64,000 bases of DNA. Source: Cyprinodon diabolis. Lineage: Eukaryota > Chordata > Actinopteri > Cyprinodontiformes > Cyprinodontidae. The notes below the pieces were generated by a model. The model saw nothing but the letters and a program-made list of their open reading frames with translations, searched no databases and was not told where the DNA came from. A program made the position numbers and the translations under genes. Position 1 is the first letter of the stretch. Each line of letters starts with the position of its first letter. The DNA is taken from contig CM060078.1 in assembly GCA_030533445.1 (NCBI GenBank), forward strand, positions 22,983,591 through 23,047,590. The letters run 5' to 3'. Shown here piece after piece: positions 1-64,000 of the stretch.

Positions 1-261
1 GGGAGCAGAAATCTCACATCTGACTAGTAGAAATACAATTTTTGGATTCTGTTTGACTCTATTTCAGGTCCTTCATGTTAATATAAAACCATGAAAGCCT
101 TGAGGGATTTCAGTTAACCTTTGATGTGAAAACTTCATCCTCGGCAGGTTGTGCATAAGTATTTCAGTCGGTGGAAGTTTACACTCCTACTTTCCTCCCA
201 ATGAACTTCATAACATTTGATCGTCCTAAAACTATAAACTTTAATGTTTCTAATGCCTTTT

Positions 262-720
262 TGTCGCATTTAGAATAGAATAGAATAGACAATCCCTTTA
301 TTTCCCCACAATGGGGAAGTTCTGCTGTTTACAGCAGCAAAAACATAAAAAAAAATTTAAAACAAATGTGGACCTTAGAAATAATATAAAACTGTGCATC
401 TGGTGAATAAAATAACCAATATACAGCTATGGATATTTTTATAATAATGGATATTTGAAAATAGCAGCAACTTCAGAGATGTACAAAATGACTAAGAAAG
501 ACTAAGATAGAAAGTGTGCAAAATCAGCATGAATGTAACAACGTATTGAGTTTGTTGGGAACAGTGGTGCTTATAAAGTCTTCCAGCTGCTAGGAGGAAG
601 GATGTGTGATAACACTCCCTGGTGCATTTAAGATGCAGCAGTCTGTCACTGAAGCAGCTCTCCAGTTCTGCAACAGCTTCATGCATAAGGGGGAGACTTT
701 ATCTGACAGAGATGTTAATT
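262..720 (-). mobile_element. CR1/L2/Rex1-type LINE 3' end, truncated
   Basis: Read on the minus strand, 492-686 encodes the extreme C-terminus of a non-LTR retrotransposon ORF2 (motifs AELESCFSDRLLH and GRLYK), followed by an AT-rich 3' UTR. It ends at about 262-335 with the typical 'cattgtggggaaataaag'-like tail and an AATAG microsatellite. The same module lies on the plus strand at 21610-22480, where the protein motif reads AELESSFSDRLLHPKC and the tail is 'attgtgggacaataaag'. A 3' anchored, 5'-truncated copy with a short tail repeat is what target-primed reverse transcription by this LINE group leaves. The upstream reverse transcriptase is absent and the element is dead. The clade assignment is from memory of fish LINE ends, not a search. 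Confidence 0.65.
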
Positions 721-991
721 TAGTTAGGGTCGTTTTGTTTAATTTGGAAATAGAAGAAAATCAAGCACTTATTGGGTTAAAACTCAGCTTAAAGGAAAGG
801 TCTGGTCAGCAAGGACTAATTAATAAATCATTATTTATACCTAAAACTAATATGTTTGCAGTGATTTAATTAATTTAGCGTTAATCAGTAAAAAAAAATT
901 TAAAAATAATTTCCGTTGCGATCACTGAGTTTGGGACTCTAAGTTGGGCCATTTTTGCCCAAATATAGTAACATCTCACTCCTGACAGCAG

Positions 992-999
992 TGACGTCA
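992..999. promoter_or_regulatory. CRE palindrome TGACGTCA
   Basis: A perfect 8-bp CREB/ATF site sits in a locally CpG-richer patch (about 985-1035), about 150 bp before a THAP-like start codon at 1146. It may be the promoter of a dead THAP-bearing transposon. No TATA box is visible and function is not shown. Confidence 0.3.
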
Positions 1000-1145
1000 C
1001 GGTGCGGTAAGCCTAGCGCCATTCTCCCCGCTTTACAAGCAAAATCAATGGGAACTACTAAACACATCTGCAATAAACAACAATTATTGAAGATTTCCAG
1101 AGGACTTCACCATTGAAAATCAACAGAGCTATAGTGAAACTGACA

Positions 1146-1205
1146 ATGCCCAAATGCTTGGCAGCTGCCTGTTCTAATTTTATCTTTTATCTTTACCCCA
1201 AATAA
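1146..1205 (+). pseudogene. THAP-domain-like N-terminus, relic
   Basis: A short frame opens with MPKCLAAACSNF and stops after 19 residues. The spacing M-P-x-C-x-A-x-x-C-x-N matches the start of THAP zinc fingers (C2CH), which are found in host THAP proteins and in P-element and Kolobok transposases. The following FYLYPK loosely resembles the FHRFPK of THAP domains. The rest of the domain (distal Cys-His pair, AVPTIF box) is not seen, so this is a fragment. A second THAP-like start lies at 30697. Only the first 10-12 residues carry the signal, so a chance match is possible. Confidence 0.3.
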
Positions 1206-1474
1206 TTCAAAATTTAGTTCTAAAAAGAGCATGAATCCTGTTATCTATCATCTTTAATGTTTGTATATCGATATGTATAATTAACCGCAGCGTTTCTGTT
1301 GTCAAGTAGTTGTTAATATATGAAAAATTTTAATGTTTAATAAGTTTGAAGATTCCCCTTCAAAGTATTACTGCTGCCACAGTCTATATAAGAGGCAAAA
1401 AATGGTAGGGGTGGCCAATGATTGGGTAAGGGTGGCCATGGCCACCCCTGGCACACAATCTAGCTCCACCCCTG
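1205..1474 (+). repeat. hAT-type non-autonomous repeat, copy A
   Basis: This shares about 270 bp with the reverse complement of 8600-8885. Common landmarks are 'aaaaagagcatg', 'catctttaatgtttgtatat', 'aaaaaatggtaggggtgg' and the self-complementary GGGTGGCCATGGCCACCC. It ends in CTAGCTCCACCCCTG, the reverse complement of CAGGGGTGGAGCTAG, which is a hAT-like terminal inverted repeat. A different hAT-like end ('aggggttgcggaccccctg') abuts at about 1480-1500. No transposase is present and no target duplication was found. Confidence 0.55.
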
Positions 1475-2865
1475 CACCCTAGGGGTTGCGGACCCCCTGT
1501 TGAAGACCTCTGCTGTAAGACATGCAGCTGGAACATCTGGCTCTACAGCAGATCAGCAGGTTTTAGATGCCTTCATACTAGAACAGATCTGGAGTTTCAC
1601 CCACTGTAAGAAAATATAGAAACCTCAGTGGAAGGAAGCAGCTCAGTTCCCTGCCTGGATGTTGCAGGGGTGGTGCCCTGAAATGTAGCTGTGGGTGGGT
1701 GGAACCAGTAGGAAACAACAACACCAAGCCCAGATCAACACAGTACTATCAGATCTCAGATGTGCACAAGCTGACTTGCAGATGCATTCACCACTGGAAG
1801 CTGATTGCTGTGCATCTGGATCTTCCTGCAGATGCAACTTGTTATTGGTAAACAAAGTGACAGCAAATGCAGCTTCATGTGCAGCCTGCAGATAGATAAT
1901 CGCCTTTAGTGGCACAGACGAGGTGTTATTGGCTTGTTATACCAGGGTGGAGCCTGTAAGCTGAATGCACTATATGAGTTGCATGAATCCAAACACAGTA
2001 AAGAAGCTTCTCATCTCAGCTGACCCGAGAATGTTTATCCAGGCGTCCCCGTTATAAAGGAGGCAGCCTGACCCACAGTAACCCAGCAAACAGTCACACA
2101 TGTCGGCTTGTGTAATGAAACCTCTGCCCCAGACTGCCAGCTCTAAGTTTCAGTACTCACTGCGGCTGTGTTGACCCCCTCGTAGTGAAAGAAGAAGGGA
2201 AAAAAGGCCAGTCACAGCTCTTCTCCAGTTTCCCTGCTGCTGTCAGCCATTAAAGTGGCGCCTTAAAGCGTTACGGACTCACAGATAGGATTCAGAGCTG
2301 TGTTTAAGGGGTGTCTCCCTGGTTTTCAGGCTCTGTTTCCTTGTCTCCGTCCGTATCTCCTGTCTATCTTTCCCTCTTTTCCGTCTTTGCCAGCTCTTCC
2401 ACTGGCGACTTCCCCGCTAGTGGTGTGCCGCTCGCGCCTGAGCCGGCTACGTTTGCTTGCTCTTTTTGTGGGAACGCTTTGACCGCAGGAATAAATACTG
2501 CTAGGATTGATTTTGAAACGCAATGTGTATAAGCATATCAAGTGCTATTTTCATGTTAAATCCTGAAACGTACAATTTTGCACGAATTTACTCAAATATT
2601 GCATATTATTTACCCAGACAGTTAAAGATTTTTGCTTAATTCACTAGGGCTTTTTACAGTACGTGCCTTTAACTGCCAATGTTTTGTTGAAGTGTGCAAT
2701 GCCACATATATAATCATATGCATATATGTATTAATTAGAATATTATTTCAGAAATACACAATATGATAGCTTAAGCCCCTTGATGAAAACAAAAGAATTT
2801 TCTAAAATCTGTTCCATATCAAATGTTTAACACAGTTACACTTTAAGTCACATTAAAAAATAAAT

Positions 2866-3082
<217 letters not shown>

Positions 3083-3550
3083 ATTAAGACTATATAGTGT
3101 TGAAATAGGTAGTTATAGGATATTCTGCAGACATTGATTTGATTTTTGCTTTTTTTCAACCACTTTAACAGTGATTTGTCTAAATGTTTATCATAGAGTT
3201 TATCATAGGAAGAATCTCACATACAAAGTGGCAGAGTGGTGCTATAAGCAGATAAAAAGGAACACAGAATTAGGCAGGAATTGGGACACATGTAGATTTA
3301 AAGCCTTCAATCTTCACTTCTTGTAATGTCAAAAACAAAACAAAAAAGCTTCATTATTTTTGTTTTGTACAAGATTAGGCATAATCTGTTTTATTTTACG
3401 GATATTTTTTCATTCTGCATTAATTTAGTATCAAACCTTGATTTGATCTTTTTGCCCGTTCATTCTTATCTAAGCCAAATGATGCGAATCCCGGTAAAGA
3501 GGTGGAATGCCCATTATGTTCCCTGATGCTTTCCTGCTCTGGCACTCCCG

Positions 3551-3622
3551 TGACGTCACGGAGACGGAGCGCGCGCCTCCGACAAGACCCCATCTCCACG
3601 CGTGCCAGTCCTATTATAAAAG
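3551..3622 (+). promoter_or_regulatory. Promoter-like CRE plus TATA block
   Basis: A perfect CRE (TGACGTCA, 3551-3558) is followed by a CpG-dense stretch (gagcgcgcgcc, acgcgtgcc) and then TATAAAAG at 3615-3622, about 60 bp away. That order and spacing is typical of a cAMP-responsive core promoter reading to the right. No open reading frame of note follows before the solo LTR at 3886. It may be an orphan promoter of a lost transposon or an unannotated non-coding transcript. Confidence 0.35.
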
Positions 3623-3885
3623 AAGTACAGTTCATCAGTAAAACGTAAAAAAAAATAGCTGAAATGTGTGTCCTTCTTTAGATATAATGCTCTGATTGTC
3701 TTTAAGATAAAAAAAAAAGCTAGACTCAATCTTTACATCCAAAAAAAGTTCATTGCTAGGGAGATCTATTTTAAGGTAGATTTAAATAAAGTTAGTTAAT
3801 GTTTACATTTTATATAATATTATTCATCATGGTCATCTTTAAATATACAGAAAATTAAGAGAAATAAACTATAAAATATTATCTG

Positions 3886-4616
3886 TGTTGGGATCTGGAG
3901 TTCTGCCACCTGTCTCCAGCAGAGAGCGCTGTGGGTCTCCTGGACTGGAGCCTCCAGCACACCTGGGGATCATCAGCCCATCAGGAGACCTCCTACATAA
4001 GCAGCAGCCAGACCTGACTTCTTCGCCGGAGTGTTGACCAGTTTTGGTTAGCGGAACCTGAGCCTCTGATCTCCTGACGAGTCTGTCTGCTCTTGAGAGT
4101 AAACGTGATTCTAACCAGCCTTTGTCTTCTCTGCTCACAGGAAAGTCTGACTGAAGCCCTTAGCTCTGGAGGAGCTAGCCAAGAAACCTGCCTGCCTGCC
4201 CTTGGAAGCCAAACCTGAAGATAATCAGTCTGGATCCTTCAGCCAACTCTCAAGGGAGAGCTAGAGCATCAAATCAAGGTCTGAACACCTCTAGCCTGAA
4301 GCTAGACGCTGCTGCCGCTGCTGTTGTGCTCTGTGCTGAATCTACTGACTCTGGACCCAACCGGTTCCCCCTCTCCAAGGATCTGTCTGAACATCATCAA
4401 GGTATAAACCTGAATCAACATCAAATAATTCATCATCGCTGTCAAGCTAACCAAACAATCCATGTCTGCAGATACTCTGTGATTCCAGTCCTGGACCAGT
4501 ACCTGAATCTGCCCTTTAATATTCTGTGTGTTATCATCATTCAATAAACTGAACTTTTTTATTAGACTCCTGTGGTGTTCTGCATGTGGGTTAAGTCACT
4601 TAGACCCATCATGACA
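3886..4616 (+). mobile_element. Solo LTR, 731 bp, with 5-bp target duplication
   Basis: The block starts TGTTGGGATC, ends CATCATGACA, and is flanked on both sides by the pentamer ATCTG (3881-3885 and 4617-4621). TG...CA ends with a 5-bp duplication are the mark of an LTR retrotransposon integrase product. An AATAAA signal at about 4544 lies near the 3' end, as expected for R-U5. No internal domain, primer-binding site or second LTR adjoins it, so it is a solo LTR left by recombination. The 3' end ('ttctgcatgtgggt' then TGACA) resembles the end of the block at 38400-38865, suggesting one family. Short open frames inside are not considered genes. Confidence 0.8.
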
Positions 4617-4621
4617 ATCTG

Positions 4622-5326
4622 ACTCAGTCATAAAGCATTTAGACATAAAAAAGATTGTGGGTCACATTTCTAAATTTCAACTCATAAGCTCTGCTTTTAA
4701 AACAACTTTTGAAACAGCATCAAATAAGCAGCAGAAGAACAGAAGCAAACATCACGGTTCGTTGGTGACAGATATTATTTGTGACATTGTGCCCAGAAAG
4801 TAGCACCAGTGGCATTAAAGTTAACCTTCAGCTTCTGATGACTGTTAGTATCTCCATCCCATACCCAGAAATAAATGCATTTCTCCTGCCCTCATCCAGC
4901 TTACATTGGATAAGCTGAGTTACCAGATCAAAAAGAATGCTTCATATAGATTTGATCAACTGTTGAATTTTTCCCTTCAACTTTATTTAATTGATGCTGT
5001 GTTTGAGGAACAAACATACTTTGACATTTTGGGCTAATGCAAACAATTACCAACAAAAATCCTCCAAAAGAAACCCAAATGATGACCTTCATCAGAGAAA
5101 CACAGAGTCATACATTTAGTGTCCCACTTCCCAGGGGCCCAGTCAGTCAGAGAGCTGAGGTAAAAATAACCCAGTGGCGTAATTCCCCCTGAGAGAAACA
5201 CATCACTGGAGCTTGACCACTGCAACCTTCTATGTCCACTGATTTAAATGAGAATTATGCACCCCGGTTTCCCCATGGACAGTGGGTCTTTGTCAGGAAG
5301 ACTTGTCCTAATTAATCGTATTGATT
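4622..5326. other. No recognisable feature
   Basis: AT-rich spacer between the solo LTR and the Tc1 element. The open frame on the minus strand at 5034-5225 has no recognisable similarity or splice context. Confidence 0.6.
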
Positions 5327-5615
5327 CAGTGTTTTGCAAAAGTATTCGCCCCCCTTGAACTTTTCAAACTTATGGCACATTTCAGGCTTCAAACATAAAG
5401 ATATAAAATTGTATTTTGTTTTGAAGAATCAACAAGTAGGACACAATCATGAAGTGGAACCAAAATTACTCGACATTTTAAACTTTTTTTTTAAATAAAA
5501 AACTGAAAAACTGGGTGTGCAAAATCATTCGCCCCCTTGAATTAATAATTTGTAGCGCCACCTTTTACCACAATTTCAGCTGCAAGTCTCTAGGGGTAAG
5601 TCTCTATAGGTTTGC

Positions 5616-6107
5616 TCATGCTTCTTTGCAAAACAGCTGAAGCTCAGTAAGGTTGGAAGGAGAATGTTTGTGAACAGCAGTTTTCAGTTCTTTCCACAGA
5701 TTCTTGTTTGGACTTTGCCATTCTAACTCCTCCATATGTTTATTTGTGAACCACTCCATTGTAGATTTAGCTTCATGTTTTGGGTCATTGTCTTGGTGGT
5801 AGAGAAATCTCAGTCTCAGTCTCAGGTCTTTTGCCAACTCCAACAGGTTTTCTTCCAAAATGCTCCTGTATTTGGCTCCATCCATCTTCCCATCAATTTT
5901 CACCACCTTGATTGCCCCTGCTTAAGAAAAGCAGGCCCAAACCATGATGCTGCCACCACCATATTTGACAGTGGGGATGGTGTGTTCAGGGTGATAAGCT
6001 GTGTTGCTTTTATACCAAAAATAATGTTTTTGCATTGCTGCCAAATAGTTTTAGTTTGGGTTCATCTAACCAGAATGCCTTCTTTTACGTTTGCTGTGTC
6101 TCCCAGG
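5616..6107 (-). pseudogene. Tc1 transposase, C-terminal half, broken
   Basis: The minus-strand frame shows MVKIDGKMDGAKYR, QDNDPKHEAKSTMEWF and NLWKELKTAVHKHSPSNLTE. These are the second catalytic aspartate block (DNDPKH) and the C-terminal helices of a Tc1 DDE transposase. The usual SPDLNPIENLW segment, which holds the third acidic residue, is shortened to SPNKNLW, so the catalytic centre is incomplete. The N-terminal HTH part lies beyond the nested insertion at 6680-7060 and is also frameshifted. It acted on the inverted repeats at 5327 and 7414. Confidence 0.8.
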
Positions 6108-6117
6108 CCAAAACTTT

Positions 6118-6670
6118 TTTTTGTCTCCAAAGTTTATTTATGCTTTAACATGTGGTACAATATAAAGGCATAAAAAAGTTATATAGATAACAATGTACCT
6201 TTAACATATAAAAATAACTGGGCTAGAACAAACCCCAATATACCCGCATATATACTCCCATACAGAATACAAAAAACTAAAATAACCAAAATAAAATAAA
6301 ATAATAATAATAAAAATAAATAAATAAATAAAATAAAAAATAAATACATAGTAATAATAATAAAATAAATGAATACAAAAAGCAGGTGAGCATAAAGAGA
6401 AGTGGAAAGAAACTGATATATCAAAAGACAAATAATTAAAGTAAAAAGAACCACAGTATTAAAATCATGTTATCTTTTCCCCCCTTCCTTTCCACACAGT
6501 CCATACGGGCACTCAAAAAAAAAAAAGAAAATAAAAGATTTGTCCTTCGCTGTTGATGTGTCAGACAAACAACTCAAATCAAAACAGAAGATAAAAGAGA
6601 GGAGGAAAAAAAGATATTGATAAGAATAATGCCTAACAGCTACATACATTTCACCTCATCAGTTCTTGTT
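6118..6670 (-). mobile_element. Poly-A retroelement nested in Tc1 (10-bp duplication)
   Basis: The decamer CCAAAACTTT occurs at 6108-6117 and again at 6671-6680, and the Tc1 sequence continues on either side. Between them, read on the minus strand, is about 550 bp ending in an AATAAA signal ('gcataaataaactttgg') and a poly-A run (plus-strand poly-T at 6115-6122). This is target-primed insertion of a 5'-truncated LINE 3' UTR or similar transcript. It is AT-rich, with an ATAA-repeat tract near 6296-6365. The open frames here are low-complexity artefacts. An L1-like source is likely because of the true poly-A tail, but the family was not identified. Confidence 0.75.
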
Positions 6671-7414
6671 CCAAAACTTTAAATAAGAGTTTTTTTGTAT
6701 TTCTTTGAGAAATGAATCTCTTCCAAAAGGTCCACATTTGTGCACTATACAACTTTCTGTTGTTCTTTGGACAGAGTCTCCCACCTCAGCTATAGATCTC
6801 TGGATCATCCACAGTGATCATGGGCCTCTTGTCTGCATCTCAGATCAGCCTTCTCTATGTTTGAGCTGAAAGTTTAGAGGGACGGTGGGTCTTCGTAGAT
6901 TTGCAGTGGTCTGATACTCCTTCCATTTCAATATCATCGCTTCTACGGTGCTCCTTGGGATGTTTAAAGCTTGGGAAATCTTTTTGCATCTAAATCCGGC
7001 TTCAGACTTCTCCACAACAGCATACCAGACCTGCCTGATGTGTTCCTTGTTCTACATGATGCTCTGATTTGAACAGGCGTCTGAGACGATCACAGAGCAG
7101 GTGCATTTATACAGAGACTTGTCATCATCAGTCATTTAGGTCAATATCGGATCATTCAGAGACCCTCTCTGAACTTCTAGAGAGAGTTTGCTGCACTGAA
7201 AGTAACGGGACCGATAGATCATTTTGCAAACCCTGCTTTTCAATTTTTTTATTTGTTAAAAAAGTTTAAAATATCCAATAGATTTCTTTCCACCTCACGA
7301 TTGTGTCCTAATTGTAGATTCTTCACAAAAATAAAAATTCTATATTTTCATGCGTGACGTCTGACATGTGGCAAAAGGTTCTAAAAGTTCAAGGGGGCGG
7401 AATACTAACATCTG

Positions 7415-8599
7415 AATCAGTTATCAACTGATCATGTTGTGCAACCATGTTTTTTAAAGATGCCCTCACTCTATGAGTGCCTTTTGGTTAATCACCAGTT
7501 TCCTGATCCTGCAGCTTTGGGACACTCTAAGCTCCATCCTTGGGCTAATCATTGGAGTAGGGTTAAAGACTGGCTTTATTGTCTATCTAATGAGATATAA
7601 GCTTGATGAATGATATAAATAGAGCTTGGATTGTGAAAATGCCGTTAAGGCCTTATAAGATACTTCTAGATGTGTATATTTGTAAGCGACATTCCCTTAC
7701 AGCTTTGAAGCTTTATTTGCATAGTGATTTTGTCTCAATGCAAAATGTATACCCAACTTGTTGAATTAATTTTTATTAAATTCCTATACTTTCTTCAATT
7801 GTTTTTTTATTTATTTTTTTTATTTTATGTTGTTCAATAAATCTTAATAAAATCCATGAAAGTTTTTGTCTGCATCTTAAAAATGGAGTGTTGCAATTTT
7901 TATTCTGGTTAAACTAAGAAAAAAAATGTCCACCTGTCTGATCACCAATAGCCATGGGGAGCCTGATTCAGCAACCTGCTGCTGTCCTGGTTTTGGTCTT
8001 AGATATTTATAAAACAATAGTGACACTTAGTGGTCACATTTTAATATTGCAGAAAAAAAAATCCATTTTTTTTTTTTTTTTCTTTTAGGAAAAACTGAAA
8101 GTATTACACTGGCCTGAATTTTTTTAAAATCATTTTATGCTATGCCTCCGGGCTGTTTAACACAAATGTACACAACATTATCAGATAAACAGAGGTCTCA
8201 GTCTACAGAGAGGTTCCTTCAGGTTTGCCTGATTATCTCCACAGGCATGCATTCCAAAAACAGGGTATAGTTCTGGTGAATTGAAGAAACACCAAAGGTC
8301 TGGGTAAAGGATCGAAAAGAGAGCCAATGTTGCTATAAGTGTCAGTCTTGTGAAGGAGCACACCAGACACCTGGGTTCCATGTCATGATCCTGAATTTGG
8401 TTCAAGATCATGACAAATTTTGAGGAGGAAAAAATCCTGCATCATCCCTGCTTGTTATGGTGAAGTTAATCTCTCTGTTAATGGATTCTCAGACCTCTTC
8501 CAGGAGCCAGCTGCTGCTGACCAGTAGAACCTTTACCAGTGCAAGAGGCTGGCAAAGGAAGAGGGGAAGATCTGCTAGGTCAGTTTCTTTCCATTCTCA
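7415..8599. other. Spacer with one perfect hairpin
   Basis: AT-rich unique-looking sequence. The only structure seen is a perfect 10-bp inverted repeat at 8381-8415 (TGTCATGATC, 15-nt loop, GATCATGACA). No supported gene; the minus-strand frame at 8181-8411 has no recognisable motif. Confidence 0.55.
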
Positions 8600-8885
8600 G
8601 AGAGGGGTGGAGCTAGATAGGGGAACAAGGATGGCCATGGCCACCCTTACCCAATCATTGGCCACCCCTAGTGCCACCCCTACCATTTTTTCCCTCTAAT
8701 ACAGACGGCGGCAGCACTAATACTCTCAAGTGGAATGTTTTAACGTATTTAACATTTTAATTTTCTATATGTAAACAATTACCTGACAAAAAAAAACCCT
8801 GTGGTTACAGTAATTATGCACATCAATATACTAACATTAAAGATCATAAATACAGAATGCATGCTCTTTTCAGAACTAGATTTTG
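8600..8885 (-). repeat. hAT-type non-autonomous repeat, copy B
   Basis: Reverse-complement copy of the repeat at 1205-1474. The terminal part reads GGGGTGGAGCTAGATAGGGG and carries the GGCCATGGCCA dyad. The two copies are inverted and about 7.1 kb apart. Scattered substitutions separate them, so they look like independent old insertions of one family. Confidence 0.55.
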
Positions 8886-9484
8886 TCTTTGCTTTGATAA
8901 TGTCTTTGCAAGTCATCTAGGACTCTTCACTGAAATCAGAGATAAATAACTACTTTAACAAGTAATCCATTTAATGTCGATATTAGTACATCTAAAAAGT
9001 ATTTTCATGCAGAATGATTAGATTGACCCTTTTGCCCCCCCCCCGTTGCTGTACAAAAACAGACGCAGGCATTCAGTTAGTTTAGATAGTATTTATTCAA
9101 AGGGCCGTACAAGTAGATGAAAAAAGAAGTGATATAAGGCATATTTCTTCGATATTTCAAGATCAAAGTGATCAAAGATTTTAAAATTTAAGATGTTTGG
9201 ATTTAAAGAAAAAAATAATTTTAATTAGTTCAGAAACTTTGAACAAAAACTACATTCCCCAGATATAACCATCTAACAATGAAAGTCTATTATTTTTTGT
9301 TTTGCAAATAGTCAAAATGATCAAGTTTTGTACAAAAAAAAAAAAAAAGTAATGTCAGAGCTTTTAAGCCACACAGCCAACCTAAATCAACTTTCTAATG
9401 ATGGTTAAATGTAGAGCCTCATTAATCCCTTTCATTTAACAGTATATAATAAGAATTTGTAATAAACCTAATGAACAATAACAG

Positions 9485-10113
9485 CAGAGATGGCAAAAGT
9501 ACTCACTTTCCGTACTTGAGTAAAAGTACAGATACTTGTGTTAAAAAATACTCTGGTAAAAGTAGAAGTAGTGATTAAGCTTCTTTACTCAAGTAAAAGT
9601 AACAAAGTACAGGCTTATAAATTTACTTAAAGTATAAAAGTAAAAGTAGAAACCACTTTTTTCATGCCGTTGCCTACATTTTAAATGGATGTCTGCCAAT
9701 AGGACTAGATCTCCGTTGTGTTCATTTTCATTCATCTCGTCGTCCATACTACTATGCTTACGCCACCGCCACCAAGCTGCAATGATTTGCAGCGAATGAA
9801 TACCGCCGAATCAGTTGATTCATCTTGTAGTAGTGCGTCAAAAGCAACGTAGATTCCCATCCTATTAGATTGAATTTGGTATTGATGACGTGAAAAATAA
9901 TAACGGTAACTCCATTGAAATGATTCTAAACTAAAGTAACGAGCCAATTTTTTAAATTGTAAGGAGTAGAAAGTACAGATATTTGTGTAAAAATGTAAGG
10001 AGTAGAAGTAAAAAGTCGCCATAAAAATAAGTAGTAAAGTAAAGTAAAAATATCAGAAAAATCTACTTGAGTACAGTAACGAAGTATTTGTACTTCGTTA
10101 CTTCCCATCTCTG
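9485..10113. mobile_element. Non-autonomous hAT element (MITE), 629 bp
   Basis: The left end is CAGAGATGGCAAAAGTACTC and the right end, reverse complemented, is CAGAGATGGGAAGTAACGAA. Both run into purine-rich 'agtaaaagta/agtacaaatac' subterminal repeats. Flanking octamers AATAACAG (9477-9484) and ATTAACAG (10114-10121) match at 7 of 8 positions, as expected for a hAT 8-bp duplication. It lies 80 bp downstream of the TRIM-type stop codon, so it probably sits in that gene's 3' UTR. No transposase. Confidence 0.85.
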
Positions 10114-10192
10114 ATTAACAGTGATTATTCATCAAGTTGATATACATTTTTTTGCATCAGATCATTCTTTTCCCAGGTATCTTAGGATTATC

Positions 10193-11047
10193 TTAGCATG
10201 TGCATTCGACAGGAGTGATAGTAAAACTATCAGGTGCATAAATGATATGATAAAGAAAGAAGGGGTAGATCTTTGGTCTGTATACAGGTGAACGTCCTAT
10301 AAGAGAGTAAAGCAAACCTTGCACTCCTGTTTTTGTCTCCGTAAAGCAGCATTCTGTTAAGGAGTGTAACAGGGTCCTGGAATTGGTGTCATAGAAGGAA
10401 ACTTCTCCCTTCTCGTAATCTACAAACACACCAATTTTTTCAATGTTCTCTTGAAACAATGACCCAAACCATAGACAGGCTCCATGATCAGGTGAGAAAG
10501 GAATGTCTCTGTTAACTGATTCTTTAACTACTCCCAAGATCAAGTGTTGACTGCTGGTGACTACCACTTCATAGTAGAACCGTCCTGAATTAAAACCTTC
10601 ATTTGCCAATACAGCGCAACATCTTTTAAATTGCGATGGCAAAACAGGGAACCATTGCTCACACCGTCTAAAGCTCAGTGTCTTCCCATCTGCAGATACA
10701 GTAAAAGCAGGGTGTGCGCTATAGGAGTTTAACGTCACATTAACTGCATTGCATTGCTGAATCATCATGAGCCTGTCCTTCGGTGGACGCCACACGTCTT
10801 GGACAGAATTTCCCATCCTTATGTTTTCATCCTCATCTGACTGTTCAGGTAAGTCACTGAAATCAGATGACCTTACCTTATTAATCAGCATATCTACCTC
10901 CTTAATGACTCTCTCTTTAATCTGAGCCACTGACTGTTTCACTATCTTTACATTGGTGGGCTGTTCAGTAAGTTGATCAATCTGATAAGTGTTCTCGGGT
11001 ATTTGTTTGAACTGACAGCTCTGCAGCAGGTAGAGGTAGTCTTCTGA
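10193..11047 (-). CDS. TRIM-type protein, terminal PRY-SPRY (B30.2) exon, partial
   Basis: A 285-codon open frame runs from a possible AG acceptor (plus strand 11048-11049) to a stop at 10193. It begins SEDYLYLLQSCQF, a block typical of the end of the coiled coil of fish TRIM E3 ligases. A linker follows with a short helix (SVAQIKERVIKEVDMLINKV). The PRY segment is VTLNSYSAHPAFTVSADG. The SPRY segment shows SGRFYYEVVV, LGVVKESVNR, CLWFG, KIGVFVDYEKGEVSFYDT and a final YPFF. B30.2 domains bind targets, and in TRIMs they direct RING-dependent ubiquitin transfer. The RING, B-box and most of the coiled coil would be 5' (higher coordinates), but that side is occupied by a transposon from 11053 on, and no earlier exon was found. 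It is either a gene with a very long intron or an orphan exon. No in-frame stop is present. AATAAA on the minus strand at 9092-9097 could end its 3' UTR. Confidence 0.75.
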   Translation of the reverse strand, partial: SEDYLYLLQSCQFKQIPENTYQIDQLTEQPTNVKIVKQSVAQIKERVIKEVDMLINKVRSSDFSDLPEQSDEDENIRMGNSVQDVWRPPKDRLMMIQQCNAVNVTLNSYSAHPAFTVSADGKTLSFRRCEQWFPVLPSQFKRCCAVLANEGFNSGRFYYEVVVTSSQHLILGVVKESVNRDIPFSPDHGACLWFGSLFQENIEKIGVFVDYEKGEVSFYDTNSRTLLHSLTECCFTETKTGVQGLLYSLIGRSPVYRPKIYPFFLYHIIYAPDSFTITPVECTC

Positions 11048-11083
11048 CTGTCATAGGTGGATTAATGACCGGGCCTACCGGGC

Positions 11084-12133
11084 CCAGGCCCAGGGGGCCA
11101 GAGGCCCCAAGGGGCCAGGCCAACTTGGCCCCGCGGCCACGATCCATAGAGGGTAAGAGGCCCCAAGGGGCCATGATCCATAGAGGGTAAGAGGCCCCAA
11201 GGGGCCAGGTCAACTTGGCCCCGCGGCCACGACCCACAGAGGGCCTGAGGTCGTAAGGGGTCAGGCCAACTTGGCCCCGCGGCCATGATCCATAGAGGGT
11301 AAGAGGCCCCAAGGGGTCAGGCCAACATGGCCCCGCGGCCATTATCCATAGACAGTCAGAGGCCCCAAGGGGCCAGGCCAACTTGGCCCAGCGGCCACGA
11401 TCCATAGAGGGTCAGAGGCCCCAGGGGGCCAGGTCAACTTGGCCCCGCGGCCACGATCCATAGACGGTCAGAGGCCCCAAGGGGCCAGGCCAACTTGGCC
11501 CCGCGGCCACGACCCACAGAAGGCCAGAGGCCCCAAAGGGCCAGGCCAACTTGGCCCCGCGGCCGCAAGCCACAGAAGGCCAGAGGCCCCAAGGGGCCAG
11601 GTCAACTTGGCCCCGCTGCCACGACCCACAGAGGGCCTGAGGTCCTAAGGGGTCAGGCCAACTTGGCCCCGCGGCCATGATCCATAGAGGGTAAGAGGCC
11701 CCAAGGGGTCAGGCCAACATGGCCCCGCGGCCACGATCCATAGACGGTCAGAGGCCCCAAGGGGCCAGGCCAACTTGGCCCCGCGGCCACGACCCACAGA
11801 AGGCCAGAGGCCCCATAGGGCCAGGCCAACTTGGCCCCGTGGCCGCAAGCCACAGAAGGCCAGAGGCCCCAAGGGGCCAGGTCAACTTGGCCCCGCGGCC
11901 ACGACCCACAGAGGGCCTGAGGTCCTAAGGGGTCAGGCCAACTTGGCCCCGCGGCCATGATCCATAGAGGGCCAGAGGCCCCGAGGGGTCAGGCCAACTT
12001 GGCCCCGATCCATAGAGGGTCAGAGGCCCCAAGGGGCCAGGCCAACTTGGCCCCGCGGCCACGACCCACAGAGGCCCCAAGGGGCCAGGCAAAATTGGCC
12101 CCGCGGCCATGATCCACAGAGGGCCAGAGGCTC
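11084..12133. repeat. 56-bp GC-rich minisatellite, ~19 units, 280-bp higher-order period
   Basis: The unit contains GGCCCCAAGGGGCC, GGCCAACTTGGCC and CCGCGGCC, followed by 'acgatccatagagggtcaga'. It is about 56 bp and repeats about 19 times with substitutions. A block of five variant units recurs at 280 bp (about 11433-11712 against 11713-11992), including the variants 'gcaagccacagaagg' and 'gaggtcctaaggggtcagg'. Each unit has two self-complementary stretches able to form hairpins. The unit resembles the subterminal sequence of the transposon ends at 11060 and 17450, so it probably grew from there. Long open frames on both strands are by-products of the composition. 56 is not a multiple of 3, so no codon-periodic protein repeat is favoured. 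Confidence 0.9.
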
Positions 12134-12144
12134 TCAATCATTAT

Positions 12145-12385
12145 TATCAAAGCTAATTCTCAAATTGGATGGATCACACAACCTCACTCACATATTCTTT
12201 ATCAATTATTAAAGGTTGTTTCTGAATTTTGATCACAGAACTTAATGCAAATATTCTTGATTGATTGACAAAGCTCATTCTCAAATTTTGATTACACAAC
12301 CTTACTCTGACAAATAATCATTATCAAAAAGCTCTATCTCGAATTTGGATCACAGAATCTCACTCAAGTATTCTTAGCTGTGCCC
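12145..12385. repeat. Degenerate ~58-bp tandem repeat, four units
   Basis: Four diverged units share the order 'aaagctcattctcaaattttg', 'atcacacaacctcactca', 'atattctt' and 'atcattatca'. They start near 12149, 12211, 12268 and 12327. They lie just after the GC minisatellite but differ from it entirely in composition. Confidence 0.6.
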
Positions 12386-12540
12386 CTCCCCCATCGAGTC
12401 TTTCATAAACCGGTCTGTTCTTTTAGAATCTCCTCATTTGGTATTTTGAACTCGTGAGAGACTGCTCAAAGTTTGGTTTCCTTTCCCTCAGTTCAGACTC
12501 AGAGATAATTTGAAATCATTCAACAAGAAGTTTAACGTGC

Positions 12541-12563
12541 GCACACACACACACACACACACA
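12541..12563. repeat. (CA)n microsatellite, short
   Basis: Eleven to twelve CA dinucleotides. Confidence 0.9.
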
Positions 12564-12599
12564 CTTGAGTTGAGCATTACTTGGAAATTCTTATATTTT

Positions 12600-13310
12600 C
12601 CATTTTGCTGTTACTATCAGCATCTTCCCATTTTGTCCTTTTCTTTCGAAAAAGTTTACAGTCTGACATTTGTCACTGCTGTCAGTTAATAACTTTTTGG
12701 TCTTTGACCCATTTTGTCATTTTCTCGATTCGATCGTCACTGACCACTCTCTCCTGTCTGGCAGACATCGTTGCTGCCATCATAGCTAGCAAGCTGCCTG
12801 CAGATAGCAACATTTTGGTGTCCTTTGTGAAAATATTTAGATAGAAGAAAAAAGTGCACAAAGTTGTACAATTATTATCTTTTCAAAATATTTGTTTCAC
12901 TGTCAGTGTGATTGACCGACTTTGCCGCTAGATTTCGTGTCTTTTGGCCATACCTGGCTAGCGACTAAAAACATCATTTAGCGACTTTTTGGTTGTGAAG
13001 ATAAGTGGTAAAAGCAGATCTGCCTGTTGGTCTTCCCACATTTTGCCATTTGGTACTTTGCACTCTTGTTGGTCACTCCAAGGCATTTGTCCCTGCCTTC
13101 AGCTAGTCACTTGGCTCTTTTGGAATATATTTCACTGTAATTGGCTCTCTCTCTCTTTCTCCTCAGTACAAATCAGTCTGTTCCCTTGCCATTTAGACAT
13201 TTTCTTGATTCGATCATCACTGACCACTCTGCTCTCCTGCTGTCTATCAGACGAATCAGTTGATTCTCTGCTCTCAATTGTCTATGCTAGTAAGCTGTTA
13301 TTCTCTGCTT
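12600..13310. repeat. Diverged ~470-bp tandem duplication
   Basis: The stretch 12720-12800 ('cgattcgatcgtcactgacc', then a 'ctagcaagctg' block) is matched at 13195-13300 ('tgattcgatcatcactgacc', then 'ctagtaagctg'). Similar upstream cores ('cttcccattttgtcc'/'cttcccacattttgcc', 'catttgtc') are also offset by about 470 bp. The copies are well diverged. This fills the spacer 5' of the hAT transposase. No coding meaning was found. Confidence 0.45.
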
Positions 13311-13395
13311 TGGAGTGTTGATGCTGGGTTGCTAGTTTTCTAAATCACCTCACACACTTGAAGGAAGCAGCACCGATCATAAACACACAAACAAA

Positions 13396-13396
<1 letters not shown>

Positions 13397-13471
<75 letters not shown>
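13397..13471. repeat. (CA)n microsatellite
   Basis: About 37 uninterrupted CA units, about 60 bp before the likely original start codon of the hAT transposase. Confidence 0.97.
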
Positions 13472-13474
<3 letters not shown>

Positions 13475-13561
13475 TTGGTTTATCTGTTGTGATAGGCAAA
13501 GAGCCAATGTGCAAAGAAAGAAGGGAAATATGGATCATAAACGTTTAAGTGGAGGAGCTAG

Positions 13562-16093
13562 AAAAAAATTCAGCAAGAAAAGAAAAAAAAGGAATCAGTT
13601 TTACTTGAGAGTGTTCCAAATATCTCCAGCTTCTTCAGTACAAAGACATCTGCTGAAAGCAATTCTATAAATGCTACTGCAAATTCAGCTAAGGTTAGCA
13701 ATGCACCTGAGCTAGCATGTAGCTCCCAAGATCCTGAGACCACTACAAGTGTAGACACTGAACCAAATGCTTCTGATGCTTATGATTCAACCAATTCAGC
13801 AGTAGCCAGTTGCTCGGATGAATGTGAGGTCACTGCACCTCTGGACAGCATAGAAAATGAGCTGAATCTTTCTTCAACACCATCTACAGTGACAACTCTA
13901 CCTAGTGATCCCGCTAAATGGGCTGAGACCCTCACTGAGTCAATGACGGAAGTTCTTATTCAAAGAGGTGCAAAATCATTTCACAACCGTCACAGCCATT
14001 ATCCAGCTTCTGTGAGGAACAGTGGGCTAGGAGGCAAAACCCGATGCCTAAACAATGAACATTTTACTTCACACTTGCCCAATGGACAACGAGTACAAAG
14101 AGAGTGGCTGATGTACTCTCCCTCTACTGGTAATGTTTACTGCTTTGCATGCAAACTGTTTTCCCCAAAAACGCATTCTTTTGTGACAGGCTATTGTGAT
14201 TGGAAACACTCAGAAAGATTTGGTGAACATGAGCGAAGTGCTGAGCACATAACCTGCATGCAAGCAGTCTTGAACCGCGCCAAAGGTGCCACAGTTGATG
14301 CAGACCTGTTCAAACAGTTTCAGGCAGAGAGCAGCTATTGGAGGCAGGTGTTACAAAGAGTTGTTGCAGTCATTAAATTCCTTGCAGAAAGGGGCCTTGC
14401 ATTTAGGGGTAAAAATGAATCGTTAGGGTCTCCTCTCAATGGGAACTACCTTGGTATTCTGGAGGTCCTGGCTGAATTTGATCCCTTTCTAAAGGATCAC
14501 ATCAGAAAGTTTGGGCAGATGGGTCGAGGTAATACCTCATATCTGTCCTCCACCATTTGTGAGGAATTCATTGAATTGATGGGTGCAAAAACCAAACAGG
14601 CTATAGCAGATGAACTGCAAGCAAGTAAATACTACTCTATCATTGTGGATTCAACCCCAGATTTATCTCATGTGGACCAATTGACCTTCATATTCCGTTT
14701 TGTTAGCAAAGAGGGCAGTGTTGTTGAACGCTTTGTGGGTTTTGAGCCCATTACTAGCCATACAGGTGAAAGTTTGGCTAACTGTGTCATGTCTGTGTTG
14801 GAAAATCTAGGGTTAGAGCTGTCAAATTGCAGGGGGCAGGCTTATGATAATGCCAGCAACATGGCAGGGAGGTATAATGGGTTGCAGGCTCACTTAAAGA
14901 AAAGCAACCCATTAATACACTATATTCCATGTGCAGCTCACTCTTTGAATTTGGTGGGAGTCAACAGCATTGACAGATGTGGAAATGAAGTCTCTAAGTA
15001 TTTTGACTTGATTCAGTCTATTTACAACTTCACAACTGCATCCACACACCGATGGGACAGGGCATTTGGCAATTCCAACATAGATCTCACACTTAAAGCT
15101 TTATCCAACACGCGTTGGAGTTGCTGTGCAGAATCTACCAAAGCACTGTGGCAGAACTACAGTAAAATAAAAGCAGCATTACAGGTTATTTCCACTGATG
15201 ACACACAGAAACGAGACACACAAACTGAAGCTGACAGTCTAGTGCGGAAGCTGGATTCACTTGAGATGGCCTTCATGGCAGGCTTTTGGGACACTGTTCT
15301 GTCCAGATTTCAGGCCACAAGTCTGCAACTTCAAAAAGCAGACATGGACCTTGGTACAGCAGTTAGATTGCTGCAATCTCTGCGCACCTTTGTTCTCTCC
15401 CAAAGAGATCTATTTAATCATTTTGAGCAGAAAGCCTTAAACATGTTGGGTGGCACCCCATCTTACAGGGCTGAACGGATGAGGAAACGTAAAAAGTTTG
15501 CTGATGAATCAGCATCCCCAGATGTTGTGCTTGAGGGAAGGCAACTGTTTCAAATAGAGACATTTATTGCCTCTATTGATCAACTGAGTTCAAGCCTTAA
15601 TCACCGTCTGGAGGCCTACAAACATCTGAACAATTTGTTCAGTGTCCTTTTCTCTTTGGATACAGAGTCCAATGCTTCAGTCCTTCACAAGGCCAAGATT
15701 ATCACTGAATCATACCCATCTGACCTCAATGAAAGTCTTGGACAGGAGCTTATACAGTTCAAATCTTTTATACAGCTCAACAACACTGATGAGGAGAGGA
15801 CCCCTTCAGGACTGCTCAAAACAATAATACATTTTGGACTACAACCTACGTTTCCTAATACATACATTGCGCTACAGATTTTTCTCACTCTACCGGTCAG
15901 TAACTGTGAGGGAGAACGCTCATTCTCTCTTTTGTCAAGAGTAAAAAATGAGCTGCGCACAAGAATGACTCAGAAAAGATTAAATGCGTTATCTCTAATG
16001 GCAATTGAGAGTGAGCTGACAAGAGAGTTGGACTTCAATGATGTGGTGGATGATTTTGCAAAATTGAAAGCACGAAAGAAACCCCTTGCTTAA
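13562..16093 (+). CDS. hAT transposase, ZMYM1-like (TTF zinc finger, DUF4371, hATC dimerisation)
   Basis: A long intact frame; the stretch from the GTG at 13889 alone gives 734 residues. Numbered from there, a TTF-type zinc finger lies at about 70-125 (REWLMYSPSTGNVYCFACKLF, Cys85 and Cys88). The RNase H-like catalytic domain follows: Asp254 in IIVDSTPD, Asp320 in GQAYDNASNMAG, and the conserved C-x2-H in IPCAAHSLNLV (348-351). The C-terminal dimerisation domain is at about 671-710 (SNCEGERSFSLLSRVKNEL). This is the architecture of ZMYM1-like proteins and hAT transposases, which cut and paste DNA at 8-bp targets. The frame is open upstream to 13562. An ATG at 13530 in another frame gives MDHKRLSGGARKKF, the usual opening of this family. 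Joining the two needs a one-base slip in the A8 run at 13583-13590. The stop TAA lies inside the TTAA where a MITE inserted. Catalytic residues look intact, so decay is recent. Confidence 0.88.
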   Translation, partial: KKIQQEKKKKESVLLESVPNISSFFSTKTSAESNSINATANSAKVSNAPELACSSQDPETTTSVDTEPNASDAYDSTNSAVASCSDECEVTAPLDSIENELNLSSTPSTVTTLPSDPAKWAETLTESMTEVLIQRGAKSFHNRHSHYPASVRNSGLGGKTRCLNNEHFTSHLPNGQRVQREWLMYSPSTGNVYCFACKLFSPKTHSFVTGYCDWKHSERFGEHERSAEHITCMQAVLNRAKGATVDADLFKQFQAESSYWRQVLQRVVAVIKFLAERGLAFRGKNESLGSPLNGNYLGILEVLAEFDPFLKDHIRKFGQMGRGNTSYLSSTICEEFIELMGAKTKQAIADELQASKYYSIIVDSTPDLSHVDQLTFIFRFVSKEGSVVERFVGFEPITSHTGESLANCVMSVLENLGLELSNCRGQAYDNASNMAGRYNGLQAHLKKSNPLIHYIPCAAHSLNLVGVNSIDRCGNEVSKYFDLIQSIYNFTTASTHRWDRAFGNSNIDLTLKALSNTRWSCCAESTKALWQNYSKIKAALQVISTDDTQKRDTQTEADSLVRKLDSLEMAFMAGFWDTVLSRFQATSLQLQKADMDLGTAVRLLQSLRTFVLSQRDLFNHFEQKALNMLGGTPSYRAERMRKRKKFADESASPDVVLEGRQLFQIETFIASIDQLSSSLNHRLEAYKHLNNLFSVLFSLDTESNASVLHKAKIITESYPSDLNESLGQELIQFKSFIQLNNTDEERTPSGLLKTIIHFGLQPTFPNTYIALQIFLTLPVSNCEGERSFSLLSRVKNELRTRMTQKRLNALSLMAIESELTRELDFNDVVDDFAKLKARKKPLA

Positions 16094-16225
16094 AGGTGCA
16101 CTGTGTAAGATTTTTAGGTTATTTCCAGAATTCACCCATTCACTAATGTTAGGCTACCTGTTTTCATGAATACTTACCACCACCATAAAATTCTAAGTAT
16201 CCATTATGACTTGGAGAATTGCACT
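16091..16225 (+). mobile_element. TTAA-target MITE, left half, inserted at the transposase stop
   Basis: From TTAA (16091-16094) the sequence reads AGGTGCACTGTGTAAGATTT, continues 'cttaccaccaccat' and 'cattatgacttgg', and then breaks off at about 16225 into unrelated sequence. From memory this is the left half of a widespread fish MITE that ends in TTAA. The right half is missing. Because TTAA supplies the stop codon, insertion did not alter the encoded protein. Confidence 0.55.
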
Positions 16226-17066
16226 TTCGCCATTTCTGGGAAGTGTCACCTGGATTGTGAAGATAGGATTGACTTTAGGCAGAAGCTTGGTGCTTTCTCT
16301 GGCAAACCGAACCTCAAGCTTCATTCTCTGCAGCTTTGCATTCTTGTGCAGACTTTCATCCACAAGGAACTTTTCAACTTCCCCACTATCGTGAAGGGGC
16401 CATAAAAAGATTTCAGTGTGTCCAGCATGTCTAGTCTCTTACTCTCCTTTCTTTGAGCCATCTCTTGTTTCTCATCTGCCCTAGTCTCGAATTTTGCCTT
16501 CATGAATTTACTTCAGTTGAGTTCAACCTCCCTTTTTGCTTGTGCTGCTGCCTTGAAACCTCTGAAGCTCCTGGCACTTCTGTAAAATTATTGACCTATT
16601 GACTGCGTTCAGTGTGCCCAACTTCTTCAGTTTGTAGTCCACCTTGCCACATTGTCTCTCCATCCCAATGTTGTGCACAGGGGTGCCATCAATGTTACTA
16701 GCCTGTTCACTGACAGGGTCCATTGGGAAGGTCTCCTCATCCATCCTCTGCCTGGCCAGGACAGTCTTCAGATGGGGCAGCATGAGATCTGTCAGCTGCT
16801 TCACTTCATCCAAGTATTCGGCAGCCACGTCTGACACTGAGTTCAGGACATGTCCAGTGCCTGTCCAGCCACTATAGCATTCTTGGAAATGGGCTATCTT
16901 GACCTGCATGCAGCCCTTGTACCATGAACTGGCCTACACCTTTCTTTGTGGTGCTCTCCGATGCATGTTATCATTTTACCTTTCTCCTTCTCCTCAAGCT
17001 TAACCACAAATAGATACAGACCTTGAGCCTCAATTTGCTGCACAGCTGCCGTTATGCCAAAGTGTT
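16215..17066 (-). pseudogene. Unidentified conserved gene, decayed, antisense to the hAT transposase
   Basis: Minus-strand coding remnants run downward from 17066: HFGITAAVQQIEAQGLYLF, then the 128-codon frame 16523-16909 (YLDEVKQLTDLMLPHLKTVL, FPMDPVSEQASNIDG, ERQCGKVDYKLKKLGTLNAV). KFETRADEKQEMAQR follows, and after a frameshift near 16395, FLVDESLHKNAKLQRMKLEV and ARESTKLLPKVNPIFTIQVTLP. The order and composition (charged helices, a GKVDYKLKKLG core, a beta-rich end) look like one protein broken by at least two frameshifts and stops. I have seen this type of sequence as repeated 'uncharacterized' fish proteins but cannot name it. It could be an accessory gene of the transposon or a captured gene. 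It ends where the MITE half stops. Confidence 0.5.
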
Positions 17067-17202
17067 TTCCTAAGATATTATTTTATTTTTAATGATAGAA
17101 GGGAGGAAAAGGGGGCAAAAATCATGTCCGATTTAGTTTTTTGGGTGGGGTGGGGGGTTTATTTCATGATAGCTACCAACTTCCAATACATAATATCTCT
17201 CA

Positions 17203-17501
17203 AATGACCCAATGCACCATCACTGAAGTGGGCATAATCATTTTCCAAAATGTTTATTTTTAGGCCATTTATCCCCTCCCCCTGTGTCTGTGTGAAACCT
17301 GTGCTTGTCAGTGTCTGTGTGGTATACCTAATATTGTGTGTGCAGTATGTGCACTCTTCTGTACAGGACAGTGTGCATGTCTGTTCACAGTATACAGTAT
17401 TTCTTGCATAGTGCGTGCGTGTGTGCGCCCGCACGCGCGGGGGGTTGAGGGGCCAAGACCATGTCAGGCCCAGGGGGCCAAAATTTCTTAATCCGCCCCT
17501 G
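17203..17501. repeat. 300-bp direct repeat, copy 1 (transposon right end)
   Basis: Nearly identical to 18417-18717; the only difference seen is one GT unit in the 'gtgcgtgtgtgcg' run. It ends in the hAT-like terminus CTTAATCCGCCCCTG and holds a GC hairpin-like stretch (CGCCCGCACGCGCGGGG) at about 17427-17443. Confidence 0.85.
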
Positions 17502-17521
17502 TGCACAACACTGTACCTGCT

Positions 17522-17632
17522 CACGAGAGGGAACGCCTATTAAACGTGAGTGAGAGCATGCACAAGCCCATTTCTCCTCTTCCACGTGCTGTTTACAAGT
17601 TGCTGTTTGCATCGCTCATACAAGCTTACTTT
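17522..17632 (-). repeat. Divergent fragment related to the MITE at 55444
   Basis: About 110 bp matches the reverse complement of the interior of the MITE at 55444-55656. Shared blocks include 'gagagcatgcacaagccc', 'catttctcct' and 'ctgtttgcat'. The TTAA ends and terminal repeats are not recognisable here. It directly follows the transposon end at 17501. Confidence 0.5.
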
Positions 17633-17779
17633 CCAAAGGAAGATTTGCAATTTTTCCACTATGTCAGACTCACCAAGGGTAAGTGAAAATGGGAACAAGC
17701 ACGTAAGACGGCCTAACGTAAATATATCACCAATGATTGACAATTAGGAGGACCAATTATTTTAATGATCCACATGGAA

Positions 17780-18290
17780 AAAGAACATCCTCTAATAGCA
17801 GAATGAAATCATTCAAAAGCAGAGCCTGTCTGCTCTTCCAAAAAGAGAAATCCCTGTATTTGATGGCAACCCACTAAGGTACCACACCTTTATCAGAGCA
17901 TTTGAAAATGGAGTAGAATGTTACGGGAATAACTATGATTAATTGTACTTCGTTGAGCAATATACTATGGGTAATACAAAGTAGCTTGTGAGAAGCTGTC
18001 AATATATTGATGCATATTTTAAAGCAAAGGCTTTAGTAAAGTAGCATTATGGAAATGTTATCAGCCTATATTGTTAGAGCGCTGTCATTGCCACAGGAAT
18101 GCAATATTTTTCTTCACAGCTGTGTGGAAAAAATATAGTACCTACAAGACTTTGACACACCCTCTAGCATGCTGGAAGTCATAAGGAAGTTACCTTGCAA
18201 ATGAAAGACCATTGGAGGAGCTGTGTCTGAGATTTGCATGAAAAATATTTATTGACATCACAGACTTTGTTGAAACGAAAGTTATGATAC
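17780..18290 (+). pseudogene. BEL/Pao-like retrotransposon gag (DUF1759-type) relic
   Basis: The plus strand shows [19 protein letters not shown] and RAFENGVE at about 17835-17918, then YFVEQYTMGNTK, LVRSCQYIDAYFKAKALVK and HYGNV. Further on come RALSLPQECN, YLQDFDTPSSMLEVIRKLPC. In-frame stops and frame changes separate these blocks. The FxGxPLxYxxFxxxFxxxVE core followed by YLxQYTxGxxxELVRSC is the hallmark of the DUF1759 region of BEL/Pao polyproteins. The remainder (protease, RT) is absent. A possible upstream start (MSDSPRVSENGN) lies at about 17662. It is an old fragment caught between the two 300-bp direct repeats. Confidence 0.6.
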
Positions 18291-18416
18291 TTTCTGATCC
18301 AGCGACGCAGGCGTAGGTGTTAAATTTAGAGCCAAGGTGTGAATTGAGCTTGAGTTAGGTTCATGCATTTACCCGTAACGGTTAGTTTACATGTGGTGTC
18401 AGGGTTAGGCTGTCCT

Positions 18417-18717
18417 AATGACCCAATGCACCATCACTGAAGTGGGCATAATCATTTTCCAAAATGTTTATTTTTAGGCCATTTATCCCCTCCCCCTGTG
18501 TCTGTGTGAAACCTGTGCTTGTCAGTGTCTGTGTGGTATACCTAATATTGTGTGTGCAGTATGTGCACTCTTCTGTACAGGACAGTGTGCATGTCTGTTC
18601 ACAGTATACAGTATTTCTTGCATAGTGCGTGCGTGTGTGTGCGCCCGCACGCGCGGGGGGTTGAGGGGCCAAGACCATGTCAGGCCCAGGGGGCCAAAAT
18701 TTCTTAATCCGCCCCTG
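18417..18717. repeat. 300-bp direct repeat, copy 2
   Basis: Second copy of 17203-17501, in the same orientation and ending at the same CCGCCCCTG terminus. The two copies bracket 915 bp of much more decayed sequence, so the duplication or conversion is younger than its spacer. Confidence 0.85.
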
Positions 18718-20110
18718 ATCTGAATGATAGGTTAATAATCTATTGTTTATTATTTAACTGTCTAAATCACCCTTAAACCAGACACTGAAAAAAGCCCTAA
18801 CCAAATACTCAAAAAAAAAAAAAATTAGAAATGTATTTGTTTGATCAGCATTGACATAGTCTCACACAGGAGAAACCAACTGAATGCTGTTGTAAGAATG
18901 ACATTCTGCGGGCAGTTAACTATAAAAACAATTTAGATTTAAATTTTTCCAGGAAATAAGTAAAGAATAAAAAATAATCAGTCCATGACATCAACTACAA
19001 TAAATGCCACAGGAAGTCATCATATTAGAAGGATTATTTTTGGTATAAATCATTTTGATAACTTAAAAGTAATGACACATGTGTATAGTAAAAAAAAAAC
19101 TTTATTTTGGCAATATTGCACTCATTGCATGATTTAAAAAAAATATGAGGGCTGTCATAGTGCCTGTGCTGCTGAATAGTGAGCAATGAATGAAGCATCA
19201 ATTAAAGAACCTTTAGGCAAAGCAGGGGGTTGGAAAGCTTCATTGCTTTGTGAGGGTTAATGTTTGGCCATCACTAGAACAGAATCTGGATATAGATGCA
19301 GGAATACTGAGGTGATTGGTACTGGAATGTAGAAAATAATGAAAATAAAGTAATAACACTAAATAAAAAGTTTGGCTACCCCTTTCCTCCCCCAAGTCAG
19401 GTTAATGTGTACTTTTCAAAACTCTCACACATGCGTGAACGCTGGCACCCAGCGCCCATGCATCAAGCTCTGCTCTCCACACTAAGGGCAGCAGACATAC
19501 AGAGACTCTGCTCACCATCACCAAGTTACATCTCTAATAACATGTAGTTTGATACGGCTCTGGGATGGTTTTAGTTTCCTCACACATTATTTTGGTCCTC
19601 ACACAAAACATTTCTTATTGATAAATTCTTAAGAACAATCATCAATAAATTTTTCATTTGTTGAGTATTACATTATATATCATATTTGCACAGTACCCTT
19701 TGAATGTTTGATATTACACCACACATTTTCTGGATGTGGTTTTAAACCTTGTTTGGACTTTAATGAAATATATAAAATCAAAATACTTCTGATTGATTTG
19801 TGCAGATACATGAGATTTATTGGATTTCTGATTTCTGTTCAGAAGACAATAACTATAATCTAGAAAGCTGGTGCTAAATCATCCACTATCAGGCTGGTAA
19901 TCCAGGCTGGTAATCATACAGAGAGCTGACCCTCTGTGTAAAACACAGAGAAAAATAATGCCACATATTTATTTGACTTTTATTTTTATCAACTATTGTA
20001 AACAAATATATTATAAATTTTATAAATTATATAATATATTATAAATAAATAATATAATAAATAAATATGATATATAATGTTTTTGAAAAATAAAAATGAA
20101 TAACGGGGGT
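18718..20110. other. No recognisable gene; region 3' of ninj2
   Basis: AT-rich sequence beyond the last ninj2 terminal exon. No further copy of the ninjurin exon, LINE or SINE was recognised. AATAAA on the minus strand (20111-20116) precedes it. Confidence 0.55.
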
Positions 20111-20116
20111 TTTATT
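20111..20116 (-). terminator. Poly(A) signal AATAAA for terminal exon 4d
   Basis: AATAAA on the minus strand, about 80 nt downstream of the stop of the last ninj2 terminal exon. This fits a short 3' UTR. Comparable signals lie about 190 nt after exon 4b (22809-22814) and about 335 nt after exon 4c (20666-20671). None was seen close behind exon 4a. Confidence 0.45.
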
Positions 20117-20195
20117 ATTGCAAAGCTGCACAGCACAGTTAATAATATGGAGAAAAAAAAGGATTTCAAAAACTGCTGCACATCTGACATTTGAA

Positions 20196-20359
20196 TCAAT
20201 GTATGCGCATCATCAGCCATGGGAAGTATCCAGTCCGCTGCATGCCAAACGTGCTGATGAAGCAGTTGAGAACCGTTGTGATGAAGACTATGATGGTTGT
20301 TACATTGTTAAGGTAGTCCAGACGCCTTTGGAGAGTGGAGTTGTTCAGATCTCGACGGC
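20196..20359 (-). CDS. ninj2: Ninjurin-2-like, alternative terminal exon 4d
   Basis: 164 nt: two bases completing a split codon, 53 codons and TGA. The acceptor is 'tgcatttgcatgtag' (AG at 20360-20361). The protein reads RRDLNNSTLQRRLDYLNN, then the second membrane helix TTIIVFITTVLNCFISTFG, then MQRTGYFPWLMMRIH. This matches the C-terminal exon of NINJ2 (linker, LNN motif, helix, FG-x-x-[KR]-TG tail). It is the most distal of four tandem versions. The splice phase (1) equals that of the exon 3 donor, so direct joining keeps the frame. Ninjurins oligomerise in the plasma membrane and drive membrane rupture or cell adhesion; this exon supplies the second transmembrane segment. Confidence 0.85.
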
Positions 20360-21001
20360 CTACATGCAAATGCACAGTGCACAACAGACAAACACACAAA
20401 CAAAGGCTGTATCATATTTTCCTTCATAAATCAATAATGACCAAAAATATTAAAGAGAAAAACACACTTTATTTAATCCTTTTCACATGCAAATTGCAGT
20501 TTAAGGACAAATCAGGTTCTTTTTCAAACTATTTGCTTTATTCAGGATCCTGGAGGTAAAAGTTTAAAGATATTAACTGTGATTTCTCACTAATGCAGAA
20601 CCCAATAAAGCATTGCTTTTGAATTTAATCTTATTTTTAAGTTAGCTTATATTTAAGTAAAGGCATTTATTAAAACATTATAATCAAAAGATAATAGATG
20701 CAACCTTTGTATAAAAGTCTAAAAACTATGAAAGTCACACATTTTTTATATTTAAGCAAAGCAGAGAACCACAAATGCATTTGTAAAAATATAAATGTTT
20801 TAGATGGATTACAGTTTTCATTTACAAAGCTTGATAAAAAGAAAGATTCAATAAATAGAATTGTCCATGTATTTGCCTGAACTTCGTCCCAACTCGCCAA
20901 TCAAGGTGTTCATTTAATATAAAACATCAATGCTGGAGAGAAGTTTTCTTGATGGCTGAACTATCAGCGAACATAAGATTGAGTTTGCAGCCTTGTTCGA
21001 G

Positions 21002-21168
21002 TCAGAAGTGGAGTCTAGCCAGCAGCCAGCGGAAGAAGCCCGTCCTCTTGGATCCGAAGAAACTAACAAAGAAGTTGACCATAGTTGTGGCAAAGATGAC
21101 GCCTGTGGTGAGGTTATTCAGGTAGTCGAGTCGCTTCTGATTGGACACCACATTCAGGTCCCTGCGGG
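21002..21168 (-). CDS. ninj2: Ninjurin-2-like, alternative terminal exon 4c
   Basis: 167 nt: two bases, 54 codons and TGA, preceded by the acceptor 'gtgcatgttgtag'. The protein reads RRDLNVVSNQKRLDYLNN, helix LTTGVIFATTMVNFFVSFFG, tail SKRTGFFRWLLARLHF. It shares RRDLN and RLDYLNN with exon 4d. Of the four it looks closest to canonical NINJ2 (glycine in the helix start, TGF tail). No stop or frameshift is present, which argues for selection. Confidence 0.87.
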
Positions 21169-21609
21169 CTACAACATGCACGCACACACATGCAGACACA
21201 GCAAACAATTTCCCACATTACCATCAAACACACACACGCATACAGTTGATGCTTACATCCACGCTATCAGCTTTTCCATACAATCATACAATTCACTCAC
21301 ACACCCCTCAAGCCTGCTTTGTCAAATTGATATTTAAACAGGACAGAATAAACTCTATTGTTTCCCAGTGGTATACTGTGGAGGAGTATGGTGTCTTAAG
21401 ATCCTGTGCAGAAATTCAACAATTAAAATTAAAATTAAAATAGTGGTGCTAATTGATATTAATGTGATTAAAGATATAGAACTTTGAATCAGACAATCCC
21501 TTGAACATTAAACCTACGGCTAATTGATTTTGTTGACATTTTTGCATGTTCAACTAATTGCTCGGCTCGTTAGTCAATTCTGGTACTATTTTCTTGGTTA
21601 GAAGCTGAA

Positions 21610-22480
21610 AAGCTAGAAGCTGACTGGACACACAACACTGAGGCTATGTATAAGAAAGGTCGGAGCAGACGCTTCCTGCCAGAGATGGGAAATGTCGTGT
21701 CAACAAGTCATCTCCATGTCGTGTATTTAATCTACCCAACCAATTAACCAGGTGAGTCCAATCTGCACAGGTTGATTCACAGTAAAGATTAGACTTACCT
21801 GCTTCAGTGGGTGGATAGAACAAATACATGAAATGGAGATAACTTGTTAACTCCACATTTCCCATCTCTGCTTCCTACTGAGGGGACTGTGTCTTTTGCA
21901 GACGGGGCTCCTAAAGATCTTCTATGACTGTTGTAGCATCAGCCATCTTCTATGGAGTTGTCTGTTGGAACGGTTACTTATCTATAGCTATATTAACATC
22001 TCTGTTGGATAATGTCACCCACCCCATGCATGAAGCTTTTGCAGAACTGGAGAGCTCCTTCAGTGACAGACTGCTGCACCCTAAATGCACCAGGGAGCGT
22101 TATCACAGATCCTTCCTCCCAGCAGCTGGAAGACTTTATAACCAACAACGTAAATATGTTGTTACATTCATGCTGATTTTGCACAGTTTCTATCTTAGTC
22201 AGGTAAATAACATGCTGCTCATCTCTGGTGATGCTACTATTTTTTAAATATTCATTACTGTAAAAATTTCCATAGCTGTATATTGGTTATTTATACTCCA
22301 GGTGCAGTTTTTACATTGTTAAAAAACTTTATAGTACAGTGTTTTATTTGTTTATTTTTAACTCTTTACTATTATGTTCTAAGGTCCATATTTGTGTGAC
22401 AATTTTTTCTATAATCTTTTTGCAGCTGTAAACACCAGAATTTCCCCATTGTGGGACAATAAAGGGAATACCTTGGTGTA
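21610..22480 (+). mobile_element. CR1/L2/Rex1-type LINE 3' end, carrying a nested MITE
   Basis: The plus-strand relic encodes FYDCCSISHLLW-like and then VVASAIFYGVVCWNG, HEAFAELESSFSDRLLHPKC and RSFLPAAGRLYN, the end of a LINE reverse-transcriptase ORF. A 3' UTR follows, ending 'attgtgggacaataaag'. It is split by the hAT MITE at 21680-21870. It lies antisense in the ninj2 intron between terminal exons 4b and 4c. Frameshifts show it is dead. Confidence 0.7.
21680..21870. mobile_element. hAT MITE, 191 bp, nested in LINE
   Basis: The terminal inverted repeats are CAGAGATGGGAAATGTCGTG and, from the right, CAGAGATGGGAAATGTGGAG; similarity continues into 'tcaacaagtcatctccatg'/'ttaacaagttatctccat'. 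Flanking octamers CTTCCTGC (21672-21679) and CTTCCTAC (21871-21878) match at 7 of 8. Removing it restores continuous LINE sequence. Confidence 0.88.
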
Positions 22481-22999
22481 ATGAGGCACAATCCTGCTTT
22501 TGTGTGGAAAAGTTGAATAATTAATATTTCAAAATATCAAATTCCTGGATCTATTACATTTATGTGCAAGGACTTAAACTGCATTGAAAATAAAAATAAA
22601 AAACAAGCATCCTTTGTATAAAGTTATCTCAATTGTATTGTTCAGATTTATATGAGTGTGGCCGTGAGATGTTTTTATAAGATGTGCAGTTTAGCAAATG
22701 CATTTGAAAAAGAATCACTTAGCTTTGAATTTAGAATATTGAGGAGGTTATTTTAAATAAAATACTTAAAATTGTTAGAAAGTGAGCCAAACTCTAGCAC
22801 TGAACCCTTTTATTTTTTTGAACAAAAAGAAGAAAAATAACCCTAAATGAATGTTTTATATCACATCTATATCAATAAGAGTGAAATCTGTACCTCAAAT
22901 GTAGTCTTTAAGAAACACTGTCATTTTGTATTACCTGTTTACTGGTAGTTTAATTTTAATATTCCTATAGATTAATAAGCATACTGCATGTCAGCTAAG

Positions 23000-23169
23000 T
23001 TATGCAATAAAGCGGTGAAACAGCCACCGCAGAAGGCAGCTGCGTTGTGTTCCGAATGCAGCTTTGATGATGTTTATAAGGAGAGTGAGGAAGATGATGC
23101 CGGTGATCAGATTGTTCAGGAAGTTCAAACATCGGCGGCAGGAGGGAAGGGGTCTCAGCTCAAAACGAG
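23000..23169 (-). CDS. ninj2: Ninjurin-2-like, alternative terminal exon 4b (most divergent)
   Basis: 170 nt: two bases, 55 codons and TAA, preceded by the acceptor 'gtgtgtctgaacag'. The protein reads RFELRPLPSCRRCLNFLNN, helix LITGIIFLTLLINIIKAAFG, tail TQRSCLLRWLFHRFIA. The LNN motif, helix length and FG-x-[QK]-R turn are kept, but the RDLN motif is altered (RFEL), a lysine lies in the distal helix, and the tail is cysteine-containing. The frame is open and the splice phase kept, so it may be functional with changed properties. It could also be an early pseudo-exon. Confidence 0.72.
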
Positions 23170-23425
23170 CTGTTCAGACACACACATTCATATTCACACA
23201 CATCAATAACACACGCAGGCAACAGACACACACATCCAGATGAGCATAACACAAGCACACAGACAACAGGATGGAGACAGACACATAGCCAGTTGGTCCT
23301 TTGCCCCAGTCCACTCACCCATAATGAAATAAAACGTGTTATTAGGTGATTAGAAATGTAAGTTATACTCATTTATGTGTCTGATCAGATGTATTAAATG
23401 AGATCTGTTGGCATAAAACTGAAAG

Positions 23426-23580
23426 TCAGAAGTGCATCCTGGCAAAGAGGCCGGTGCGTTCCATCCCAAGTACAGAAATAAAGATGTTGGTGATGAAGAT
23501 GAGGAAGATAGCGAGGGTTGCTTTGTTGTTCAAGCTGTCCAGGGGCTTCTGGTTGGCTTCTTCATTCAAATCCCGCTGGG
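23426..23580 (-). CDS. ninj2: Ninjurin-2-like, alternative terminal exon 4a (proximal)
   Basis: 155 nt: two bases, 50 codons and TGA, preceded by the strong acceptor 'tgatcaatgtgttgcag'. The protein reads QRDLNEEANQKPLDSLNN, helix KATLAIFLIFITNIFISVLG, tail MERTGLFARMHF. It is the version nearest to exon 3 and has the shortest tail. A lysine replaces the usual hydrophobic residue just after LNN. No AATAAA was seen within the 250 nt before exon 4b, so its transcripts may use a variant signal. Confidence 0.85.
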
Positions 23581-23759
23581 CTGCAACACATTGATCAATG
23601 CACACACAAAAAAATAACACAATGCAAGAGAAAAACATACATTTTTTACCAAGAATTGACAAAAAGCCTATGTGTGAATGGGTTAATGTGTTAATATGGT
23701 TAATAAAACAAAGAGATCTAAAAAGAAGGTCAAAATGAAGTATTTTGCTAAATGCTCAC

Positions 23760-23839
23760 CAATTATAATAATCAGGACACCGGCGATGATCTGAAGAGCC
23801 AGGGAGAAGGAGATGAGCGTCAGCACAGCTGCATAGTAC
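23760..23839 (-). CDS. ninj2: Ninjurin-2-like exon 3, first membrane helix
   Basis: 80 nt between the acceptor 'ttttggttctcag' and donor G|GTGAGCA. It completes the split arginine codon from exon 2 and encodes YYAAVLTLISFSLALQ and IIAGVLIIII, ending one base into the next codon. This is the first transmembrane helix of the ninjurin family. The single leftover base (G) fits the two-base starts of all four terminal exons, giving Ala or Gly at the junction. Confidence 0.88.
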
Positions 23840-23985
23840 CTGAGAACCAAAACATTACAAATCTGTGAAAAATCACTACTGATGCAAAAAAAAAGATCCT
23901 TTTGCAGGAAACTCATCTGTAAGCACAGAATTTCCTAAGCAACACTTAAAAAATTTTAATGTTTTGTAACTTTTCTGCAGCATAC

Positions 23986-24122
23986 CGATATCCAGCTCCT
24001 TGTTCAATAACAGTCTTCATGTGTGTGATATTTGCCAGGAATAGAGCGATGTCCAGCATCCCTTCAGCTGCTGTCTTTTTGGTGGCGTAAAGGTTCATAT
24101 TGACATTAGGGATGGAACCTCC
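23986..24122 (-). CDS. ninj2: Ninjurin-2-like exon 2, amphipathic N-terminal region
   Basis: 137 nt between the acceptor 'gtttgtgtttcag' and donor CG|GTATGC. It encodes GGSIPNVNMNLYATKKTAAE, GMLDIALFLANITHMKTVIE and QGAGY plus two bases. N-x-[NH]-x-YA[ST]KK[ST]-x-AE-x-MLD-x-AL-x-x-AN is the family signature and includes the Lys and Asp of the kinked amphipathic helices needed for filament assembly in NINJ1. It starts in phase 0, matching the proposed exon 1 donor at 54582. Confidence 0.9.
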
Positions 24123-27100
24123 CTGAAACACAAACAAGTGGAAGAACAATTATTTATTAAGGGTACAAAGTAGGGCAAAAGACAAAGTAAGAAAAAAAGG
24201 TATGAAATTAATAGGAAAACAAAAGAATATATAAAAATACATATATTTATAGATGATAATAAATACATAAATATATCAAATGCTAACCCAGATAGTATTA
24301 AAACAAACTTAAGGAAAACTTAACTTTTGAACTCAAGGAAAAGATTAATACAACCAGGAGAGGGCAGCAAAGACCTGAGATACTGCTGCAGTCTGGAAGA
24401 AAACAATCATGTGAGGGTTTTGGGGCAGTGCTTACTATGTTATTCATCATCATGTCAGTAGCCAGTGCTACTGATATGAAAGAATCACAAAGATTTTGCA
24501 GTGTTTTTTTTGGTTTTGTTTTTTTTTTTTACCTGGAAACGTACCAGTGCATGCAATATTTTCATTACACAAAGTAGTGGTGTCTTTGTCATAGGAAAAA
24601 AAATATATAAATATTGTTCAATCCAAAAGTGCACTTGGTTGAAAAAGGTGATACAGATTATTTTTTTGTCACATTTTCTTCAAATAGAGTTGGATGCATT
24701 TAGTCAAAAATTAATCAAAAGCAGTTTTGAGTCAACCTAAATCTGTAACTGAGCACAAATGAGTGGATGGGTGTAGTCTTATCCTCCGAAAAACTAAAAA
24801 TAATGCAAAAAGGGTCATTAGTCAAATATTAAATCTTTGTTTTGAACATTCATGATTGTAAGAATTTATTATCACATAATTTTTCTCTGATTAAAATAAG
24901 AATACCTTCTCTGCATCATCAACATGTATTCCTGAAATGCACAAGACAGGTTCATGGGCTGCAGTTGGCGGCCAGGCAGCAGTTAAACTGAGTTTGGAAA
25001 TTAGTATTTTTAATTGTTTTTGTGTGTCTACGCGTCGTAGTGAGATGAAAGAAAGAAAAAACATCAAACATGGCCTAATGACACACAGCATGTGTTCATG
25101 GGGAAACCTTTATATGTTCTCTATTTACTGACTCCTCTCAGACTATGAGCTCTAGATGCACTTAACATGTTAGAGGAGATTTAGCTGCAGATCTAAGCCA
25201 GGAACGGATTTTTTCACCAAAGGTAGAGTAAGTGCAGAATAAATCATAGGTCTGTTTTTCTTCAGGCTGCAGAGACAGAGGCTAACAGAAGGAAGACATG
25301 GATCACATACATTATGAAGATTATATACAGACTCAGGACACACTGTACTTTATGACCTCATTGTGCTGTAATGTACATTGTTGTGCCAAAATAAACGGAA
25401 GGCTGACACCGTGTAATGTATTGTAGTTGTTTAACACATTTAAACCCCCTTTACTTTCGTGTTGGTGGTTTATGGTGAAAGAAAACTGGCATCCCTGAAT
25501 ATTCCTGAGAAAAAAAAACCAAAGGCTTAAATTTCTGCAGCAGCATCAAATGTTATTTTTCTTTCTTTTTAGTTGCGGTGGTGTTTTATTCCTCCTAGCA
25601 CATGTGTTTTAAAGGAAGCCATAACTTGGTACTGAGATTTTTTTTTTTTATCTGAAATGTGTGTTTTAATGTTATCAAAGTTTCATCGCTTTTAATCCGT
25701 CAAGAAAAGGCATACTTTTTCTTTTCTCTATTGTGGTTTTGAGGGTGCTAAAATTGATTTATGTGATGCCGTAATTTGTCTTTTGTGGGACAGAATATTT
25801 TATTTCATACCTTTCTGTAAAGTTTCCAAGGCCTTTTTAAGGGAAACGGCGACCTCCACTTTTCAGAATGGCTAACTTGAGATGTTTTTCCTTATATTAA
25901 TCTATTTATTCTACTCTGTGAACAACAATATTATATCAGAAGGTACAACGGGCTTGCATGCAGAGTAAAAAGCTCCAAAAAATCATTATGGAGCGCTATG
26001 TGACCTCAAGATGCAATTATTTTCTTTTCCTAAAGGTTTATCAAATTTGACAAATATTTTCTCTTGTCTTTGACATTTCGAAAATCTGTTAATGAAAATG
26101 GATTTCTAGTTATGCCATGTTTAATATGCTCACTTAAGTTTATGATACTGGATTTAAAAAAAAAAAATTATTTAATTTAGCCAGTGTTTACAGTCGCTTA
26201 GCAGATTGGATTCAATGGACAGGGGGATAATCTACAGATAATTTTGTTACAAATCTTCTCCATAATATTAATGATTTACTCTACTTCAGATTATCTCACA
26301 TAAACATAAATGTTCTTGGTATGACAAAGAAAATGTCAATTTAAGAAGATTCCAAAGGAAATAAGCATAAACCACAACAAAAAACAGATTTTAGTTTGAA
26401 CAAAAAAATTAAAACCCACTTAGTCCTAAACCCTTTATTAATTTAATAGTCTATTTTCTTTCAATGCATGATTTTAGGATAAAAAAAAATCCTCTAGCTT
26501 TTTCTTTTTGATGCTTTAACAGGACAGCCTTCCAGTAAATGCAAACAAAGCAGCATGCAGGATGTAAACAGTTGGCTTTTGCCAACTAAGATCATGTGAT
26601 TTGATTGCGACATCACAGCTACAACCCTTACTTTCACTCTTGGCACGCTTCCTGCTGCGTTAAAGCAGTGATTTTCCAGGTGCACTTTGACATCAAATAG
26701 TTCACTGAGATGAATAATTGGACATTCTGTGGCTCATCATAACTGTGGTCAAACCTCATGAGCAGACTTTAGGTTTTGCATCACTGGAATACCACAGGGG
26801 AAAACACACAAAAAAAGCATCATATTTGAATGTATTTCACTAAGAGGTTAAGTGTTTGTTTATAGTTTCAAACTCTTGGTTTTGCTCTAGAAGTTTTGAT
26901 TTCATTCCCCACACAGCCTGCATTACAGCACAGGTTGGATCCAGCCAGGGTAAATCTCCAAGAAACTATTCAGCAGTTCCAAGAAAAAGTTCTGTCAAAA
27001 CAATATAAATGCAAGCTCTACGGTTTTCAGTTCTTTCTTTTTTCTAAATCTATGAGAGAAAGAACTGCTTTTGGAGAAAAGAATCGAGAAAGGGATTTTA

Positions 27101-28555
27101 AAAAAAAAGAGAAAACCTAGAACAGAAATAGCAATTTTTCAGAAAATGGCACTCATGCATACTGGCATGCATTCATCTGTTTCCCCGCTTTGGGATGTGT
27201 GGTCACACTTGATCAACATCAGCCATAGGCGTGTTGCCAAAATACACACATACTACAACCAAAACACTGCCCTTTTACAGGCCATGTGTGTTGTTTTATT
27301 GTAGGGCATGTGAGGATGCTTTTATGATGCTTAATCTGTACTTCATTTAAAACAGTTGCCCATAAATAAGTAGTTTAGCTTTTGCTTCTCTTGACAGGAT
27401 AGTTGGAAATAGAGAGCTACTTACATGCATTCTGTCAGTATGTTACTAAAGGATTCATGACAAATGCATGAGTTATAATAATCAATATTTGTCTCGGTTG
27501 CATCTCTGCACCTTAAAATGATATAAAATTGGTTATTTTTCTCTTTTCACAAGAAATAAAAAACATATTTTTCTTGTGCACTGCTTTGATTACTGCTGCT
27601 ATTATCATTTCTCCTCACTTGTCACATCCTGCGAGAGATGGAAAAATACTAAATGGATCCTTTCCACACAGAAGAAAAACTTTATGGATCAGAACATGCA
27701 TCATTAGACTGACCGTCAGGATCTCACGTTTACTTCAGCCTGAGGAGTGGAATGCGACTTGGCTTTGGGAGAGGATTTCCATCACCCAAGCTTCTCAAAG
27801 GAACATTTATCATGTCATTCTCTCTGCTGAAACCCATATGATGAAGGAATGCATAATGTGGATCAGAACAAGTATTGTTTCAGCCGGTATTAGTCTTTAA
27901 AAGATCAACATGAGGTTGTGCCATAAAACATGTTGACCTGGATTCCTACAGCTTATAATCTTCAAGGTGAATTACTGTTAGAAAACTTACACGTGCAGGA
28001 AAAACAAGCAGAGGCCACACAGAAAGGCTAATGACCTTACAGCAGAGCTCGGCAACAGTCTACTGTGCTCAAATTAAAAATGTGTGTTTATAATCTAACA
28101 TACTTTTTTAAAATATATTATACCTTATACCAAGGTTGATGAGAAATCTATCACAAATCTATGAAATAATCCTTTATTTTTTACAATTCTATTTGTTTTA
28201 CATTACATAAAAACTGGAACAATCAAAGTTCTGGTGTAGTTATGTCCCAAAGGGTTTTTAAAACACTATTTCAGGCCTTTTTGAGTCTTGGAATACATAT
28301 ATAAAATTATATATATGGCCAATTGACACATATTTATTGGTCTCATAGGGATTTTGGTACATAGGTACTAATGGGGGCTGGGTTTTTACAATAATCTAAT
28401 TAAAGTATATGGGACCCTTCTCGTTAACTACATTGGGGCAATTTCACCAAAAACTGGTTTAGCATCCTGATTAGATTTTAACCAAAAAAGATAATAATGA
28501 TAATCTTAGCTATATGGTCCCTATTCTATGACAGTTATCCTACATCCAAACTATA

Positions 28556-28720
28556 CTCCGCTCAACTCAAATTTATTTATAGAGCCCTTTAAAACGGCCA
28601 CAGCTGCCACTAAAGGCAGTACATATTAAGGAAATAAAACTGTATAAAAAGAATGAATGTTAAAAAGAATAAAAGAAGTAAAAAAAAAGAAATAAAACCG
28701 GGGAATGAATACATTACAGA
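28556..28720. repeat. Fish interspersed repeat end ('tttatttatagagccctttaaaac')
   Basis: The block with 'aactcaaatttatttatag', 'ccacagctgcc' and 'aaaggcagtacat' resembles an abundant fish repeat whose consensus has 'atagcactttaaaacaacc' and 'aaagtgctgtacat'. It grades into A-rich sequence. The sequence up to about 29160 may belong to it, but this is not certain. Confidence 0.45.
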
Positions 28721-30650
28721 AAAATAACCAAAGCCCAATCAATATTTGAAGCCTATATACTGAATAGATATGTTCTGTATTTAAATGCTTCCTGATGTTG
28801 AATCAGATCCTTTACACAAATTACTGGTAAGATTTAATTAAAAGATCCACTAAATAGGGGGAACTACTAAGTGTGATAATGGCTAATAAATGGAGATTGT
28901 GATCATATTTGATGAAGAGTTCCTACTGTAAGTGACAGCAAATCAAAAGGAACATCAGAGACTTGAGAAATTGCAGGGGCGTGAAGAGGAAATGGAGACA
29001 TTTTAAAAAATTGAAACCACTGTGATCCAGGAGTAGGGGGGGGGTATCCTGTGGATTCCAGGAGCTATGTTGGAGATCTCTTTCCAGATAGAAGTGCTCC
29101 AAGTAATAGACCTCTGGTAGCTAACCAAAGTTTAAAAGGTGACCACTGACACCGAGGAGCGTGTGGAGTTACGCAAACAAGTACATGTTAGTGTTTGTAA
29201 CTGAGAGTAAACTGCACTCTGGCACACTGAGCTGCTGTGTCTCTGTTTACTTTATGAGGTTACTATTTATGCATTAAAAAGGCTGTTTTTTCAGTAAGCT
29301 AAAGACTCCCTCCTCCCCAACCATTGACTCAGGCTTATATCACATAATGTGCACATCTGTGCCTAAAGCCAACTTTTATGTGCACATAAACCCTGCATGC
29401 TTGCTGTGTACCTGAATGAGGCACACATAAAAATACACACAGATGCAAACGGCAGCTGGCCCCCTGCCGCTCTCTGCAAGATTGGACAGGAAGTGGTACT
29501 CCCCTGGACTCTAATTGGACAGTGTGACAGCCAATGGGAACGGGAATTCGGTTAGGAGTGGATCTCTGATTCTCTGGAGCACTTTATGTACTGTATCTCA
29601 TTTTCACTAAGCCTTTCCTTCCTGCCACTATACTTGACTATGTTTAAAATTTTTTCCCTTTTGCTCATTTTTTCCTGAAGGTTCAGGCTTTCTTCAGCAC
29701 TTTTTGTCAGGAAGACAGATGACAAGAAACAGACAGTAATAGAATGAGAAAAATAATAAAGGGAAGCATAGAGGCAGCTTCAGGTTTCAGGGATCGGAGG
29801 AAGTTACAGAATAATTCCTGAAGAAAACAATCAAAACCAATCATTCAGAAAATTGCAACATTTGTTGTATTAATATGAATAAAAAGAAAAAGTGATTTCT
29901 ACCTCAAATAATTCCACCCCAACCAATTCTTTTCCCTTATTTGGGGTATCCATCCTATGTTTTGATAACCTTTAGCCTCCTTAGAAAGAGACAGGGGGCA
30001 GGCCTCATTTTTACTGTAGCACTAGGGCTGCAAACATATTTACGACCCCTTGCACACATGCAGGAGGCTAAGTGCTTTTCACCCCGACCTTTGGCCTGTA
30101 GCCAAAGTATGGCTCTGCTTGCTGCCTTTTAATTAGCCAAACTGGAGACAGTCTTCAAATGCTGGGTGCATTGAGGGAAAAAAGCAAAAAAAACATTAGT
30201 TTCGTGTGGGTGGCAGAGTGTTTACAGCCAAACTTTTTTTAATGAAGATGATTATTGTCATTGCTAAAAAAGTGTAAATAGTACCCTGAGTTCAGGCCAC
30301 AAAATCTCTCCAAGATCAAAGCTCAGACTTTCACTAGACCAGCTAGGAATCCTGATATGTTTTGGTCAGGTATGGCGTGCTTTAAATTGTTGTTTTTTGA
30401 AGTATAGCCCAAGTGTGTTTGAGCTGAAGGTGCATGAGAGCAAATCGACTCTATGCACAACTCCACTACGTCCTGAACTTAAGCCAGCTCTTCTGTTTCC
30501 TGTCCTGTTCTACTGGATGAACAGATTAATCCAGGTGTCTGTGGCCATGGTTACTGAGGTCAGGCACAAATGGATTAATTAATCATTTAATCACATTTAC
30601 CTCTTCTCATTCACTAGATTGCTGATAGGCCGAAAAAATGGAAGTCAGCT

Positions 30651-30768
30651 GCCGCCATCTTGGTAGTCCCCAATCTCACGGAATTGCGCCATTAAAATGC
30701 CTACATGTGTAGCATTTGGCTGCAAAAACAAGCACTTTTCTGGCTTTGGGAATATGTCTCACAGTTAA
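30651..30768 (+). pseudogene. THAP-like N-terminus with YY1-type promoter motif, relic
   Basis: GCCGCCATCTTGG (30651-30663), the YY1/initiator-type motif, lies 35 bp before an ATG at 30697. That frame reads MPTCVAFGCKNKHFSGFG and stops after 23 codons. M-P-T-C-x-A-F-G-C-K-N is close to the start of THAP zinc fingers. The remainder of the domain is lost. It probably derives from a THAP-bearing DNA transposon or a processed copy; compare 1146. Confidence 0.38.
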
Positions 30769-31690
30769 TTTTACAGTCAGTGGTTGCAATGCACAGACAC
30801 TGCATAAAAATATATGGTACCATGCATGCATAATATACAAATAAAAAAATACTATAGCTTTAATACACATGTACTTGTAATTCAGTTTTTTATGTAAAAC
30901 CCCAAGTAATTAAGCTCCTCTATGCTTAACTCTTGATAAAATGTACCTTTGGTCTAGAATGTGTGGGAGGAACATCTTTCAGGATTCTTCACTTTTGTTT
31001 TATCAAAAGAACATTTTATGAAAACTATTGTGGATTATAATTTCTTTTATAAATGTGAAATTAGCTTTTGTTTTTTGTTCAGCAGTGGTCCGGGCTTTAG
31101 ATCTCTCCTATGGGTGCTACTTTTTCATCACCTCTTCCTAATAGGTGAATCACAGACACGGACTAATAATCAAACCAAGTCAGGCCTGCAGTGCTTTAGA
31201 AGTTCTGCAGTTTTTGCGACTTTCTGGGTATTTCTGAGTATTTGATGCTTTCCTGGAACCATTCTGGTAGGCCAGACTCTATTTCAATGTTTCCTTGATT
31301 TGTAAATATCTTTGCTTAACTGTTTTTCATACTCGTACTAAGAGATTGATTTGTAAACCTTTACAAATGCAAATGTATTCTTCTACAAGGTAAGAATACC
31401 ACAAATAACTCACAACATCTGCTTCATTAAACTATCATATTAACCTTAAATCAGAATCTTCTCCTGACTGCGTTTAACAGCTACACATTTTTTTTATGAA
31501 TGATAGAGTGCTACATGGCAGAGAAGTAGTCAGCCTTTCTGTGTGACCTCTGTCTTTTCTTTAGATGCATTTCAGCTTTGTGCAGTTTGCATTGCCCCGA
31601 GATGAATGTATGAGGCAGGGTACAACATGGTTGATTAATTGGGAAAATTGTTGCTTTAAGCTCTGAGACTTATTTGTGTCCTACTGTATG

Positions 31691-32120
31691 TGTCATAAAA
31701 CGGGACAGATTGACCCAGTATTCAAGGTGAGACAGCCAGTAGGAAAGTTCAAAACGTTTATTAAATAGAAACATTGACAGAACTGAAGCACACTGCTGAG
31801 GAACTGTGATCGCAGCAACTGCAGGAGCAGGACGCAACCCATCACTGATTCTGTAGAGAGAAACGCAGGTAAGTGATCACGATCATCGGAAGAGAAGATG
31901 ATTATTAGAGTGAGTCACTTACCTGGTTTAACAGTACAGTCCACTCAGGAAAGGACGGATCAGGGTTCCAGGAATCCATCAGAGTGCAAAGGCAGACAGA
32001 AACGCACAGACAGCCAGAATCCAGCAGGAGCCCATAGTTTCAGGCGAGCAGATCAGGCACGGACAGACAGGGCCAGTGGATGAGAGGGAACGGAATCAGC
32101 TATCAGAGCAGATCATGACA
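31691..32120. mobile_element. Solo LTR-like element, 430 bp, with 5-bp duplication
   Basis: It begins TGTCATAAAACGGG and ends CAGATCATGACA. The outer hexamers TGTCAT/ATGACA are inverted repeats, and the pentamer GTATG flanks both sides (31686-31690, 32121-32125). TG...CA plus a 5-bp duplication indicates an LTR. No coding region. Orientation is uncertain. Confidence 0.72.
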
Positions 32121-32451
32121 GTATGTGCATTGAGATTTAGACACTTATGTTAGCATGAGGCCCTTTCCTCTTCGTTTGCAGATCCTTTATATTTTTTGTG
32201 ACCTGTACCTCATTAAACTGTTATAAATGGAGTTCAGCTCTCGCTGTAATCTCTGTATTAATTGGTGACCTTTCATCAGCATTCTAGCGCCCTGCCTTCT
32301 CCAGCTGTTCCTCATCTGCTAATTAACTCACCTGTCTAGCATTTCAGTGGTCTAACTCTCAGTAAACACAGTTCCTGATTATAGACAGAGTCACACCCTT
32401 CATTATCCCTGTGGCGCTTCTGTGATTATTTTTTTTTTTTAGCTTTACACT

Positions 32452-32819
32452 TGTCAGGATTTGGTTGTGGTTTGAGGACCCAAATGCAGAGGCAGGGAGG
32501 CAGAGGTGAGTTTCTTGTGCATTTAATTAAGTGTTAGACGAGGAACCAGCACTGAGGAACTGCACAAGGAGTGCATTTATGGGAGACAGAACAAAGAGAG
32601 GACTAAAGAGCAGATTTGGAGCAGGTGTGAACAGAGCAGATTGGAAGGGAGCAAGGGAATAAGCTGAACACAAGAGGGCAGCAGAGGGCAACGAATAAAA
32701 ACCTGAAAAATAACCAGAAAACACAATAAAATAAGAATTAAACCACTAAAACTAAATCACACGGAGCAAAGTAAAACTTAATACTCAAAAGAAAAGATAA
32801 CAGAACCAAGACTTTGACA
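32452..32819. mobile_element. Solo LTR-like element, 368 bp, with 5-bp duplication
   Basis: It begins TGTCAGGATTTGG and ends AAGACTTTGACA, with ACACT on both sides (32447-32451, 32820-32824). The ends TGTCA/TGACA are inverted. It lies 330 bp from the previous one but is a different family. No internal genes. Confidence 0.75.
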
Positions 32820-33309
32820 ACACTGGGATATTATTTTACTTTCCTCAAAAGCTCTTTACTTCTTATCGGCCTATCCCATGTATGTTTGTACCCTCGGTTC
32901 ACTATTATATTCAGGTTGGTTTGGATAGTGTTTTTTGTTTAATAAATGATTCTGCATTCTGCATTTTATTGTATTGTCTAACATTAAGAAAATAAATCTC
33001 TTAAGGCAAAGTTTCAACAAAGTTATGTGCCCATAACTTTGGTTCTATTATCTTTGAAGTTTGAATGAAGAGGAATCAGCATTAGGCGTATAATACATTA
33101 TGCATGAAATCTTGTGATTTTTTTATTTTCTTATTTTTTTAAGGACTGCAATATTTCTTAAAGTTAAATCTGTCTTGTGATGTCCTATCCAATAGTTGTC
33201 AACATGTTGTCTTGTGTTGTTAGCTTTAGATTATCATAATAAGCCCAAAATATAACATTGAGGGTTATATTTGTACTTTGACTCCACAAAGTGCACAGAG
33301 AACCTGCTT

Positions 33310-33752
33310 CAAACTAGGGGGTTGTGCTCAAACCCCAACATGCTGGCATTTGCCAGAGAATGCCAGGATTGGCAAATTCTCAACTGGTGCCCTTTGCTCT
33401 TCAGAGATGGAAGCAGTTTCACAATGAGCACATGTGACAGAGTCTGGAGACACCATGGAGAGCGATCTGCTGCCTGCAACATCCTGCACTCAGCATAACC
33501 AGTTTGGCAGTGGGGGCCATTAGGTACCGAGATGAGATCCTCAGATCCCTTGAGTGTATAAGCTGTTCCTGCAAGATGAAGGCATTGAAGCTGTAGACTG
33601 ACCAACGTCACATTGCATCTCAGATTGTCCAGGAGTTGGCGGATGCTTTAGTCCAGGTGGGCGGAGTTCCATCAGGAGACCATCCACCACCTCCTCAGCA
33701 GCATGCCCAGGGATTGTAGGGAGGTCAAACATGGAGGCTACATACAATACTG
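33310..33752 (+). pseudogene. Second Tc1-family transposase relic
   Basis: The plus strand shows AFARECQDWQILNW, LLFRDGSSFTMSTCDRVWR, HHGERSAACNIL, AIRYRDEILRS, FLQDEGIEAVD and, at the end, HQETIHHLLSSMPRDCREV followed by KHGGYIQY. In order these are the [TD]ES-RF first catalytic block (Glu lost), the RVWRRRGER strand, the AIRYRDEIL helix and the C-terminal end of Tc1 transposases. The QDNARPH and NPIE blocks are deleted. It differs from the family at 5327. Confidence 0.72.
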
Positions 33753-34221
33753 AGCCTCATTTTGACCTGTTTTAAACAGATTACATCAAAGATGGATCAG
33801 CCTGTAGTTTGTTTTTGTGCTCCAGCATTAAGCAGCCCGTAACTCCAAGCAGCCACACCTTGTGTCACTAAGTTGTCATCGAAAAGTAAGATACGAGAAG
33901 GATGTTGCGTAATTTAGAGAAAAAAATGTTAATAAAATTGGCTTAATGAGTGGGTTTGTGTTATTTGGAGGAACTCTTTTTTTTTTTTTCTTACTCTTTC
34001 TGTCTGTATAAAAAAACAGAATTCAATCTGATCTTTTAAAAACTTTTTTGGCCTTGTTTCTTGGACCTAGTTTTGATTGCTTACACTCTGAAACTGGAAC
34101 CTATAATGGAATCCACAGTTTTATGCCATTTAAAGTCCTGGTGTTTTGCTTTTTATGTCCTTATAAGTCAAATGCATTAGGTTTATTTTTTAGCATTAAA
34201 TTTTGGGCTTTTAACCTCAAG

Positions 34222-34224
<3 letters not shown>

Positions 34225-34277
<53 letters not shown>
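34225..34277. repeat. (GT)n microsatellite
   Basis: About 23 GT units ending in an ATGTGTGG transition. Confidence 0.95.
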
Positions 34278-35509
34278 GAGACGAGTCCATAAACACCTGG
34301 TTCTTCTCTATCAATCATGTTGTAGGAGCATGTTGGGTAAGAGGCTGACGTATTTTAGATACTGTAACATGATCATGATACCTCTTGGCAAATGTCAGAC
34401 ATGCTCATGTGTTTGTAGATGACACTTCTTGTGAGTTTGAGGAGAGGTGGCTCCTGATATCTGTCATATACCAGCAGTGTTTGCACTTAGTACTCTCAGT
34501 TCACCGTCATGGCAACTTCATAAACATCAACCTAAACACTATTAATTTCATTTCATCATGCTGGTTTTTGTTGTTTAACAAACTGGAACATTTCACTGCC
34601 TAATACTTCAAGGATAACGACGATTTCAGAAACCCAGCCCTATTGATCTACATTTAATATTAAAAAATATATATAAACAGGTTTCACTTACATAGGCATT
34701 TTATGTAGCCTTTAGGTTTTTAACCATTTTATAATACTAATCCTTGTAGTGGTATTTCCCTTTTATAAATGCATGTCTGAATAGTTCTCATGAGTTTTGC
34801 CCTCTACAGCAGCCCCATCCTGAAAAAAAACACTGACCATCATCAGATCAGTTATTGATAATATAGTGATTCTTTATATTATTAGGAACAAACCTGCCTT
34901 GACCAGCAGACGACACTCCTACTTGCTATGATCAGCTAGAAGTGATGTGTGTGAACTGTGAACCTTTTTGCTCAAAATTGAGACAAAAAGTATTTTAACA
35001 GGTAATCTGCACAATGTCTACAACTGTTATTTCTTGTAGATAATGTCAAATCTATGGTTATTTTATGGCTTATTTAAAACTAATGCACTAACATTAAATC
35101 TCCAATTGATCAAATCATTCAAAGTAGATAAAAAAATATTACTGTGTATAAAAGTGGAAGCTTACCTCCTTAAATTGTCATTTAGCTAAATAACACTAGC
35201 AGGAGTGTTCAGGCAGAGTATGTATCTGTCCTGGACTAATATAGCATATCATTACAGTAAATGTTGGGTAATTTATATATTTAACACACTTTATCACAAT
35301 TTGGTCCATTGTGACAGGTATATAGTGAAGATTGTTGCTTTAAAAGAAATAAAATCTGATTTTAAAAGACAAAATGAATATCTTAGTGGAAGTTTTTTCT
35401 ATATTATCTGTGGTTTTAAGTTTTATTTTGAATTCAAATTAAAAAGGAAAATAAAATGTTCTACTTTTATCTATTCACCTATTTGTTTTCATTCATATAA
35501 TCCTTTCTT

Positions 35510-35900
35510 CCACCCTGTGTTCTTCTTTTCCCTCCTCCTCCTCCTACTACTCTTAATCTAGCTTTAATTTCCCCATTGATCTATTTCCTGTATCCTTCTA
35601 TTTTCCTCTCTTTGCTTTAAGCTTTTTTTTTATGTGTCCTTCTGTTCTCCCTCCACATACATATACATTTTCTTGCATTTTTTATACCTCCATATATCTT
35701 TCCGTATTTTTTCTGCACTTTGCTCCCAGTTACTGGATGTTCTTTGCATCTTTCTTCTTGCATCTTTACGTCGTCTCCATTGTCAGCGGAAGGCATTTTG
35801 ATTTCCTTCCTCCCTTTCTTCCTTTGGTACATTCCTGATATCTTCTTGTATGCTCTCTGCTTCCCTTCCTACATTCCTTGGTTCCTTCCTTCTTAGTGTT
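35510..35900. repeat. Pyrimidine-rich low-complexity tract
   Basis: The plus strand is strongly C/T biased (CTCCTCCTC, TTCCTTCCT runs). Open frames here are compositional. Confidence 0.6.
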
Positions 35901-36719
35901 CTCCTTTCCTTTTCCAGGGTTTTACAGACTACAAACTAAAACCTTATCTACTGTACAAATTTCTGCTATGAATTTCGTGTTAATCTTCTCTTTTTTTATT
36001 TTAATGTAGCCTAAAGAACAATTCAAGTCTAGTAATTATGTGGACATTTCTGGCTACCATAGTGGTTTACACATACCCTTTAAACACATATCAACCTACA
36101 GTCTTTGTTTCATTAGTATTCTATAGGATAAAGTATTTCAAAATATTTTTTACTGTTTAGCAAATGAAAATAAACATTTTTTTAAAAGGAAACAGAGATT
36201 TTTTTTAACCTTTGAATATTACGGTCTACATGGTTAAAAACCCCAACAATCAAAAATATTGTAGTGTTAATTGTTATTAACTTAAGTTCTTTTACAAAGG
36301 TAAACAAAATTTTTATACAGGATTATTTTGTGTGTAATTTCACTTATTTTAATTATGTAAAGATATGCAAGCAAATCTGCAGGCTAAATTTGATCTATTG
36401 CAATTAACACTGATTCTGGACATTATATTTAATTAATGAGCAATGGTTTCCCTTTTTTTTCACCATTACAATCGGAAAAACTCACATGGAAAGAAAAAGA
36501 CAATTAGAAGAAATGTATTGATACAATTACTTTCGTCTGGGCACACAGACCTCGGCAGGAAACAATAGCACTGAATTTTGTTTGATCTGCATGAACAGGA
36601 GTAAATAATAGGGAGTGGAGATAGATGAAGTTGGTCAGTCTGCAGACTGCTGGTTAACGAGACGGTATGCTGAGCTTTATGGGGAGATCCAATGGACTGC
36701 GTGAGCTGAAACTAAAGCT

Positions 36720-36890
36720 TCACTCAGGGACCTGAAAGATGGAAGTCCAGTTGGATAACACAGGTTGAGAGAACCTGTCCATGATGAGCAAGCATAGAGC
36801 GAAAGCGGAGAGGAAAAACTCCCCGTTGGGAAGAACCTCTGGCAGAACCAGGCTCAACATGGCGTCTTCCGCTGGACCAGTTAAGATGAC
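36720..36890 (-). repeat. Fish interspersed repeat, 'gagcctggttctgc' type, reverse copy
   Basis: On the minus strand 'cctggttctgccagaggttc' and 'ggagtttttcctc' match the plus-strand copy at about 48895-48955. This is a very common fish repeat module. Confidence 0.55.
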
Positions 36891-37928
36891 ACAGGGAACG
36901 CAGTAAGAGTCCAGGAGGAATGACACGCTGATTAAGCTTTAGCTACAATGATGGAGGAGGGGCTGGAAGTGGGTTGAATCCGGGTCATCTGAATCGAAGT
37001 CAGGGTGAGGGTAAGTAATCAATTTATTCAGTTGAACTTCCACCTAGATTCCATTAAACTAGGCTTTGACTTAAAGCTAAATAACTTGAAAATGTACTTA
37101 TTTCTCTCTCCAGCAGTTTTCATCCATAAGGGGGCTGTTAGGACCTCTAGATCTAAAGCGTTTTCCTCAGCAGATAGGTTAACTTTAAACTAGGAAAACT
37201 AGCTCTCTATTATAAAACTGAAGTCATCAACAACAGAGAAGAAGAGCCAAAACCTGAGCTTTGCTCTGTTGTAAACTTTAAACAGCAGAGATAACATATA
37301 TTCCATAAATTTCAGTTCTGTTTAATGTTTTTTAAACACAAGATGCTTCCAGGTGTATCCCTCAAAAATTTTTATTATCTGGATATTTAGCTAAATGTAT
37401 TCTCCCCGTCATGGGCTTTATTTGTAAACATTGTCAGGTGATTTAATATCTCCATCTGGTGTTTGTAGAACCAGCTTGAAGCTGTGTATATTTTTTTAAA
37501 TCCGCAATGTAACAGTGTTTTTCCTTGTTTTTTTTTTTCTTCAAAAATCCTCTATAAACTTAGCTGTTGATAAAGACATGTCAGTTTGCACAAACTGAAC
37601 ATTGTAGATGAGAAAAATGCAACAGAGCGGGGTTCAAATATGTACTGGATGCTTTTAGGAAGGAATTATGGCTCTGTCATGGAACTCTAGTTATTAATCC
37701 TGTTCTGAGCAAGTTTTATACATAAACTTACAGTGAGCCATTACAACTGTGTTTGACATAGTATCAGCTGTGAGGCGAATACAGATTAGCTTTTAGGGAC
37801 AGAAGGGAGATCTACTGCAGTATCAGACTGATAAAAACATGAGTAGCACACTTGAGTGTGTAATTAAATTGATTCTTTTTATTATGGAGAATAATTGTTT
37901 CATTTGGTGAACTAAGAAGTCCATTTAT

Positions 37929-37965
37929 AGTGCCTTGCAAAAGCATTTACATTTTTTAAAACCGC
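37929..37965 (+). repeat. Tc1-type terminal repeat tip
   Basis: 'atagtgccttgcaaaagcat' matches the tip of the Tc1 family at 5327 (AGTGTTTTGCAAAAGTAT). Only the end is present. Confidence 0.4.
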
Positions 37966-38039
37966 ATACTTATGTTTTATATGATTTTATATGTATGCTT
38001 ATAAAAGTTGGCAAATTTTTATGTTTTTTTTTTTTAGAG

Positions 38040-38218
38040 TTTATGCAGCACTAGTGTCCCGTTTTTTCGACAGCAGGCTGACAGGAAAGGGGGTGTGAGA
38101 GAGGGGGGGAGACATGCGTCACAGGACCACTGGTTGGATTCAAACCTGGGTCCGCTGCGTCGAGGACTAAGGCCTCCATACATGGGTTGTGCGCACTAAC
38201 CGTTACCCACCTGCACAC
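38040..38218 (-). mobile_element. tRNA-derived SINE
   Basis: Read on the minus strand, a tRNA-like head contains a box A-like TGGGTAACGGTTAGTG, 'catgtatggaggcctta' and a box B-like GGTTTGAATCCA. A G/C-biased body follows, with an A/T tail near 38025. It is not a functional tRNA gene, because stems do not close. It interrupts otherwise plain intron sequence. Confidence 0.6.
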
Positions 38219-38399
38219 TCAAAGTTGGCACTTTTTGTTCCTGGAGTTTTGCTGCACACCTGAGAACATTTCTCAATCAAGATGAGTAGTGTATATGTAA
38301 GGAGAAGGATTATCTCTCCTTGCTGAATGATTACCCCTGATGGCATACCAGCCAAAGAATTAAACCAGGTATTCCCTTCTTGTTGAAATGTGTCTTCTA

Positions 38400-38865
38400 A
38401 TTAATCTTTTAATGTGGTCTCTGCCAGGGAACCTCGGTCCATCTCTGATGTTCGTGCACACAGATAAGTTCTTCGTCTTACCTGTGTGCAGCAGTTCTCA
38501 GTTTTCACTTGACTGCCTGCTCTCCAGCACAATGTCTCTTTTAAGTACCAACACTCACAGGTCTCACTCACATTCTCCTGGATCTCTGGGGTTCAGTCTG
38601 CAAAGCCCACTGAATCAAACCCCTACAGATCCATGCTACCTTCCATTCATCTATCAAGAAAGCAACTCAGTCATACATCAGTTGTCATCAACCAACTCCT
38701 TCCTGATCAGTCTGCTTTCTCTCCTCAGACCAACCAGAAAGTTCAACTAACTTCCTGTAATGCTCTGCTTTCAAATTCTTGTTGAACTGTAAATAAAATG
38801 TTAAAACTCACCGATTCTCTCTTTGATTCTGCATGTGGGTGAAAAAACTATAAACCAACATGACA
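38400..38865 (+). mobile_element. LTR 3' portion, related to the LTR at 3886
   Basis: An AATAAA at 38792-38797 is followed by 'gattctgcatgtgggtgaaa' and a TGACA end (38861-38865). This is the same order as the last 80 bp of the solo LTR at 3886-4616. The 5' boundary and target duplication were not found. The open frame 38388-38750 is Ser/Leu-rich and judged non-coding. Confidence 0.4.
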
Positions 38866-39604
38866 CATTTATTTATAAGGATTCATGGTTTTCATTTTTC
38901 TTAACTTCAATGCAACCAAATGCCTGCAGAGGTCCCCATATTAGTTTATTTATAAGTCCACTTATGTGTGATGGAATCTCAGCAAAAATCCAGCTAGTCT
39001 ATGAATGCCTCAGAAGATTGTTGTAGAAGATGAATGATTAAATAGTATTAAAACCAAGGAACACACTATATAGGTAAGGAAGAAAAATCTGGTAAAGTTT
39101 ACAGCACGGTTGAGTTAAAAGCCTTTTTATTCCCAGATGCCCTTTCATCCGAACATAAAGAAACACAAAACAAGTATGATCCCTCCCAAGATATGGCCAA
39201 TGTCTTTAAAATGACACCTCGAGCAAGAGAATCTGCACAGATTAAATTAGACAGGAAGTCAGCAAATCTGGCCTTTGTGAAAGTAACAGTAAAAGAGAGG
39301 ATCCTTTTTAAAGTCATGGGGCACAGCAGCATGTGGTCAGATGAGGATAACAAAACTTTTTTTGTGCTGCAAAATAACTGTCAGTGAGCCTTGGCTCAGT
39401 TTGTAGACCAGGAACACAGTGCAATAAGGCCACAGACCTTGACATAGTCGTCCCAGATTTTATTCCCAATTTCAGGAGTATTAGTCTTTACTGTTTTTTT
39501 TCTTTGACCACTTTCCTGTCAACTAACGGCAAGAAGGCCAATAGTCATATTAAATATTTAAGAAATAATATAACTCTAAACATTTCTCTGAAAATGATTC
39601 TATC

Positions 39605-40260
39605 ATGATCTTGGCACGGATGATTGGCTTGATTGTTCGTTCCATTCACCTGCCTAGCTCCGCTCATCACTGTTCATCTGTGTCAACTGCTCCAGTCTCT
39701 ATTTAACCTGCTTGCTCCCAGTCATCAGTGCCAGATTATTCAAGCCTTTGGTGAGAGTTCTCTAGTGTTCCTGTTTGTGTCCTGGATCTTCCTCCCGACT
39801 CTGAACTGGATTTCCCTTCAGTACCTCTTTGGATCTATTCTCATCTGGCCCTGACTCCTGAGCACCTCTATGACACCGGCTTTGGCTTCGCCATCTGGAT
39901 AGTCCTGCCTTCCTTCATCTGCTTAGATCTGATCTCCTGCCCGTTCTGTGGTCTTTAAGGCTTCATCGTCTGGAACCCTCTGGGCAATGTTCGCTGACTG
40001 GTGTTGGCAGCCGTTTAGCTGGTATCCACTCCTTCCTCTGGGCACAGAGTGAACTATAAGACTGGGTTAGTTACTCAAGCATTCGTAATCATCCTCCCTC
40101 AGATTTATGCAGTCACAAACCTGAGTTTTCCCTCTGCAGAGGTTCCTTTCTCAGACATCCTTGCTGTCACTGTAAGGGAATTTTTTGAGAAATCTGTCTG
40201 TCTGCATTGATCACTGCGTCATCTGTTCTGAGCACTGACAGTTTCTATGATAAGACTTTG
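39605..40260 (+). repeat. Possible LTR-like repeat
   Basis: The composition (pyrimidine-rich, 'ctctatttaacctgcttgct' as a TATA-like start, end 'gagcactgaca') resembles fish LTRs, but no matching target duplication or second copy is present in the window. Confidence 0.25.
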
Positions 40261-40309
40261 ATGTTGACTTAAAAGAGGCCAAAAAAAAAAAAAAAACACA
40301 GACTTTCAC

Positions 40310-40500
40310 TGATCTGCACCTTTTTAGGTCCAGATTAAAGACTAACTTTTTTAACTGGCTTTTAATACTAAGGACACATTGTTTTATGCTTCTGATTTAT
40401 TATTTTTTTGGTAATGTTTTTATCTTTCTGTGAAACTCTTTGGTCTTCCTGGTGTTGTTGTAAAGTGCTATATAAATAAAAGTTGATTTTATATGAATTC
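40310..40500 (+). repeat. Fish interspersed repeat 3' tail ('agtgctatataaataaa')
   Basis: 'agattaaagactaac', 'ttaatactaaggacacattg' and the end 'gtaaagtgctatataaataa' match a widespread fish retroposon tail. The same tail type ends the copies near 49070 and 59630. Confidence 0.5.
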
Positions 40501-43500
40501 AATTACTGTTTTTGATATTCTGATGATTTTGGTTTTAACATGAGCAAAATCTTGACAATGGTGGTGGAAGCTTTGCAATCGACTCTCCATGCACAGGTGG
40601 AAAACATGTAAGCCGTATAAACAGAGGATGCATGCTCTGGAGGCGTGTGGTAGGTGTGGGGGTAAAATCATTAGTGGATTAAATAGAGTTGTTATATGTC
40701 ATCAGTATAGGTTGTGTAAGCTTTTGAGTTCAGTAGAAAACATGGTGGTTAGAAAACAAGTTCCAACAACTTTGGAGGTTTAAACTGATAATAATTCACT
40801 GTCCTTTGAAAGGGCAAATTGCCATGCTTTAATCTCAATATACAGTTACCTGTATCCAAAGCAAACAAGGGAAGTAGATTTAAGGACTGACGGTCTAATT
40901 GAGGACCTGTGTTTGGGTATGCATATAATATACTATAAACAACGACACTGAATATTTGGATATGTTTTGGATAGACCCCTCAGGAAATAAACTATTGTGT
41001 AAGCAGTTGCTGTGAGAAGAGTGGAAAATCCCAAAATGGGAGAGTGGCACTTCAAAATGTGTCTCTATTTTTTGGTGTCAGTCTTTCCACAGATATGCGT
41101 TTTCCCACAGATGTTACAGTAGGACTTTGAACCACCCTTAGACCTTCAAACACGTGTGACGTTGCAGGACATTCTTCTCAGCAGCTTCCTGGCTTTTATG
41201 GCCCCGGCCTTCGTCACTATCCGCAGCATTCACTTCCCTTGAGTGAGAGTTATCCCACTTCCTGAGTTCCAAGAGTCATGCATCGATCGCTGCATGACAA
41301 CACATGACTCAAATAAACAAGTAGATTTACTCGAGTTTTAAAATAAATCAGTCAAATGGCACACCTCTGACTGCAAATCAAGATCAGATTGTAAACACCA
41401 AGCAGAGGAACAGAATGTCTCAGTTATTATGGCGCTACTTAAAAACACATCTGTCTTTCATTAGTTAACGAAAAGCATCACCACACCTCTGATATGTAAA
41501 TCAGTTGTCTTTGAGAGGAGACATACCTGAAGCTTAAGGGAAACTGCTGCCTCTCTGCTACCATTTTATTATATTATATACCTTGTCTTAAATAGTTTTT
41601 AATTTATCCTCTCTTCTTTTTTATCACGGGGAGGTTTTGCTTGTGCAAATGGGGACACAGTCATGATGAAACCAAATCTAAAAATAAAACAAAAAGAAAA
41701 ACACCCAGTAATCGAGTGTAATTATGCAATATAAGATGTTTTACTGATTTAGTGAAAATGAAGATTTTATTGATTACCTTATATTATCTCAGGCTACCTT
41801 TACTACCCTATAGCCCAGATAAATAAAGAAAGCAGAAGTTTTTTTAGTTAATTTAATGCATCGTTTGAAAATCCTGTAGCTCCATTAGTGTTGCTGCAGG
41901 CATTTTGGGTCAATTTTCTTCTCTTCTTTTCATCAGTTTTGGCGGGACACCCCATTCTTCAGGATTTCTCACTATTGTACCCTATTTTCTACTCAAGATA
42001 TCTGTCTTCACTATGTTCCAAGGTCAGTACCCTTCTCCTATTCAATTAGAGTATGGGAATTTATAAACAAGCTTTCTACCATAAATCTACTGTGTCATGA
42101 AAAAATAAACAGCTTTTTAAATGATGACAGGCCTGTAATTCATGTTTAACTGCACTAAATAAACTTGAATTAATGTTGGGGGTTTTTCATTGAATTACAC
42201 AGATAATTTCTCACATTAAAGGTGGCAAACCCACTTAGATAAGTTACCAAGGCCTTACAGTACTTAAGTTACAGTTTAGTTTCATAGATTACCATCTGCT
42301 TTTTTCCTTACATCCGTTGTGAGCGTTGGTAACAAAATGAAGACAAAGGCTTTACAAGAGTAACCCGTTCCTGTTCAACCAGTCTGACATAACCAGCTGC
42401 ACAACAACATCTAACTCTGTTTTTTCCTATTATATCTGCATATCATACAGGCTGATTTTATCTTATGAGCTTAAAGAATTACAAAAAATGCAAAGAAAAT
42501 GCTATATTTTATATATACTTCTCCTTTTATTGATCCATATTTTTAAAATATTCTTTACAAATACAAATCCAGAGCCACAAGTACAATATTTACCAGTGAA
42601 CATTGCTTTAGATAGAGTTGTGATTATCTGTTTGCATGCAAAAGTTTTCTCTAATGTGCAGAACTTTGCTCATCCATGCATGCACACACATGCTGCTGCA
42701 CTTTAAAACATAATTTGTACACATATTGCTAAGCACAGATCCACACAGTCAAGATAATTCCTATAATTTCCTCTGGTAAAGGACCATTCTATACACATTA
42801 GGAGAAACACTCCTCTGAGACACTAAAAGATGCTAAAACATGCCTGAAGATCTAAAGAGAAGAGGAAAAACAAAACAATAGAGACTTCAATAAGCGTTCG
42901 GTTATCCTCTTTTATATTGTACAGTATTCCTCTTAACCCACACAGAACAATACAATCAACATATCAAGACCATATTTAAGTTGATTTACTTTTTCCAAAT
43001 ATCCTGCTTCATTGCACTGAGGTATCCGAGGGGCTTGGTATAGATCAAGTTTCTTTTATATTTACCTAAATATCCTAAAGATCAGGGATTTTGCAAAAAC
43101 CTCCAACAGTCAAACTTCGACATGAAAAAGCTCTGCAGTACTGAATTATTCATACCAGTTCGTTAATAGCATTCCTGCATTGTAGCGGTCTGGGGTTGAG
43201 CTCCAGTAATCACATGTCTAATGGAGGCCTGCTGCTAAGTGGCTCCTGTTGCTTAATATGCCTGATCAACACTTTTGTATAACTTTTTTTAACTCAGTGG
43301 GGGGGGGGGAGTAGAGCTATTTAACCAACAGCGGTTGAGGATGTTTGTTTTTACTGTAAAGTTCACACACCAATACACTCATACAGCTATAGAGGTGACT
43401 ATACGTCAGTCTGGCTATTCATTCCTGCCCACAGTGGCTCATAAATAAGATGTATATGTTTGCACAGGACTGTGTTATGCACACAGAAGAGAGAGAGAAA

Positions 43501-44828
43501 AAATCCAGCAATGCATAGTTTGGTTTTGGTCATGGGGAAATGTACAGATGGAAATAGAAGATTGAGGCTGTATGATTCTACTAACATAGAGAAAAATATG
43601 TTCCACTCTTTTATTTTTGTTTTTATCTGTCTTTATATAATAATAATAATAATAATGATTTAAATAATCAGAGTGAGGGACTATTTTTGCTTTTGCTCAT
43701 TTTTAAATCAACATAATGCAATACTTTATAAAGGCATGAATGTTTGAATAAATAATGACTGTGGACCAAGTGTAAAAAAGACCTGGTGACATTTCTAAGT
43801 CTATTATGGTTTCACACGGAGAAAAAATAATAATATAATGTCTTTCTTTCACATTTGGCCCGATGTCACTGTGATGGAGTCAACAGTGTTTCCATCAGAG
43901 CCACAGATACCAAGAGGGGCTTCATTGTCAAAAGGCTAAATGATGTCAGCTGCAGCCTCTGCCTTAAATAATCAAAAAGATTCCCTCCTGCTTTCCCCAA
44001 TTTTAAATCTGTAAACATTTGGAAAGTTTCACATTATGTCACTGGATCAGTTCAAATCCAATTATAGAGACAGGTCTCAAAAGCTTCTCAGTAAATTCCC
44101 CTAATTTTCCTGTTTCTGTCTTACTATTAATGAAAGTGTTTAAAAGCTGTTGCATTTTTAGGAATTTTCTCCAAACGCAAGTGGAAAGCAGGATGAGTTA
44201 TGTTAAAGCAATTTAATGAAAAAGTAAACCTATGAAAAACACAGAAAGATGCAATGAAGGTTTGCTGAACAAAGGAGGGTCTGACAAAGGAGCCACTAAA
44301 TACAGTATAAATGCTTGACTGCTGGGGAGGTTGATTATTCAAATGCAATAGAGGTTAGTGTCTCTGCTAAATGCACAGCAGCTGTACAGGGAGATGACGT
44401 TGATGAGGGGAAATTATTCACAGACACAGAACTAAGTAATCACAACCAAAGAAAAACACCAAATAAGAAATAACTTCACAGGACATTACTATGGAGTAAG
44501 ACTGAACTCAGAGACAGGAAGTATTTGCAAAACGCAGCCAGTAGAAGTATTCAAATATATATATAAAAAAATAAGAAAAAACACATTATATTGGGGTATA
44601 AAATATAACATAGACTATTCCTTGTATTTGTTGTGTCTGTTTATACATCTCAAATATTAATTTCTCTTTCCCCACAATCCTTTAAACTCTAGCTCTACAT
44701 GGTTTTATCCAGTCCATACTTTTTGGTCACAATAGGGTGTGGGCTATAAATACCCTTTTTGAACAGAGATACTGTTTACTAAAGGAGTCTAAAAAGAAAA
44801 ACATATTCTAAATCTCTTTTATCCATTA

Positions 44829-45149
44829 AGCTTATCCCAAGTGGGGTCATGAGGGGTGCTGGAACCTATCTCCAGCTATCTATGGGTGAGAGTTGGGGTA
44901 CAACCTGGGCAGGTCAGCAGTCCCTTGCAGGGCAACACAGAGACAAACAACCATTCATGCACACACTCACAACTAAGGAAATTTGAGAGAAGCCAATTAG
45001 CCTAACAGTCAAATTTTTGGACTGTGGGAGGAAGTACCCAGAGAAAACCCATGCATGCACAGGGAGAACATGCAAACTCTGGGAATCGACCCCAGAACCT
45101 TCTTGCTGCAGGGCAGCAGTGCTACCCACTGCACAATTTTGCAGCCACA
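44829..45149 (-). mobile_element. tRNA-headed SINE, copy 1
   Basis: The plus strand shows the conserved body ('ggtgctggaacctatc', 'gggcaacacagagacaaac', 'ggactgtgggaggaag', 'agggagaacatgcaaactc'). It ends in a tRNA-like head read on the minus strand ('gcagtgggtagcactgctg', box B-like 'ctggggtcgattcc'). Two more minus copies lie at 49177 and 51427. The apparent 90-codon minus frame is part of it. Confidence 0.7.
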
Positions 45150-48100
45150 TTTGTACAACATATATGGTAAAAACGTATTTAACCACATTAGTTACAGCTG
45201 TACCCCAAACTTTTCCCAGTAAAATCCTGCAATACTAAATATTGTTGATGCCAACATCAATAAAATAAGTTTTACCCTCCCGCTGGAATTAGACAAGCCA
45301 GTTTCGCCCAAACACCTTTGAAGCTGTTGTTTAGAGCAAATTTTAATTTGGAGCTCTTTGTATTTTCCACTTTTCAACCACATTTAAAGCCTCTTGATAT
45401 TCCCCCTAAACAAACAGCTGTAAACGACCTTTAACACAAAATCTTTCCTAGGAAGAAGGAGGGGTCACAAGGGAGTTGTTGTATTGCTTTTTTTGTTCAC
45501 ATTGTATTTCAATGTGGCAACTTTTAGCGAATATTTATCTTATTGTGTGGTTTTCACTATTGGTTTTGCTAAGGAAGCTGCTTTAAATGCCGAGGACAGT
45601 AACCTTCATTATCAAAGTTGAGTCAGCCATGAGCAGAGGACTAGTTAGTAAAACGGTTAACAACTGAGAAACAAAGAAATGCAGTTTTTATGTTAGTTTA
45701 GGATTATTGCTGATTGCCCAAAAACAACCAAACTCAAATACCTTGTGTTTAGAAAGATCAACTATTCTTCTGATTATCTTTCCTATGATGAAAAAAAATA
45801 CTTATCTACAATTTCGGACAATTTCCATTATTCGATTATAGCAGTTCTCTGGCTGTATATACCAACAGGTGGAGGGTTTTGTTTCTATTTATGCTCAGAT
45901 AAATGTAGTTTGTTTGAAAATTGGTGTTTGGTTTGGTTGATGTTAATTAGTCTCTTTTCTGTGTATTTGGTTGATTGATTGATTGTTGTTTGTCAAATTG
46001 TCTGAAATAAATTCCTATTAATTCATTCGTAAAAGATAAAATAAATGTATATGCCTTATTTTAAGTTTTATTGTATGTAGCAGTTTACAGTTGGCAGGAA
46101 GTAAGTTTAAAATAAAAAGATACAAGATCTAAGATTATTGCACACAAATGGAAAATCAGGTTAAATAACTTTAGTCAATAGAACATAGCTGCAACAGCAG
46201 AGATAGTGTTGTTAGTTGCATTAACTTAGATTTTTTTTTTCTTTTCAGGAAATGGGCAATAATAGAACTTAAACAAACTGTATATCAGGTCAGTTATTTC
46301 AAGGCAATCATAGAAAAATCGACTTTAAGCATCAACTCTTTTAAAACCAGAGGAAGAACGATGTATTAGAAAGTCATGCTGAAAGGAGAACTGTGTTAGA
46401 AGACTTACATCACAGAGTCTACTCAATGCTTTGAGTTAAACTGGTGTCGTTTAAACAGATCGTAGCAAACAAATGCTAAACTTGCGCAATCACAAGTTAC
46501 AACATATATCTTCGTAAGAAACAAAGCAAACTGGCTGTCAGTATCAACTTTTGCATTTACCATTGAGCGCACATTGTGATCATGCCAAAAAAAATGGAGG
46601 ATTTGCATGCAGTTACCTTTGTACAGATAACCTCGAGGTAGTTCACATAGATCACTGTTCAGCTGTAGTTGCTCAGAGGTCTCTGTCAGTCTTTTATGTT
46701 TAACAAAACTCCTCTCAGATCTATGGAAATAACAAATCATATTCCATCTTCTGAACGCTGAGAGGAATGGTTTCTGAATTACAAGTTCCTTTCTATAAAA
46801 GTTTTGGGATTATTTTTGTAATGCATTTTCTGATTTCAAAATCTTATCGTAATTATGTGATGAAAATGGGGATTTGGTTCCTGTAAGTAAGGGACATTTC
46901 CTTTTTGGGACAAATTACGATGGCTGATTTGCCAGTTGCTGAAAATTTCCTGGATTAACTGAAAGGTTGCTTCATGTCAGTTTCCTTTAAAAACATTCAA
47001 TCTTTAGCTTCTCATTAGAAAAGTCTAATCTTCAAGTGGGCAGAATTGCTTTCCAGGAAATCATTCAGCTGCATTTTAAATGTTCTTTTCTGATATATTA
47101 GAACCATAGAAATTAGTTGCTTTGTATAAATGATGTCATTCCCACCTCTAATGAGACATAAAACATGCACTGAAAGACTGTTATCTAATTCTGCACCCCT
47201 TCTAACACACTTATGTATACGTCTGCACACACAAGCTGCCAAATACATATGCAAGACCTAGAAGAAAACTTCAGGTCTGGGTTCGTTCCCACAGACACCC
47301 ACTTTGTCTTATCCGGTGACCTAAGCGCCTGGCTGAAGGGCAGTGAAACACAGATAGAAAGATGTCTGTGTTTACTTCTGAGTGACCTCAGTCTTAACAC
47401 AAAGCCTGCAAGCTTCATACAAGCCAATAACCTGGCGGATAGCAGCACATTCTATAGAGAAAGTCAAGGTCAATTTTTTTACTATGCATGTTTGCAGACC
47501 AGCTATAAGAAATTGCACTTCTCTTTTTAATGCCTCTTCTTTATAAAGCAAGTTTACAAAGGAAAAAAAAGACTTTGGCAAGTATATGGTCCATTTGTCT
47601 GTAGAAAAAGAAAATATTCTGAAAGAAATGTATTGAACAACATGCTTTTTAATGAGAACGGTACATACTTTGAGTCCCATAAAATATCTCAGCAGTGTGT
47701 TTGTGATTTACCTTCATCTGTGCAGCAGTTTGCATGTATGTTGGGGATTTATGGTTATAGGGTCCCATTGAGTAAGCCAGGGCGTTACATAGAGAGATTT
47801 CCTGCTGCTTCTTGGCTAGAACCACTAGAAAAAGTGGCCCAAGATAAAGCATCTCAGCCCAAACCCTGCTCATAGTGATTTATTTCAATGCTCTGAGGAG
47901 CCACTTAACTTAATTTGACATCACTGTCATCATAAACTATATCATGCTGAGAGCAGAATGAGTTTGTCACTAACTGAAAACAAGAGGGCAGAGATTGCAA
48001 GTCCAACCCAAGTGCAATCTGAAGAGAGGTTGCAGTGACAAAACCGGTGCCAGATAAATGCTCTTTTTCACCCTGACAATATGATTATGAGTTTACGCGA

Positions 48101-48329
48101 AAGAAGATGAGGAGGACGGGGACATGGTGGTCAGGGTTTCATGGTTTAATCTCACAGTATTCCAGTTACATTTACTACAGGTCATCTAAGCGTTATTGGG
48201 CTCCTAAAAACTTTAATCACAGAATTAGAAAAATCTTATCTTTTTACAAGAGTAATTTGACAAAATGTTTTCTAAGCCTCTATGTAAAAATTTGACTTGG
48301 TGTGGTTGACAAAAAACACTTTGTAATTG

Positions 48330-49130
48330 GAAAGTCTACTTTTAAGAGTAGGCTTAAAACGCTCCTTTTTGATAAAGCTTATAGTTAGAGTGGCTCAGGT
48401 TATCCTGAGCTATTTCTATAGTTATGCTTCTATAGGCTTAGACTGCTGGAGGATATAGGGTCCCCTTTTTCATCATTCTGCTTCATTCTATCTCTATTCT
48501 CCCACTCTGCAGAATTTGTTAGTTCAGTTTCTAATGTTATGCTCTCTCTGCTTTTCTCATCATAGTAGCTTCATCTGGTCTGTTCCTGTTTGGCTGTGAC
48601 TCCATCCTGGAGAGAACTATCAGCTGTGCTGTTGCCATCAACACCTTTGTTTATAGATGTTCAAGCTTGGCCTGTTTTTCAGTGTAGCCCTATTTCTCGG
48701 ACTTTGTCTAACTGGATGTGCTCTCTTCATCCTCTGACATGGGAACTGGCTCGGAGCTTGTCTGCCTGGCTTTGTTTTTCCTGGACAGGGCCACCTGTGG
48801 AGCTGGTTGACAGTTGCCTTTTGCATCTCTGCTTCTTTTTCTGTGTCTGCTTCTGCTCCTTGAACCCCAGTCGGCCTTGGCAGATGGCCGCTCACACTGA
48901 GCCTGGTTCTGTTGGAGGTTTCTTCCTGTTAAAAGGGAGTTTTTCCTCTCCACTATGCCTACAAACATGTTTAGTGTGAAGGATTCATCAATGAATCAAT
49001 GCAATCAACTGGTTTTCCTTAGATAGAAAACTTTGAATCAGTCTGACTGTATGATTTGGTTGAATTGTCTCTGTAAAGTGCCTTGAGATTACATGTGTTG
49101 TGAATTGGTACGAAATAAATAAATGGAACA
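48330..49130 (+). repeat. Fish interspersed retroposon, ~800 bp
   Basis: Starts near 'gtaggcttaaaacgctcc' and runs through 'atggccgctcacactgagcc', 'ggttctgttggaggtttctt' and 'aagggagtttttcctc'. It ends with 'gtaaagtgccttgagatta' and 'gaaataaataaatgg'. It is a well-known fish repeat; a reverse fragment is at 36720 and a tail at 59520. The 129-codon plus frame 48590-48979 lies inside it and is not taken as a gene. Confidence 0.6.
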
Positions 49131-49176
49131 TGAAAGGAAATACTCTCATGCTCTCTAGAGATATTTCTCTGTCATG

Positions 49177-49502
49177 CGTATTCCTGCTGGGGTTGCGAGG
49201 GGTGCTGCTGCCTATCTCCTGCTGTCAATGGGTCAGGGGGGGTACACCCTGGACAGGTCGCCGGGCCTTTTTCGGGCAACACAGAGACACAGAACCATTC
49301 ACAAAAACACTCAAGCCTAAGGAGAATTTAGAGAAGCCAATTAACCCAACATTTTTCTGGACTGTGGGAGGAATCCGGGGTACCTGGAGAGAACCCAGGC
49401 AAACTGCTGCATGAAAACACCCTAAAGACCCCTAACCGAGATCTGAACCAGGAAACTTCTTGATTCAACACAGCAGTGTTACCCACTACTCCACTGTGGA
49501 GC
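49177..49502 (-). mobile_element. tRNA-headed SINE, copy 2
   Basis: Same order as at 44829: 'ggggtgctgctgcctatc', 'tacaccctggacaggtcgcc', 'gggcaacacagagacac', 'ggactgtgggaggaa', and the tRNA-like head at the right. Degenerate. Confidence 0.68.
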
Positions 49503-51426
49503 CTTCTCTGAAAATAATAAACAGTAATATACAGTATAGAAACATGTCAATATAAACCACATAAAGTGAGGAAAATCAAGAGGCACCGTATAAAAATGGA
49601 TAATGGAAGAAAATCTAGGGATCAGAAGCATGCCAGATAAACAGAAATGACTTTATCATTCTTTAACTCCTCATCAGCCTTTCTTGATTGATATCAGTTT
49701 TTATATCACCGCAGAGAGAATAAGTTAAAAAACGAAAACATGATAAAAAAAAACAAAAGAAAATAAAAGCTTGTGTCACTGGGTGTGTCTTTACTCTTCC
49801 CAGATGGCGGGAGGGAATTTAACCACATTCTAAACCATTTATGGTTTTTGATGGTGCCTATCAGCATTATGTATACCCGCTAAAGGTTTTCGTACTTAAT
49901 ACATTTCAATAGATTTTATTAATTGTGCTATTGATGTAAAAGAAGTAAAGGGGCATTATTATTAGGTCTTGCCATAATTGCATTTAAGTTTGGATTTTAA
50001 TGCAGTCTAAGCCATTCTATCCAATTTAGAGGCTTTGAACATGGACTCTCATGTTTTTTCTTCCTCTCACAGCTTTGTCTGTTGGATTGGACCATGACAT
50101 GATGTTTGCCACCAACATGTGTCACCGTGGTAATGAAATGGTTCAAGTGTTAATGAAGTTTTACACGCTGGCCAAGAAGTTAAAGACTGTTTCCTAAAAG
50201 AACACTGTCTCCTATTTATACCTTTTCTTTCTGGTTAAGCAGTGGTTGCAATAAAAGGGTGTGATGAACAATTATACACTGCTATGTGTTATGTTTTAGT
50301 TCTAACATACCAAAAGAAAAAGAAAAAAGTTTTCAATGGTATGACTCATTTTTCCAGGGCTTGTTATAAAACAATAAAATTCCAGCTGTCTGTGAACATC
50401 AGTCACTACAACAGTCTGAAAACTCTCGTGTCTTTTAGAGATTACACTCGTTTGGTCTCGGATAAAAGTTCTCAGAATCACAAAGACAATCACACACCTT
50501 CATGTACTTCGCACCCGGTGCCAGAATCTAACACTTGCTGAGGCAAAAAAGGGGGGTTACACCAACAAACACACACCTACAATACATAAAGCTCTGTCAC
50601 ATATTTTAGGGATGGAAGAAGGAGGAAAATGAGAGTGATAAAGTAGAACGGCTAATTATTAAATTGCACAGACCTGCCCTACAGTGGCCCCTCTTCTTCA
50701 ACCATCTGACAAAGTCCCTTAAGACGCAGTTCAGACTTGTTTAAATTGAAGAAAACTGACTCTGATTGACACAAGGGTGGGGCTGCCGAGATTTTAACTT
50801 TCAAAGTTACCTTTAATCCTTGACAGTAGTACGGGGATTATACATCCACACTGATTTATAACGGACCTCAGCTTTTTAAGGGGTGAAAAAAAGTTCAGGG
50901 GAATACCTTAGGGGGCTGCCTGACAAAAAGTATTAGGTGAATAAAGATGTTTCATAGGGTGTTTTTAGATTTTCCCATAGATCAAGAGAATTATCTGTGG
51001 GGTGACAGGATGGTGATGAATGGAACAGTCTGTTATATGTGACAAGTAAAAAACTACTTCCTTTGCCGCAAATGTAGAGTCATTCTGACTCTTTTAGCTT
51101 TAAATGTTGTTGCAGGTCATTGTTTGACATATATGGATAATTATTAGCCAGATCCACAATGGTAGTAATTCTAAACCAAAACATAGTTCAAACAGCATCA
51201 GACCGAGATTAGGTTTGTTAGCCACACTCTCTAAAAAAGGATCATTCTAATATTGAGCAGTTATCAAAACAGTAGTTTTTGCTTTAGTACATTGTTTTTC
51301 AGTTAATAGTGAAGATTCAACTATTTTTTTAAAGATGAAAAACACATGTGGAATACAAAACTTCATCAAAACAAAAAATGATCAAAGTACAATAAACAAC
51401 ACAACCTTGCAGACTCACACCTAATT

Positions 51427-51604
51427 AGAATTTAGAGAAGCCAATTAACCTAACAATCATGTTTTTGGAATGTGGGAGGAAGCTGGAGTACCCGGAGAGA
51501 ACCCAACATGCACGGGGAGAACATATAGACCAGGGCAGAAAATCGAACCCAGAACTTTCTTGCTGCAAGGAAGCAGTCCTACCCACTGCCCCACCATGCA
51601 GCCC
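51427..51604 (-). mobile_element. tRNA-headed SINE, copy 3, truncated
   Basis: It carries only the 5' 180 bp (minus-strand sense): 'gccaattaacctaacaatc', 'tgtgggaggaagctggag', 'cacggggagaaca' and the tRNA-like head ('cgaacccagaactttcttgc' on the plus strand). Confidence 0.65.
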
Positions 51605-54581
51605 GGGATGGATAGATTTAGAAATTAAAATCATGTATCCCGGCATGAAGCTGCACTCAGTACTTAAGCTTCCTGCGGGTCAAAAACATTGGCCAATAAA
51701 GTTGCTCTTTGCAACATTGCAAACTTCTTTCAAACAAAAATACACAGAATAATTTAACAGGAGCAGTGACAAGTGCTGACAAATTCTGGCATTGACGATA
51801 ATCGGTATAGTATTGAATCAACTGAGTAGATGAAAGCTAAAATGTTCCACATCCTTCCTTTAAAAATGTCTGCTGTTTTTACTTATATTACTTAGTTAGC
51901 TTTTGTCTTGCTGTTTTTCTTAGTATCTCCAGGGAATTTGGCCTGAAAGCCGACAGGAAAAGGGATGATCTAAAAATGTTTTTTCTTTCTAATTACTTTA
52001 AAGGCCTTAAACATCTGCACTCTTAATATAAAAAAAATAACTATGGCTAAAAGGTTATCAAGAAAAGGTAGAAAATATGGTATCAGGAATAGCAGAGTAC
52101 AGCTAATTAACATACAGTAAATGCATTCTCAGTGTGTCTTTTTACCAACGTTGAAGCCTGACTGTCATGCTTTGAGGAGCCGTGTTAGTCTGTATCAGCG
52201 CTCCACACCCTGCTGCTGCGCTCTATACATAGAGAGTGACTTAGAGGTGCTAAGCCTTCACACCATAGAAATAGATTCATCATGAAAGCTGCATAAAGAC
52301 AGATGAAAATTCAAGTCGAATCAACATCATAGATCCCAACCAAACATAGTTTAAGGTTAAGTGTAAAGGCTTAAGAACTGCAGCACAGCATTACTTACCA
52401 CACAACAACCAAGACAGTCTGGGTCTAAATATTTTTGTCATTACAAAAGCATACAGAGCAACAATGACAATAAATATTTCAGTTATCATGTAGCATCAGC
52501 ACAGGCTGCACATCTGATCTCTATATATTTAGTCTAAAGTATTATAATTAAAATGCTTTGCACGTTGTCACTGGAATTTACAGATTCAGTAACGTCACAA
52601 ACACAACATATTTAAAGATACATTAGCTCCCATTTGGTTGTTGAAATAGAATATCTTGACTGAGGTATTAAACAGTCTCAGTTTTTTTACAGGATGTATA
52701 TTGTGCGATGCCACAAACGCTTACTACCACATTACACTTTTACTCCTTTCAGCGTCAGCATTAATTATAACATCATATCTGTAAGCAGCCACCAGGAATG
52801 AATCGTTGTGGTAAAGACTTGGCCACACATCTTTACACAAAGCCATATGTTATTAAAGCCATAAGTGGTGGCAGATTGTGACCAAATGCTGCAGCAGGTT
52901 CTCAACTTATCTGTGCTTTTTGAGGTGTTGGGCTTCTGTTTTCTGCAAGAAATAGTTGCTTACTAATGCAACATAAGGCGGCGTTACACTTCCTTATCCA
53001 GGTTAAATAAGCAGATGTGGTATATTTCCACAAATATTCATATTAGGAATTAGGAGTTTATTGTGCTACTAAGTGTTCCACCAAGCAGGCCAACAGTCTA
53101 TCTTAGTAGAAGAAATCCTTAATCCAATTAGAATTATGATTTAGGGTTATATTTTTAGCTTGAACTGTTTTTAAGTTTTTGGTGATAATCATCATCAGAG
53201 CAATAGATTTCACAACTGAAAATAGTTTTATTTCAGTAGTAAGGTCAAATGTATCTTGTACTTGTTTTATTGTATAAAATATGCATTAGGGAATTTACTA
53301 ATAATGCTGCCAAATGTGGCCAAAACACAGAACTGCAGCACTCTTCTACTAGTGCTCCTACTTACGTTTTATTTTTTAAAAGTTTTTACACTTTACATGG
53401 AGTTGCCATTGGTGTCTGAGTTGAGCTGGCAGCCAAATATCCACAAAATTCCTCCTGCATATGACAACTGTTTGCTAGATTTGGACTCGATTAACATTGA
53501 CGTCACATCCGCCAAACAGCGCGGAAACTTCTGACCCAAATAACATTCAGGAAAATACGCTACAAGCTTATTGATGCATTGGAGCTGAACAACTGAGGTA
53601 CCTGTCTGCTCATCAAATAATGTTTGAGTTGTAAAGGGTCAAATAAAATGCTATTTTAAAGACAATCTTCAGTAAAAGCACAAAATGTCTCTTTAAGTAT
53701 GACTCATTAAAGAAGGAGAGTAAATGTGGTTGTATAGGTATAGATTGTTATTAATTGTGCAGGTATAGGTATTATTAAAGTATGTCTGAGAACATAGGCA
53801 ACTATTAAATGAGGTGAAGAACTTAGAAGAACCAATATTCACAACATATTCTAGTTTTTTTTTTTACAGCCTATTTGGAACAGCTCATATTTCTTAAATG
53901 AATAAACATAAACTCACTATATTTAACTTGATTCACTGCATCAAATAATAATAAGGTAATCAATATAAAAAGAGAACTTTTTGCTGCATGAAAACACCTT
54001 ATCCTGAACATTTTAACCAAATTACCTTTTGCTACCTGTAATACGTAGCTTAACTTCACTAGGTGGCCTAAATCAAACATTATACCTTACAAGAGGTTTT
54101 TAAGGAAAGTACTAACTTAGTTAAAGGGCGACAATAGAAGTTCCTGTATTAATAAAATAATACATTTTGCTTTTATGATGCTTTATCCTCCTTTTTTTTT
54201 AGATTTCCAACACATCAGTGACCTTCTTTTCCCCTGCTCCTAGAACCTTTAATGGTTACATTAGAAGCCATTATTAGCCTTAGCACCCTAGTCCTAATTG
54301 ATATTTGATGGATGTTGTGATCATGTCATTGTGTTGGAATAGTGTCCAGAAACTGAACCTAAACCCTGGAGAGCCAAACAGCAACCCTCTGATCCTCAGC
54401 TCTCACTCATGCAGCACATACCACAGCTTTGTGGCATAGCCAAGACAGGAGCAGTGATGCAGAGGAACAGATATGCCAGGAAGGACATTAAATGGAGAAA
54501 AAAAAGAAAACAGAGTGCAAACACAGACACTACAGAGATTATTCTATCTGTGTCTTTCTCCATCTAGTGGGACACCCCTAC

Positions 54582-54680
54582 CTGCAGAGGGCCGCTGGCT
54601 GGCATGGTTGACCTCATTGATGCCAAGTCGATGTCGCGGCCCTGCTCTCCTCTCTCCGTCTTCCCCAGTCCCTGCATCAT
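54582..54680 (-). CDS. ninj2: Ninjurin-2-like proposed exon 1 (start codon)
   Basis: From ATG at 54680 the minus strand gives 33 codons, MMQGLGKTERGEQGRDIDLA then SMRSTMPASGPLQ, ending at the donor CTGCAG|GTAGGG in phase 0. An in-frame TGA lies 18 nt before the ATG, which supports this start. Exon 2 starts in phase 0 and lacks an initiator. Joining them gives a product of about 156-161 residues, close to human NINJ2 (142) and NINJ1 (152). The charged, disordered leader ending before the Y-A-T-K-K block resembles other ninjurins. The link across 30 kb is inferred from phase, length and composition only. It could instead belong to another gene. Confidence 0.55.
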
Positions 54681-55443
54681 CAGGCCTGCAGCGAGCGGTC
54701 ACAAATTCGAATAAAATATTGTGTTGCTCACACAGTAGCCGTAGTGGTTATGTGAAGATGGTGGTGGCAGTTATGAAAAGGCGACGCACTGGATGCTAGG
54801 CACTGAGCATCAAGTAAAACCAAAGAGGACAACAGAGGGACAAACAAATGGCTTATTCAGCCCGTCCTGGTCTCCTCCTCTCATGGAGTCACCCTACTTG
54901 TTCCGCACTCTGTCATCCACCATGTTCTAGATATAATGTAGGTTTGAAAACTTTAAGAACAAAAAAAAAGTTTTTCAAAGAATGGACATTCAAAATTACC
55001 AACACTGAATGAAAGATTTTATATTATAAAGCTAGTGTGAAGCTGCTGAGAGAAAGTGAGCAGAACTTTAAAGCCTCATGCATTTAATAACATACATTTG
55101 AAATAAAAAGTCCAATAATAGCATGTTTCAAATAGATACAGAAAACCGAATAGGGCAGTGCAGATATTCTAAGATTAAAAAACGGAAGCTGCAAAAAGGA
55201 CACAAAAATACATGATCTTTTGCTCTAACTGCATAGAAAAGACTTGTTAGAAAATAGGAGGTAATTAAGTGGTAAATGTATTGGTTGCAGGAGAGTCAGT
55301 ATTAATCATTGCTCAGCAACGTCTGTCCATCACCCTGGGACTGGGGATCTCCATAGAAACCACCAGTTGTCCTATGCTTATTCTAATTTTTTTTTCCAAA
55401 CTCATGCCAACTTCTTGGTCATTGACTTGGCAACAACTATTAA

Positions 55444-55656
55444 AGGTATAGTGGAGGATGTTCTTTTATGAGCAATGCAAACAGTAACTCTTAAACAGAG
55501 CGTGCACGAGGAGAAATGGGCTTGTGCATGCTCTCACATGCTTTAAAAGGCGTTTTCTCTCGTTAGTAGTTACAGGGTTATATGCATGTGAATTTTTCTT
55601 TAAAGGTGGAGAAGGTGGGACTTTTCAAAAATTCACAAAAATCCTCCACGATACCT
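55444..55656. mobile_element. TTAA-target MITE, 213 bp, copy in unit 1
   Basis: TTAA at 55440-55443 and 55657-55660 flanks terminal inverted repeats AGGTATAGTGGAGGAT and (from the right) AGGTATCGTGGAGGAT. TTAA targets are used by piggyBac and Kolobok; the AGG start fits Kolobok better. No coding capacity. Confidence 0.8.
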
Positions 55657-56582
55657 TTAAGGAAACAATGCAATGGCTGCTTGTTAGATACCAGACAACA
55701 TTAATCTATATTGCTGATAATTAGATATGCTGTAAAGTTTAGCAGCATCCATTAACTTGGGTAATAAATGAATTGCTATTTGAATGTTCTTATTGCTACA
55801 AATAATATTGATACAACATCCACTATTGGTCTGGATGTCATTAGGTCAGATACTGCCTTCCATTACTCTCACAGTAGCCGTAGTGGTTATGTGAAGATGG
55901 TGGTGGCAGTTATGAAAAGGCGACGCACTGGATGCTAGGCACTGAGCATCAAGTAAAACCAAAGAGGACAACAGAGGGACAAACAAATGGCTTATTCAGC
56001 CCGTCCTGGTCTCCTCCTCTCATGGAGTCACCCTACTTGTTCCGCACTCTGTCATCCACCATGTTCTAGATATAATGTAGGTTTGAAAACTTTAAGAACA
56101 AAAAAAAAGTTTTTCAAAGAATGGACATTCAAAATTACCAACACTGAATGAAAGATTTTATATTATAAAGCTAGTGTGAAGCTGCTGAGAGAAAGTGAGC
56201 AGAACTTTAAAGCCTCATGCATTTAATAACATACATTTGAAATAAAAAGTCCAATAATAGCATGTTTCAAATAGATACAGAAAACCGAATAGGGCAGTGC
56301 AGATATTCTAAGATTAAAAAACGGAAGCTGCAAAAAGGACACAAAAATACATGATCTTTTGCTCTAACTGCATAGAAAAGACTTGTTAGAAAATAGGAGG
56401 TAATTAAGTGGTAAATGTATTGGTTGCAGGAGAGTCAGTATTAATCATTGCTCAGCAACGTCTGTCCATCACCCTGGGACTGGGGATCTCCATAGAAACC
56501 ACCAGTTGTCCTATGCTTATTCTAATTTTTTTTTCCAAACTCATGCCAACTTCTTGGTCATTGACTTGGCAACAACTATTAA

Positions 56583-56795
56583 AGGTATAGTGGAGGATGT
56601 TCTTTTATGAGCAATGCAAACAGTAACTCTTAAACAGAGCGTGCACGAGGAGAAATGGGCTTGTGCATGCTCTCACATGCTTTAAAAGGCGTTTTCTCTC
56701 GTTAGTAGTTACAGGGTTATATGCATGTGAATTTTTCTTTAAAGGTGGAGAAGGTGGGACTTTTCAAAAATTCACAAAAATCCTCCACGATACCT
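56583..56795. mobile_element. TTAA-target MITE, 213 bp, copy in unit 2
   Basis: Identical copy of 55444-55656, moved by the tandem duplication and not by transposition, since its surroundings are duplicated with it. Confidence 0.8.
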
Positions 56796-57553
56796 TTAAG
56801 GAAACAATGCAATGGCTGCTTGTTAGATACCAGACAACATTAATCTATATTGCTGATAATTAGATATGCTGTAAAGTTTAGCAGCATCCATTAACTTGGG
56901 TAATAAATGAATTGCTATTTGAATGTTCTTATTGCTACAAATAATATTGATACAACATCCACTATTGGTCTGGATGTCATTAGGTCAGATACTGCCTTCC
57001 ATTACTCTCACAGTAGCCGTAGTGGTTATGTGAAGATGGTGGTGGCAGTTATGAAAAGGAGACGCACTGGATGCTAGGCACTGAGCATCAAGTAAAACCA
57101 AAGAGGACAACAGAGGGACAAACAAATGGCTTATTCAGCCCGTCCTGGTCTCCTCCTCTCATGGAGTCACCCTACTTGTTCCGCACTCTGTCATCCACCA
57201 TGTTCTAGATATAATGTAGGTTTGAAAACTTTAAGAACAAAAAAAAAGTTTTTCAAAGAATGGACATTCAAAATTACCAACACTGAATGAAAGATTTTAT
57301 ATTATAAAGCTAGTGGGAAGCTGCTGAGAGAAAGTGAGCAGAACTTTAAAGCCTCATGCATGTAATAACATACATTTGAAATAAAAAGTCCAATAATAGC
57401 ATGTTTCAAATAGATACAGAAAACCGAATAGGGCAGTGCAGATATTCTAAGATTAAAAAACTTTTTTTGTATAAATCTACTTGATGGAAGAATCCCAGCT
57501 GTAAGCAACTAAAATTTGGAAATACATTTTTTTTTTAAACTAACTGACCAGAC

Positions 57554-57581
57554 AGGATGGTTAAACTCAGTTAACCATCCT
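57554..57581. repeat. Perfect 11-bp hairpin
   Basis: AGGATGGTTAA, loop ACTCAG, TTAACCATCCT, followed by a T-run. It lies just outside the tandem duplication. Confidence 0.8.
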
Positions 57582-59270
57582 TTTTGTTTGTTACATATCG
57601 TATTTTAGATATGTTCTAGATTAAGTAAAATCTTTCATGTTCAAATCAACTTTTCTCCAGGCTGGGCAACCTATTAATTACAGTCATTCTGTTGCAGTTT
57701 ACTAAGCGACACGCTGCTTAGAGCCGTTTCATTTCCTCTGAGTTACCTAAACCTCCAGAAACTCTTGTAATTTTAGCCAATGCTGCCTGTAAAAATGGCT
57801 TTGTTATCGCGGCTTCTTGCTCCTTCTCTCTGCTGTCTTTTAAAGATTTTGAGGTTTTGTGGCAGCTGTTCGTAAGCCTATGATGGATTGTTTGACTTAT
57901 GTGTACTTTATTGGGCTGAAAGTTACTAAGTTAATCCCTAAATTGGAGGTTAAACACAAACCTTCCCACCCACAGACATTTTGTTTCAGTTCCTAGATGA
58001 ATTTTACATAAGACTGCTGGTTCAGCCAAACTTCTGTATTTTCTGGTTCCAAGAAAAGAAATGTGAGTATTTGGAGAATGACGTTTACTTATCCTCCTCC
58101 AAAAGATAAATCCTTATGTAGACAAAATGGCTTAAGTTATTCGTGACGCATGTTTGCCTATCTCTCCCAAAGTGAGGTTTGTGCCAGGTGGATAATTATT
58201 ACTTTAGTTTTGGTTTACTTAAGATGTATGACTGAGGATTGAGAGGGAGCGCATTCACAGATTCTGGACTGATCATGCATCTCAATGTTTCCTTATATTT
58301 GGCTTTAGGAAATTTAAGGACCTTTCTAATCTTTTGATGGGGTTGAGCCATTGCTCTAAAGTCTTTCTGCAAAGGGCCTTCAGAGTTCTTAGTTGGTAAA
58401 TGTTCAGTGTTTACAGAAGTTCAAATCTAGGACCTTGATGGTAATAAATTAATCTTTTTTTAAGCCATTTCTACCACACATAAGTATGATGCTTAAATAA
58501 GGCACCTAATATATGGGATGGAGCATTGTTTTGTAGAAATATGAAAAAACTTATAAAGATATGTAAGTGATTAAAAAAATATTTCATTTTCTAAAGTTGA
58601 ATGTCTCAGACTGTGACTAACAGCAGTATGATTAAAAACCTGGCATGCTTTCAGTAAGTTTAAGATGCAAATATAGTTTTCATCCTATTAGCCATAATAT
58701 TTAATAAGTAATAAACTGTGTGAAGGTATGAGTTACTACAGTTAAGACCGAACCACAGAGCCCAGTCATGCTTTGAGAAGTTTGCCAAAGTTTTAACTGA
58801 AAAGTCCTTAAGGGAAATAGGATTGCCAAGTGGTTGTTCTGAGGAAACAGAAACGGGAAGCAAATGTATAGGTGTGTCAAATTACTGAGGAGTTGGGATA
58901 AAATTCACCAGCAGCAAGTCCTGTGGAGTCATGCCTTTCTGGAATGAGCTACAGCAGCTACTATTTAGAGGCATTTGGAAGGCACGGCAGAGGATGTGTC
59001 ATGGTTTGTGGCTGCACTTCACCCAGAGTAATTGGACTTGAGTAAAATACTGATTTAATCCTGCATGAGATAAAATATTAACATTATGATCATCTGTTTA
59101 CAACCCAGTAAAGCATCAGAGTGGCCTCCTATTTCACAGCTGGTTTCTTGTCTATATCCTCCAACCTTCTTTCATTTTTCTGTATTCTGTGCATGTTTGA
59201 GTGTCATTTGTGCATATTATAAGCTGTTACAAGATCATTTATTGTTCAAGACTTGACTTTAAAATAAACA
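57582..59270. other. No recognisable feature
   Basis: Unique-looking AT-rich sequence upstream of ninj2. No gene, repeat family or promoter was identified. Confidence 0.5.
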
Positions 59271-59273
59271 TGA

Positions 59274-59378
<105 letters not shown>

Positions 59379-59519
59379 TCTTTGAAATTTGAGGAAATCA
59401 AATTTAGATTTATCTAGCAAATTTTCTTCAACAAAATGCTTTTACTCTGACTAATTGTGACAAATTGCAGTGGAGTCAACAATAAAATCCAAAGGAATAT
59501 CTCCTGTCGACACATGCTC

Positions 59520-59690
59520 ATCCAGGAGCAGTGTGTATTGTAATTCAATGATTCAATGCAATCAGATGCTTTTCTTTAGATAGAAACTTAACAATCTGAA
59601 TGAATATTCTGATTGAATTGTCTTTGTAAAGTGCCTTGAAATGACATATTTTATGAACTGGGTCTATGTAAATGACATTTATAAAACTTC
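59520..59690 (+). repeat. Fish interspersed retroposon 3' tail
   Basis: 'attcaatgcaatcagatgc', 'tagatagaaact' and 'gtaaagtgccttgaaatga' match the tail of the element at 48330-49130 ('caatgcaatcaactgg', 'gtaaagtgccttgagatta'). Confidence 0.55.
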
Positions 59691-59699
59691 ATATAGGTG

Positions 59700-62190
59700 C
59701 AATTTGGAGGCAGACGCTTCTCCGAAGCTTGAATCCTTTTCCCAAAGGGAAATTTTATACCTCAGGACTATTCAGATTGTATCTGCTTTTTATTATAAAA
59801 GTCATTATGACCACTCGCAGTGGAATTATTTCAAGTGACAACCAAGCATGATATGAAATATGTTTACCGCACAGTCACAGTCCGCTACTTTCCTTGATTG
59901 TCCTTTCACTGTCTCTAATTCTTTAATATTTTCTGCATCATTTCATACAGGTTGGACAAGCAAGACAAAATAAAACCTAAAACCAAAGGGCAGCTCTGCC
60001 AATAGAAACTAGAATACTTCACTTGTATTATAAATTTCAATGTATTTCTTCATGTTTTCCAAAAAGCAGTTAAGCTTTTCAGATGGAATATTTATCTAAT
60101 AGTCCTCTTTAAGGAACTATATCTGCAAATCACCAATTTGGACTGTGAGAAATAACTTATTTATGGCAGTGAGCTATACAGATGAAACTGACTTGACTGG
60201 GCTTGCGGGGAAGCCCTATAAACTAATCTCACAGTCACACAAATTTTTTTCCTTAGTACATTCTTATTACTGAATTAATACAGTTGCTTCACCCCTGGAG
60301 TCATTTGAATAAAAAAAAATGACTCATGTTTGAGGAGATAAAAACGGTTCCACATTTCTTCTTGCATAGCTGTGGTGCAGAGATTAACATCACAGTAAAA
60401 TACCGTCGGCTTCATCGTCTGAAGTTGGGATTTTTCCAAAACATCTGCAGGCATGGCACAGAAAATGTAGAGCTTTATTATTAGATATCCTTTTAAATTT
60501 CTATTAGAAGGGAGCATTACTGTCCTGTTCAGCTGTAATGTCACACAATAACCTCCAAGAAGTGGGGTGTAATTAGTATCTGGCAAATGTTTCAGACAAT
60601 CCTGGTTAATGCAGGCTGGCAGGACAATTTAAGCAAGTTTTATTGGAATGCTAATTGCTTTTAAATCCTGACTGAAGCTGAATATTCCAGCACGAGGCTA
60701 CCTGAGCTCTCAACTAAGAACTGATGAGAGGAATCAATTGTCTTAGTCTTTTCAATCCTAAAGTAATCCTAAAGCGTTTTCTTAAGATTAAAGATGTTTT
60801 CCAGCAAAGATCGCTGTTAAAAACAACAAACATAATGTTTATTAAACAACTATGTTATAATAGAATAATATGAATAATTAGTCTTTGCGGTTTTGAAGGT
60901 TTACATTTAGAGCTTTACACTTTCATGGTCTGTTTATACCCAATAGAAAAATTTTTTGAAAATTAAAAATCCCTCAACACTATTAACCAATGAGCTTGGT
61001 TGCACTTATTTTCCAGAAATTATCAGAGCTGATGCCGGTTTTACTACCAAATGCATCTATTATTTATTAGGGTTTATGTTAAGAGCTTCTTGTGATATAC
61101 ATAGGTTTGTCTTGTTTTGAAATGAAGTAACAGATTTTAAATCCTAGTTATGCAATGTGATAGCTGTATTAACTTACTAATCCACCTGAGAAAGGAAACA
61201 GCTGAAAAGCCTTCATCCATTTCTGCAGTCGGTTATGCTGTGGTAGCAAAATATCTCATATATTACACATACCTACCAGCTGTGCCAATTAACATTAATG
61301 GATTGTTAAATGCAAATAACAGACTTACCATACTGTTATGCCAAGGCACAAAAACCATGCAAATACAAGAAGCATCATACTTTGAAATAAAGTAGTTAGG
61401 ATGTTTTGAAGTTCTAACTCCAAATTCTCTAATTATAGCATGGAACAAGTGACTGTGTTGGACGATTTCCATCGATCGTTAAGACACTGTGAATATTATC
61501 TCATCTCCAAATTCCTTTCTGACTTCTGTGACTCAGACTTCAGAATGTGGTCGCCTAAAAACTCATATTAAATTAGTAATTTTTTTATCTTTCTTCTGGC
61601 TTTTAGCACAAATGTGCTGCAGAAAAGCAAAACTATGTCCTAACTCACAGCCCCAATTAACAAGATCCTCATTTTCTTGAATCAAATAAAGTTAGTTGTG
61701 TGCTAATTTTGTCTAACAGCAAGGAAGTTGTCATATAAGATTTTCAGACCTCAAATGTATTTTTTAAAAATCATCCATCCATGGATGATGCCAATGTCCT
61801 ATGTCAAATGCCTCTATTTTGCAGAAATAGTAGAAAATAATCTAACAAGAGATGCAATCTATATTAAAACAACTTCTTAATAGGATAGAGCTTAGATAAC
61901 GAACCTTAGCATGCATTAACTCACCTAAAAGTGGTACTGAAAGTATTAACTAGCAAAGCGCATCTAAACAAATGAGAATGTTACCCTGTTTTTTTTATCT
62001 CTTATATAGGTTTTATGATTTATAAATAAAAAAGACAAACAAATATCTTAGTGTTTTAATCCATACCTTCTGGGGTAAGCTGTATTAGCATTTTTCACAA
62101 TAGACTTTGACAACTTTTATTGTCATTTTGCATACATATAGTGTATTAAAAAAACATGGTGCAATACGCAATGATATGGAAGTTCATAGC
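59700..62190. other. No recognisable feature
   Basis: AT-rich sequence. The frames at 60275-60586 and 61150-61472 have no recognisable domain, no paired splice signals and no coding bias that I can see. Confidence 0.5.
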
Positions 62191-62198
62191 ATTTTAAG

Positions 62199-62518
62199 TA
62201 GTGTTGCACCGATACCGATACCAGTATCGGACGGGGGCCCCGATACTGCCCTAAAATGGTGGTATCGGTATCGGCGAGTACCAACAAATAGGGCACCGAT
62301 ACCATTTTGAAAGTCACCCACTCCTGGTAGGCAATAAAAAGTTCTACTGGATTCACTTTGTATTAGATTTTTTCCTGCTTCACAAAGGTAGGCAGCAGCT
62401 TGACAAAGCCATGATGGCAATTATTTAACATTATTATGGTATCGGTATCGGCCGATACTGCACAGCCAGGTATCGGGTATCGGTATCGGGGCCAAAAAAT
62501 GGCAACGACGCAACACTA
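62199..62518. mobile_element. hAT MITE, 320 bp, perfect 8-bp duplication
   Basis: The ends are TAGTGTTGCACCGATACC and, from the right, TAGTGTTGCGTCGTTGCC. The octamer ATTTTAAG is perfect on both sides (62191-62198, 62519-62526). The interior is rich in the self-complementary 'cggtatcggtatcg' motif in both orientations, typical of a common fish hAT MITE. Perfect duplication suggests a fairly young insertion. Confidence 0.92.
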
Positions 62519-62526
62519 ATTTTAAG

Positions 62527-64000
62527 ACAAATATATATATATATGGTGCAAATTTTGGTTTGTTGTTATCAGTGTGATGCAGAGTCTGACTGGATTTAGA
62601 GTTTTTTTGAACAGTTCAGCTGTCTGATGGCATTGGGCAAAAAGCTGTTGCAGAATACCACACCTAACTTTCAATGCTAGCAGCAGGGGTTCTCTGTGAG
62701 CAAACAGACTGGAAAAAAAAAAAAAGTTTAAAACAGTCTCAGACTCATTGGAATGACAACCTTAAATCAGCTGATGCAACATCTGTTTGCAGACTTTGTC
62801 TTTTGTAACCCTGCTTAGTTGTCTTTGTGCCATTTGTTCAGTTGCTCTTTCTGTTTCACACAAAGGAAAGGCTTCAGCAGCTGAGTGCCAGGCAGCGCTG
62901 ACCTCTCACTTTCTACCTCTTTGTCATACTCACATGCACGTACAAATGCACTCTTTGCTAGACACTGCCAGTTTCTTCTTCTACAAAAAAGGCCTTTATG
63001 CAACAAGAAGCTTGATGGCGCTAACAGAAACACTCACTTCCTTGTCATAACTTTATTCCAGACCCATTCTAAAGGTTTTAGAAGCTGTTTATTTCTAGAT
63101 TTAACTATTAAATGATTTTTTGAAGTATTAAATCTAAAAAAGATTACTCTAAGCAACAAGGGCCGATTAAGTGCACACACATGCATACTGCCTCCACCAG
63201 GAAGCCACTTCAAAGTTACCAGAGCGAATTTGCACATCTAAACTCTTGATGACAGCTGATAACAGCAACTGTGCACCAGCAGATCAAAACAAGCATCTAC
63301 AGGCGTGCCCACGCTCATGTACAGATAAACACGTTCGTGCATACAGCAGGCGACCGGGGGATGAGGGCGTAGCAGATCAAAGCGATAGTCCGTATTCCTG
63401 ACACAGCAACAGGTGCTCAGGTGCTTTTATCATCCATCTGGGAGGAAAGCGTGCATCCGTTTCTACCTTAGCGTTCCAGAAAAAGCCCATCTAGCAACTT
63501 AAAACATTCAGTATTGAAGTTTTGTTTGCTTTCATATATAAGAACACAATTATTAAAACAAAACAGCATTCAGTGCAGCCACCTAAAATGCAAAGGTTAT
63601 TATTTATAAAAAAAAAATCTAAGTTGAAAGCCATCAATTATCATATCATTGAAATGAAATGGAAAAAATAGAAATATGTTTGTAGATGGAATAGGTCAAA
63701 AAAGAAATATGAGATTAAGTAAATATTGAAAATGAAGCCAGTTATCAGAAATTCTCACACATGGTGCATCGCTCTGCACAAACATTTTAGACCATAAACA
63801 AAAGTGAAATAGTTCTGGGAACCATCTCATCTGCTTTTGTTGATCTATACTCTTTTATTAAGTCCAAGGAGAGACAATTCAAAATGCTTCACAAGAATTA
63901 AAAAGTAAAATAGAAGGAAAGTAAAATATGAATACAAGTAAAGATTAAAACAACACTGCAAAATAAGTAATTTTTTCCTAAAATAAGTGCATTTTTTCTG
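62527..64000. other. No recognisable gene; possible repeat at the right edge
   Basis: Nothing identifiable to about 63840. The last 160 bp ('ctcttttattaagtcc', 'aaaatgcttcacaagaatta', then A-rich) resembles the fish repeat end seen at 28556 in layout, and runs off the window. Confidence 0.4.

What the first reader, a model, noticed from the sequence alone, without database searches (positions are those of the whole stretch)
20196..24122. Ninjurin-2-like gene with four tandem alternative terminal exons
Exons 2 and 3 are single, but four separate exons for the C-terminal half follow in tandem (23426-23580, 23000-23169, 21002-21168, 20196-20359). Every one has an AG acceptor, begins with two bases that complete the same split codon, keeps the LNN motif and a 20-residue membrane helix, and ends in its own stop. 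The helices and tails differ: KATLAIFLIFITNIF, LITGIIFLTLLINII, LTTGVIFATTMVNFF and TTIIVFITTVLNCF. Intact frames and conserved phase argue for selection. Ninjurins assemble into membrane-rupturing filaments through these helices, so swapping the second helix and tail could give isoforms that mix, block or tune rupture and adhesion. Mammalian NINJ1 and NINJ2, as I know them, have one such exon, and I know of no description of this arrangement.
Basis: partly seen in the sequence, partly recalled or inferred. Interest (0 to 1): 0.92.

Follow-up and report, generated by a model that had tools for sequence, protein, structure and literature searches.

The report
One ninjurin gene, four swappable endings
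A pupfish gene for a ninjurin, the family of membrane proteins whose member NINJ1 tears dying cells open, carries four different tandem end-pieces that recur in predicted proteins of many bony fishes and differ at residues reported to affect membrane rupture in human ninjurins, so alternative splicing likely lets one gene make isoforms predicted to differ in how readily they rupture membranes.

Summary
On the minus strand, exons 2 (24122-23986) and 3 (23839-23760) of a ninj2-type gene are followed by four homologous terminal exons (a, b, c, d), each with an AG acceptor, the same phase and its own stop. I add exon 1 at 54680-54582, behind a 30-kb intron. It is one gene: in 71 of 72 species listed with two or more exon classes, the classes share an identical core. 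Classes a, b and d are single branches of a tree of terminal halves; c is too but for one Aplochiton sequence. The swap replaces helix alpha4 and the tail. The two alpha4 columns that separate the classes best, 117 and 138 (NINJ1 numbering), are published NINJ1/NINJ2 function sites: a S/V, b F/A as in NINJ1, c Y/F, d Y/T. NCBI pipelines already predict these isoforms; seven paper searches, three with capped listings, showed no description. Use of all four ends in one animal and any effect on rupture are untested here; the one transcript-like item is a 925-base contig encoding exons 1-2-3-d. I predict that b is rupture-competent and a, c and d are not.

The parts
54582..54680 (-). coding exon 1 (MMQGLGKTERGEQGRDIDLASMRSTMPASGPLQ), donor CAG|GTAGGG
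   Evidence: tblastn of fish ninjurin-2 N-termini; boundaries read
23986..24122 (-). exon 2, shared; covers helices alpha1-alpha2 by alignment to NINJ1
   Evidence: phase 0 after exon 1
23760..23839 (-). exon 3, shared; covers helix alpha3 by alignment, ends with the first base of a split codon
   Evidence: boundary equals NINJ1 residue 101/102
23426..23580 (-). terminal exon a (S117, I134, V138; tail GMERTGLFARMHF)
   Evidence: Cyprinodon variegatus isoform X4 99%
23000..23169 (-). terminal exon b (F117, I134, A138, as in NINJ1; tail GTQRSCLLRWLFHRFIA)
   Evidence: Cyprinodon tularosa isoform X1 99%
21002..21168 (-). terminal exon c (Y117, F134, F138; tail GSKRTGFFRWLLARLHF)
   Evidence: Cyprinodon variegatus isoform X2 99%
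20196..20359 (-). terminal exon d (Y117, C134, T138; tail GMQRTGYFPWLMMRIH)
   Evidence: same end in Cyprinodon variegatus isoform X3, P0086
22949..22960 (-). two ATTAAA poly(A)-type hexamers from 40 nt after the stop of b (AATAAA also at 22814-22809); none between a and b
20913..20918 (-). ATTAAA 84 nt after the stop of c (AATAAA at 20671-20666)
20111..20116 (-). AATAAA 80 nt after the stop of d
21175..21194 (-). two TGCATG (RBFOX-type hexamer, name recalled) within 26 nt before the acceptor of c; a third at 20368-20363 before d
   Evidence: a consensus match only

Best explanation
This is a single ninj2-type gene of a pupfish (Cyprinodon or close kin) in which exons 1-3 are followed by four tandem, in-frame terminal exons, and it likely makes four ninjurin isoforms by alternative splicing that share helices alpha1-alpha3 and differ in helix alpha4 and tail. 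SHOWN: the exon anatomy, common phase and stops; recurrence of each exon class in predicted proteins of other fishes; a junction near the end of alpha3, so that the NINJ1 function sites K45, D53, I84, Q91 and G95 fall in the shared exons while 117, 121, 123, 134 and 138 fall in the swapped ones. INFERRED: all isoforms can enter one filament through the shared helices, and the alpha4 supplied by the chosen exon sets filament curvature and stability, hence whether the assembly ruptures membrane. PREDICTED roles: b (F117, L121, T123, I134, A138 in the window copy, all five as in human NINJ1) rupture-competent; c (Y117, F134, F138) and d (Y117, F/C134, T138) impaired on their own and modifiers of mixed filaments; a (S117, V138) a polar-117, NINJ2-like, non-rupturing form. 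INFERRED choice: one donor competes for four acceptors; a and b may share a poly(A) site, c and d have their own.
For: Anatomy. One gene: residues 42-101 identical between classes in 71 of 72 species; the exception, Lates, differs only by an optional YR at the exon 2/3 junction. Separate, conserved classes: 275 of 276 terminal halves are closer to their own window copy than to any other (mean identity to own copy a 78, b 73, c 89, d 93%; mean best other copy 42-60%); on the tree a, b, d are single branches (SH-aLRT 97, 97, 96) and c (82) has one sequence astray. Class residues: 117 = S 104/119 in a, F 31/37 in b, Y 81/86 in c, Y 34/34 in d; 134 = I 105/119, I 31/37, F 81/86, F 25/34; 138 = V 118/119, A 33/37, F 83/86, T 34/34. 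Meaning of these sites: Gln103 of NINJ2 versus Phe117 of NINJ1 is reported to govern cholesterol binding and filament distortion (PMC12547243, passages); I134F and A138L are among eight NINJ1 mutants that reduced or abolished lysis and reduced filaments, and other mutants changed rupture when mixed with wild type (PMC10307626, passages). Expression: P0100, a 158-residue class-d protein, is listed on a 925-base contig, too short for an unspliced locus like this one of 34 kb; it is spliced RNA or a retrocopy.
Against: No junction reads: nearly all isoforms are automated predictions, and decayed exon copies would not be annotated, so the protein sets are biased towards intact ones; they are also the best 120 of about 400 hits ranked by similarity. 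Overall alpha4 similarity to NINJ1 is no higher in b (13 of 25) than in a (13), c (12) or d (13), though b is least like NINJ2 (10 against 12-14). b matching all five sites has hypergeometric p 0.024, not corrected for four classes, and the sites were chosen by me. b carries K136 in 84% of sequences, which NINJ1 lacks. Grafting the NINJ1 N-terminal 30 residues onto NINJ2 was enough for rupture (PMC12547243), and that region is shared by all four isoforms here. The NINJ1 mutants reported as dominant-negative (K45Q, D53A, Q91A) lie in the shared exons, while alpha4 mutants L121F, L121W and T123L added rupture in mixtures, so blocking by c or d has no direct precedent there. F134 in c sits in a different background. 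Three database models (P0001, P0005, P0277) join two terminal exons, against strict one-of-four use. Both AlphaFold models were poor (pTM 0.28).
Confidence: 0.6

Rival explanations
1. Same gene and four alternative ends, but the ends tune adhesion, trafficking or localisation (for example in myelin or neurons) through tail and loop, with no bearing on membrane rupture; NINJ2-type proteins are non-lytic whatever their alpha4.
For: Tail columns 141 and 142 are also class-diagnostic. Human NINJ2 is reported not to rupture membranes (PMC12547243, passages). NINJ2 is named among zebrafish CNS myelin proteins (PMC8060510, passages).
Against: The only two class-diagnostic columns in alpha4, 117 and 138, are both among the five published function sites that I considered (p 0.033, post hoc).
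Confidence: 0.31
2. One end is the main product and the other three are rarely used leftovers of exon duplication.
For: No transcript counts were available; 70 of 142 species labels list only one class.
Against: Each class shows 73-93% mean identity to the window copy over 34-119 sequences, and 72 of 142 labels list two or more. Listings were capped at 120 of about 400, so absence from a list is not loss. Caveat: decayed copies would not be listed.
Confidence: 0.08
3. Four separate ninjurin genes, collapsed or mis-joined by assembly.
For: The copies are as divergent as paralogous genes (40-58% identity).
Against: No second copy of exon 1, 2 or 3 found in the window; identical cores between classes in 71 of 72 species; isoforms of this kind are predicted from many assemblies.
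Confidence: 0.01

Closest known systems
Human NINJ1 (PDB 8cqr, 8sza, 8uip, 9bia) and NINJ2 (8szb)
   Same: Same family; aligned without gaps over residues 36-143; same K45, D53, Q91, G95.
   Different: Known to me as single products with one alpha4 each (recalled; human splice forms not tested); here four alpha4/tail modules follow one set of upstream exons.
Fish ninjurin-2(-like) isoforms predicted by NCBI pipelines
   Same: These are the orthologous isoforms; Cyprinodon entries for a, b and c are 98-99% identical, and the d end of P0086 reads the same as the window's.
   Different: Automated models; my searches showed no paper that describes the array, its classes, its age or the function-site pattern.
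Tandem duplicated, mutually exclusive exons (PMC9013439, PMC9741552; search listing and abstract starts only)
   Same: Homologous tandem exons in one phase, one presumably used at a time.
   Different: Those are typically internal exons (recalled); these are terminal, with their own stops, so choice is tied to transcript ending.
Gasdermin B splice isoforms (PMC12547243, passages)
   Same: Alternative splicing changes the activity of a cell-lysis protein.
   Different: There splicing alters a linker; here it would swap a whole membrane helix.

Membership tests
Ninjurin family (Pfam PF04923) | Matches the family profile above the curated cut-off | tested here: met
   Four of four exon 2-3-4 combinations score 110-121 bits against a cut-off of 26; exon b alone gave no hit and exon a alone 22.8 bits, below the cut-off; c and d alone were not tried
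Ninjurin family (Pfam PF04923) | Filament residues K45, D53, Q91, G95 | tested here: met
   Invariant in 276 of 276 sequences
NINJ2 orthologue (rather than NINJ1) | Sequence closer to NINJ2 | tested here: inconclusive
   119 versus 107 bits, but core identity is 35 of 66 to each; F57 and V/I93 NINJ2-like, A47 NINJ1-like in 255 of 276, H63 neither
NINJ2 orthologue (rather than NINJ1) | Conserved neighbouring genes | tested here: inconclusive
   19 of the 261 listed ORFs scanned; only a transposase and a PRY/SPRY exon matched
Tandem alternative terminal exons | Homologous exons, same phase, one upstream donor, own stops | tested here: met
Tandem alternative terminal exons | Two or more used in transcripts of one animal | not testable with these tools
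   No RNA reads available; predictions of two or more classes in 72 of 142 species labels and one 925-base contig
Membrane-rupturing ninjurin | Filament formation and cell lysis | not testable with these tools
   needs experiments

The most novel reading that the evidence does not exclude
A splice-operated rupture switch: fishes with this array encode a rupture-competent ninjurin (exon b) and its own built-in modifiers or blockers (exons a, c, d) in one gene, so a cell sets how easily its membrane tears by choosing the last exon, and mixed filaments give graded rupture.
Probability: 0.22. Interest if true: 0.88.

Novelty: new variant of a known kind. Interest (0 to 1): 0.65.

Why it matters
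Why NINJ1 ruptures membranes and NINJ2 does not has been studied mainly with mutants of mammalian proteins (reviews and passages). Here evolution has run a controlled swap: four natural alpha4 modules on one constant scaffold, kept apart across many euteleost fishes and differing at residues that the mammalian work singled out. Expressing four constructs would test which alpha4 features allow rupture, and whether fishes could regulate lytic cell death by splicing.

Tried and rejected
Rejected: separate genes (no second exon 1-3 found in the window; identical cores); chance frames; a new family.

Led nowhere: AlphaFold models of a b and an a isoform (P0240, P0121; pTM 0.28 each, from alignments of 43 and 47 of the 279 proteins) and a Foldseek PDB search with the b model (0 matches at E <= 0.001, no NINJ entry among the 11 listed): uninformative, not evidence against the fold. 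dN/dS between c and d: dN 0.35, dS not computable; no DNA of other species was at hand. Neighbouring genes for orthology. I saw no zebrafish or other non-euteleost name among the 279 listed proteins, and the listings were capped at the best 120 of 404, 404 and 401 hits, so an origin before the euteleosts was not tested.

Weak leads kept as leads: TG-rich 100 nt before all four acceptors (TGTG counts 5, 13, 8, 4; resampling p 0.003) and TGCATG before c and d (p 0.0003), both from one genome and tested after being seen.

Literature: seven searches (terms around ninjurin or ninj2 with zebrafish, teleost, fish, splicing, tandem or terminal exons) listed 3 of 3, 5 of 5, 15 of 15, 20 of 74, 20 of 358, 20 of 24 and 0 papers; none of the listed titles or abstract starts concerns this array. 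I read passages only, from PMC8060510, PMC12547243, PMC11664169, PMC10307626, PMC5037682, PMC13208015 and PMC13144334. Most subscription papers are not held; the Cell 2025 paper on NINJ2 was not held and is known here only through the reviews.

Full report
Observation. On the minus strand, exon 2 (24122-23986) and exon 3 (23839-23760) encode the first half of a ninjurin; four terminal exons follow at 23580-23426 (a), 23169-23000 (b), 21168-21002 (c) and 20359-20196 (d). Each follows AG, restores the frame after the exon 3 donor and ends in a stop; every combination matches PF04923. I found no fifth copy and no second exon 2 or 3 in the window.

Species and prior annotation. The a, b and c isoforms are 98-99% identical to predicted ninjurin-2 isoforms of Cyprinodon variegatus and C. 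tularosa, and the d end of C. variegatus X3 (P0086) reads the same as the window's, so the window is from a pupfish or close kin. NCBI pipelines predict such isoforms in many fishes. The array is therefore in databases; what my seven paper searches did not show is any description of it.

One gene, old array. I sorted the 279 listed proteins by terminal exon: a 119, b 38, c 87, d 35. After dropping three double-exon models and two non-species labels, 142 species labels remain; 72 list two or more classes, 19 three or more, and two all four (Cyprinodon tularosa, Lates calcarifer); 35 list b, of which 19 also list c or d. These are lower bounds, because each listing showed the best 120 of about 400. 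In 71 of the 72, the classes share an identical core (residues 42-101), and in 62 of 72 everything up to the junction: exons of one gene, not paralogous genes. Of 276 terminal halves, 275 are closer to their own window copy than to another. On a quick tree of 214 terminal halves (55 columns, SH-aLRT only), a, b and d are single branches (97, 97, 96); c (82) is too but for P0278 of Aplochiton. Myripristis lists a, b and c; Gadus morhua a and c, with b in G. macrocephalus; Aplochiton an a, two c-like ends and one between b and c; Lepidogalaxias b. Class d is not listed for these fishes, so d may be younger or simply unlisted. Lineages place Lepidogalaxias, Aplochiton, Gadus and Cyprinodon all in Euteleosteomorpha, so a, b and c ends likely go back to early euteleosts. 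An earlier origin was not tested. Caution: these are annotated proteins ranked by similarity, so decayed copies would be missed.

What is swapped. The junction equals NINJ1 residue 101/102, two residues before the end of alpha3 (79-103; PMC10307626, passages). Everything after it, the loop, alpha4 (114-138) and tail, is exchanged. K45, D53, Q91 and G95 are constant in 276 of 276 and I84 in 272. Of 25 alpha4 columns only 117 and 138 have at least three different class consensus residues, each in over 80% of its class. Position 117 is F in NINJ1 and Q (Gln103) in NINJ2, the residue reported to govern cholesterol binding and filament distortion (PMC12547243, passages): S in a (104/119), F in b (31/37), Y in c (81/86), Y in d (34/34). 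Position 138, where A138L reduces or abolishes NINJ1 lysis: V (118/119), A (33/37), F (83/86), T (34/34). Position 134, where I134F does the same: I in a (105/119) and b (31/37), F in c (81/86), F (25/34) or C (8/34) in d. So the b consensus has the NINJ1 residue at 117, 121, 123, 134 and 138, while c carries F134, the very substitution that impaired NINJ1. Overall alpha4 similarity to NINJ1 does not differ (12-13 of 25 in all classes), and b is least like NINJ2 (10 against 12-14). The statistics are modest and post hoc (p 0.024 and 0.033). Hence the functional reading is a sharp prediction, not a result.

Transcripts and choice of end. No reads could be counted. One protein of unnamed source, P0100, encodes exons 1-2-3-d on a 925-base contig, which fits spliced RNA or a retrocopy. 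I recall, but did not check, that the Nothobranchius kadleci UniRef entries for classes c and a (P0045, P0206) come from transcriptome data. Poly(A)-type hexamers follow b, c and d within 40-84 nt, but none lies between a and b, so a and b may share one. The four acceptors have 9-11 pyrimidines in 20 and TG-rich upstream tracts, against 13 and 16 for exons 3 and 2 without such tracts; c and d have TGCATG within 26 nt. These suggest regulated acceptors but come from one genome.

Mechanism. Because alpha1-alpha3 are constant, any isoform should be able to join the same filament; the chosen alpha4 would then set its shape. In human cells, three NINJ1 mutants (K45Q, D53A, Q91A) were dominant-negative and three alpha4 mutants (L121F, L121W, T123L) added rupture when mixed with wild type (PMC10307626, passages), so mixed assemblies are a plausible rheostat; but the blocking mutants lie in what are shared exons here, so blocking by c or d has no direct precedent. 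A further threat is the report that the N-terminal 30 residues can decide rupture (PMC12547243); they are shared here, so all isoforms might be alike in that respect.

Verdict. The anatomy and the recurrence of the classes are solid; alternative use is likely; the rupture switch is a testable proposal.

Noticed in passing
54724-57301: Three copies of a 300-nt stretch (99% alike) spaced 1139 nt, a tandem repeat starting 44 nt 5' of the ninj2 start codon: promoter variation or assembly artefact.
   Followed up: partly
13562-16093 (+): 843-codon open frame with DUF4371 and hAT dimerisation domains, a hAT-type transposase.
   Followed up: partly
10193-11050 (-) and 11169-12131: PRY/SPRY exon beside a 56-bp minisatellite of 17.5 copies.
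   Followed up: no
21799 (-): A strong donor-like CAG|GTAAGT between exons b and c with no exon assigned.
   Followed up: no
P0001, P0005, P0277: Database models that join two terminal exons (c+d, b+c, a+b), from Mugilogobius, Doryrhamphus and Arctogadus: prediction errors or real double-end forms.
   Followed up: partly
Lates calcarifer isoforms: Isoforms with and without an extra YR at the exon 2/3 junction, perhaps alternative donors.
   Followed up: no
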